From: Desulfocapsa sp.
GTDB lineage: Bacteria > Desulfobacterota > Desulfobulbia > Desulfobulbales > Desulfocapsaceae
Length of the DNA: 39,622 bases
Direction of reading: 5' to 3'
NCBI GenBank assembly: GCA_030145625.1
Contig: JAQYVF010000043.1
Span: 1-39,622, forward strand
Made by a program: the position numbers and the translations under genes. Below are positions 1 through 39,622 of this stretch, in pieces; positions within the stretch are counted from its first letter, which is position 1; each line of letters opens with the position of its first letter. Below the pieces are notes generated by a model. That model was given only the letters and a program-made list of their open reading frames with translations, was not told the origin of the DNA and made no database searches.

Positions 1-626
1 AAAAAGAGATAGGCAGTCTGCAAAGCATCTTCCAGGGCATCATGGGGTTTAAAAACGGGAAGATTATACTCACGACCAAGATCATCAAGGTTATAACTGA
101 TCTCTCTGGGGTTATGTTCATGATAATGGCCAAGCCTCACCCGCTTGTAGCCCTGGGCCATGCGCATGGTATCCACCCCTGGATTTGATAAAGTGCCGCC
201 CAGGACCTCTTTGGCTGCCTTATTCAAAAAATGCATATCAAGTATCAAGTGATGACCAACCAACAGACTCCCGTGGATAAACTCGAGGAACCGGGGCAAC
301 ACGACCTCAATCGGCTCTGCCTCCTGCAGCTGTTCAGGGGTGATGCGATGAACTAGGGTTGCCTGGGTGTGGGCCATATTTTTTGGCCGCACAAAGTGAT
401 GAAAAGTAGAGGCGAGATCAATCTGCAGATCCTTGATCATAACCGCGCCGATGGAGATCAATTCATCACTCTTCCAATCAAGTCCGGTCAGTTCAGTATC
501 GCAGACCACAAAACTATACTCTGCAAGGGGACGACCCTGATCAAAAGCTGCGAAACAATCCTTATTCTTTCGGAGTAAAGGATCAGGACTGGAAAACCAG
601 CTGGTAGGGGTGAACAGATCAAACAT
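1..626 (-). CDS. 3'-5' exonuclease, DnaQ/DEDDh family (partial, runs off left edge)
   Basis: Translating the minus strand from an ATG at 626 gives about 208 residues open to the window edge, so the C-terminus is missing. The ExoI motif is visible as CDTELTGLD (D-x-E) and the ExoIII motif as HDALEDA, which places it in the DEDDh exonucleases related to the DNA polymerase III epsilon proofreading subunit. The intermediate region GHHLILDMHFLNKA matches the ExoII segment. An in-frame ATG at 638 is an alternative start; neither has a strong Shine-Dalgarno. It lies 72 bp downstream of the cNMP/CBS/DUF294 gene on the same strand, a neighbourhood commonly seen with acs in proteobacteria. That context suggests a role tied to acetate or nucleotide signalling rather than replication, but this is inference. 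The family call is firm; the substrate is unknown. Confidence 0.82.
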   Translation of the reverse strand, partial: MFDLFTPTSWFSSPDPLLRKNKDCFAAFDQGRPLAEYSFVVCDTELTGLDWKSDELISIGAVMIKDLQIDLASTFHHFVRPKNMAHTQATLVHRITPEQLQEAEPIEVVLPRFLEFIHGSLLVGHHLILDMHFLNKAAKEVLGGTLSNPGVDTMRMAQGYKRVRLGHYHEHNPREISYNLDDLGREYNLPVFKPHDALEDALQTAYLF

Positions 627-698
627 AACAATCAACATATAGAGTTTTTAAAAAATCTTCCATAACAGGCACAGAGCCATCAACTCTCAACTCCCCAC

Positions 699-2624
699 TC
701 AGGCCACAGGATACTTTTTATCAAGTACAGAGTAGAGTCGTTCAATAACAGTAAAAGCTTCTTTCAACATCCTTCGCTCAAGATCTGAAAGATGCTCAGG
801 GTCGACGTGATTATCAGGTAACGTCCCCTCTTCGATCTGTCGCAGCTGGTGAATAAGACGCTGCTGCATCTGCAGTTCATACGCCTCATTAGCAGAAGAC
901 CAGATTTCCGGATTGATAAACTCCCCATCGAGCAAGGCCTTTAATCTGGCCAGGGTGTTGGTCTCACTGATACCGTGTTGCAGAGCAAGGACCCGGGCAA
1001 AATTCACAAAAGGAGTCAACCCCTGTCGCTTGATGTCTAACTGATTCTTATGTTCTCCGTCCTTATCCACAATAAAATTTTTGAAGAAAGAAAGGGGGAT
1101 ACGAGTGGACATACACTGACGGGCCAGGTGAAAAAGAAAAATATCTTTTTTTCGCGCCTCTTTATTTAAATGCTTACGCAATTCCCGGGCCAGACCGGCA
1201 TCTCCGTAGCCGGAACGAAAATCAAAAAAGATAGTGGCATGGAGAAGTTCTGCCGGATCAGGGGCGCTTATCCATTTGGCAAAATAGCGCTTCCACACTG
1301 AAAGCGGCTGGCACCACTTGGGATTTTTGGCCATGATCTCACCGGGACAGAGCGGGTACCCACAATTGACCAGGTGATTAATGGCCTTTTCTGCAAATTC
1401 TTTAAAATATTTCTCTGCTGCAAGCTTTTCCTCGTCGTTTGCCGGATCTGCATAGAGTATGGCATTATCTTGATCTGTTTTAAATGTCTGCTCACGCCGT
1501 CCTTCACTGCCCATAAGCAACCAGCAATATGGCAGCGGTGGCGGCCCCATTTGCTTTTCAAGCAAGATGAGCATGCGCTCAAGAATATGATCATTCAAGA
1601 TAGCGATCATCTGGGTGATATTTCCGGCCTTGGCACCCTCGGTGATCAGGCCACGAATCACTTCCGGAATCTTTTGTGCCAGGACATAAAGCCCCCTTAT
1701 CCGCTGCTGCCCCCCAATCTCTTTAAACAGATAGTAAGGAGAATGTCCCTGCAGGAGCATAATATCATGGGAGGTGACCACACCGATGATGCGCCCTCCA
1801 CGCTCCACGGCAAGATGGTGAATCCCGGTAGTCATCATCTTTAACAGGACGTCGAAACAAAGAGATTGAGAAAGAACAGACTCCACCGGACCACTCATTA
1901 TCTCTGCCACCGGCAGATTGTAATCCAGCCCTGCTGCAACCACCTTCCCCCGAAAGTCATGGTCGGTTATGATTCCAAGCACATTTTCCTCATCATTGGG
2001 CTCATGAACAAGGAGGCTGCCTACCTGATATTTTGCCATGATGGCAGCGGCCTGCTGGATGGAACTGGAGCTTGGAACCTTCAACAGGGTCTTGACCAGC
2101 TCCCCAACCTTTACGGAAAAAAGGTAAAGATCGTCCCCACTGCGCTTAGACACTTTGTGATGACGAAGTTCGTTATAGGCAATATTTACGATCTTTTCAG
2201 AAAAGTTTTTGAGATAATAATGAGCAAAAGCAGGCTCTTCCTGTACCAGCTTCAAAAATATCTCTCTAGGCAGGAGAAAGCAGAAGGTATCTTCTACAGT
2301 TTCAATATTGAGTGAAGCCAGAGTACCTCGTATAATGCCCAAGGCCCCGATATAGGCACCTTCTCCCCTAAAATCCTTGAGAGTAACCTCTCCATGATCA
2401 TCCTCGATAAAAGCCTTCACCCCTCCACGCTGGATAAGATAAAGATGGGTAATCTCAGTTTTGTCGGCAGTGAAGAGACGAGTCCCCTTTGGATAAAAAT
2501 CAACACGGCAGTGACGAGCCAGATCATTCAACGCCGCATCATCCAAAGAACTAAAGGGCAAGATCTCCCGGAAAAAAGAGATCGCCATTTCCGGAGCCAC
2601 AACATGGACATCACTTTGCGTCAT
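699..2624 (-). CDS. cNMP-binding / CBS-pair / DUF294 nucleotidyltransferase-like signalling protein
   Basis: The 641-residue protein has an N-terminal cyclic-nucleotide-binding fold (about 20-140), a tandem CBS pair (about 170-295) and a DUF294 nucleotidyltransferase-like domain. The latter carries GSEGRREQT at 372-380 followed by TDQDNAIL, where the two Asp residues match the metal ligands of the pol-beta superfamily. The DUF294 C-terminal helical domain follows. Proteins of this architecture are soluble and thought to sense cNMP or adenylate ligands and perhaps transfer a nucleotide to a partner, but no substrate is established. The gene lies downstream of acs, separated by a terminator hairpin at 2690-2728, so it probably also has its own promoter. 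The ATG at 2624 is preceded by GAGTGGGATTAGATT, a modest ribosome site. Domain order and length are normal for the family. Confidence 0.9.
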   Translation of the reverse strand: MTQSDVHVVAPEMAISFFREILPFSSLDDAALNDLARHCRVDFYPKGTRLFTADKTEITHLYLIQRGGVKAFIEDDHGEVTLKDFRGEGAYIGALGIIRGTLASLNIETVEDTFCFLLPREIFLKLVQEEPAFAHYYLKNFSEKIVNIAYNELRHHKVSKRSGDDLYLFSVKVGELVKTLLKVPSSSSIQQAAAIMAKYQVGSLLVHEPNDEENVLGIITDHDFRGKVVAAGLDYNLPVAEIMSGPVESVLSQSLCFDVLLKMMTTGIHHLAVERGGRIIGVVTSHDIMLLQGHSPYYLFKEIGGQQRIRGLYVLAQKIPEVIRGLITEGAKAGNITQMIAILNDHILERMLILLEKQMGPPPLPYCWLLMGSEGRREQTFKTDQDNAILYADPANDEEKLAAEKYFKEFAEKAINHLVNCGYPLCPGEIMAKNPKWCQPLSVWKRYFAKWISAPDPAELLHATIFFDFRSGYGDAGLARELRKHLNKEARKKDIFLFHLARQCMSTRIPLSFFKNFIVDKDGEHKNQLDIKRQGLTPFVNFARVLALQHGISETNTLARLKALLDGEFINPEIWSSANEAYELQMQQRLIHQLRQIEEGTLPDNHVDPEHLSDLERRMLKEAFTVIERLYSVLDKKYPVA

Positions 2625-2689
2625 AATCTAATCCCACTCTCATTCACAATTCAGGTGATCAGGCAAAAGGGTAATAGCCCCTCTTTCCA

Positions 2690-2728
2690 ATAAAAAATGC
2701 GGGATTTTCACTAAGGAAAATCCCGCAT
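2690..2728 (-). terminator. Rho-independent terminator downstream of acs
   Basis: Read on the minus strand, a 13-bp perfect stem (ATGCGGGATTTTC paired with GAAAATCCCGCAT) with a 6-nt loop is followed directly by a T-run. It lies about 110 nt after the acs stop and before the DUF294 gene, so it should end most acs transcripts there. Confidence 0.85.
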
Positions 2729-2836
2729 CTTAATACTTGCCCTACAACCCGGAAGGATTGAGGGCCAACCGCCTCTTTACTCGAAAAGACGGCTGTCCCT
2801 GTCTGTTCTGGAATATATTCATTAGAGAAAAAGCTG

Positions 2837-4828
2837 TCACTTTTTCTCCATGGATTTCTTGCCATTGATCAGATCATCAACAACAGAAGGATCAGCCAGC
2901 GTTGAGGTGTCGCCAAAATCCTTAAAATCATTGGCGGCAATCTTTCTCAAGACACGTCGCATAATTTTTCCGCTACGTGTCTTGGGCAGCCCAGGCGCAT
3001 ACTGAATGGCATCAGGCGTGGCAATGGGACCAATCTCCTTGCGCACGTGAACCCTGAGCTCAACCAACAGTTCAGGGGTTTGCTCAATACCGGTATTGGG
3101 AGTAACAAAGGCATAAATAGCCTGACCCTTAATCGGATGCGGCATACCAACAGCTGCCGCTTCAGCAATGGAAGGATGAGAAACCAGAGCTGATTCAATC
3201 TCTGCCGTTCCCAACCTGTGTCCCGAGACATTGACGACGTCATCAAGACGTCCCATGATCCAGAAATAGCCGTCTTCATCTTTACGGGCTCCGTCTTCAG
3301 GATCATAGGTATTGTCATAACGACTGAAATAGGCCTTCTTAAAACGCTCAGGATCACCAAAGACACCACGAAGCATACCGGGCCAAGGTTTACGGATAAC
3401 CAGATGGCCACCTTCGTTAGGACTGGCCTCTTTGCCTTCCTCGTCATAAATAGCTGCATCAATACCAGGGAGGGGCCGGGTGGCAGAGCCTGGTTTGAGA
3501 GGCGTGGCATAAGGCAGCGGTGAAATGAGAATACCACCGGTTTCTGTCTGCCACCAGGTGTCAACAATAGGCAGCTTCTCTTTACCGATATTCACATGGT
3601 ACCACATCCAAGCTTCGGGATTAATCGGCTCGCCAACAGAGCCAAGAATGCGCAGACTGGAGAGGTCGTAACGTTTGGTAGGCTCATCACCGTCACGCAT
3701 CAGGGCGCGAATAACTGTGGGAGCGGTATAAAAGGTGTTAACTTGGAATTTTTCTACGATTTTCCAGAAACGATCCGGTCCCGGATAGGAAGGAACACCT
3801 TCGAACATTACAGAAGTGGCACCAAGCCCCAGCGGTCCATAGAGAATATAGGAATGTCCTGTGATCCAGCCTATATCAGCAGTACACCAGTAGACATCAT
3901 CATCTTTCATATCAAAGACCCACTGGCAGGTATGCATGGCATAGGTGAGATATCCTCCGGTGGTATGCACTACCCCTTTGGGTTTTCCGGTGGAACCGGA
4001 GGTGTAAAGAATAAACAGGATATCCTCAGCATCCATGGACTCGGGCTCGCAGGTAGAAGAAATATCCTCGGCCGTCACCTCCTCATGCCACCAGCTATCA
4101 CGTCCATCCTGCATGGATACTTCATTTCCAGCACGTTGAACAACGACGCAATCCGTAATGGTGTCGCATTCACTCAATGCCTCATCGGCATTTGGTTTGA
4201 GAGGAATTGTTTTTCCGGCACGAATAACAGCATCAGCAGTGACAAGGACCTTGGCCTCACAATCCTGAATACGACTCTGAAGGGCAATGGCAGAAAAGCC
4301 GGCAAAGACAACAGAGTGCATGGCACCAATCCTGGCACAGGCCAACAGGGCAATGGCCAGTTCAGGAACCATGGGCAGGTAAATAGAAACGCGGTCGCCT
4401 TTTTTTACACCTTTTTTCTTCAAGACATTGGCAAAACGGCAGACCTCTGTGTGTAGCATCTGATACGTATACACCCTGACATCTTCTTCCGGCTCGCCCT
4501 GCCAGATAATCGCAGCCTTATTACGGCGACCATTTTTCAAATGACGATCAAGACAGTTATAGGACATATTCAACTTACCGCCTTTGAACCAGTTGATCTC
4601 AGGCTTGTTGTAATCATAGTCCAACACGGTATCCCACTTCTTGTCCCAGGTCACAAGCTCTTCGGCCCGTTCAGCCCAAAATCCTTCCGGGTCATCCATG
4701 GACCTTTTATAGGCCTCTTCATAGGCTTCAATACTTCCCACATGGGCGGCATCTCTTCCTTCCGTAGGAGGCTCAAAGATACGTCCTTCACTCAATAGAC
4801 TTTCGATTTTGTCGTCACTTGAACTCAT
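2837..4828 (-). CDS. acs: Acetyl-CoA synthetase (AMP-forming)
   Basis: Full-length Acs of 663 residues, cytoplasmic, converting acetate, ATP and CoA to acetyl-CoA via acetyl-adenylate. The adenylation P-loop [11 protein letters not shown], the [10 protein letters not shown] motif and the C-terminal [11 protein letters not shown] segment are all present. Lys621 in the last is the catalytic lysine regulated by acetylation in known Acs enzymes. The ATG at 4828 has GGGAG eight bases upstream. The gene is the first of a minus-strand group (acs, then DUF294 protein, then exonuclease) and ends in a strong terminator. In sulfate- or sulfur-metabolising bacteria Acs can serve acetate assimilation or oxidation; which applies here cannot be seen. 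No anomalies in the sequence. Confidence 0.97.
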
Positions 4829-5182
4829 TGCTCAATCTCCCTTCGTATTCAGTTCTCTTCGATTAACGTAACATTACATGTGCCGCAGATAAATAAATCA
4901 CTTTGGCACAGAGTAGGTTCATTTATCTATACATCAAATCAGGCTCCCGGAGCAAGCTCCAGAAGGATATTGAAAAATTTTGTACTATTTCCACACATGC
5001 TTCCCATTTGTCAAATCAAAATATTTGATTTGACTATCAACTTTGCTTATATTAGAATTTAATTTACCTTTCATTTCTTTTTCGAAACAAACTATGATAG
5101 CCTAATGCTATATATTCCAGGAATGTTCCATACCACAATACGATGAGAGGGACACCTCCTCTCAATTTTCACTTAAAAAAAA
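4829..5182. other. Divergent intergenic region between acs and the membrane protein/ArsR operon
   Basis: 354 nt with no credible gene. It holds the acs ribosome-binding site, a plus-strand promoter with overlapping dyad (5010-5058) and a small leader hairpin (7-bp stem TGAGAGG/CCTCTCA at 5144-5164). On the minus strand TGTGCC and GGCACA face each other around 4875-4910, a possible acs regulatory site of unknown meaning. Confidence 0.6.
5010..5058 (+). promoter_or_regulatory. Sigma70 promoter with overlapping operator-like dyad
   Basis: TTGACT at 5030-5035 and TAGAAT at 5053-5058 are spaced by 17 bp. A perfect dyad, GTCAAATCA-N7-TGATTTGAC (5010-5034), covers the -35 element. The arrangement fits a repressor blocking RNA polymerase, and the nearest candidate is the ArsR-family protein encoded at 5689-5976, which would make it autoregulatory. 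The promoter call is from sequence; the repressor assignment is inference. Confidence 0.6.
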
Positions 5183-5662
5183 ATGCGCCATTTTCTAGAA
5201 AAAGAGATTAAGTTGCTGCTATGGAACAATCATAGTAAAAACAAAGTGTACCATGTCCTGGCAACAGACTCCAACAAAACTGAACTGAACTATTGGCTCA
5301 ACAATCTCCCTCCCGGAGATCGTCGCAGAAAGACCTTTCCCATTACTCTGCTTCTGGTTCTTCTTCTTGCCCTGCTTACGGTCAAACAATGCCTCTTTAT
5401 ATATTTATATGGCCGTTTCGATATTTTTTCCTTACTTGCTCTCGTTGTCCCAATGATTAACATCTTTATCATGCGGGAACTGCTGCTCAGCCATCGCCTG
5501 GGCTATCAACTCCTGCCCATCCTCTCAATAGTGGCACTTTTTCGTCCGGAAAATAAAATCGTCCCGGACATATATATGTATCTCTTCATGGCAGTGCTCT
5601 CAGCTTTTCTCTATCTAGTTCTTTTCCCAAAGAGTGAGCGCATGCTGAGCCAGATTAATTAA
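5183..5662 (+). CDS. Small membrane protein of unknown function
   Basis: The 159-residue protein has a basic, hydrophilic N-terminus of about 50 residues ending in DRRRK, then about four hydrophobic segments (roughly 54-75, 80-95, 107-120 and 132-148). It ends in a short charged tail. No enzymatic motif or cysteine pair stands out and I do not recognise the family. The ATG at 5183 lacks a clear Shine-Dalgarno and sits after an A-run, so translation may be weak or regulated by the leader hairpin at 5144-5164. The gene is 26 bp upstream of the ArsR-type regulator and shares its promoter, so it is the most likely target of that repressor. If the regulator senses persulfide, this protein would be a candidate sulfur-stress or sulfur-transport membrane component, which is speculation. 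Confidence 0.7.
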   Translation: MRHFLEKEIKLLLWNNHSKNKVYHVLATDSNKTELNYWLNNLPPGDRRRKTFPITLLLVLLLALLTVKQCLFIYLYGRFDIFSLLALVVPMINIFIMRELLLSHRLGYQLLPILSIVALFRPENKIVPDIYMYLFMAVLSAFLYLVLFPKSERMLSQIN

Positions 5663-5688
5663 CGTTAGCTACATTCAGGAAAACATCT

Positions 5689-5976
5689 ATGGAAAATGAA
5701 CAAATATACGCCATGTCCAAATTGCTGAAATCAATGTCCCACCCCATCCGCCTGAAAATTCTCTGTCTGTTGCAAGATAACGAAATGTCAGTAGGTGATA
5801 TCAGGGAACAAGTCAAAACCACCAACGCCAATGTCTCCCAGCACTTGAACATCCTGCGAAGCCAGGGAATCATCGATTATCGTAAAGACGCCAATTTCAT
5901 CTACAACCGAATCAACGACCCAAGAATCATCGAATTGATGAAAACCATGCAGACCCTTTTCTGTCCCAGTATATAG
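5689..5976 (+). CDS. ArsR-family repressor, BigR/SqrR/YgaV persulfide-sensor type
   Basis: A 95-residue winged-helix protein. The ArsR core is clear: SHPIRLKILCLL, then a helix-turn-helix around 36-58 with TNANVSQHLNILRSQG, then a wing with Y-R-K-D. It lacks the ELCVCDL metal site of ArsR/SmtB. Instead it has exactly two cysteines, Cys26 in the LKILCLL helix and Cys92 in the terminal FCP. Their 66-residue spacing is the same as Cys42/Cys108 of BigR and Cys41/Cys107 of SqrR, which form a tetrasulfide or disulfide to sense persulfides. The C-terminal FCP also matches the YCP end of E. coli YgaV. A ribosome site (CAGGA) precedes the ATG. It follows an unknown membrane protein gene and probably represses their joint promoter at 5010-5058. 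Family call strong; sensing function inferred from the cysteine pair. Confidence 0.88.
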   Translation: MENEQIYAMSKLLKSMSHPIRLKILCLLQDNEMSVGDIREQVKTTNANVSQHLNILRSQGIIDYRKDANFIYNRINDPRIIELMKTMQTLFCPSI

Positions 5977-6393
5977 CCCTTACGCACAACCAGTTCAGAT
6001 CGAAGAAGAAACCCATCGTATCCTATAATCGATCTGTTATGTCCATTCATCTCACTTTCTTTTTTTCACAGTTATTCTAACCTGCTAAGATATCAAGCGA
6101 TATCCAATGTATCTTCGCTACAGAAAACTCCTTCCCAGGATGGATATCGAAGAAGCAATCTCTCCCCTTCCCTCTCTGGAACACTTGAATTTTTTTACAG
6201 CTATTTCACCAATTCATTTACTTCTAACTTGCTTTTTTGGGCAATTCTTATTACGTCCCTTAGGGTGTTCCATTGATTTTTTCCCACATAATACAAAAAT
6301 CGTCGAACTGAAGAAACATCACACCGTTCCACTGAACGGAAAAATAATTTTTCAAGCTAGCCTTGTATCAGCCTTTGCCTGGAGGAAACCGTT
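5977..6393. other. Intergenic region upstream of the OmpA-like gene, no gene seen
   Basis: 417 nt, AT-rich and with low coding character. GATATC occurs three times in about 45 nt (6091-6135) and a 6-bp hairpin CCGTTC/GAACGG lies at 6324-6339. GGAGG at 6381-6385 is the ribosome site for the next gene. I see no clear promoter or RNA gene. Confidence 0.5.
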
Positions 6394-9300
6394 ATGGGTA
6401 AAACAACCAAAATCGTATATGGCAGCCTATTAGCCATTTCAATTGTTCTGCTATTTCTCATATTTTCAATGGAGAAAAGTGCCCAACTGACCTTAGATGT
6501 GGAAAACATAGAAAAAACTATACACAAGAAGGATCAGGAAGTAGCCGCTGTTCAACAACAACTCGAAGCCACTGTTGCCGCGGTGGCTAATGCCGAATCC
6601 AAGAGTGCCATTATCCCGGAACTCAAAAACAGCATTGAGGCATCCGAAAAAGAAAAACTCGCCTATATGCAGCAGCTGGATGAACTGCAAGGGCAATTAG
6701 GACAAGCTGAAAATCGACTGGCTGAGCTCGACCGCCTGCAGGAGGAATACAAAAAATACCAACTCCTGCTTACAGAGGCAGAAAATTCTAAAAATTCAGC
6801 AAAGATGCAAACCGCCCAAGTCGCTGAAAAACTCAAGGCTGCACAACTGACACTCAGTCAACGTGAAGAGCAAGAAAATCAATTTAACGCCACACTTGAG
6901 CAAAAAGATCTGCTCATCAAATCCTTTAAAGAGAATCTGGCAGAAATAACAGAAGAGATGACTCTTCTCCAGTCTACGCTTGCAGATAATAACCTGAACC
7001 TCAACCTGGTCTTAGATGAACTCGGACTTAAAAATCAGGTCGTTGAGCAACTGACCCTGAAAATTGAACAAATCAGTGCTGCCATCCAAAAGAAAGGGAT
7101 CATCCTCGAAGAACTCATCGACGATAAAGCAGCAATTGAATCTGAAATCAAGGCCTTGCTTGAAACTGTTACTCCTGACAAAAAGGCAGGCAGGAAAGAT
7201 GAGATAACCGCCTGTTATGCTGCTCTTGAGAAAAATGAGAATGAACTTCGAGTGGCCCATGAGGAGTTGAAGCAACTCAAGGTTGCCAAGCAATCCCTCC
7301 TTCCGGCTGCAATTACAGAGATCAAAGAATTAAAACTCATCAATGACACCTTACACGCCACCATCAAAAATCAGGATGTTCTGATAAAAAGTCTGCATAA
7401 TGAGATAGTGGCCAAGGAAACCCTTCTTGCCACTGGCAAGGCTGAAATAAATCGAATTCAAACCAGTAAGCAGGATACCAACGAGGAAATAAACAGACTG
7501 CTTCTCATCGAAAAAAATTCCACGCAGGAACTTGCTCAACTCAAAAACAGCCTCGCTGAAAAAGAAAGCGAACTCGATGCGGTAAAGAAACAGCTGGAGG
7601 CAACGTCCACTCCTCTCAATGAAAAAATTATCATACTTGAGGAACAATTAGCCAAAGCAACGAGCAAAAACACAGCATTGATTGCCGATCTCAACACAGC
7701 CGAAACGACTCTTACTGAACTCAAGAAAGAAAATGAAACCATGGGAACAGAGCTTGCTCCAACCCATTCTGCACTTGAGGAAGCCCGGAATACAATTGCA
7801 CAACTGCAGGAAGCCCTGAAGACTTCAGCGACAGCATTGATGCAGGAGAAAAATGTCAACCAATCTCTGACAAATGAAACTGTGCCTGTCAAAGAGGCCC
7901 TTTCCCAATCTGAAGCAAAATACACTACACTTAACAATCAGCATGAAGAGTTAAAGAAACAACTGGCAACACAGAGCGAAGAAAGTCAGCAACAGACAGA
8001 GCAAATCAAGTCTCTCCAAAAACAACTTTCGCTGCAGGCTGGCAGTAAAGAAGCAGCCCAGTCCGATCTTGAGGCTAAACTTTCGGCTACCAATTCCTCT
8101 CTCCAGGAAGCATTGGCTAAAGCTGCGCATGCCACTGAGAAAACAGGTTCTCTTGACCAAGAGCTTGAAAAACTTACTGCCACGGTTGCAGAAAAAGAAA
8201 AAACTATCCAAAACCTCACTATCCAGTCCACAGACAATACAACTCTCATCGCTGAGCTGCAAAAGAACCTGACACAGGCGACTGCCCAAAAAGCCAGCGA
8301 AGAAAAAAGTACAACAGAGCAGGAACAAGAGGTTTCAGGACTCATGGCTGAGCTTTCTTCTGCCAAAGCAACTTCTGAAGAGCAGACTGCAGCACTCCAG
8401 AGCACAGAAGAACAACTTACACGTATCACCACTGAGAAAGAAGAACTCACCGCAAAACTGCAGGGCGCCCTGCAGGAAAAAAGTGAGCTGACTGAGCAGA
8501 TAAAAACATTAGAGTCCAGTGCCACCGAACAATCCGAGGAGATGATTGCCCAACTCAATGACCTGAAAGAGAAAGCAGAAAGCGCCACTGCTCTTGAAAC
8601 AAAAAATCAGGATTTAGAGGCAACCCTCAACAACACCCAGGACAAGCTGACCATAAACCAGGAAAAGATTTATGCCTTGGAAGAGACTCTTGCTTCCCTG
8701 CAGGCTGAGCGTGATCGACTCCTCCTTTATACCGTTGATATTGACAATGACGGTGTATCCGATGCCGTAGACAAATGTCCCGACACCATTGAAGGTGCTG
8801 AGATAGATGCTACCGGCTGTGAGAAGGATACCGATCAGGACGGCCTGGCAAATCGCCTTGACCTCTGTCCCGACACTGCCACAAATGCTGAGATAGATGC
8901 TACCGGCTGTTCTGCAGATCAAACCACAATAGTCCTGGAAGGCATCAACTTCCAACTAGGAACCGCCAATCTGACGGAAGATGCCAGGCTTGTATTAAAC
9001 AAAGCAGCCAAGATACTGCAAAATCACCCTGACAGCAACATGGAGGTTGCCGGACATACAGACAGCTTGGGGGAAGCGGAAGCCAATCTGAAACTCTCCA
9101 CTGCTCGTGCCCAGGCCGTACTCAATTATCTTGTGAGCCAAGGAGTTGTTGAAAGCAGCCTACAGGCCGTTGGCTATGGTTCCAACGAGCCGATTGCAGA
9201 TAACAATAGCAATGCCGGACGTGCTCAGAACCGACGGGTTGAGCTGCGGAAGATTGTAGCAACAACTCCCCAGGCCGCTGAAGAAGCTGCTCCCGCAGAA

Positions 9301-9408
9301 GAAAGCACAGACTCTCCTGCCACTGAAGCAGCAACAGCTGCCGAAAATAAAGCAGACACAGAAAAGAGTGCAACCGACGAGGAGGCAGCATCGTCTCAGG
9401 CTGAATAG
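6394..9408 (+). CDS. Envelope-spanning coiled-coil protein with TSP3 repeats and OmpA-like domain
   Basis: The 1004-residue protein starts at an ATG with GGAGG 8 nt upstream. Residues about 7-25 are a single hydrophobic anchor. Residues about 30-780 are an almost uninterrupted, Gln/Glu/Lys/Leu-rich coiled coil. Residues 782-845 hold two thrombospondin type-3 repeats (D-x-D-x-D-G...C-P-D-T). Residues 846-954 are an OmpA-like peptidoglycan-binding domain with GHTDSLG, LSTARA and AGRAQNRRVEL. A 50-residue Ala/Glu/Thr-rich disordered tail closes it. A coiled coil this long could reach far across or beyond the periplasm, linking the inner membrane to peptidoglycan. It stands alone, with a perfect 16-bp inverted repeat after it. 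It may be structural, for cell shape or envelope spacing, or part of a motility apparatus; nothing in the context decides this. Confidence 0.88.
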   Translation: MGKTTKIVYGSLLAISIVLLFLIFSMEKSAQLTLDVENIEKTIHKKDQEVAAVQQQLEATVAAVANAESKSAIIPELKNSIEASEKEKLAYMQQLDELQGQLGQAENRLAELDRLQEEYKKYQLLLTEAENSKNSAKMQTAQVAEKLKAAQLTLSQREEQENQFNATLEQKDLLIKSFKENLAEITEEMTLLQSTLADNNLNLNLVLDELGLKNQVVEQLTLKIEQISAAIQKKGIILEELIDDKAAIESEIKALLETVTPDKKAGRKDEITACYAALEKNENELRVAHEELKQLKVAKQSLLPAAITEIKELKLINDTLHATIKNQDVLIKSLHNEIVAKETLLATGKAEINRIQTSKQDTNEEINRLLLIEKNSTQELAQLKNSLAEKESELDAVKKQLEATSTPLNEKIIILEEQLAKATSKNTALIADLNTAETTLTELKKENETMGTELAPTHSALEEARNTIAQLQEALKTSATALMQEKNVNQSLTNETVPVKEALSQSEAKYTTLNNQHEELKKQLATQSEESQQQTEQIKSLQKQLSLQAGSKEAAQSDLEAKLSATNSSLQEALAKAAHATEKTGSLDQELEKLTATVAEKEKTIQNLTIQSTDNTTLIAELQKNLTQATAQKASEEKSTTEQEQEVSGLMAELSSAKATSEEQTAALQSTEEQLTRITTEKEELTAKLQGALQEKSELTEQIKTLESSATEQSEEMIAQLNDLKEKAESATALETKNQDLEATLNNTQDKLTINQEKIYALEETLASLQAERDRLLLYTVDIDNDGVSDAVDKCPDTIEGAEIDATGCEKDTDQDGLANRLDLCPDTATNAEIDATGCSADQTTIVLEGINFQLGTANLTEDARLVLNKAAKILQNHPDSNMEVAGHTDSLGEAEANLKLSTARAQAVLNYLVSQGVVESSLQAVGYGSNEPIADNNSNAGRAQNRRVELRKIVATTPQAAEEAAPAEESTDSPATEAATAAENKADTEKSATDEEAASSQAE
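8796..8910 (+). repeat. Direct repeat within the TSP3 region
   Basis: A 25-nt sequence beginning TGCTGAGATAGATGCTACCG occurs identically at 8796-8820 and 8886-8910, 90 nt apart. It encodes the AEIDATGC segment of each TSP3 repeat. Identity at synonymous positions points to recent internal duplication or gene conversion. Confidence 0.9.
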
Positions 9409-9467
9409 TGTCAACAACTCTGGCCAGACAACCTCCACAAAGCGTTATCAGCAATACGCCCCAGCAC

Positions 9468-9503
9468 CCCCATCAAGTATCGGTACCCACCGATACTTGA
9501 TGG
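9468..9503. terminator. Perfect 16-bp inverted repeat after the OmpA-like gene
   Basis: CCCATCAAGTATCGGT and its exact complement are separated by a 4-nt loop (ACCC), 60 nt after the stop codon. The stem is very strong but no T-run follows on either strand, so it may be a transcript-stabilising hairpin or a protein-binding site rather than a classical terminator. Confidence 0.6.
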
Positions 9504-9945
9504 GATATCTCCAGAAATTTCTCTTTACATGAGCTGTAATACCAGTCAGCTGCCCACTTCTTATAAGAGAGAACCGCCATCTTGCGCTTTCAATTAAAGG
9601 CCACCTCGAAAAATTGCCTTTTTGCCCAAGCTCTTCGTCACAGCCAAAAAATAATGCTCACATATCAACTATATGCTGCGCTTATTTTTTCGTCTGCACC
9701 TCGATCTTGAACAAAAAATCTAATTTTTCAAGGTACCCTAAAGCCAGAAGTTTACTTTTAGTTCTGCCCAATTCCCGCGTTTCGTTTGAATGTTCTTTAA
9801 GAAAATGAGTAGCAAACACAAAGCATCTGGCGAGGAAGCAAACTCCTGTTCAAAGAATATTTGACTTCACCGTATCACTTTTCACTACCCTTCTGGTTGC
9901 AGGCTCCCCCCATGCAGCATAAAAATTGCTTTGTTAAAATCAAGA

Positions 9946-9967
9946 CACCATGTTCGAAAACATGGTG
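9946..9967. terminator. 9-bp hairpin, possible minor terminator
   Basis: CACCATGTT-CGAA-AACATGGTG forms a stem with a tetraloop. Read on the minus strand it is followed by a T-rich stretch and lies downstream of the small membrane protein operon, beyond that operon's main terminator. Confidence 0.4.
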
Positions 9968-10010
9968 ACAAAATATATGCGGTAAGTCATTTGATTCCGC
10001 AGCACGACAT

Positions 10011-10059
10011 AAAAAAACCTCCTGATCACCGAATGTGGTATTCGACAATCAAGAGGTTT
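10011..10059 (-). terminator. Rho-independent terminator of the small membrane protein operon
   Basis: On the minus strand AAACCTCTTGAT pairs with ATCAGGAGGTTT (one G-U pair), an inner CGAAT/ATTCG stem extends it, and a run of T follows. It begins about 35 nt after the stop of the last gene of the operon. Confidence 0.85.
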
Positions 10060-10093
10060 GAACAGATGAGAAAGCTTTACGATTTTAATTTAA

Positions 10094-10393
10094 TTATTTT
10101 ACTGCAGTGGCCCTTCTCGGTGCCTTGTTTACATATTTAAAGAAAACTGGGAAGGCCACGAAAAAGGCAACACAGATCAGATATTCGATGCCTTTGATAT
10201 GTGTGTAATAGTCAACCAGAGTATGCAGAGGTTTGACCATTCCGATTGCAACCATATATTGGCTTGCCAGTTCACTAACAGACCAGTTGACCTGATAAAG
10301 GGCACCGGTAAGTGCAGCTGCAACCCAGAGACACATAAGTGAGCCTGCTGCCAAGATAACTCTACCTGTTGTTTTTGATGTGTTTTCTGCCAT
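10094..10393 (-). CDS. Small two-to-three-segment membrane protein, third gene of sigma54 operon
   Basis: The 99-residue protein has a first hydrophobic segment at about 11-33, a possible second around 44-55 and a last at about 69-88, with a basic C-terminal tail. I do not recognise a named family. Its first half resembles the two smaller upstream proteins: LW followed by A-x-x-x-A-L, then a segment ending S-Q-Y-x-V-A-I, against Q-S-Y-F-V-A-I in the second protein. This suggests descent from the same ancestor with an added C-terminal membrane segment. AAGGGGA lies just before the ATG, so it should be well translated. It is followed by a strong terminator. A role as a small subunit of a membrane redox or transport complex is possible but not shown. 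Confidence 0.75.
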   Translation of the reverse strand: MAENTSKTTGRVILAAGSLMCLWVAAALTGALYQVNWSVSELASQYMVAIGMVKPLHTLVDYYTHIKGIEYLICVAFFVAFPVFFKYVNKAPRRATAVK

Positions 10394-10432
10394 GATGTTC
10401 CCCTTAATCTTTTTTATATTCTATAGAATTTA

Positions 10433-10627
10433 TCAGCCGATTATTGCAACAAAGTAACTTTGCAGCACATTTAAAAATCCAGCACTGACCAAAGCGCTTG
10501 CAAGACAAGTCATACCCCAAAGACCAACTAAGGCAGCCACAGTACCCCCTACTCCAAGTGCAAATTTAGATGTTTCGTCAGCTACATCGACCTGATTTTC
10601 AGTTACATTTTGTAATGTTGTAATCAT
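10433..10627 (-). CDS. 64-residue single-pass membrane protein, second gene of sigma54 operon
   Basis: A short acidic, hydrophilic N-terminus (about 20 residues) leads into a Gly/Ala-rich membrane segment at about 23-48 and a weaker hydrophobic end (about 50-64). It is clearly paralogous to the gene upstream: both share the pattern V-D-V-x-x-E-T-x-K-F-A-L-G-V-G, then G-x-W-x-x-x-C-x-A-S, and end near A-I-x-G. The single Cys inside the membrane segment is conserved between the two. A textbook AAGGAGG precedes the ATG. No function is known to me. Absence of any catalytic motif and the tiny size suggest a structural or regulatory small subunit. Confidence 0.78.
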   Translation of the reverse strand: MITTLQNVTENQVDVADETSKFALGVGGTVAALVGLWGMTCLASALVSAGFLNVLQSYFVAIIG

Positions 10628-10681
10628 GATGTCCTCCTTACCTGCCTTTTCTCTTCCGAAAAAGGCATTGCGTTTCCCATA

Positions 10682-10879
10682 TCAACTTCCGGTAATGGCA
10701 CCGATGAGGCCCCTGACAACTCCGCCTAGTCCGGTATCAAGCATGACACTTGCCATACAGACAACGGCCCAGATTCCTACCATTGTTGCAGCAGCAATTC
10801 CAACACCGAGAGCAAACTTAGTTGTTTCATATCCCACATCGACCTTAGTTTTGGTTACAGTTTGTGTATTTGCAGTCAT
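10682..10879 (-). CDS. 65-residue single-pass membrane protein, first gene of sigma54 operon
   Basis: Architecture as in the neighbouring 64-residue paralog: a hydrophilic Thr/Lys-rich N-terminus with K-V-D-V-G-Y-E-T-T-K, then a membrane segment at about 22-46, then a Gly-rich amphipathic tail. The identity pattern with the second gene proves tandem duplication. GGAGGG sits 4-9 nt before the ATG. The gene is first behind a -24/-12 promoter at 10936-10952, giving a leader of about 45 nt. Strong ribosome sites on all three genes imply abundant products under the inducing condition. I cannot name the family; a homolog search in Desulfobulbales and Desulfuromonadales would be the first step. Confidence 0.78.
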   Translation of the reverse strand: MTANTQTVTKTKVDVGYETTKFALGVGIAAATMVGIWAVVCMASVMLDTGLGGVVRGLIGAITGS

Positions 10880-10935
10880 GGTGCCCTCCGTATCTTTTTG
10901 ATTTTACTATTCTTTCCCACTCTTTGCTCTTAATG

Positions 10936-10952
10936 TTGCACAAATGGTGCCA
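10936..10952 (-). promoter_or_regulatory. Sigma54 (RpoN) -24/-12 promoter
   Basis: Read on the minus strand: TGGCACCATTTGTGCA. It matches the RpoN consensus with GG and GC exactly 10 bp apart and a full TGGCAC -24 box. It lies 57-73 nt upstream of the ATG of the first small membrane protein, so transcription should start near 10926. A promoter of this class requires an AAA+ enhancer-binding activator; none is encoded in this window. Confidence 0.8.
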
Positions 10953-10993
10953 GTTCTAGCCTCCCCCCAAATAAAATCATTTTTTCAACTATC

Positions 10994-11021
10994 CTTCTGA
11001 TATAACACTCTATATCAGAAG
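10994..11021. promoter_or_regulatory. Perfect 11-bp dyad upstream of sigma54 promoter
   Basis: CTTCTGATATA and its exact complement are separated by 6 nt. It is centred about 80 bp upstream of the predicted start site, the usual range for enhancer-binding-protein sites. No T-run follows on either strand, so it is not a terminator. The binding protein is unknown. Confidence 0.55.
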
Positions 11022-11041
11022 CAATTGCCCACTTCAGGACC

Positions 11042-11070
11042 GCCACACTTGTGCGGCACAGAAGTGTGGC
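11042..11070. promoter_or_regulatory. Second dyad upstream of sigma54 promoter
   Basis: GCCACACTT-N11-AAGTGTGGC, a perfect 9-bp inverted repeat, with a further internal palindrome TGTGC-G-GCACA. It is centred about 130 bp upstream of the predicted start. It could be another activator site or the operator of a different regulator. Confidence 0.55.
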
Positions 11071-11587
11071 AACGACCAGGTATGTGGTATTGGAATGAAA
11101 AAGTGTAGTTATCCTCCATCACATGCGTTGCAGTTATTGCGGATAGGTGTAGCAACAACACATTTATGGAAAACGGGTTGGAGAAAAATTGTTGCAGGGC
11201 CCATTCTTTTCGCTATGTGAGTCAAAATTCAACACAGAATGTGTTAAAGCAACTGAGGATTAAAGATGTATTGCCTATCCAGAAGGAAGGGGGATAACAT
11301 TTGCCTGAAAGGCTAAATTGACAGGAAGGGTTCCATCTGCTCTGATTGAGACTAACGATACAAACGAGAGTACCAGAAAAATATTCGGTTCAAAATCTGA
11401 CCAGGCAGGAAAAAAATCACCACAGATAGCATTCCTCCACTGGACAAGTGGATAAGGCGACACTACTATTGCGAATAATAACTGTTTCAACTTGATAAGA
11501 AGCAGCATATCGACACCACACTACAAGGAAGTCGATTCCACTTTTGTGCAGTTTCTTTATTTTTATTTGTCTAGGAGGACAACACTT

Positions 11588-11803
11588 ATGATCGTAACAG
11601 ACTGGATCCACACCATCGCCGGTTTTTTCATCCTGCTCAGCATGGCTCTTGGGGTAGACTGTGGCAACAACCCCTTTTTTGTTCATAAATACTGGCTTTT
11701 TTTCACTGCCTTCGTGGGTCTCAATCTTTTCCAGTTTGGCTTTACCAAAATCTGTCCACTAGAGATGATCTTAAAAGTTCTGGGCGTACCAGAGAACAGA
11801 TAA
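11588..11803 (+). CDS. DUF2892 (YgaP-type transmembrane domain) protein
   Basis: The 71-residue protein starts at the internal ATG at 11588, chosen because AGGAGG lies 8 nt upstream; longer in-frame versions lack a ribosome site. Two hydrophobic helices (about 8-22 and 34-51) are followed by FTKICPLEMILKVLGV, the C-P motif and terminal amphipathic segment typical of DUF2892. This domain forms the membrane part of YgaP, where it is fused to a rhodanese; here it stands alone. A second Cys lies at about 25. In E. coli ygaP is controlled by YgaV, and a YgaV-like repressor is encoded 5.6 kb away here, so a shared sulfur theme is possible but unproven. A bidirectional terminator follows immediately. 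Confidence 0.75.
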   Translation: MIVTDWIHTIAGFFILLSMALGVDCGNNPFFVHKYWLFFTAFVGLNLFQFGFTKICPLEMILKVLGVPENR

Positions 11804-11807
11804 CAAA

Positions 11808-11842
11808 AAAAGGGGTGACTCTTTTCTCCGAGTCACCCCTTT
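11808..11842. terminator. Bidirectional terminator between DUF2892 and Cys-rich genes
   Basis: AAGGGGTGACTC and GAGTCACCCCTT form a perfect 12-bp stem. On the minus strand eight T residues follow, so it ends the Cys-rich gene transcript; from the plus side it begins 5 nt after the DUF2892 stop. Confidence 0.85.
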
Positions 11843-11957
11843 ACATCCTCACATTGCAGAAAGGCTGGAAATCTGCCCCGCTGTCTTTCGTTTTCTTGGT
11901 ATTCATGTCCAGCAAGATCAAGGCATGCTATCCGTTTACATGGACCAACCAACCCTC

Positions 11958-12176
11958 TTATTGTTCCACTTTCGCTCCACAGGATGCCTGCCAGCAGCAA
12001 TCTGTCTGGCTACAAGACTTTTCTCTTTTAAAACAGGCTATATGCCCCTCCTTCTCCTGAACCAAGCGCACAAGTTCAACAAGCTTCACCCTCTTTCCAT
12101 CCAGACCAAGTCCTGTTGCCTTCTTCCTGGCAAATGCTGTCAGAGAAGGTCCTTTTAAAAATTTCACCTTGTCCAT
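11958..12176 (-). CDS. Small SAP-like protein with C-terminal Cys cluster
   Basis: The 72-residue protein starts at the ATG at 12176, chosen because AAGGAGGA lies 5 nt upstream; an in-frame ATG 33 nt earlier has no ribosome site. The first half is basic with a helical LVELVRLVQEKEG segment like SAP or Rho-N modules. The second half has C-x6-C-x4-CC-x4-C with an aromatic after the CC pair. This resembles small SAP-type proteins of deltaproteobacteria ending in a conserved C...C-x-Q-x-x-C-x-W...C signature, probably a metal-binding or disulfide module. It is likely cytoplasmic as no signal peptide is visible. It is monocistronic, convergent with the DUF2892 gene. Function unknown. Confidence 0.72.
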   Translation of the reverse strand: MDKVKFLKGPSLTAFARKKATGLGLDGKRVKLVELVRLVQEKEGHIACFKREKSCSQTDCCWQASCGAKVEQ

Positions 12177-12441
12177 ACTTTCCTCCTTTTCCGGTACCTT
12201 AAATACCAAACGTTATCTTGCCCTCAGGCAAACAATTTCACATCCTCTCAACACAATCGGCTCATTAAAAGCCAATTCCTAAAATTCTGTCGGACTTCGA
12301 AAATCGTTGCGAAAAATTGAAAATCGTGGCCAGAGTTTCGTGGATTTGAGGTGAATAACTGAGCTATCAAACGAAACGCCATGGGAATTTAGGCCAATTT
12401 ATCAAGTTTGCAGCAGATTCATTTCTCAATCTGACAGGATC
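12177..12441. other. Gene-free stretch between the Cys-rich protein and the dikinase-like gene
   Basis: 265 nt. CGAAAATCG and GAAAATCGTGG form a short imperfect direct repeat around 12297-12332, embedded in sequence with the look of a dispersed intergenic repeat. No copy was found elsewhere in the window and no gene is visible. Confidence 0.4.
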
Positions 12442-15400
12442 CTAAATAGGGAGGATATGCATTTCCTCTCTGGTCGAATGCACACCCTTTAGCAGTCGAC
12501 CGCTCCGTCCATCCATGGAAACATAATCCCCAAAACCTATGGAGGTTTCCCCGATTTCACAATACTGTCTGGTTTCATACACCTTCAAATGTTTACAGCC
12601 GACAACACAGGTCTTTTCGAGACGCACAGCCACCACAGAAGCATGGGAGGTCTGCCCTCCTCTGGAGGTGAGCAAGCCATCCGCCATATCAATTACCTTT
12701 ATATCTTCCGGGACCGTATCCTGACGAATCAGGATAAGGGGAGTGCCCGGGTCACTTTGCCGTAATTCTTGAATATTTTCTTCCGTGAAAACAGCACGTC
12801 CTGAAAGCGCTGAACCGGAAACCCCTATACCCTTGCCAAGTAATGCGGCCTCCAAAGCCTCCGTTTCAATAAAAACGTGAAAACGCTCCTGCTTTTTGAT
12901 AGTAATCATATCTCTTGTCTGCAAAAGATACAACTCACTTGCCTCATCTCCTTCAAAAGTGAATTCAATTTCCTGAGGATTCCATCGTTTATCATAGACA
13001 AGATTTCTGGAAATCGTCAAGAGTTCTCCGTAGATATGAGGAAAACGTAACTCCAGTGTTTTATCAACATCCCTCCCATCCAGTTCAGCCTGCTCCACGG
13101 AAATCGGATAACTGGTGACCAGGCCGGAAACGATATCCTCCCCCTGATCACCATAGGCATAATCACCCCACAGGGCAACTCGCTGGACCTTACGATAGGG
13201 ATGCGCGGTAAACAGTACACCCGACCCGGAAGACTGACTCCTGTTTCCATAGACCATAGCCTGAACAATAACGGCGGTCCCCCAGGAATCGGAGACGCCC
13301 ATGATCTTCCTATAATCTGAGGCCTTTACGGTCTCCCAGGAGTCCAGCACCATCTCAACCGCGGCCACCAGCTGCAGCCAGGGATCATCCGGAATCCCAA
13401 GACCCTGATTACGAACAAGCCTCTGATATTCAAGGGCCAGCTCTTTCATCTGTTCTGGTGAAAACTGTCCCTTCAGCGCCACATTGAAGCGCTCTTTGGC
13501 ATTATTCATTAATGTCTGGAAATCTTCCCGCTGCATCCCGGAAGTCATGGCCCAGGACTGAAGGAAACGGCGATAGTTATCCCAGGCCAGATAACTGTCA
13601 CCATACTGTCTGGCCCCTTCTTCAATAAGATCTTCATTGGTCCCCACATTGTGAACAGTTGCCATCATCCCTGGCATGGAGACTGCCGCCCCGCTGCGAA
13701 TGGAAAGCAGAAGAGGGTGCTTTGGAGCCCCGAAGACCCTACCGGTAATCTTCTCCAACTCGGTGAGTGCGGTGCGGGTACGCTGCATAAAGTCATCCCT
13801 GGCCTTGCCATAGCCATAGACCACATCTCGACAACGAAAGACCTCGGTGGTGATAATAAAGGCGGGCGGCACCGGTTTCTTATCAGCGCTGAGTGTCACC
13901 AGGTTATAGCCCTTATTTCCCAAATGAATCATATCATGGGTATACGGGTTGACCCTGTGCAGCATGGAAATAGCCTTCTCCGGGTTGTAGGTCATCAACA
14001 AGTCAATCATCCTTTCATCAAGAATATCCTTCTGACTTTCCAACGTCCCGATTATTCGAGTAATAAAGTTATCCAAATGCTGCAATCCAAAGGTAGAGGC
14101 TATCAGGTCCCTTAAAAAGGCCTCTGCCAATCGATGAATAGAGTTCCCCTTTTCCTCCTCATCCCAGAGTGACCGATAGTTGGTCAGCAGATTATGGGCA
14201 CCTATTTGCGGAATAATTATGGAGAGGTTATTCTCGTGACTATTGGTATAATAGGAATAAATAACATCCTTCACTCCCTCGGAGAGACCGCGGAAAATAT
14301 CCAGGTACTGAGTATAAGAAAAACGCCTGACCTTCACTGACCCCTTAAGCAGGGAGAGATAGGTATCCAGGCGCCTGGAACTGATACCATCCACCCTCAT
14401 AGCACGAAGGTAGAGTTTCAGACATTTGACAACACTAAAAAATGTTGCCTGGGTAATAATGGAGAGATTCACTGTCGCCGGGAGGCGCTCCAGATAAATA
14501 TTTGTCAGGTTTTCCAGGCGAAAAGAGAGGCTAAGACTATCAAACTTCTTCTCCCGATACTTTCCGTAGACTGATGGAATATCAACGGCAATATGCCTCT
14601 TATAATAAATATCTTCTCTGGCCTCGAATTTTTCGGAAGAAAGAATGGTTTCCTTCAACCCCTCCAGTGTATCAAGCAAGGCCTCAACACACTCAACAGC
14701 ATCACACCCCTCAAGTTTAACAAGTAACTCTTCCATCTCCGGAAAGCCTTCCTGAACAGCGTGTTCCAACTCGGTACGCATCTCTTGGAAACCCAGATTA
14801 TATTTCTGGTGCAGCAGACTAAACATCTGCGCCAAAAGGTCAAAGCGCCTCAGTTCAGACGGTGCAATGTCTGTCTGGGACTTCAAGTAGTTCTGTCGAT
14901 CCTCCCGCTTCCATGTCAACAGATCATCCATGGAAGAGAACTGCAGTTCCCGACGGATACGACTAGTCAGGACATGCAGATCATCGATGAATTTTCCTTC
15001 CAGAGCCACCTCTGCATAGACCTCCTCAGGGAGAAAAGGCAACAGGATCTCTTTCTCTTTTGACAACCAGAAGAGAAAGATGGCCTGAATAAAATCAACA
15101 ATGAGATTAGAACTCTCCACATGACTCTGTTTACGTAAAAAATGGATCAAAAGATCCCGGCGTTTATGAATCTCATCAATCTCCGTGGAAACCTCACGCA
15201 ATTCACCCTCCGCCCCGATTTCATTAAAAAAGACCGGCATAAGCTTGGTGAACTGTTTTGTCAGATTGTACACAGGTTCAATGGGATGATTGAGCAGGTT
15301 GCTTATATCCCGCTGAAAGAGATCCGTATCCTTGACACAGGTCCCTGAGAGCTTGAGGTTGATGATAAGGGCTGAGAAAAGAGTAGAACACCATTTTGGC

Positions 15401-16815
15401 TCCTGCATAATCAGGTTCAGCCAGACCCTGATATTTGCGAGATGGGCAGGATTGGTAATGGGCTGCCAGTCTTCATCCACCCCTGATACATTTGCGGATT
15501 GAAAACCAAAACGCACTGCTTCCCAGAGAAAAGTCTCCACCATGCGACTGTTGCCGCGGTTAAAGACCTCACCGCCCAGGACCTGGATACACTGCAGGGA
15601 TGTATGAGGAAATTTTCTGACATTCGCCTTGAGCAACTGAAAGGTGGTGAGGAGAAACTCTTCGATTTCTTCAAAAGTCTGTAGACGGATCAGCTGAACC
15701 AGAGATCGATTAATCTCCCGAAGGGTCTCTTCGTGGATCAGGTAGAGTCCCTTGGTATCCATGATGCGGAAGAGAAACAGCAGTTTCTGATTTTCCGCAA
15801 AACGGTTTAAAGGGAGCCCCTGTTCCAGTGATTTTCCTTGATCGTCGCCATCTGCCTTTGCAAGCCTTGAGGGAATTTCCTTGTAGAGACGTACAATATC
15901 AACATGGGCCGGCAAGGCCAGGATATCATGCAGAGCCGAAGCCGGCGCCAAATCGACATCAATGGCTGTCACTGCCGCCTTATTTTTTGTCATACTCTCA
16001 TGGGAGATGGCAGCAAAGAGTTGACCTGAATGAAAGTCTTCACAGAGTGCCCCACAACGGTCAAGAAACCAGGGTAGGGGGTCCTCTTCCTGGAGCCAGT
16101 AATCATAATTTCTTTTGAGGATGGCTTGCATAAGCCGGGCCACTGCACAACAATCAAACTCTTCGGCCCCCTTATTAACAAAGGCCAGTAAAGAAGTGGC
16201 CAGATTTTTCATGGGATGCAGCCCCTGAACAATATGCATCATGATTGGACTTTTTCCATCATCAAGGGCCAGAAGAGTCGCAAAATAGGTGTTCAATACA
16301 GACTGGAATCGATAGAGATCCTCCACCTTAAAAAGAGTTACCATCTTACTGATCCAGGCCAGTTGTGCTTCAATGATCTGCGAAAGGAGTTTGCTGTTTT
16401 TTTCACAGTCCGGCATGGCCTGAATAAAGATACCGGCAAAGAGAGCAAAGGCCTCTGGCCCCTGCTCATGACGCATATAGTACGTGCTGTTTTTCAAAAC
16501 AAAGCTACGCAACTGAGGGATCAGGATGTTCCAGTTGCGATAGGGATGACAAATTTCATAAAGGATGTTTTCCAGGGTATTATGGAGTCCCTTGTATCGA
16601 TCAACAACATCGAGAAGGAGCTGCAGCTCAGGGCGTATAACCACCTCTTCAGCTGTTTCCAGAAGATTGGCCTTAAGCGCATCTGATTCTATGGAGCTTG
16701 ACTTCGTTTTCATCTCTTCATATTCCGTAACATTTTTTTCCTGCACGCTTTTCGCTGTCAACAAGGAACGTTGAAACACTCTCTCAAGTATCTGATATTC
16801 CTTCCGCAGATTCAA
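12442..16815 (-). CDS. PPDK-like ATP-grasp/phosphohistidine protein with large unassigned N-terminus
   Basis: The 1457-residue protein begins with a TTG at 16815 behind AAGGA; the first in-frame ATG is 34 codons later. Residues about 1-950 are helix-rich and unassigned. From about 964 a pyruvate phosphate dikinase ATP-binding domain is clear: HLGNKGYNL, SIRSGAAVSMPGMM, GSGVLFTAHP and LYLLQTRDM. Residues about 1365-1440 are the swivelling phosphohistidine domain with GGQTSHASVVA, His1391 being the expected phosphocarrier. The protein ends there, so the PEP/pyruvate-binding TIM barrel of PPDK and PpsA is absent. It should make phospho-His from ATP, but the acceptor is unknown; a partner subunit or the N-terminus may supply it. 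Glucan water dikinases have similar length but reversed domain order. glgA lies 2 kb upstream of the cah and gap genes, which hints at, but does not prove, a carbohydrate role. Confidence 0.85.
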   Translation of the reverse strand: MNLRKEYQILERVFQRSLLTAKSVQEKNVTEYEEMKTKSSSIESDALKANLLETAEEVVIRPELQLLLDVVDRYKGLHNTLENILYEICHPYRNWNILIPQLRSFVLKNSTYYMRHEQGPEAFALFAGIFIQAMPDCEKNSKLLSQIIEAQLAWISKMVTLFKVEDLYRFQSVLNTYFATLLALDDGKSPIMMHIVQGLHPMKNLATSLLAFVNKGAEEFDCCAVARLMQAILKRNYDYWLQEEDPLPWFLDRCGALCEDFHSGQLFAAISHESMTKNKAAVTAIDVDLAPASALHDILALPAHVDIVRLYKEIPSRLAKADGDDQGKSLEQGLPLNRFAENQKLLFLFRIMDTKGLYLIHEETLREINRSLVQLIRLQTFEEIEEFLLTTFQLLKANVRKFPHTSLQCIQVLGGEVFNRGNSRMVETFLWEAVRFGFQSANVSGVDEDWQPITNPAHLANIRVWLNLIMQEPKWCSTLFSALIINLKLSGTCVKDTDLFQRDISNLLNHPIEPVYNLTKQFTKLMPVFFNEIGAEGELREVSTEIDEIHKRRDLLIHFLRKQSHVESSNLIVDFIQAIFLFWLSKEKEILLPFLPEEVYAEVALEGKFIDDLHVLTSRIRRELQFSSMDDLLTWKREDRQNYLKSQTDIAPSELRRFDLLAQMFSLLHQKYNLGFQEMRTELEHAVQEGFPEMEELLVKLEGCDAVECVEALLDTLEGLKETILSSEKFEAREDIYYKRHIAVDIPSVYGKYREKKFDSLSLSFRLENLTNIYLERLPATVNLSIITQATFFSVVKCLKLYLRAMRVDGISSRRLDTYLSLLKGSVKVRRFSYTQYLDIFRGLSEGVKDVIYSYYTNSHENNLSIIIPQIGAHNLLTNYRSLWDEEEKGNSIHRLAEAFLRDLIASTFGLQHLDNFITRIIGTLESQKDILDERMIDLLMTYNPEKAISMLHRVNPYTHDMIHLGNKGYNLVTLSADKKPVPPAFIITTEVFRCRDVVYGYGKARDDFMQRTRTALTELEKITGRVFGAPKHPLLLSIRSGAAVSMPGMMATVHNVGTNEDLIEEGARQYGDSYLAWDNYRRFLQSWAMTSGMQREDFQTLMNNAKERFNVALKGQFSPEQMKELALEYQRLVRNQGLGIPDDPWLQLVAAVEMVLDSWETVKASDYRKIMGVSDSWGTAVIVQAMVYGNRSQSSGSGVLFTAHPYRKVQRVALWGDYAYGDQGEDIVSGLVTSYPISVEQAELDGRDVDKTLELRFPHIYGELLTISRNLVYDKRWNPQEIEFTFEGDEASELYLLQTRDMITIKKQERFHVFIETEALEAALLGKGIGVSGSALSGRAVFTEENIQELRQSDPGTPLILIRQDTVPEDIKVIDMADGLLTSRGGQTSHASVVAVRLEKTCVVGCKHLKVYETRQYCEIGETSIGFGDYVSMDGRSGRLLKGVHSTREEMHILPI

Positions 16816-16885
16816 GCATCTTCTTCCTTAAACCGAGGAAACTCTAAATAATAAGCCCTGAATTCTTTCGGAAGGGCCTCCAAAG

Positions 16886-16923
16886 AAAAAAAGCGCCCTG
16901 ATGGAAAATCCGTCAGGGCGCTT
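16886..16923 (-). terminator. Rho-independent terminator of the carbonic anhydrase gene
   Basis: On the minus strand AAGCGCCCTGA pairs with TCAGGGCGCTT around an 11-nt, partly paired loop and is followed by a T-run. It starts 40 nt after the carbonic anhydrase stop codon and separates that gene from the dikinase-like gene. Confidence 0.88.
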
Positions 16924-16963
16924 ACAAGGCCTGTGGGCTCGAAAAGAGAGCCTTCCGTGCGAC

Positions 16964-17710
16964 TTACTGCAGAACCGGTCGAGCATTTACAGGCTGTATC
17001 GGCCGATTATTATCTACACCCATAAGGGTATGAAATTTCACTGCCTGTGCCTTTGAAACTGGCACTGGATTCTTCAGAAGCATCCAGCTCACCCCTTCAC
17101 TGCAAGGTGGAGTGGTAAGAGAGCCATTGAAACGATAGTAAGATTTTTTGGCAGGCAGCATGTCCGTGACATTGACAGTCACCTCGGGCAGGGATTTACT
17201 CACCCCCGTTTTTTCAGGCATATGCCCCCAAAGTCCTTCTATAAAAGGATTAGAAGATCCCTCTTCAAACAGCACTCCAACCACGCTCAGATTTCCTACA
17301 TCATCAGAATGGACCAGATGGGCCTCCATGGCAAAGAACTGTCCCTTCACCGTATTTTCACTGGGAGTATGAAAATGAAACTGAAGGAGGTTAGAGGTAT
17401 GTCCGTTAACTATGACAGAAGAGCCGGGGGCATAGTTCACTTTAATTGTATGACCGTTATTAACGATATCCAAAGGGACACCATGATACTGAAAGACAAT
17501 GGGGCTCAATTCAGCCTCTACCAGGGAAGCAACATCAATGGGAGACTGATTTTTCCCACTCTTGCAGATAGCATAATCGCTGGAAAGATCTCCCCAGAAC
17601 TCCGGGGCCTCGTGTCCGCTATAACCCCAGTGAGCGCTATGACCTGAAGCCCAGGCAGTTCCGGCCAGAAGCAATCCGGCTCCGACAGCAACAGCAACTG
17701 TTGTTTTCAT
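16964..17710 (-). CDS. cah: Periplasmic alpha-type carbonic anhydrase
   Basis: The 248-residue protein has a signal peptide (1-21, cleavage after A-W-A). The mature enzyme starts at the H-W-G-Y motif typical of alpha carbonic anhydrases. Zinc ligands are His112, His114 (in FHFHTPSE) and His131 (in EAHLVH), and the SLTTPPCSEGV segment near the C-terminus forms the substrate pocket, so it should be active in CO2/bicarbonate interconversion. AGGAGGA lies just before the ATG. It is monocistronic, ending in a strong terminator, and a 15-bp inverted repeat lies upstream. In an anaerobe a periplasmic enzyme may help bicarbonate supply or pH control. Confidence 0.95.
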   Translation of the reverse strand: MKTTVAVAVGAGLLLAGTAWASGHSAHWGYSGHEAPEFWGDLSSDYAICKSGKNQSPIDVASLVEAELSPIVFQYHGVPLDIVNNGHTIKVNYAPGSSVIVNGHTSNLLQFHFHTPSENTVKGQFFAMEAHLVHSDDVGNLSVVGVLFEEGSSNPFIEGLWGHMPEKTGVSKSLPEVTVNVTDMLPAKKSYYRFNGSLTTPPCSEGVSWMLLKNPVPVSKAQAVKFHTLMGVDNNRPIQPVNARPVLQ

Positions 17711-17738
17711 GTTTTCCTCCTTCTGTAAAATGGTGACT

Positions 17739-17785
17739 GAATAGTAAAGAAGGAGAGAACTTTCCCCAAACCTTCTTTACTATTC
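17739..17785. repeat. 15-bp perfect inverted repeat between gap and carbonic anhydrase
   Basis: GAATAGTAAAGAAGG and its exact complement are separated by 17 nt, starting 28 nt upstream of the carbonic anhydrase ATG. There is no T-run on the minus strand, so it may be an operator, a leader hairpin controlling the carbonic anhydrase gene, or a processed 3' end for gap. Confidence 0.6.
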
Positions 17786-17891
17786 CCTACACCCTTTTTC
17801 ATTTGATCTCAAGAAGGTACTTCAAGGTCGTATTACGGTTGCGTACCCCACGCCCCACTGGGAAGTATACTAAGCACTGGGATTTTCTCCT

Positions 17892-18896
17892 CTACAGGGC
17901 CTTATTCGCAACCATGTGCAGAATAAGGTCAAGCATCCGATTGGAATAGCCCCACTCGTTGTCATACCAACTCATGACCTTGACCGTAGTTCCAATGACC
18001 TTGGTTGACAGACCGTCTACAATGGATGAATGGCCATTCCCTTGAAAATCTATAGAAACCAGAGGCAAATCAGTATAGCCAAGGTAACGGTTGGCGGCTT
18101 CCTTCAGGGCCTGGTTGACTTCAATGACCGAGGTTTCTTTTTCCACTTCCATAACCGCATCCACCAGGGATACATTGGCGGTCGGTACCCGGACAGCTAA
18201 CCCGTCAAATTTTCCTTTCAATTCAGGAATGACCAAGGCTACAGCAGCGGCTGCTCCGGTATTGGTAGGGATCATGGAAAGCGCTGCGGCCCTTGCCCGT
18301 CGCAGGTCGGAATGGGGAAAATCAAGAATACGCTGATCACCGGTATAGGCATGAACCGTGGTCATCAGCCCTCGCTTAATTCCAAAATTATCCAGAATCA
18401 CCTTGGCCATGGGCGCCAGACAGTTGGTTGTGCAGGAAGCATTGGAAACCACATGATGAATGGTAGGGTCATATTCGTCCTCATTCACCCCCATGACAAA
18501 GGTTTTTATGTTTCCTTTGGCCGGAGCAGAAATCACCACCTTTGCAGCCCCTCCTTCCATATGTTTTTGAGCACTCTCACTGTCGCGAAAGATCCCGGTA
18601 CATTCGGCAACATACTCAACATCAGCATCTCCCCAGGGAATATCGGCAGGATTGCGGTGATCAGTAACCCTGATATGACGACCATCAACTATGATTCCTT
18701 CGTCATCACTTTCCACTTCAGAATCAAAAACACCCATCACCGAATCGTACTTCAAAAGATGGGCCAGAGTTGCGTTATCCGTTAAATCATTTATGGCTGC
18801 GATCTCAATATCAGCAAAGGCTGAATCTTTCCCAATAGCACGAAAAATGTTCCTCCCGATACGGCCAAAACCATTAATTCCTACTTTAATCGTCAT
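17892..18896 (-). CDS. gap: Glyceraldehyde-3-phosphate dehydrogenase, type I, NAD-dependent
   Basis: The 334-residue enzyme starts at the ATG at 18896, selected because AGGAG lies upstream and the family N-terminus is T-I-K-V-G-I-N-G-F-G-R-I-G-R; an in-frame ATG 10 codons earlier has no support. The catalytic Cys155 is in SNASCTTNCLAP and Asp37 in IND points to NAD rather than NADP. It catalyses the reversible oxidation of glyceraldehyde 3-phosphate in glycolysis and gluconeogenesis. It lies downstream of glgA on the same strand, with a 163-nt, palindrome-rich leader between them (18937-19001), so it may have its own promoter or be processed. Confidence 0.97.
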   Translation of the reverse strand: MTIKVGINGFGRIGRNIFRAIGKDSAFADIEIAAINDLTDNATLAHLLKYDSVMGVFDSEVESDDEGIIVDGRHIRVTDHRNPADIPWGDADVEYVAECTGIFRDSESAQKHMEGGAAKVVISAPAKGNIKTFVMGVNEDEYDPTIHHVVSNASCTTNCLAPMAKVILDNFGIKRGLMTTVHAYTGDQRILDFPHSDLRRARAAALSMIPTNTGAAAAVALVIPELKGKFDGLAVRVPTANVSLVDAVMEVEKETSVIEVNQALKEAANRYLGYTDLPLVSIDFQGNGHSSIVDGLSTKVIGTTVKVMSWYDNEWGYSNRMLDLILHMVANKAL

Positions 18897-18936
18897 ATCC
18901 AGTCTCCTGTTCAATAGTGGGGTCACAGAGCAGTCC

Positions 18937-19001
18937 GCAGGTGCCCTGCCTCCTGAGAGAGATATCTCTTTTTGTTACGTCCTGTATCCCGGCGCCGGGA
19001 T
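18937..19001 (-). promoter_or_regulatory. Palindrome-rich leader of gap
   Basis: Three short dyads lie within 65 nt: GCAGG-TGC-CCTGC (18937-18949), AGAGATATCTCT (18958-18969) and ATCCCGGCGCCGGGAT (18986-19001). The last is a perfect 16-nt palindrome. No known riboswitch was recognised. Confidence 0.4.
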
Positions 19002-19059
19002 CAAAACACTCCTAACTGCTGCACTGCAATGCGCCCTGACGAATTCCTACGTCACCGGA

Positions 19060-20685
19060 TCACATTTTAAGTCTCTGTGCTTTTGCCTTTTTATAAAGCT
19101 GCAAATACTCCTTACTGACCGTTCCCCAAGTATATCGATCGATAATCAACTGAACCGCCTGTCGCTGCATCTTTCGAATCGTGCCTGGATCTGCCGAATA
19201 GAGAGACAGAGCCTGATCAATAGCCTGACACAACGCTAATACACTCTGTTTCTGATAGGTAAACCCGGTCTTTCCATCTACCACCTTTACCAGCCCACCC
19301 ACATGATGAACAATGGGAAGATTGCCAAAGAGCTGAGCCATGAAATCGGTCAATCCGCAAGGCTCATATTGAGATGGAATCAGGAAAAAATCTCCTGCAG
19401 CATAGATCTTATTAGCCAGGGCAGGATCATACCCACGAAGGATACATATCTTCCCCCTATTCTCCGCCTTTTCGGCAAGATGCACCAGCTGCTGTTCGTC
19501 CTTGCGGCCACCGGTCCCTAACAACAAAAAATGAAACTTAACATCTTTGGCCAGAAGCCTTTTCAAAGCTCCAATCAGGACATTCACTCCTTTCTGTTCA
19601 CTGAGACGTCCAATAAAGGTAACAAGCGGTATGGAGATATCACTGTCGAGATATCCGGAACGACGAATCCCCGTCAAACTCCCCTTCCGGGTAACAAGTT
19701 GCAGCATAGCCTCTTTACAGAGTTTTTTTCCGGTGAGAAGAGAGGGCGCCAGGGGGTCGAATGCAGCAGCAATACCGCTTTTTTCGGGATCAACTGGAGA
19801 AAATTCTTTTGGGTCAATACCGTTGGTGATCCCTTCCAGAAGAATACCTCTTTCCAACAGTGTATGTCCCAGCCAGCCAGTGAGACGATCATCTCTAGTC
19901 TCCCGCAGCTCGCGCGCATAATTTCCACTGACCGTATTCATCACTGCAGTAGCGGCTCCGGCAAGAAAGGGGTCAAAAGATTCGCCCAGCCTGCTCTCCA
20001 TGATCACCTGCTCAGGCAGGCCTGTACTGGCACGGGCAAAAGGAATATCCGCCACTTCCTGATGATAGCCCTTTCCCCCATTATGTATGGTAACCACGGT
20101 TCCGGTATTGCGGAAATAATGACGCAAGACGGGATGCTCAGCAATAAGCGCAGGAAGAACTGCGGTATGCCCATCATGGCAGTGAATAACATCGGGCTGG
20201 GCACCCAGCAGGATCATCAGATCAAGGGCACCTTTCTGCAAAAGGATATTCATGGCAAAATAGTCAAAATGCCCCATTCCCTTTTTCTGCCAGGGATGCA
20301 GAGCCTCCTCCTTTGCCGTGTAGGTATAGACGCCTTGTTTTTCCCGAAAACGTTCTGCCCCCAGAAGATAGAGGGTTACCTTGCCCTGGGAGGCAGTCCA
20401 GACCCGCACACGCTCCCGTCGCTCTTCGTTCGTATAGTTGAGATCGACCTCAAAGCTCAACTCTTTTTCGGGATGCAGAGGATCCGGAAGCAACTGAAAT
20501 CCCAACTGTTCAGGATCCATAAATCCATATCGAGGAAGAACCACATGCACCGAACGACCAGACCAGCGAGCCAAGGTTACTGACAGCTGAGAAACAACAT
20601 CTTTTATACCTCCGGCACCTGCAAGATTGCCATATTCACGGCTCACCATCCAGATCTGCCGCAGGGGGCTCTGTCGTCTGCCCAT
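19060..20685 (-). CDS. glgA: Glycogen/starch synthase-like glycosyltransferase (GT5)
   Basis: The 541-residue protein starts at the ATG at 20685, immediately after the aroC stop with GGGGAG overlapping the aroC end; a longer upstream start would overlap aroC by 74 nt. GT5 hallmarks are present: DVIHCHDGHTAVLPALIA, VTFIGRLSEQKGVNVLIGAL and SQYEPCGLTDFMAQ followed by HVGGLVKVVDG. It should extend alpha-1,4-glucan from a nucleotide-glucose in the cytoplasm. The N-terminal K-x-G-G-L motif, whose Lys contacts the sugar nucleotide in canonical GlgA, is here G-A-G-G-I at residues 23-27. The donor may therefore differ. It is in a likely aroK-aroC-glgA operon. Confidence 0.88.
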   Translation of the reverse strand: MGRRQSPLRQIWMVSREYGNLAGAGGIKDVVSQLSVTLARWSGRSVHVVLPRYGFMDPEQLGFQLLPDPLHPEKELSFEVDLNYTNEERRERVRVWTASQGKVTLYLLGAERFREKQGVYTYTAKEEALHPWQKKGMGHFDYFAMNILLQKGALDLMILLGAQPDVIHCHDGHTAVLPALIAEHPVLRHYFRNTGTVVTIHNGGKGYHQEVADIPFARASTGLPEQVIMESRLGESFDPFLAGAATAVMNTVSGNYARELRETRDDRLTGWLGHTLLERGILLEGITNGIDPKEFSPVDPEKSGIAAAFDPLAPSLLTGKKLCKEAMLQLVTRKGSLTGIRRSGYLDSDISIPLVTFIGRLSEQKGVNVLIGALKRLLAKDVKFHFLLLGTGGRKDEQQLVHLAEKAENRGKICILRGYDPALANKIYAAGDFFLIPSQYEPCGLTDFMAQLFGNLPIVHHVGGLVKVVDGKTGFTYQKQSVLALCQAIDQALSLYSADPGTIRKMQRQAVQLIIDRYTWGTVSKEYLQLYKKAKAQRLKM

Positions 20686-20689
20686 GTGC

Positions 20690-21769
20690 TTACTCCCCTG
20701 GAAAAACAATAGCCATATGACGCAGAAGATGGTCGGCCAGGGTAAGACGAACCATGGCCTCACAAACAGGAATAATACGGGGTATAGCCGAGATATCGTG
20801 CCTTCCCCCTACCTGAATTTTTACCGCCTCATTCTGCAGATTAACACTCTGCTGTTCTTTTGAAATGGATGGAATGGGTTTGACCGCAACACGAAGGACA
20901 ATCTGACTGCCGCTTGAGATACCGGCCAGGATACCTCCCGCATTATTGGAGAGAAAGCCATCCGGGATGATGGGGTCATTATTTTCAGATCCAAGCATCT
21001 CTGCCACCTGAAAACCGGCCCCAACTTCCACACCTTTGACCGCTCCGATGGACATCAGGCCATGGGCCAGTTCAGCCTCCAGTTTATCAAAGACCGGTTC
21101 ACCAAGGCCTGCCGGGCAATCGGCAACAATCTCCACGATACCGCCCAGGGTATCGCCTTGTTTTCGAACCTCAACCACCCGCTCCTCCATCTTTTCCGCC
21201 GCAGCTGCATCGGGACAGAAAAAACGGTTGGAGTTGATGACGTCAAGATTGCGTTCTTTGACTTTGATACCTCCAAGAGCCACGGTATAGGCGCAGACCT
21301 CGATTCCATGAGTGGCCAGCAGCTGTTTTGCCACAGCCCCTGCCGCCACCCTGGCAGCTGTTTCCCGGGCCGATGCCCTGCCTCCGCCACGATGGTCACG
21401 AATGCCATACTTGGCAAGATAGGTAACATCACCATGTCCGGGGCGGAAGATATCACGCAGCGTATCATAGGACTTGGAATGGGCATCTTTATTATAAATT
21501 GCCAGCGATATGGGTGTCCCGGTGCTATAGGACACATCTTCTCCGGGAGGGGTGAAGACACCGGATAGGATCTCTAACTGGTCAGGCTCTTTGCGGGGAC
21601 TCGACGCTCCCCCCTGTCCCGGCCGTCTCCTATCCATCTCGGCCTGCAGCTGAACGGGATCTAATATGATTCCAGGAGGACAGCCATCAATAACAGCTCC
21701 TATCCCGGTACCATGTGATTCTCCCCAGGTGGTTACCCGGAAGGCCTTACCAAAAGTATTCCCTGCCAT
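20690..21769 (-). CDS. aroC: Chorismate synthase
   Basis: A full-length 359-residue enzyme starting MAGNTFGKAFRVTTWGESHG, which is the canonical N-terminus. The R-R-P-G-Q-G motif around residues 47-52 and the R-D-H-R-G-G-G-R-A-S-A-R-E-T segment that binds FMN and EPSP are intact. It converts 5-enolpyruvylshikimate 3-phosphate to chorismate using reduced FMN, the last step of the shikimate pathway. It is adjacent to aroK (62 nt gap) and followed by glgA after 4 nt, suggesting cotranscription from the aroK promoter at 22447-22476. No anomalies. Confidence 0.98.
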   Translation of the reverse strand: MAGNTFGKAFRVTTWGESHGTGIGAVIDGCPPGIILDPVQLQAEMDRRRPGQGGASSPRKEPDQLEILSGVFTPPGEDVSYSTGTPISLAIYNKDAHSKSYDTLRDIFRPGHGDVTYLAKYGIRDHRGGGRASARETAARVAAGAVAKQLLATHGIEVCAYTVALGGIKVKERNLDVINSNRFFCPDAAAAEKMEERVVEVRKQGDTLGGIVEIVADCPAGLGEPVFDKLEAELAHGLMSIGAVKGVEVGAGFQVAEMLGSENNDPIIPDGFLSNNAGGILAGISSGSQIVLRVAVKPIPSISKEQQSVNLQNEAVKIQVGGRHDISAIPRIIPVCEAMVRLTLADHLLRHMAIVFPGE

Positions 21770-21831
21770 TGCTCTTATATCCTTTGTACAGACATCAAAT
21801 AACGTTTTCAGCTAAAAAAGTACCTGCCGAT

Positions 21832-22368
21832 TCAAGCATTTTTTTCACTATTCACTATTAGCTCTTCAATGGAATGAACCACCTCAGCAACAGTCAATTT
21901 CCCAGTATCCACAACAAGATCTGCTGTTTCCCGGTAAAGAGGGCTCCGTTCTGTCAGGACTTCATCCAACTCTTGACAGATATCCTTTCCGGTGAGACTC
22001 GGCCTGAGCGTTTCGGAACTGAGATCCATACAGAGCCGCTCACAGAGAATCTCAAGATCAGCGGTTAACCAGACCACCTGTGCCTGTTTTTTGAGCTGCA
22101 GCCAGATTTGACGATGCAGAATCGCTCCCCCACCAGTGGCAATGACACAATGGTTCCGCCCCCTGAGTCCAGACAGCACTTCACTTTCATGCTTTCTGAA
22201 TCCCTGCCACCCTTGTTCTGCAACAATCGTTGCCACAGAAGCATTATTTTCTTCCGCAATCAGAATATCGGTATCCAGGAAATCATAGCCAAGCCTCTTG
22301 GCCAGCGCCACGCCAATACTGGATTTACCCACAGCACGACAGCCAATGAGATAGACACAATCTTTCAT
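21832..22368 (-). CDS. aroK: Shikimate kinase
   Basis: The 178-residue protein carries a Walker A motif G-C-R-A-V-G-K-S-S at about 9-17, the DTD of shikimate-binding (F-L-D-T-D) and ATGGGAI, the second substrate loop. It phosphorylates shikimate at the 3-position with ATP. The ribosome site is weak. A good sigma70 promoter lies upstream, making this the first gene of an aroK-aroC-glgA unit divergent from cbpA. The mix of aromatic and glycogen genes in one unit is unremarkable but not a known functional link. Confidence 0.95.
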   Translation of the reverse strand: MKDCVYLIGCRAVGKSSIGVALAKRLGYDFLDTDILIAEENNASVATIVAEQGWQGFRKHESEVLSGLRGRNHCVIATGGGAILHRQIWLQLKKQAQVVWLTADLEILCERLCMDLSSETLRPSLTGKDICQELDEVLTERSPLYRETADLVVDTGKLTVAEVVHSIEELIVNSEKNA

Positions 22369-22446
22369 ACCATTTTCTTAGAAGAGTTCACCTAATCACT
22401 GATCCATTTAGTGAACTGCCTCAATCTTTTTTCCCTTTAATTTAGT

Positions 22447-22476
22447 ATAGTATGCGGTATGATAAAACTGTGTCAA
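22447..22476 (-). promoter_or_regulatory. Sigma70 promoter for aroK-aroC
   Basis: On the minus strand TTGACA (22476-22471) and TACTAT (22452-22447) are separated by 18 bp. It is about 80 nt upstream of the aroK start. Confidence 0.65.
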
Positions 22477-22552
22477 GATAAGATCAAGCCTGAAAAAGCA
22501 TTCTCCTAAGAGTTTACCAACAGAAACGGTCGCAAAAGGGTAGAAAATCAGG

Positions 22553-23521
22553 ATGGAATTCAAAGACTATTATACCGTACTGGGTATAGAGCACAATGCT
22601 ACTCAGGATGAGGTAAAACGGGCCTACCGAAAACTCGCAAGAAAATATCATCCAGACATCAACAAGGCCCCGGATGCCGAACAGCGATTCAAAGAAATAG
22701 GTGAAGCCTATGAAGTTCTCCAGGATACTGAAAAACGCGCAGCCTACGACAAGTTCGGCAGCAACTGGCAGGCAGGAGAGGAGTTCAAACCACCACCTGA
22801 CTGGGATACTGGATTCGAATTTCAAGGGGGAGGATACACCCAGGCCGACGCTTCACAGTTCAGCGATTTCTTTGAATCCCTTTTTGGCAATAAAAGCGAA
22901 TTCAGGCACGCAGAATCCTTTCAGGGACAGCGGCCATCCTTTTACGGAAAGGGCCAGGACCTCCATGCAAAGATCATTATCAGCCTGGAGGAGAGCTTTC
23001 ACGGAAGCAAACAGACCTTGACCCTGCAGCGCCCCTCTGTGGACGCAAGCGGCCATGTCTTCACCAGCCCACACACCCTGCAGGTTACTATCCCAAAAGG
23101 CGTCACTGATGGCCAGCGCATCAGGCTGGAAGGCCAGGGAAGTACGGGGATAGGCAAGGGTCCAAACGGCGACCTGTACCTTGAAATCGCTCTCGCCGAC
23201 CACCCCCACTTTAGCATCACCAACAGAGACATCATGCTCACTCTTCCCATTACACCATGGGAAGCAGCACTGGGAGCCACGATCCAGGTTCCCACCCTTG
23301 GCGGCCCCGTCGAACTGAAAATTCCGGCCAACTCCCAAACCGGGAAAAAAATGCGCCTCAAGGGAAGAGGACTTTCCTCTTCAAAAATCAGTGGCGACCA
23401 ATATGTAACCCTTGCCATCATGACCCCCACCCCCGCAAGCAAACATGACCGGGAACTCTATCGAAAAATGGCAGAGGCCATGTCCTTCAATCCCCGCAGC
23501 CACCTTGGAATGAAATCATGA
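22553..23521 (+). CDS. cbpA: DnaJ-like co-chaperone CbpA (type II J protein)
   Basis: The 322-residue protein has an N-terminal J domain with HPD at 33-35, a short linker with G/F-rich and acidic stretches (about 75-115), and two C-terminal beta-barrel substrate domains starting near residue 125. There is no Cys-rich zinc finger, which separates it from DnaJ. It stimulates DnaK ATPase and delivers unfolded clients. Its stop overlaps the next gene's ATG by 4 nt (ATGA), coupling it to CbpM. The start ATG is weakly preceded by a Shine-Dalgarno-like AATCAGG. Confidence 0.93.
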
Positions 23522-23844
23522 AAACAGACATTCAGTGTACAGTTTTTGACGAGACCAGCGCATACTGTCTAAAAGATCTCTGCAGACTGTGCAGGGTTCA
23601 CGCCCAGTTTGTCCATGACTTGATTGACGAAGGCATCCTCTCACCCCAGGGCACGAATCCCCGAAACTGGCAATTCGGCGCTGTTGAGATTAAACGAATA
23701 CAGATTTCAATCCGCTTGCAGGAGGATCTGAGAATCAATCTTCCCGGCACAGCACTGGCCCTCGACCTGCTGGAAGAAATCGAAGAACTGCGCCGCAACA
23801 AATCACTTCTGGAACAACTCCATTCCCTGGGAAAAAAAATATAA
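23518..23844 (+). CDS. cbpM: Chaperone modulator CbpM
   Basis: The 108-residue MerR-like helix-turn-helix protein contains the CbpM pattern L-x-x-L-C-x-x-x-x-V-x-x-x-F-V-x-x-L-x-x-x-G-I-L-x-P-x-G-x-x-x-x-x-W-x-F and a C-terminal helix rich in E-E-I-E-E-L. In E. coli CbpM binds the J domain of CbpA and inhibits it. The 4-nt overlap with cbpA implies translational coupling at near-equal ratio. Confidence 0.9.
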
Positions 23845-24223
23845 AAGCCGCCATGCCCAACACAGACAACTTTTCCGTTACAGTGAAACGCTGCAATCCG
23901 ACATAAACAAAGACTGCAACCAAGTTCTAAATCATGATGCGACAGCACTTGGATAAAACGCTTTCAACAACGAACTCAGCAATCTAAAACCCATCATATT
24001 AGCAGGATCAGGCAAGACGCATGCAGCTCTTATCACAAGCCCCATCAGCAGAATCACCAGACCAGGTAATCTGCAGTAATTCCTCAATTACTCCACTAAA
24101 GAACAGCTCACCTGCCAGCCTGAAAAAAGATTGACAAACTTACTCTGGTGACTACTTATAGTAAGTATATATTTATATCTTGCCACGGTAACAGAATCCC
24201 TAAACATCAAAGGAGTCTTCCCC
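23845..24223. other. Gene-free stretch between cbpM and the lipoprotein gene
   Basis: 379 nt without an ORF that has a ribosome site. It contains a small hairpin AGTAATT-CCTC-AATTACT (24075-24092), and TTGACA (24131-24136) with an imperfectly spaced TATAGT and flanking CTTACT...AGTAAG dyad near 24140-24165. These together form a plausible promoter for the lipoprotein gene. AAAGGAGT precedes that gene. Confidence 0.5.
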
Positions 24224-24679
24224 ATGAAACAAACTATCCTCCTCCCTGTTCTCCTAAGCCTTGCCATTATACTTTCCTCCTGTGCCGGGGCCAACAAAGC
24301 TCAAGTCGGTGCCGGTGGAGGTGCTGCCGCAGGCGCACTGATCGGCCAGGCCATCGGTCACAATACTGAAGCCACCCTTATCGGAGCAGCCGTAGGAACC
24401 GCGTTGGGTTACATGGTTGGTAACGAAATGGACAAATACGACAGACAGCAACTGAACCATGTCTATGAGCGCGGAGTCTCTGGGCAAACCAATGCCTGGC
24501 AAAATCCAGACAGTGGCAACAATTACCGGGTCACCCCACAACCCGCATACTCCAATCCAGCAACCCATCAGCCTTGCCGCCAGGCACAGATTCAGGCTGT
24601 CATTGATGGAAAACAAGAAACCACCTACAGCACAGCCTGCCGAGATCAGAACGGACACTGGCAGCTGCAGAAGAATTAA
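24224..24679 (+). CDS. Glycine-zipper outer-membrane lipoprotein (17 kDa surface antigen type)
   Basis: The 151-residue protein has a lipoprotein signal with lipobox LSSC (Cys20). Next comes a glycine-zipper region (about 28-65) with G-A-G-G-G-A-A-A-G-A-L-I-G and G-A-A-V-G-T-A-L-G-Y-M-V-G-N, then E-M-D-K-Y-D. A C-terminal domain ends with C-R...V-I-D-G-K-Q-E-T-T-Y-S-T-A-C-R, typical of the Rickettsia 17 kDa antigen family. It should be anchored in the outer membrane facing the periplasm; the molecular role of this family is not settled. AAAGGAGT precedes the ATG by 8 nt. It is apparently monocistronic. Confidence 0.9.
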   Translation: MKQTILLPVLLSLAIILSSCAGANKAQVGAGGGAAAGALIGQAIGHNTEATLIGAAVGTALGYMVGNEMDKYDRQQLNHVYERGVSGQTNAWQNPDSGNNYRVTPQPAYSNPATHQPCRQAQIQAVIDGKQETTYSTACRDQNGHWQLQKN

Positions 24680-24800
24680 CACCGACAGCCACAGGATATG
24701 CAGCACGTTCATTTCCCACGCTGCATGCCGGCTACACTGGTACAGGATACCTTTGACAGCCATCGACAGATATCTCTTTATGTGAAGAAAACCCCTTAAT

Positions 24801-25205
24801 ATGTACACCTCCAATTTCACAGTACCCACAACAGAGCAGATGCACCTCATCAATATCACCTCTGAGGTACAAAGTCAGGTTGATCAAGCTGGAATTACAT
24901 CTGGGGTTTGTTATCTCTTCAATCCCCACACCACTGCAGGGCTGACCATCAACGAAGGAACCGACCCCGATGTGCAGACCGACATCATCAACGGTCTCCG
25001 GGAAATGGTCCCTCTGCAGTTTCCCTTTCGCCACCAGGAAGGAAATTCACCTTCACACATCATGGCATCACTCATGGGCTCATCACTTACTGTCATGATC
25101 GACAATGGCCGACTGCAGCTTGGCACCTGGCAAAAAATATTTTTCTGCGAATTCGATGGTCCCAGGACCAGAAAAATTCAATTACGGCTTCTGGCCTCAG
25201 ACTGA
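24801..25205 (+). CDS. YjbQ / UPF0047 family protein
   Basis: The 134-residue protein has the family signature F-N-P-H-T-T-A-G-L-T-I-N-E-G, then G-N-S-P-S-H-I-M-A-S-L-M-G-S-S and L-G-T-W-Q-K-I-F-F-C-E-F-D-G-P-R. YjbQ proteins are small trimeric enzymes with a weak thiamine-phosphate synthase activity reported when overexpressed; the true substrate is debated. Length matches the family (about 135-140). Ribosome site weak. Followed after 20 nt by a small unknown gene. Confidence 0.92.
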   Translation: MYTSNFTVPTTEQMHLINITSEVQSQVDQAGITSGVCYLFNPHTTAGLTINEGTDPDVQTDIINGLREMVPLQFPFRHQEGNSPSHIMASLMGSSLTVMIDNGRLQLGTWQKIFFCEFDGPRTRKIQLRLLASD

Positions 25206-25225
25206 CTCCTATTCATCACTGAATT

Positions 25226-25477
25226 ATGAAGATTGACCCACATCAAATGTGCTTTGGCCTGAACCTTGACCTGGACCGCGCCTCTCTCTCCTGTTTCCTG
25301 CAGCTTGCAGGAAAACCCGACTTTGCTGAAATGCTTGCCGGCAGACTTTCCAGCGAGGAAATCCAGGATGTTGTCCATTTTTTCACAGGTCTCCTCAAAA
25401 ACAACCTGAGCGAAGACGAATATCATCGGCTGTTTCTTCGCGAACAGTCCCCTCACCAACATTCTAAGAAGAAATAA
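25226..25477 (+). CDS. Small conserved-looking hypothetical protein
   Basis: The 83-residue soluble protein is rich in charged residues in its C-terminal half and contains no recognisable motif; two Cys (C9, C23) are not arranged as a metal site. It fits tightly between yjbQ (20 nt) and the UbiD-type gene (3 nt), and codon use resembles its neighbours, which supports it as a real gene. The ribosome site before the ATG is poor. Function unknown. Confidence 0.65.
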   Translation: MKIDPHQMCFGLNLDLDRASLSCFLQLAGKPDFAEMLAGRLSSEEIQDVVHFFTGLLKNNLSEDEYHRLFLREQSPHQHSKKK

Positions 25478-25480
25478 CTT

Positions 25481-27262
25481 ATGGCCGCCAAAGACACCCT
25501 CTACGACCTTCGCAGTTTTCTTAAGCTGCTACGTCGCGAAAAACAACTCATTGTCATTGATGAAGAAGTCGACCCGCACCTGGAAATTGCAGAAATACAT
25601 CGCCGCGTCATTGAGCGACAGGGACCGGCCCTGCTTTTCACTCGGGTCAAGGGCAGTGATTTTTCAGTGGTCACCAATCTCTTTGGCACTGCAAAACGGT
25701 TGGAACTTGCCTTTGGCTCCAAACCACAACAATTTGTCCGAGACCTGGTCAATCTCACCGAATCATTGATGCCGTTAAAAATGCAGACCCTGTGGGATCA
25801 TCGCCATCTCATCCAGGATGGATTAAAAATCGGCCTCAAGGAAAAAAAACAGGGACCCATCCTCGAAAACTGTCAACTGCCTGCACGCCTAGGTAGCCTG
25901 CCCATGCTTACCTCGTGGCATAGTGACGGAGGAGCCTTTGTCACCCTGCCCCTGGTCTATACCGAACATCCTGGAGGCAAAGGACATAACCTCGGCATGT
26001 ACCGTATTCAGCGTTACGATGACACGACAACCGGCATCCACTGGCAGATACACAAGGGAGGCGGCTACCATTACCATGAGGCGGAAAAACTCAACCAGCC
26101 CCTCCCCATGACGCTCTACATCGGTGGCCCACCGGCACTGATGCTTGCCGCCATCGCCCCCTTGCCCGAAGATATCCCGGAACTGATGCTCACCTCACTG
26201 CTCCTTGGAAAGAAACTGGACATGACTCCTGACCCCAAAGGTGGTCATCGCCTAGTGGCCAATGCCGAGTTTGCAGTAAGAGGTATCGTGCCTCCTCATG
26301 TGCGCAGGCCAGAGGGCCCCTTTGGCGATCATTACGGCTACAACTCTCTGCAGCACGACTATCCCGTATTCCAGGTCTCACACCTCTACCATCGGAACAA
26401 GGCCATCTATCCGGCAACAGTGGTTGGCCGGCCCAAGCAGGAAGACTATTTCATCGGTGACTTTCTCCAGGACCTGCTCTCGCCCCTCTTTCCTCTGGTC
26501 ATGAAGGGTGTGCGCGAGTTGAAAACCTTTGGCGAAACCGGCTTTCATTGTCTTGCCTCTGCCCGTGTAGCCGACCGCTACCCCCGCGAGGCCTTTGCCA
26601 GTGGATTGCGTATACTTGGTGAAGGACAACTTTCACTCACCAAATTTCTTATCATCACCGATGGTGACATTGACATTACCGATTTCCCCCGCCTCTGGAC
26701 CCATGTTTTAGAACGTATCCGCTGGGATCGTGACCTCTTTGTCTTTGCCAACGTCTCCCAAGACACTCTTGATTACACAGGTCCTTCAGTCAACAAAGGC
26801 TCCAAGGCTATGATGATGGGCCTGGGCAAAGAAAAAATTCGGGACCTGCCCACGAACTTTACAGGCGATCTCCCGATCCACTGTCAACGTGTTCAGGCAT
26901 ACCTTCCAGGAACATTGGTGGTCCAGGGAGCTACGTATGAAGACAAACCTGACCTTGCTAAGACCCTTGCAGAAGACTCGTCCTTAGGCGAGTGGCCCGT
27001 TGTCCTTCTGGTGGACAACTGTGCTGAAGCGACATGTTCTCTACAGGAGTTTCTCTGGACCTTTTTCACCCGTTTCGAACCTGCTGCTGATATTTACGGA
27101 GCAACCACTCAGGTCCAACGCTTCCATGTCGGGCTCACCCCCCCCATTATTTTTGACTGCCGAATGAAACCCTGGTACACAGATGTCCTTGAGGTTGACG
27201 AGGCCACTCGCAATCTTGTTGACTCCCGTATCTCAAAACTGCTCCCCTCCAGCCTGCGCTGA
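25481..27262 (+). CDS. UbiD-family prenylated-FMN decarboxylase, menaquinone-biosynthesis type
   Basis: The 593-residue protein is longer than E. coli UbiD (about 490) and resembles the long group assigned to decarboxylation in the futalosine menaquinone pathway. Visible family motifs are N-L-G-M-Y-R-I-Q, E-G-P-F-G-D-H-Y-G-Y and D-I-T-D-F-P-R-L-W-T-H. The E-x4-D of E-G-P-F-G-D-H corresponds to the acidic pair around the prFMN site. It should decarboxylate an aromatic acid in the cytoplasm and needs prenylated FMN from a UbiX not encoded here. The ATG at 25481 has a modest AAGAAG upstream. It is in a probable operon with the preceding small gene and the following pseudouridine synthase (2 nt gap). 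Confidence 0.9.
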   Translation: MAAKDTLYDLRSFLKLLRREKQLIVIDEEVDPHLEIAEIHRRVIERQGPALLFTRVKGSDFSVVTNLFGTAKRLELAFGSKPQQFVRDLVNLTESLMPLKMQTLWDHRHLIQDGLKIGLKEKKQGPILENCQLPARLGSLPMLTSWHSDGGAFVTLPLVYTEHPGGKGHNLGMYRIQRYDDTTTGIHWQIHKGGGYHYHEAEKLNQPLPMTLYIGGPPALMLAAIAPLPEDIPELMLTSLLLGKKLDMTPDPKGGHRLVANAEFAVRGIVPPHVRRPEGPFGDHYGYNSLQHDYPVFQVSHLYHRNKAIYPATVVGRPKQEDYFIGDFLQDLLSPLFPLVMKGVRELKTFGETGFHCLASARVADRYPREAFASGLRILGEGQLSLTKFLIITDGDIDITDFPRLWTHVLERIRWDRDLFVFANVSQDTLDYTGPSVNKGSKAMMMGLGKEKIRDLPTNFTGDLPIHCQRVQAYLPGTLVVQGATYEDKPDLAKTLAEDSSLGEWPVVLLVDNCAEATCSLQEFLWTFFTRFEPAADIYGATTQVQRFHVGLTPPIIFDCRMKPWYTDVLEVDEATRNLVDSRISKLLPSSLR

Positions 27263-27264
27263 CC

Positions 27265-28011
27265 ATGGCCAGCCCGCTTCGCCTTCAAAAATACCTTTCC
27301 AGATGCGGAATTGCATCCCGGCGGAAAGCAGAAGAGTATATTGCACAGGGAAGAGTCAAGGTGGACGGGAAGGTCATCACCTCCATGGGCCAACAGATAA
27401 CCCCCGGAAAGCAAAAAGTTTATTTTGACAACAAAGAAGTCACTGCCGAGGAACAATTCATCTATATCCTTCTCAACAAACCCAAAGGCTATGTTACCAC
27501 TCTTTCCGATCCCCAGGGACGACCGATAGTTACATCACTCCTCTCAGGAATCCAAGAAAGAGTTTACCCTGTAGGCAGGCTGGATCTCGACACCGAAGGA
27601 GCTCTTCTTCTCACCAATGACGGCGACTTGGCCCAGTCTATCCTACACCCCAGCCATGAAGTCACCAAGACCTATGAAGCTGAAGTGAAGGGGCAGCCAG
27701 CATCTGCGGCCATCCAGCGTTTGCAAAAAGGAATCCTTCTGGAAAAGAAGATGACAGCACCTGCCAGGATCCAGGTGAAACGAAGGGGGAAAAAAACCAC
27801 GGTGATGGTTATCACCATCCATGAGGGAAGAAAACGACAGGTAAAAAAAATGTTCCAAGCCATTGGTCATCCTGTCATCTCGCTCAAACGCCTTGCCTAT
27901 GGCAAGCTGACCCTGGATGGTCTATCCATTGGAAAATACAAAATTCTGCAAAAAAAGGATCTGCAAAAAATTTTTTCAAACAAATTTCTTTACAAACATG
28001 AAAATAGCTGA
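27265..28011 (+). CDS. rluB: RsuA/RluB-family rRNA pseudouridine synthase
   Basis: The 248-residue enzyme has an S4 RNA-binding domain (about 5-52) and a pseudouridine synthase domain with GRLDLDTEGALLLTNDG; Asp107 of GRLD is the catalytic residue. The K-P-K-G motif and the C-terminal H-E-G-R-K-R-Q-V-K-K-M are also present. Members modify 16S or 23S rRNA (RsuA U516, RluB U2605). RluB is the better guess by size and the absence of fused domains, but the exact site is not certain. It begins 2 nt after the decarboxylase stop, so it is translated from the same message. Confidence 0.88.
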   Translation: MASPLRLQKYLSRCGIASRRKAEEYIAQGRVKVDGKVITSMGQQITPGKQKVYFDNKEVTAEEQFIYILLNKPKGYVTTLSDPQGRPIVTSLLSGIQERVYPVGRLDLDTEGALLLTNDGDLAQSILHPSHEVTKTYEAEVKGQPASAAIQRLQKGILLEKKMTAPARIQVKRRGKKTTVMVITIHEGRKRQVKKMFQAIGHPVISLKRLAYGKLTLDGLSIGKYKILQKKDLQKIFSNKFLYKHENS

Positions 28012-28195
28012 TTAAATCTATATAGTTATCAAATAGATTATAGACGACACCTGCCCATCCTGCAGATATCTTCTTGATTTTATTGGTTTTCTCGGGGAGC
28101 AGCAGGAACGGCTCCTCTTTAAGAAAAACATTCTATTTTCCTCTAAACACTACAAAAACACTGTGGTGTTTGCCTTGAACGTACAGGAGCCAGGC

Positions 28196-28483
28196 ATGAA
28201 CAAATCCGAATTAATCGAAGCTCTGTCCCGGGATATCGATCTTCCCCACAGGGAGGCTGCCGCCATCACCAACACCATTATCGAGACCATGACCGAGGCA
28301 TTGGCCCAAGGTGACAGTATTGAGATACGAGGTTTCGGGAGTTTTGTCATAAAAGATTACGGCACCTATGAAGGACGCAATCCAAAAACCGGTGAAAAGA
28401 TTAAGGTCAGGCCCAAAAAGCTCCCCTTTTTCAAAGTAGGGAAAGACCTGAGAGAAATGGTCAACCAAAAACGCAGGAAATAG
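28196..28483 (+). CDS. HU/IHF-family DNA-binding protein
   Basis: The 95-residue protein starts at the ATG at 28196 (CAGGAG ahead); an upstream in-frame ATG adds 11 unconserved residues and was not used. The core I-E-I-R-G-F-G-S-F and R-N-P-K-T-G-E-K-I-K-V are the HU/IHF signature with the beta-arm, which bends DNA by Pro intercalation. It resembles IHF more than HU by the G-R-N-P-K-T-G-E arm and length; whether it pairs with a second subunit is not visible. It ends 6 nt from the convergent rimO stop, with no terminator between. Confidence 0.93.
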   Translation: MNKSELIEALSRDIDLPHREAAAITNTIIETMTEALAQGDSIEIRGFGSFVIKDYGTYEGRNPKTGEKIKVRPKKLPFFKVGKDLREMVNQKRRK

Positions 28484-28489
28484 CAAGAG

Positions 28490-29824
28490 CTACCCCTCTA
28501 CAATTTCCCCCACCAGATCATATATCTGTGCCTCGGTGATCCGTACCTGTACGATATCACCGGGGTTTGCGATTCCAGCGGTGATATAGACGCAGCCATC
28601 AATCTCAGGTGCCTGATACACTGTTCTGCCTTCCAGCAAAAGATCTGTCTCGCTGCTCAAACCCTCGACCAACACCGGGAGGACTTGCCCCACATATTTG
28701 TTTAAAATCTCTCTAGAAATTTCTGCCTGCAGCTCCATTACTCTTTTCAGGCGATCCTGTTTCAATTCATCAGTGCACTGATCCTCAAAATTTTCAGATG
28801 CAGCCCCCTGCTCATTCGTATAGGCAAAAAGTCCGACATGATCGATCCGATACTGTTTCAGAAAGGATTCAAGCTGTTGCAGATCATCTTCCGTTTCTCC
28901 CGGGAAGCCAACCATCATGGTGGTGCGCAGGGCAATGCCTGGTACAGCTGCTCGCGCCCGATCAACAAATCGGCACAGATCACGTTGACCATAATGCCTA
29001 TTCATACGCTTCAGGATAGAATCAGACACGTGCTGAAAAGGAATATCGATATAGGGCAGGATACGCGATTCCCGCTGCATCAGATCGAGAAGTTCGTCAT
29101 TCACCCCAGAAGGATACAAGTACATCAAGCGTATCCAGGGGACATCAGTGAGCTCGATCAACTGGCTGAGAAGGACCGGGAGAGTAACGTCAGGCCCGAG
29201 ATCACGGCCATAAGCAGTGAGGTCTTGGGCAATAAGAGAAATTTCTTTCACCCCGAGTTTTTCAAGCTGAATCAATTCCTGGCAGAGATCAGAGATTGGT
29301 CTGCTTCGCAGGTTGCCTCTGATAGAGGGGATCATGCAATAGGAACAGCGATTATTACATCCTTCGGTTATTTTAAGATAACTGCGAAAAAATGGCGTAG
29401 AGATGATACGCGGCATGGAAGAATCCATAAGAAAACGATCAGGACAATTGACCTTCTCTTCAAGACCTCCTGCCAGAAGAGTCTGCAAAAGATCTGCAAT
29501 ATCTTTCACCCCTTCGGTCCCCACAAACAGATCCACCTCAGGAAGTTCAAGGGCAAGCTTATCGCCGTAGCGCTGCACCAAACATCCGGTAACAACAAGA
29601 TATTTACCGGGGTCTTTTTCTTTGATCTTGGCCAGTTCAAAAATTTCTTCCACAGCCTCTTCCACTGCCGCCTGAATAAAGCCACAGGTATTGATGAGCA
29701 AAACAGTGGCCTCATCTGGATCTTCTCTAAGTTGCCACCCGGCCTGTTGCAGAAGCCCAAGCATGACTTCGGAATCAACAAGATTTTTGGGACACCCAAG
29801 ACTGACAAGATGGAAGGTGGCCAT
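28490..29824 (-). CDS. rimO: Ribosomal protein S12 methylthiotransferase RimO
   Basis: The 444-residue radical-SAM enzyme has an N-terminal MTTase domain with Cys11, Cys47 and Cys81 ligating one Fe4S4, a radical SAM motif C156-x3-C160-x2-C163 in EGCNNRCSYC and a C-terminal TRAM domain. It methylthiolates Asp88 of ribosomal protein S12. I chose the second ATG (29824), which has GAGGAG at ideal spacing; the first ATG (29830) overlaps the upstream stop by 4 nt and is too close to it. It is translationally linked to the phosphorylase-fold gene just upstream. Confidence 0.95.
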   Translation of the reverse strand: MATFHLVSLGCPKNLVDSEVMLGLLQQAGWQLREDPDEATVLLINTCGFIQAAVEEAVEEIFELAKIKEKDPGKYLVVTGCLVQRYGDKLALELPEVDLFVGTEGVKDIADLLQTLLAGGLEEKVNCPDRFLMDSSMPRIISTPFFRSYLKITEGCNNRCSYCMIPSIRGNLRSRPISDLCQELIQLEKLGVKEISLIAQDLTAYGRDLGPDVTLPVLLSQLIELTDVPWIRLMYLYPSGVNDELLDLMQRESRILPYIDIPFQHVSDSILKRMNRHYGQRDLCRFVDRARAAVPGIALRTTMMVGFPGETEDDLQQLESFLKQYRIDHVGLFAYTNEQGAASENFEDQCTDELKQDRLKRVMELQAEISREILNKYVGQVLPVLVEGLSSETDLLLEGRTVYQAPEIDGCVYITAGIANPGDIVQVRITEAQIYDLVGEIVEG

Positions 29825-29826
29825 CC

Positions 29827-30567
29827 TCATTTCTCCTCTTCTGCGAGAGCTCTTTGCACATGATTGATGAGCATGTTTACCTGTGCGTTACTCTTCTGTT
29901 TAAATGCCTTTCCTGTAAAACCGGCTTTCCACTCCCTGCTCCACAGCTCATCAGAGACAAGGAACATGGCTGCAAAATCGATCCCTCTAAAAGCTGCAAC
30001 CGTGCAGAGAGCAGAATATTCCATATCCACACCACCAATATTATGCGTCTGAGCAAGGGCATCCAGCATTTTTCTCGATTCCCTATACGGCGCATCCGTT
30101 GACCAGATCGGATAGGAAGGTATCTCTCCCATAGCACACTGAAGATGCTGCAAAATATCCTGAGATGGTTGACTGATCTTTTCAGTGGAGTAATACCTTG
30201 AAGTCCCTTCACCGCTATGCGCCACTCCCCCAAGAAGAGTATCGCCCACTCGCAGATTTTCATCAAGAGATCCACACCAACCACTCATTATCACAGTGGT
30301 GGCCCCTAAAACAATTAATTTTTCCAGGGTCATCACAGCCATAGGAGAGCCCACGGCCGGACCAGCGACAAAAAAATCATTCCTTGGGCTTACCACCAGG
30401 CCGGAATGAAACAAAAACCTTCGTCCTCCTCCCTTCTTCAGGAGATGATCAAGGGCCGTCCGTGCCTCTTGCGGATTAACAAAAATAATCCCCGCGGGAG
30501 GAATCGTTTTCTCATTCCGCCCACGAACAGGGTGGATGATCATATCATCTACAGGTGCATTCTTCAT
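29827..30567 (-). CDS. Nucleoside phosphorylase/hydrolase-fold protein
   Basis: The 246-residue protein belongs to the PNP/UDP superfamily, seen in the pattern L-E-K-L-I-V-L-G-A-T-T-V-I-M-S-G-W-C-G-S-L...V-G-D-T-L-L and the C-terminal V-D-M-E-Y-S-A-L...V-S-D. The Asp of V-S-D matches the purine-binding Asp of PNP and MTAN, which suggests a purine substrate. The phosphate-binding Arg of PNP (R-V-G-x-C-G) is replaced by Met here (M-S-G-W-C-G). That is more consistent with a hydrolase, for instance MTAN-like or futalosine hydrolase, than with a phosphorylase. The UbiD-type gene 2.5 kb away is of the menaquinone class, so a futalosine role is conceivable. The ATG lacks a strong ribosome site, so the start is uncertain. 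Confidence 0.78.
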   Translation of the reverse strand: MKNAPVDDMIIHPVRGRNEKTIPPAGIIFVNPQEARTALDHLLKKGGGRRFLFHSGLVVSPRNDFFVAGPAVGSPMAVMTLEKLIVLGATTVIMSGWCGSLDENLRVGDTLLGGVAHSGEGTSRYYSTEKISQPSQDILQHLQCAMGEIPSYPIWSTDAPYRESRKMLDALAQTHNIGGVDMEYSALCTVAAFRGIDFAAMFLVSDELWSREWKAGFTGKAFKQKSNAQVNMLINHVQRALAEEEK

Positions 30568-30646
30568 CCAGTGCGATCCGAAAGCATTGATATAGTGTCT
30601 GCGACGACCATACTCTTTTCAATATCCTTTCCTCTATCCTGAAAAC

Positions 30647-30682
30647 GCAAAAAAGGCTGCAGAAAACTCTGCAGCCTTTTTA
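30647..30682. terminator. Terminator between the phosphorylase-fold gene and atpE
   Basis: AAAAGGCTGCAG and CTGCAGCCTTTT make a perfect 12-bp stem with a 6-nt loop, flanked by A and T runs so it can act in both directions. On the minus strand it ends the atpZIBE transcript about 57 nt after the atpE stop. Confidence 0.9.
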
Positions 30683-30738
30683 CAAACCTTCGACCTGCCC
30701 TTTGCTTAAAGCAAGGAGCAGGTTTGACTGATTCTGAT

Positions 30739-30993
30739 TTAGCCAATCAAGGGATTTGCGTAGAGCATAATCAGGGAAATAACCAGTCCGTAAATTGCAC
30801 AGGACTCAGCAAGAGCCATACCGAGGATCATGAAAACCATCAGTTTAGGCTGTACTTCTGGATTACGAGCAAGACCCAAGGAGGCTGCATGGCCAATATT
30901 ACCGATACCAATAGCAGCACCAAGACCTGCAAGTCCAATTGAAAGTCCAGCACCAATACAAATCAGTCCGAGCATTAAACCATTTGATTCCAT
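30739..30993 (-). CDS. atpE: F0F1 ATP synthase subunit c
   Basis: The 84-residue hairpin has two membrane helices around a polar loop A-R-N-P-E-V. The ion-binding Glu is in M-A-L-A-E-S-C-A-I-Y, followed by the helix-2 Y. The Gln of the Na+-binding G-x-G-Q motif of Na+-specific c subunits is replaced by Ile, so proton use is the simpler guess. AAGGAGA precedes the ATG. It is the last gene of atpZ-atpI-atpB-atpE, terminated right after it. Confidence 0.97.
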   Translation of the reverse strand: MESNGLMLGLICIGAGLSIGLAGLGAAIGIGNIGHAASLGLARNPEVQPKLMVFMILGMALAESCAIYGLVISLIMLYANPLIG

Positions 30994-31087
30994 TGTGTTT
31001 CTCCTTTAAAAGTTTTGTTTTTTGGCCTTCTTCTTTCTATACTTAATATAAATAAATTATTTTTTTAATCTGTGTGCTCTTCTCAGA

Positions 31088-31810
31088 TCAATGCGCATGC
31101 TCGTTAGCCTGACTAAAATAGACAACAGTAAGCAGAACAAAAACCATTGCCTGAACCAGGGATACAAGCACACCCAGCATCATGATCGGCAGAGGTGCAA
31201 AAAAACCACCGGCCAGCAAGAAGAGAATTCCAAGAAGTGTCTCTTTAGCCATGATGTTACCAAAAAGTCGAATAGAGAGTGAAAGCAGACGAGCAATGTT
31301 ACTTACCAGCTCAATGGGCAACATCAGCGGAATAAGAATCGGAATGGGTCCGAGGAAATGCTTAATGTATCCAATACCATGGGCGCGAAACCCTATGACA
31401 TGATGGGTAAACCAGACAATAACGGTCAATGCCAGAGTTGTATTAATCGAAGACGTAGGAGACATGAAACCGGGGATCAGACCGATAATATTTGCCACTG
31501 CGATATAGAGGGCAAAGGTGGCAATCATTGGAAAAAGCTTTTCGGTCAACTCCTTACCCATATTCTCACAAAAGAAATCATTCATTCCACCAATGATCAA
31601 TTCCCAGAAGTTCTGTCCCTTACCGGGAATCATCTCAACGTTGCTGAGAGTGAGCTTTCCTACCACTACCAGGAAAATCATGACAAACCAAGTATAGGTC
31701 ATATACGGTTCACACAGCTTTTCCAGAAAGGTATTACCGACGGGACCGTGCGGGATCGGCAACCCCAACTTTTCAAGTATGATTGATATAAATAATATCG
31801 GATGTTCCAT
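31088..31810 (-). CDS. atpB: F0F1 ATP synthase subunit a
   Basis: The 240-residue membrane protein has about five to six helices. The essential Arg of the stator half-channel is in S-L-S-I-R-L-F-G-N, and the acidic and basic residues in the penultimate helices are normal. It forms the proton path to the c ring. GGAGG is immediately upstream of the ATG. Its start lies 12 nt downstream of the AtpI stop and it precedes atpE by 94 nt. Confidence 0.96.
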   Translation of the reverse strand: MEHPILFISIILEKLGLPIPHGPVGNTFLEKLCEPYMTYTWFVMIFLVVVGKLTLSNVEMIPGKGQNFWELIIGGMNDFFCENMGKELTEKLFPMIATFALYIAVANIIGLIPGFMSPTSSINTTLALTVIVWFTHHVIGFRAHGIGYIKHFLGPIPILIPLMLPIELVSNIARLLSLSIRLFGNIMAKETLLGILFLLAGGFFAPLPIMMLGVLVSLVQAMVFVLLTVVYFSQANEHAH

Positions 31811-31822
31811 AACTCCTCCCTC

Positions 31823-32236
31823 TTACCTTCTCCTGCTTAAAAAGTAGTGCCCAGCCACATTCAATGTTGTCAGAATGATGGCGAAAACTACAGTAGATAG
31901 CCCCAGAAGCAGCCCGAAGACATTGGCCTGACCGCTCTTAATAAAGAGCAGCAGGACAACACCAATAAAGGCCAACCGAAGCCAAAATTTAATAACGTAA
32001 CGAGACTTCCCAAAACTTTTCTTTTCTTTTTCCTTTTCCTCGGGAGAAGGTTCAAAGGTTTTCAGAAAAGAGGTGAAATCTTTGTGCCCAAAATAAAAGC
32101 TGACTATGGCGATCGCGCCACCAACAAGCACCGACTGGGCAAAAAACCATGACATAATCAGCCACGATCCTCCGGTCAACACCAGCAGGAACCCAAAGCT
32201 CAATGCCTGTACCTGTTTCAAAGAAATATCAAGCAC
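31823..32236 (-). CDS. atpI: ATP synthase-associated membrane protein AtpI
   Basis: The 137-residue membrane protein has four hydrophobic segments in two hairpins (about 11-30, 33-48, then 82-100 and 104-127) around a charged loop with E-E-K-E-K-E-K-K. This is typical of ATP synthase protein I, thought to help assemble the c ring. Translation starts with GTG at 32236, 5 nt after the atpZ stop. Position between atpZ and atpB supports the identity, since sequence conservation in this family is low. Confidence 0.85.
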   Translation of the reverse strand: MLDISLKQVQALSFGFLLVLTGGSWLIMSWFFAQSVLVGGAIAIVSFYFGHKDFTSFLKTFEPSPEEKEKEKKSFGKSRYVIKFWLRLAFIGVVLLLFIKSGQANVFGLLLGLSTVVFAIILTTLNVAGHYFLSRRR

Positions 32237-32241
32237 AGCTA

Positions 32242-32493
32242 TTAACCTTCAGAATCCTTATCATCTGGCTTGGCCGCCTGAGTCCGAAGAATATCAAACA
32301 GACTCTTAAATCCAGCAGCTATCCCAATGGCCAGACCGATCAAAGTAAACCAAGGGGAGGTCTTTCCATCAAAGAACTTTTCGTCCAGATAGATGCCGCC
32401 TCCCAACCCTACAAAAATTGCAGCCACAAAGGTAAATCCGATATGCCCATAATTCCCTAGTACATGAACCATCTCGGTACTGAGTTTCGCCAT
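32242..32493 (-). CDS. atpZ: AtpZ/AtpI-type F0F1 ATP synthase accessory protein
   Basis: The 83-residue protein has two membrane helices (about 17-36 and 47-65) with G-G-G-I-Y-L-D in between, the pattern of AtpZ, and a charged C-terminus. AtpZ/AtpI pairs are reported to act in Mg/Ca transport or c-ring assembly. It is the first gene of the F0 group, with AAGGCGG upstream of the ATG. Confidence 0.85.
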   Translation of the reverse strand: MAKLSTEMVHVLGNYGHIGFTFVAAIFVGLGGGIYLDEKFFDGKTSPWFTLIGLAIGIAAGFKSLFDILRTQAAKPDDKDSEG

Positions 32494-32581
32494 TACTGTT
32501 ACCGCCTTATAAAATCAGTAAACCTCTTTGGCAAACGAACAAATTAATTAGCACGCCCACCCTTCAAAGTCAACGGTTTTT

Positions 32582-33874
32582 TTAGTCTTCCGCCAATTTT
32601 TTGAATGACCATTCAGTCATTTCTATGGCCTTTTTCAACTCATCAATACTATGAGCTGCTGAAATAAAAAGAACTTCGAATTGAGAAGGGGCAAGGTAGA
32701 TTCCTTTGCTCAACATCTGACGATAATGACGGCCATAGCAATCAACATCTGCTTCCATGGCCGACTCAAAATCCGTCACCTTAGCTTTTGTAAAAAATCC
32801 GGTCATGAGTGACCCTACACGATTGAGGGTTACAGGAATACCAGCTTTCTCTGCAGCCTTATTGAGGCCATCGGCAAAAAACTCTGCCTTTTCGTTCAGC
32901 TCTTTATAAAAATCAGGCTTCTGCAGCAGTTTTAGATTAGCAATACCTGCTGCCATGGCCAGAGGATTTCCGGAGAGTGTGCCGGCTTGGTAGACCGGTC
33001 CGTCTGGGGCAATCTGATCCATTATTTCCGCCTTGCCCCCATAGGCACCAACCGGCAGGCCACCACCAATGATCTTCCCGAGGCAAGTCAAGTCCGGCAT
33101 TATCCCAAAATGCTCCTGAGCCCCGCCATAGGAAAGGCGAAAGCCGGTGATAACCTCATCGAAGATCAGAACAATCCCCAACTCAGATGTAAGATCCCGC
33201 AACTTCTGGAGGAAGGTTGCACCCGGAGGAACACAACCCATATTCCCGGCAACAGGCTCCACAATAACACAGGCGATAGTATCGCCTTTTTCACGGAGTG
33301 TCTGTTCCAGCACTTCCTCATTGTTGTAGGGGATAGAAATCGTATTTTTAACTATATCTTGGGGCACCCCGGGACTTCCCGGAATCCCTAGAGTAATCAC
33401 ACCGGAACCAGCCTTGATCAGAAAAGAATCGGCATGCCCATGATAACAGCCATCAAACTTGACAATAACATCCCTGCCCGTAAAACCTCTGGCCAGTCGA
33501 ACCGCACTCATGGTGGCCTCAGTACCGGAATTGACAAAGCGTACCTTTTCCAGAGACGGAACCGCCTCAACCACCATAGAAGCCAACGCCATCTCTTTCG
33601 TGGTGGGAGCCCCGAAAGAAGTACCATCTTTTGCCGCCTCAGTAATCGCTTCCACTATCTCAGGCTGTGCATGGCCATGAATCATCGGTCCCCAGGAGCT
33701 GACGAAATCCACATACTCATTCCCATCCACATCGTACACCGTCGATCCTTTGGCCTTCTGAATAAAAACCGGATCACAGCCAACAGAGCGACAGGCTCTG
33801 ACCGGGCTGTTCACTCCACCGGGAATCACTTTTTTGGCCATTTCAAACATCTTCTCAGAAATACTTGTGTTCAT
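32582..33874 (-). CDS. hemL: Glutamate-1-semialdehyde 2,1-aminomutase
   Basis: The 430-residue PLP enzyme converts glutamate 1-semialdehyde to 5-aminolevulinate in the C5 tetrapyrrole pathway. Visible motifs are F-V-N-S-G-T-E-A-T-M-S-A, F-D-E-V-I-T-G-F-R and L-G-K-I-I-G-G-G-L-P-V-G-A-Y-G-G, the Lys of the last being the Schiff base site. AAGGGAGT precedes the ATG. It lies 88 nt upstream of atpZ on the same strand and may share transcription. Tetrapyrrole supply is needed for heme and siroheme proteins of anaerobic respiration. Confidence 0.97.
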   Translation of the reverse strand: MNTSISEKMFEMAKKVIPGGVNSPVRACRSVGCDPVFIQKAKGSTVYDVDGNEYVDFVSSWGPMIHGHAQPEIVEAITEAAKDGTSFGAPTTKEMALASMVVEAVPSLEKVRFVNSGTEATMSAVRLARGFTGRDVIVKFDGCYHGHADSFLIKAGSGVITLGIPGSPGVPQDIVKNTISIPYNNEEVLEQTLREKGDTIACVIVEPVAGNMGCVPPGATFLQKLRDLTSELGIVLIFDEVITGFRLSYGGAQEHFGIMPDLTCLGKIIGGGLPVGAYGGKAEIMDQIAPDGPVYQAGTLSGNPLAMAAGIANLKLLQKPDFYKELNEKAEFFADGLNKAAEKAGIPVTLNRVGSLMTGFFTKAKVTDFESAMEADVDCYGRHYRQMLSKGIYLAPSQFEVLFISAAHSIDELKKAIEMTEWSFKKLAED

Positions 33875-34519
33875 TTTGACTCCCTTAACTCTATCGTAGT
33901 TGGATATTGCTTAATTTTTCATGCACCATATCATACCAAACCCATGAGAGCACTTTCGATTTTAAAGCGTCACCAATATTTTTGCATACTCTGCTGAACA
34001 ACCAAGTATAGCATGAGTCACAAAAATCTGTCAAACAGCTTCCATCCCTTGACCTTTTTCACAACCATGCACATTATGAGGATATCAGTTGCTCCGTGTA
34101 GCCATATCTGCTCATATCTTATTAGTTCATTGAGGGCACCACCGACTTGGTTAAGCCACCGTACTGTAAGAATATACCAGCTCCACGTATCCACTTGACC
34201 GATCCAGAGGATACATGGTCTGCGTAGCAAGCCGGACTGATTGAACAAGCAGAGTCTCGTAACACACAGTTGCCTGGGACGGGGGAGGGACTTTTCCCTC
34301 ACATTTTGCTTGTCATGAAAACTGGCAACGGGTACACTGTAGCATTATTACTGATTTTTCTCGCTTTGCGAAAGAGTCATCAACGCTATCATACTTCAAA
34401 GGACCAAGTCCTTAACGGTAGCCCGCAACTCAATGAATTAATTTTTGGTTTTTCTTGTCAAGAAGAGTCCGACAACAACTCATAAGACACTGAAACCTCA
34501 ATCAGATTGGAGAAGAACA
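33875..34519. other. 645-nt gene-free stretch between hemL and trxA
   Basis: The divergent region holds the hemL leader, the probable trxA promoter (34310-34338) and a small hairpin GAGGG/CCCTC (34286-34299). The stretch 34050-34280 looks distinct in composition and encodes a 94-residue minus-strand ORF with no ribosome site and no recognisable domain; it may be a decayed insertion remnant. No tRNA or known riboswitch seen. Confidence 0.5.
34310..34338 (+). promoter_or_regulatory. Candidate sigma70 promoter for trxA
   Basis: TTGTCA (34310-34315) and TACACT (34333-34338) are spaced by 17 bp, about 180 nt upstream of the trxA start. A longer leader is implied. Confidence 0.45.
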
Positions 34520-34846
34520 ATGGCCAGTGACAAAGTGCAATCGGTAAGCGATGCCGATTTTGATTCAGTAATTGCCTCAGACATCCCCTGTCTCATTGAC
34601 TTCTGGGCCCCATGGTGTGGCCCCTGCAAGGCTATCGGCCCGGTTGTCGAGGCATTGGCAGACGAATATGAGGGACGTGCAACAATATACAAAATGAACG
34701 TAGACGAAAACCCTGCCACCCCAGGTAAATTTGGTATTCGTGCCATTCCTACCCTGATCCTCTTCAAAAGTGGTGAAAAGGTTGATCAGATCACCGGTGC
34801 TGTCGGCAAGGCCCAGCTGGTAGATCTCATCGAGAAAGCCATCTAG
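34520..34846 (+). CDS. trxA: Thioredoxin
   Basis: The 108-residue thioredoxin has active site W-C-G-P-C (Cys33/Cys36) in F-W-A-P-W-C-G-P-C-K and the cis-Pro loop R-A-I-P-T. The ATG at 34520 was chosen because GGAGAAG lies upstream; an in-frame ATG 25 codons earlier would add an unconserved extension. It is the cytoplasmic dithiol reductant, reduced by the TrxB encoded 77 nt downstream. The trxA-trxB pair is a compact redox module. Confidence 0.97.
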   Translation: MASDKVQSVSDADFDSVIASDIPCLIDFWAPWCGPCKAIGPVVEALADEYEGRATIYKMNVDENPATPGKFGIRAIPTLILFKSGEKVDQITGAVGKAQLVDLIEKAI

Positions 34847-34856
34847 GCATCTGTCT

Positions 34857-34885
34857 AGCCCCCTTAGCTTGCAAAAAAGGGGGCT
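34857..34885 (+). terminator. Hairpin between trxA and trxB
   Basis: AGCCCCCTT pairs with AAGGGGGCT around an 11-nt loop, just after the trxA stop. Only a weak T-stretch follows, so it may be partial termination (attenuation) that lets trxA be expressed above trxB. Confidence 0.6.
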
Positions 34886-34923
34886 CCTTATACCAGTACC
34901 ACATCTCATCACCGTATTTCTTT

Positions 34924-35853
34924 ATGGCCACAACGCATTACGCACTTATCATAGTTGGTGGCGGCCCTGCCGGGTTGACTGCCGGACTGTATGCGGCCAG
35001 AGCCAGAATGGACCACCTGTTAATTGAAAAAGGTGCTGAAGGCGGGCAAGTCCTGCTCACCGACTGGATCGACAATTACCCAGGCTTTCCAGAAGGCATA
35101 TCCGGTTTTGAACTTGCCGAAAAAATGACGGCCCAAGCCAAACGGTTTGAACTGAACTCCATGTTCGGCAACGTTATCTCCATGGACCTCTCTGCTCCAG
35201 TCAAAATCCTGAAACTGGACAATGGCGAGAGCTTGAGCTGTGACAGTTTGATCATTTGTACCGGAGCACGACCACGTGCCCTTGGTGTTCCCGGAGAAAA
35301 AGAATTTGTCGGCAAAGGCGTTTCCTACTGCGCCACCTGTGACGCCCCTTTTTACCGCAACCTTCATGTCGCCGTTGTAGGAGGTGGAAACACAGCAGTG
35401 CAGGAAGCCGCTCATCTCACCAAATTCGCCGACAAAGTCACCCTCATTCATCGTCGAGATGAATTACGGGCCACAAAAATCGTTCAAGAAAAAGCCTTTG
35501 CCAATACAAAAATCGACTTCATCTGGAACAGCACTGTCACCGCTGTTGAGGGAAAAGACGGGGTTGAACAACTCCGCATCCTGAATACCAATGGAAAAGA
35601 GTCTACGCTCAAGGTCGAAGGTATTTTTGTCCTCATTGGGGTCCTCCCCAACAACGAAATGCTGCCCCTTACCGATCTTAATGGTGACGAGGAGGGATTT
35701 ATCCCCACCGACTGTGAAACCAGGACAAACATTCCCGGTGTCATGGCTGCAGGGGATATTCGCAGTAAAGAGGTACGCCAGGTTGTCAATGCCGCAGGTG
35801 AAGGAGCCACTGCCGTACTCGCCACCGAAAACTATCTCACCAATCTCAGCTGA
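34924..35853 (+). CDS. trxB: Thioredoxin reductase
   Basis: The 309-residue flavoprotein has the FAD-binding G-G-G-P-A-G at 12-17, the redox pair C136-A-T-C139 followed by D, an NADPH-binding V-V-G-G-G-N-T-A and the H-R-R-D-E-L-R-A loop that marks NADPH preference. It recycles thioredoxin with NADPH. The C-terminal A-A-G-D-I binds FAD. The ATG lacks a clear ribosome site. bamD follows after 12 nt. Confidence 0.96.
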   Translation: MATTHYALIIVGGGPAGLTAGLYAARARMDHLLIEKGAEGGQVLLTDWIDNYPGFPEGISGFELAEKMTAQAKRFELNSMFGNVISMDLSAPVKILKLDNGESLSCDSLIICTGARPRALGVPGEKEFVGKGVSYCATCDAPFYRNLHVAVVGGGNTAVQEAAHLTKFADKVTLIHRRDELRATKIVQEKAFANTKIDFIWNSTVTAVEGKDGVEQLRILNTNGKESTLKVEGIFVLIGVLPNNEMLPLTDLNGDEEGFIPTDCETRTNIPGVMAAGDIRSKEVRQVVNAAGEGATAVLATENYLTNLS

Positions 35854-35865
35854 GTATATATCGCC

Positions 35866-36681
35866 ATGCCTTTTCTTATCTCTCCAGTAATCAAGCCCCC
35901 CTCTTCCAGGCAGCAACTCCTGAAACCGACACTAATCCTCCTGCTCCTCTTCTCTTTGAGTGGCTGCGCCACCATGGATTCCTGGTTCAGCAGTGGTGAA
36001 GAAGTTCGTCTTTCAGCACCAAACCTGGTCGACAAGGGGATGAGCGAATTTTCCCAGGGAAATTACTATAAGGCTCGAAAATATTTCGATGAGATCCTGG
36101 ACTATTATCCTTTCAGCCCAGAGGCCATGCTTGCAGAACTAAAGGGAGCTGACAGCAACTATTTCATGGAGAATTACCAGGAAGCCCTCATGCTCTATCA
36201 TGAGTTTGAAGAGCGCCACCCCACCAACGAAGCAATCCCATACGTCATGTACCAGATCGCCATGTGTCATTACCAGCAAATCGACCGAATAGATCGTGAC
36301 ACCACCGGTGCCGAAATGGCAATCAAAGAGTTCTCCAAACTCCTGCGAGCCTTTCCCGGCTCGCCCTATACCACCGAGGCCAGGGCCAGGATCCGGGCTG
36401 CCAACGAATTCCTGGTCAACCATGAATATTTTGTGGTGGAGTTCTACTTGCGCACAGAAAAATACAGTGAGGCCCAGACCCGCCTCCAATATCTCCTGAG
36501 CACCTACCCAGATGCCACCATCGTCCCCAAGGCACAGGAACTGTTACAAAGCCTGGAATCTGGAGAGCCACCACGTTTTCACCTCTCCTCCTGGTTCAAG
36601 GACAATCTGTTACCTGACTGGACGCTTTTCACCTCCGATGACGAAGGCCGCACGCCTGAGCCACCTCCGGAAACGCACTGA
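35866..36681 (+). CDS. bamD: Outer membrane assembly lipoprotein BamD
   Basis: The 271-residue lipoprotein has a signal with lipobox L-S-G-C (Cys34) and tandem TPR-like repeats (about 55-225) seen in the pattern G-N-Y-Y-K-A-R-K-Y-F-D and R-T-E-K-Y-S-E-A. The C-terminus is Pro-rich. BamD is the essential partner of BamA in folding beta-barrel proteins into the outer membrane, on its periplasmic side. The N-terminus before the hydrophobic core is longer (about 20 residues) than usual for a lipoprotein signal, so the true start may be downstream. Confidence 0.9.
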   Translation: MPFLISPVIKPPSSRQQLLKPTLILLLLFSLSGCATMDSWFSSGEEVRLSAPNLVDKGMSEFSQGNYYKARKYFDEILDYYPFSPEAMLAELKGADSNYFMENYQEALMLYHEFEERHPTNEAIPYVMYQIAMCHYQQIDRIDRDTTGAEMAIKEFSKLLRAFPGSPYTTEARARIRAANEFLVNHEYFVVEFYLRTEKYSEAQTRLQYLLSTYPDATIVPKAQELLQSLESGEPPRFHLSSWFKDNLLPDWTLFTSDDEGRTPEPPPETH

Positions 36682-37016
36682 TCCGCGTGACAAGCGCACA
36701 CTTGACAAATCAACAACTTCTGCAACCAAACAGAAGTTGTTGACCTGATTACCAGCTAAAACTTTCGGATATAAACCAAACACACCAAGCCCTGTTCACG
36801 GGAAAGTCCACTCCTTTCAGAAAAGCATAACTTCTTTTGCTCTCTTCCCACAGGCCACACTATCTCCCCGTTGCAACACCAGCAACACACTCGTCGTTTG
36901 AAAGAAGAAGAGTTCAACTTTCACTGAAATAATGAAAAGAATCATCCTACCTCAAGCCAGCTGCAATGCAATTCCCTTGTTCGTATCTTTCCCTTCAGAT
37001 GAAATGGTCTTTAGCA
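36682..37016. other. Intergenic region between bamD and the GH17-GT2 gene
   Basis: 335 nt between convergent genes. Apart from a perfect 13-bp inverted repeat at 36710-36743 it holds no visible gene or RNA signature. Confidence 0.5.
36710..36743. terminator. 13-bp inverted repeat downstream of bamD
   Basis: TCAACAACTTCTG and its exact complement flank an 8-nt loop, 29 nt after the bamD stop. There is no T-run, so it may be a weak terminator or a 3'-end stabiliser. Confidence 0.6.
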
Positions 37017-39614
37017 TTATTCTTCATGCAATGAATGAGTCGCTGCCTGCTCCCTCTTTCCATGTGGCAATGCACTGATAAGAGAAAGACATGATGCAGA
37101 AAAATAGGGCAGCGACTGCACCAGCAATACCATAACCCAAAGAAGGATATCCCAGGTTTCTATCGATATTTTAAGATAAATGGCACCGGCAGCTAACCAT
37201 AAGGCCAATGTAATCAACGTCTCTTCGGATGCAGTGCCCACTGCTTTTACCAGGGCAACTGATTGTTCCATTTTAGGTGTTCGCAAAAATGGCCGACCAT
37301 CGGTGAAGAGTCCCAGCCACATGGCCTTGGCTATGGTATGTGATAAGGCGAGGCCTGAAAATGCTGCCGCAACCGTCTCTCCGGCAGTACTGACAATGTG
37401 TACGCCACGGTAGAGATAAATCACCTTGGCAATCTTAAAAACAAATAAACTTAGCGGTAATATAGAAAAAATCACCAGTGGCGGATCGATTCTTTCCGGC
37501 ATCAAAATCATCGCCAAAGACCAGCCTAATGCCGCAAAATTGAAAATCAAATTAATCCCATCAGCAATCCAGGGCAGCCAACCGGCGACAAAGTGATATC
37601 GTTGGCCAACAGTTAATTTATTACCAGTCTTCCCCATTAATTCACCGGCATGATACCGTAAAATTTGCATGGCCCCATAGGCCCAGCGAAAACGCTGGTT
37701 CTTATAATCAAGAAAACTATCAGGCATCAAACCCTTGCCATAACTCTTTGAGGTATAAACCGCCTGGTAACCAGCTGAGAAAATCATCAGACCTAATTCT
37801 GCATCTTCGGTGATAGTCCGTTCACTCCAGCCGCCCACTTCTTCCAGACACGATCGTCGTACCATGGTCATGGTACCATGTTGAATAATGGCATTACGCT
37901 CATTGCGCGTAACCATACCGATATGGAAAAACCCTCGATATTCAGCAAAACAGATGGTCTTAAAGAGGGTGTCACTGGAATCCCGGTAGTCTTGTGGTGC
38001 CTGAACAATTGCGATTTCATCTTGAGTAAATTGCGGTACTAGTTCTCGCAACCATGTCGGCACGACACAATAATCACTATCGATAACAGCAACGATTGTT
38101 GCCTCGGGTGCTGTTTTGCTCAAGGCAAAGTTTAATGCCCCTGCTTTAAAACCGGACAAAGGTGCTTTATGAAAAAACCGAAACTTCTCCCCGAGCAGGG
38201 AGCAGTGTTTTTCCACAGGTTGCCACATCTCGTTATCCTTGGTGTTGTTATCTATAACAATCACTTCATAACGCGGATAATCCAGGGCAGTCAAGGCATT
38301 CAGGGTTTTTATCAACATATCGGGCGGCTCGTTATAAGCCGGGACATGAATGGACACCATGGGAAGATCCGCCTCATCGACAGCAAGCGGTTGCAATTCA
38401 CGACGACGGCCTTTCACCCATAACGCTTCAGCCCATTCATGCGCTTCAATAAGTAACACTATAATGACGCCAATCATCCCGAACATCATTAACACGCCGA
38501 CAACAACAGCTCCGACAGTCATATATTGCTGTGAATAATCGTATGCAATCCAGACAACAACTGTCGTCAGCAAATAGGCAACCATGGCGAGAAAACCACG
38601 ACCACGACGATTTAAGGTGTTGGCATCAGTCAATAAGAGAGCGAAAATGATGGCAGCAATGCCAACCGACGATATGGCTAACATCTGCCATTGGGGCAGG
38701 CCTACAATCGGTTTTACAAATTCAAATTTAGCAATACGCTCAACATTATAGACTCCCCAGTAGGCACCAACAGATCCCTCACTCACCCGCTTCCATGGTT
38801 GGTCAAAAGCCTCCATCACATAATAGGTATACTTTTCCTGCTCTGCCCGATGTAAAAATCGGCGCAAGAAAATGGCCTGCCACGCCTCATCGGCAATGGA
38901 CGATTTAATAGTCCTTCCGTTGCTAGGCCAACCTACTTCGGCAATAACTATTGGTTTATCGGGAAAGAGTTCTTTCAGTTGCTCCATACGGTCTACGATG
39001 TAGTCAACCGCTATTTCATTATCCACTCCTTCCCAGTATGGCAACATATGAACCGCAAGGTAATCTACATGCTGCGCTAATTCAGGATGTTTGACCCAGA
39101 CGTGCCAGGGTTCCGCTGTACTGACTGGCATACCTAATTCAGCACGAACATGATCCAGGTATTTGCTCAACTGCTTAACAGAGACATCATTTCTGAGTAT
39201 CACCTCGTTGCCTACCATGACCCGTACAACATTCTTGCGGTTTTTGTCCGCTATGGAGATCAGATTTTCAATCTCCACAAGATTTTGCTCTAACCTGCTG
39301 TCTAACCAGGCCCCTAGCGCAACATTAAGACCATGTTTTCGTGCCAGAACAGGAATATGGGCAAGGCTGCCATCTACTGTATAGGTGCGAATGGAATGCG
39401 TTTTACCCGAAAGGAGCGCCACATCCTCTTCGATTTCATCAACCGTCGGCAACTTTCCAGTTAACGGATCATGATGTAAACGCATGGGAGAGAAAGAAAA
39501 ACCCTGAATCGTCTCCGGCCACATCGGTTCAACTTCCGGCCTATTCATATAGGCCCACAAGCTGTAAGTAACCGTAGCAACGATTACAGCAATAAAAATA
39601 TTAATTCGCATCAT
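37017..39614 (-). CDS. GH17-GT2 beta-glucan synthase-like membrane protein
   Basis: The 865-residue protein has an N-terminal membrane anchor (about 3-22) and a family 17 glycoside hydrolase-like domain (about 35-300) with putative acid/base Glu137 (V-G-N-E-V) and nucleophile Glu226 (I-A-E-V-G-W-P). Three or so membrane helices (about 312-390) follow, then a GT2 domain (about 415-650) with D512-S-D514, T602-E-D604 and Q-R-F-R-W (640-644), then further helices. The order resembles NdvB-like proteins of Pseudomonas that make beta-1,3-glucans used in biofilms and osmoadaptation. The periplasmic GH17 part may remodel or branch the product. The ATG at 39614 lies 8 nt from the window edge and no ribosome site can be seen, so the start is not certain. 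It stands alone here, and its protein sequence looks close to gammaproteobacterial homologs, which could mean transfer. Confidence 0.88.
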   Translation of the reverse strand: MMRINIFIAVIVATVTYSLWAYMNRPEVEPMWPETIQGFSFSPMRLHHDPLTGKLPTVDEIEEDVALLSGKTHSIRTYTVDGSLAHIPVLARKHGLNVALGAWLDSRLEQNLVEIENLISIADKNRKNVVRVMVGNEVILRNDVSVKQLSKYLDHVRAELGMPVSTAEPWHVWVKHPELAQHVDYLAVHMLPYWEGVDNEIAVDYIVDRMEQLKELFPDKPIVIAEVGWPSNGRTIKSSIADEAWQAIFLRRFLHRAEQEKYTYYVMEAFDQPWKRVSEGSVGAYWGVYNVERIAKFEFVKPIVGLPQWQMLAISSVGIAAIIFALLLTDANTLNRRGRGFLAMVAYLLTTVVVWIAYDYSQQYMTVGAVVVGVLMMFGMIGVIIVLLIEAHEWAEALWVKGRRRELQPLAVDEADLPMVSIHVPAYNEPPDMLIKTLNALTALDYPRYEVIVIDNNTKDNEMWQPVEKHCSLLGEKFRFFHKAPLSGFKAGALNFALSKTAPEATIVAVIDSDYCVVPTWLRELVPQFTQDEIAIVQAPQDYRDSSDTLFKTICFAEYRGFFHIGMVTRNERNAIIQHGTMTMVRRSCLEEVGGWSERTITEDAELGLMIFSAGYQAVYTSKSYGKGLMPDSFLDYKNQRFRWAYGAMQILRYHAGELMGKTGNKLTVGQRYHFVAGWLPWIADGINLIFNFAALGWSLAMILMPERIDPPLVIFSILPLSLFVFKIAKVIYLYRGVHIVSTAGETVAAAFSGLALSHTIAKAMWLGLFTDGRPFLRTPKMEQSVALVKAVGTASEETLITLALWLAAGAIYLKISIETWDILLWVMVLLVQSLPYFSASCLSLISALPHGKREQAATHSLHEE

Positions 39615-39622
39615 TGCGGATA

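Follow-up and report, generated by a model that had tools for sequence, protein, structure and literature searches.

Our comparative analysis suggests that a three-gene operon in a 39,622-nucleotide stretch of Desulfocapsa sp. DNA (contig JAQYVF010000043.1, hereafter the window) is a satellite operon of a sigma54-controlled respiratory module, acting in trans with an FtsH/Hmc-like module encoded elsewhere in the genome (contig C126), a reading to which we assign a probability of about 0.6. Gene-neighbourhood comparisons showed that genes of the small membrane protein family represented by the first two genes of the operon (SP family) often adjoin a dedicated FtsH gene and sigma54 regulators. 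They also showed that the pair formed by an SP gene and sp3, the third gene of the operon, has its own sigma54 promoter and that its usual neighbours, encoded on the same strand, are FtsH, a five-heme cytochrome, an HmcB-like iron-sulfur protein, and an HmcC-like quinone protein. Contig C126 of this genome was shown to carry such a cluster, with the same enhancer layout as the window. The first-pass annotation had proposed that the operon may work either alone or with a distant complex; the FtsH/Hmc-like cluster on C126, with its shared enhancer layout, points toward the distant complex and away from independent action.

The operon is read from the minus strand in the order sigma54 promoter, sp1, sp2, sp3, and terminator (Table 1), and the three small membrane-protein genes, ribosome sites, and strong terminator described at first pass were all recovered. 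The ribosome sites, read from the sequence, are purine-rich and lie 4-5 nt before the ATG. Alignment of sp1 and sp2 gave 44% identity, confirming the proposed paralogy, and the resemblance claimed for part of sp3 was located by hhalign in its N-terminal half, which matched the SP profile over 51 columns (probability 86%, P = 5e-6). A low-confidence AlphaFold model of sp1 (pLDDT 69; helices 5-49 and 51-63) depicts a polar N-tail followed by one long hydrophobic helix and a short C-terminal helix, and the equally low-confidence model of sp3 (pLDDT 65.5) contains helices at residues 7-34, 39-49, and 59-88. Both models agree with the view, reached from sequence comparison, that sp3 is an SP domain joined to an HmcD-type helix. 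Searches of Pfam, NCBIfam, PHROGs, and PADLOC with sp1, sp2, and sp3 returned nothing significant or over cut-off, an Rfam scan of the operon region gave no significant match, neither sp3 nor the SP profile had a significant sequence match in the PDB, and Foldseek found no fold match in the PDB for the low-confidence sp3 model. A gene for a YgaP-like membrane protein of 71 aa (Pfam PF11127, 28.4 bits) is divergent from the operon at 11588-11803 of the window (plus strand) and is kept in the syntenic genome.

Table 1. Features of the window operon and of the related clusters in the same genome (positions refer to the window; cluster genes are given in order).
Feature	Position	Strand	Remarks
Sigma54 -24/-12 promoter TGGCACCATTTGTGCA	10937..10952 (10952-10937)	minus	57 nt from sp1 ATG; kept in relatives
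Proximal dyad CTTCTGATATA-N6-TATATCAGAAG	10994..11021		11-bp perfect arms
Distal enhancer-like dyad GCCACACTT-N11-AAGTGTGGC	11042..11070		putative NtrC-type activator site
Row of CNACAC-like half-sites	11082..11152	minus	read from sequence
sp1 ribosome site GGAGGG	10884..10889	minus	read from sequence
sp1	10682..10879 (10879-10682)	minus	65-aa SP-family membrane protein
sp2 ribosome site AAGGAGG	10633..10639	minus	read from sequence
sp2	10433..10627 (10627-10433)	minus	64-aa SP-family paralogue of sp1
sp3 ribosome site AAGGGGA	10399..10405	minus	read from sequence
sp3	10094..10393 (10393-10094)	minus	99 aa; SP-like N-terminal half and HmcD-like C-terminal TM helix (~residues 57-88)
Intrinsic terminator	10059-10015	minus	stem-loop with 20 pairs, T tail
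C126 cluster			sigma54 regulator, IS1595-like gene, FtsH, five-heme cytochrome, HmcB-like FeS, HmcC-like NrfD, SEN, sigma54 promoter, SP, sp3; second sigma54 regulator further on
C200 cluster			histidine kinase, sigma54 regulator, promoter, SP, SP, FtsH, kinase-like SEN, NapC/NirT-domain multiheme cytochrome
C196 cluster			sigma54 regulator (cut by contig end), four SP, FtsH, SEN, cytochrome, NrfD-like, FeS

Genome G099 (L275, also L152) retains the gene neighbourhood of the window operon, with one extra SP gene in the operon itself. The retained neighbours are CBS/nucleotidyltransferase-, acetyl-CoA synthetase-, OmpA-, YgaP-, PEP-synthase-, carbonic-anhydrase-, gap-, and glycogen-synthase-like genes, labels assigned by eye except for YgaP (Pfam). 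Identity to the syntenic homologue in G099 is 88% for sp3 (dN/dS 0.06), and identity to the best syntenic match is 72% for sp1 (dN/dS 0.24) and 55% for sp2 (dN/dS 0.43), the weakest of the three. With synteny preserved and dN/dS spanning 0.06-0.43 between the two genomes, the three ORFs are, on comparative grounds, genes under selection, strongest for sp3; the syntenic homologues speak against unconserved ORFs, a prospect raised at first pass. In addition to this neighbourhood, the profile search and synteny comparison proposed there gave matches to the SP profile, which represents the sp1/sp2 type, in 167 of the 257 class genomes (at most 19 per genome) and to sp3 in 123 of them. The best 76 named of 156 confirmed sp3 stretches include ones from Desulfocapsa, Desulfobulbus, Desulfogranum, Desulforhopalus, and Desulfofustis, and from many broadly named metagenome-assembled genomes. 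A phylum-wide sample yielded SP in 20 of 395 genomes, 11 of them outside the class and three of these weak; the matches in G284, G381, and G431 (E 2e-5 to 7e-4) were taken as chance, with no FtsH nearby. Among the eight genomes outside the class with matches below E 1e-8, SP lies directly before FtsH in five (G354, G496, G572, G607, and G625).

Upstream of sp1, the -24/-12 element combines TGGCAC, a GG-N10-GC frame, and TGCA. The promoter reported at first pass is present, but not perfect: it is near-consensus, with GTGCA where the sigma54 consensus has TTGCA. The pattern TGGCAC-N6-TGCA occurs at 18 places in the 4.98-Mb genome versus 2 for the reversed pattern, the window element has the GG-N10-GC spacing with TGGCAC and TGC as well as the conserved upstream enhancer element by which sigma54 promoters were judged, and a promoter scan of the operon strand (9900-11600) detected no sigma70-like site. 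Both dyads described at first pass were found as well. Alignment of eight main and satellite operons of the genus, a hand-chosen set consisting mostly of operons with a recognised dyad, revealed conserved blocks at the -24/-12 element, at an ATATCA-like core, at the dyad, and at CNACAC-like half-sites that recur in a row about every two helical turns. In the window, the half-sites are CTACAC (11152-11147), CAACGC (11130-11125), CTACAC (11108-11103), and CCACAT (11087-11082), spaced by 22, 22, and 21 bp, the last lying 18 bp before the half-site of the dyad. Their core (C-AC) is invariant across the eight operons for the last three half-sites; the first is only partly covered by the aligned rows. 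The two dyads are not equivalent: the distal one, conserved and placed after the phased half-site row, is presumed to be the site of an NtrC-type activator, whereas of the proximal one just an ATATCA-like core, without the dyad, recurs in relatives, and this core could possibly be an IHF-type bend site. Half-sites, dyad, core, and -24/-12 element together would be arranged as for an NtrC-type activator that binds several sites, with a bend between them. The proximal dyad was rejected as a regulon marker: its half pattern with at most two mismatches was rarer than the reversed control (37 versus 62), and it was not kept in the aligned relatives.

The same control extends across the SP family. 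A sigma54 site scoring at least 20 precedes 98 of 121 distinct SP operons, against 1.24 expected from shuffles, and its commonest distance to the start codon is about 57 nt; in the other 23, the site is under threshold or absent. The pattern GCNACAC-N14..16-GTGTNGC was found with at most one mismatch in 24 of the 121 (0.15 expected), with at most two in 52 (4.7 expected), and with at most three in 88 (34 expected). These operons were drawn from the longer loci, with upstream stretches dropped when shorter than 300 bp (including 60 bp inside the gene) or identical in the last 200 bp; they are related sequences whose counts are non-independent, and some start codons are over-called. The comparative evidence from promoter, enhancer element, and genes supports the sigma54-switched module of small membrane subunits envisaged at first pass. 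Within this genome, the dyad pattern with at most one mismatch occurs in the window, upstream of the C126 operon, and on C120, and with at most three mismatches at six places versus two for the reversed pattern. The enhancer dyad is thus common to the window and C126, and it recurs at other satellites. The C200 and C196 clusters are without it and carry related half-sites instead (two and three mismatches), and the promoter of the first C196 SP gene scores below threshold. A pattern built from the half-sites of these other clusters was discarded as a marker (2 places versus 3 for the control). The near copy of the dyad on C120 (40795-40823; L015 9296-9324) stands before a 712-aa gene of another kind, with no sigma54 site visible by eye in the stretch read. 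The regulator at L011 6333-4831 combines a sigma54-interaction domain with a Fis-type HTH, and its receiver match is slightly above the cut-off (33.5 versus 30.2 bits).

SP genes occur at four places in this genome, namely the window, C126 (SP and sp3), C200 (two SP), and C196 (four SP). Three of the five FtsH genes of the genome are found in the clusters of C126, C200, and C196, one in each. Many gene labels in these clusters, including the kinase, the regulators, and the NrfD-like proteins of C196 and C200, were given by eye or by likeness to a few proteins scanned with Pfam and NCBIfam. The SP-sp3 pair of C126 comes after the cluster, in the same orientation but under a promoter of its own, and its sp3 is 85% identical to that of the window. 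The FtsH scores 754 bits, and the HmcB- and HmcC-like proteins are, from their scores, clearly related to HmcB and HmcC but under curated thresholds (410 bits versus 420, and 356 bits versus 550, the next model for the latter, hydrogenase cytochrome b subunit, giving 168 bits). The 184-aa cytochrome has five CxxCH motifs rather than the 16 hemes of HmcA, whose C-terminus it resembles (36 bits, cut-off 400). A sequence search with the HmcC-like protein returned no solved relative, and the ORF lists of the cluster, the sole source consulted on this point, contained no unassigned large gene between the listed ones and no noticed HmcE or HmcF. Because the cytochrome has five hemes instead of 16, the HmcB and HmcC scores are under their cut-offs, and sp3 is below that of HmcD, we describe the module as Hmc-like and do not equate it with a true Hmc complex. 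Beyond this genome, FtsH was found in 24 and a sigma54-regulator homologue in 23 of 30 SP loci (the best-scoring short loci, some cut by contig ends). Upstream flank of 8.4 kb or more was available for 40 of the 76 sp3 loci fetched, a set not thinned by genome; 31 of these 40 contain HmcB- and HmcC-like genes, 28 of the 31 also FtsH, and the HmcC-like gene lies on the sp3 strand in all 31. The remaining nine contain none of the three genes, and for one of them (L215) the overlapping L124 has the cluster just outside. Desulfogranum marinum DSM 2058 and Desulforhopalus sp. IMCC35007 are among the strains in which the cluster is present.

The last third of sp3 connects it with HmcD. Residues 57-84 match the NCBIfam HmcD model (NF045712) with 20.8 bits (E 2.7e-4), and a genome search gave 21.3 bits, both under the curated cut-off of 34 bits. 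All four sp3 proteins tested matched this model (E 5e-5 to 0.02), the three further ones with E values of 5e-5, 1.3e-4, and 0.02. In the reverse direction, the sp3 profile matched one HmcD ORF in each of 15 of 30 HmcD loci (E < 0.01), with a best E of 4e-10 in this small set, and found no match in the other 15; the alignments viewed fall within profile columns 56-96. The likeness to HmcD of the Hmc complex (HmcABCDEF of Desulfovibrio and relatives) lies in this last third and in the HmcB- and HmcC-like neighbours, whereas sp3 differs in its extra SP domain, its score below cut-off, and its occurrence in satellite operons.

The window operon is a copy without a complex beside it, the HmcC-like cluster of this genome being on C126. 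Across 20 genomes of the genus, a close HmcC-like gene (E < 1e-200) is present in 13, one copy each, and sp3 also in 13, with one to six matches each, although some matches counted in draft genomes are fragments at contig ends. Both occur together in 12 genomes, neither in six, and one alone in two (Fisher p=0.0012, ignoring relatedness), the latter being the incomplete genomes G107 (sp3 without the HmcC-like gene) and G109 (the reverse). In G113, whose assembly comprises two contigs, there are six sp3 genes for a single close HmcC-like gene, and none of the six lies within the 20 kb surrounding the HmcC-like cluster. These counts, from G113 and from the genus, indicate at the level of gene content that the SP-sp3 pair multiplies and disperses and the complex stays single.

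Under the reading of the window as a satellite of the C126 module, one NtrC-type activator would switch both operons. sp3 would take the place of HmcD next to the HmcC-like subunit, sp1 and sp2 would pair with its SP part in the membrane, and the dedicated FtsH may use this SP part as its contact in controlling how the complex is assembled or turned over. The satellite would then supply extra or alternative SP subunits in trans while the regulator is active. Counting against this reading are the sub-threshold HmcD, HmcB, and HmcC scores, the surplus of sp3 over HmcC-like genes in G113, the nine flanked sp3 loci with none of the three neighbouring genes, the exceptions G107 and G109, the 23 SP operons short of the sigma54 threshold, and the low confidence of the structure models. 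The SP proteins themselves could act either as subunits, in which case satellites would give isoforms, or as a handle for or antagonist of FtsH, in which case the protease would recognise the SP domain and free SP proteins would compete. Since SP is linked to FtsH in clusters without an HmcC-like gene, a role connected with FtsH is favoured. The HmcD part of sp3 points to membership of the complex, which is compatible with such a role.

The alternative that survives best, and that we regard as quite possible though short of an even chance, is that sp1, sp2, and sp3 are plain HmcD-like structural subunits of the Hmc-like complex, with satellites serving as isoforms for different conditions and FtsH as generic quality control from the same cluster. 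The HmcD-like C-terminal helix of sp3, its strict co-orientation with the HmcC-like gene, its far stronger conservation compared with sp1 and sp2, and the presence of an HmcC-like gene in 29 of 30 HmcD loci from other lineages are all consistent with this. However, SP without sp3 adjoins FtsH in other cluster types, with a NapC/NirT-domain cytochrome on C200 and, by eye, a cytochrome and an NrfD-like protein on C196, which suggests that SP follows FtsH and not the HmcC-like gene. The ratio of up to six sp3 genes to one HmcC-like gene, as in G113, where copies far outnumber complexes, is also odd for a plain stoichiometric subunit.

It is also conceivable, if somewhat unlikely, that SP proteins titrate the dedicated FtsH as its substrates or inhibitors, in the manner of lambda CIII and SpoVM, with sp3 marking the complex for or against degradation. 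Lambda CIII and SpoVM are small membrane-associated modulators of other FtsH proteins. The parallel is of a small protein tied functionally to FtsH, a tie that gene adjacency may indicate for SP. This adjacency persists outside the class, several tandem SP copies precede ftsH, the proteins have polar N-tails of about 20-35 residues before the hydrophobic stretch (by eye), and FtsH itself keeps HE.GH in all 59 full-length ORFs (counting duplicates), with an exact match to the Walker motif GPPGTGKT in 46. In contrast, no sequence relation to lambda CIII or SpoVM was found, similarity to the latter being no greater than chance (Pfam SpoV E=0.67), and the FtsH associated with SP is a dedicated paralogue inside a respiratory gene cluster.

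We consider it improbable that SP proteins report on the complex by acting on SEN, the histidine-kinase-like membrane protein of the clusters: SEN genes occur in many of the same clusters, and the H-box His is replaced by Asn in all seven distinct SEN (301-309 aa, C196 and C200 types; a 663-aa weak match in L126 with no readable motif was left out), the one Pfam-scanned SEN showing no ATPase domain, but several clusters with both SP and sp3 yielded no SEN homologue (e.g., L117, L118, L186, L197, L204, and L209). A holin, toxin, or phage remnant, as small, hydrophobic proteins in dispersed copies might suggest, deserves hardly any credence, given the sigma54 control, the conserved respiratory neighbours that already contradict it, purifying selection, synteny, a best PHROGs match of E 0.033 to a family of unknown function, and no PADLOC match up to E 1.

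Returning to the satellite reading, its parts are known, and the arrangement of a protease, small membrane proteins, and an Hmc-like complex with satellites is new. The openly licensed literature yielded no description of an FtsH/SP/Hmc-like module or of satellite operons, and in the literature on these bacteria FtsH was not found described together with Hmc/NrfD, sigma54, or small membrane proteins. A parallel is the Ohc complex of Desulfovibrio, a cytochrome/FeS/membrane complex for which control by sigma54 and the enhancer-binding regulator DVU3142 is predicted (PMC4641369); the main text of that paper does not mention FtsH, and no satellite operons were noticed in its account. Compared with Hmc and its 16-heme HmcA, the C126 cluster has an FtsH gene and a five-heme cytochrome. 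Within the NrfD family, the C126 NrfD-like protein scores best against HmcC, recalling the QrcD/HybB/HmcC group as treated in PMC6303296, from which C126 differs in its periplasmic cytochrome and accessory genes. That one sigma54 module unites an Hmc-like complex with a protease and the putative small membrane partners of this protease, and has satellite operons elsewhere, suggests that regulated proteolysis or subunit exchange may control anaerobic respiration and offers definite genes on which this could be tested. An extension that we judge unlikely as a whole is a dispersed regulon in which one NtrC-type activator turns on many SP operons, SP proteins (one of them welded onto an HmcD-type subunit) serve as handles or shields for the dedicated FtsH, and the cell remodels its respiratory complex by swapping protease-recognised small subunits encoded chromosome-wide.

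Several further features of the clusters were observed. SEN-type membrane proteins of 301-309 aa (L009 12493-13422, L010 7451-6546, and relatives) are encoded just after ftsH. On C200, FtsH and SEN are followed by the gene for the 487-aa NapC/NirT-domain multiheme cytochrome (L009 13419-14882), which resembles ImcH and may indicate a different type of electron-transfer module that is similarly controlled. On C126, a gene for a 304-aa IS1595-like protein (L011 16244-17158, minus strand) occupies the same place in many relatives, and two relatives tested carried Pfam zinc-ribbon and transposase domains. Among 33 distinct C126-type FtsH loci (those with less than 1.3 kb upstream and identical proteins left out), it lies directly upstream of ftsH in 23, with a 4-base overlap in nine, and it is absent from the five loci with sp3 upstream of ftsH. 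Inspection by eye revealed few invariant residues, and the usual first catalytic Asp was not evident; the gene looks like a domesticated transposase, and no description of it beside ftsH was found in the literature. Downstream of the C126 SP-sp3 operon, a gene that appears peroxiredoxin-like by eye (L011 8676-7957, minus strand) has an in-frame TGA at codon 84 (FTFV-U-ATE) and likely encodes a selenocysteine protein.
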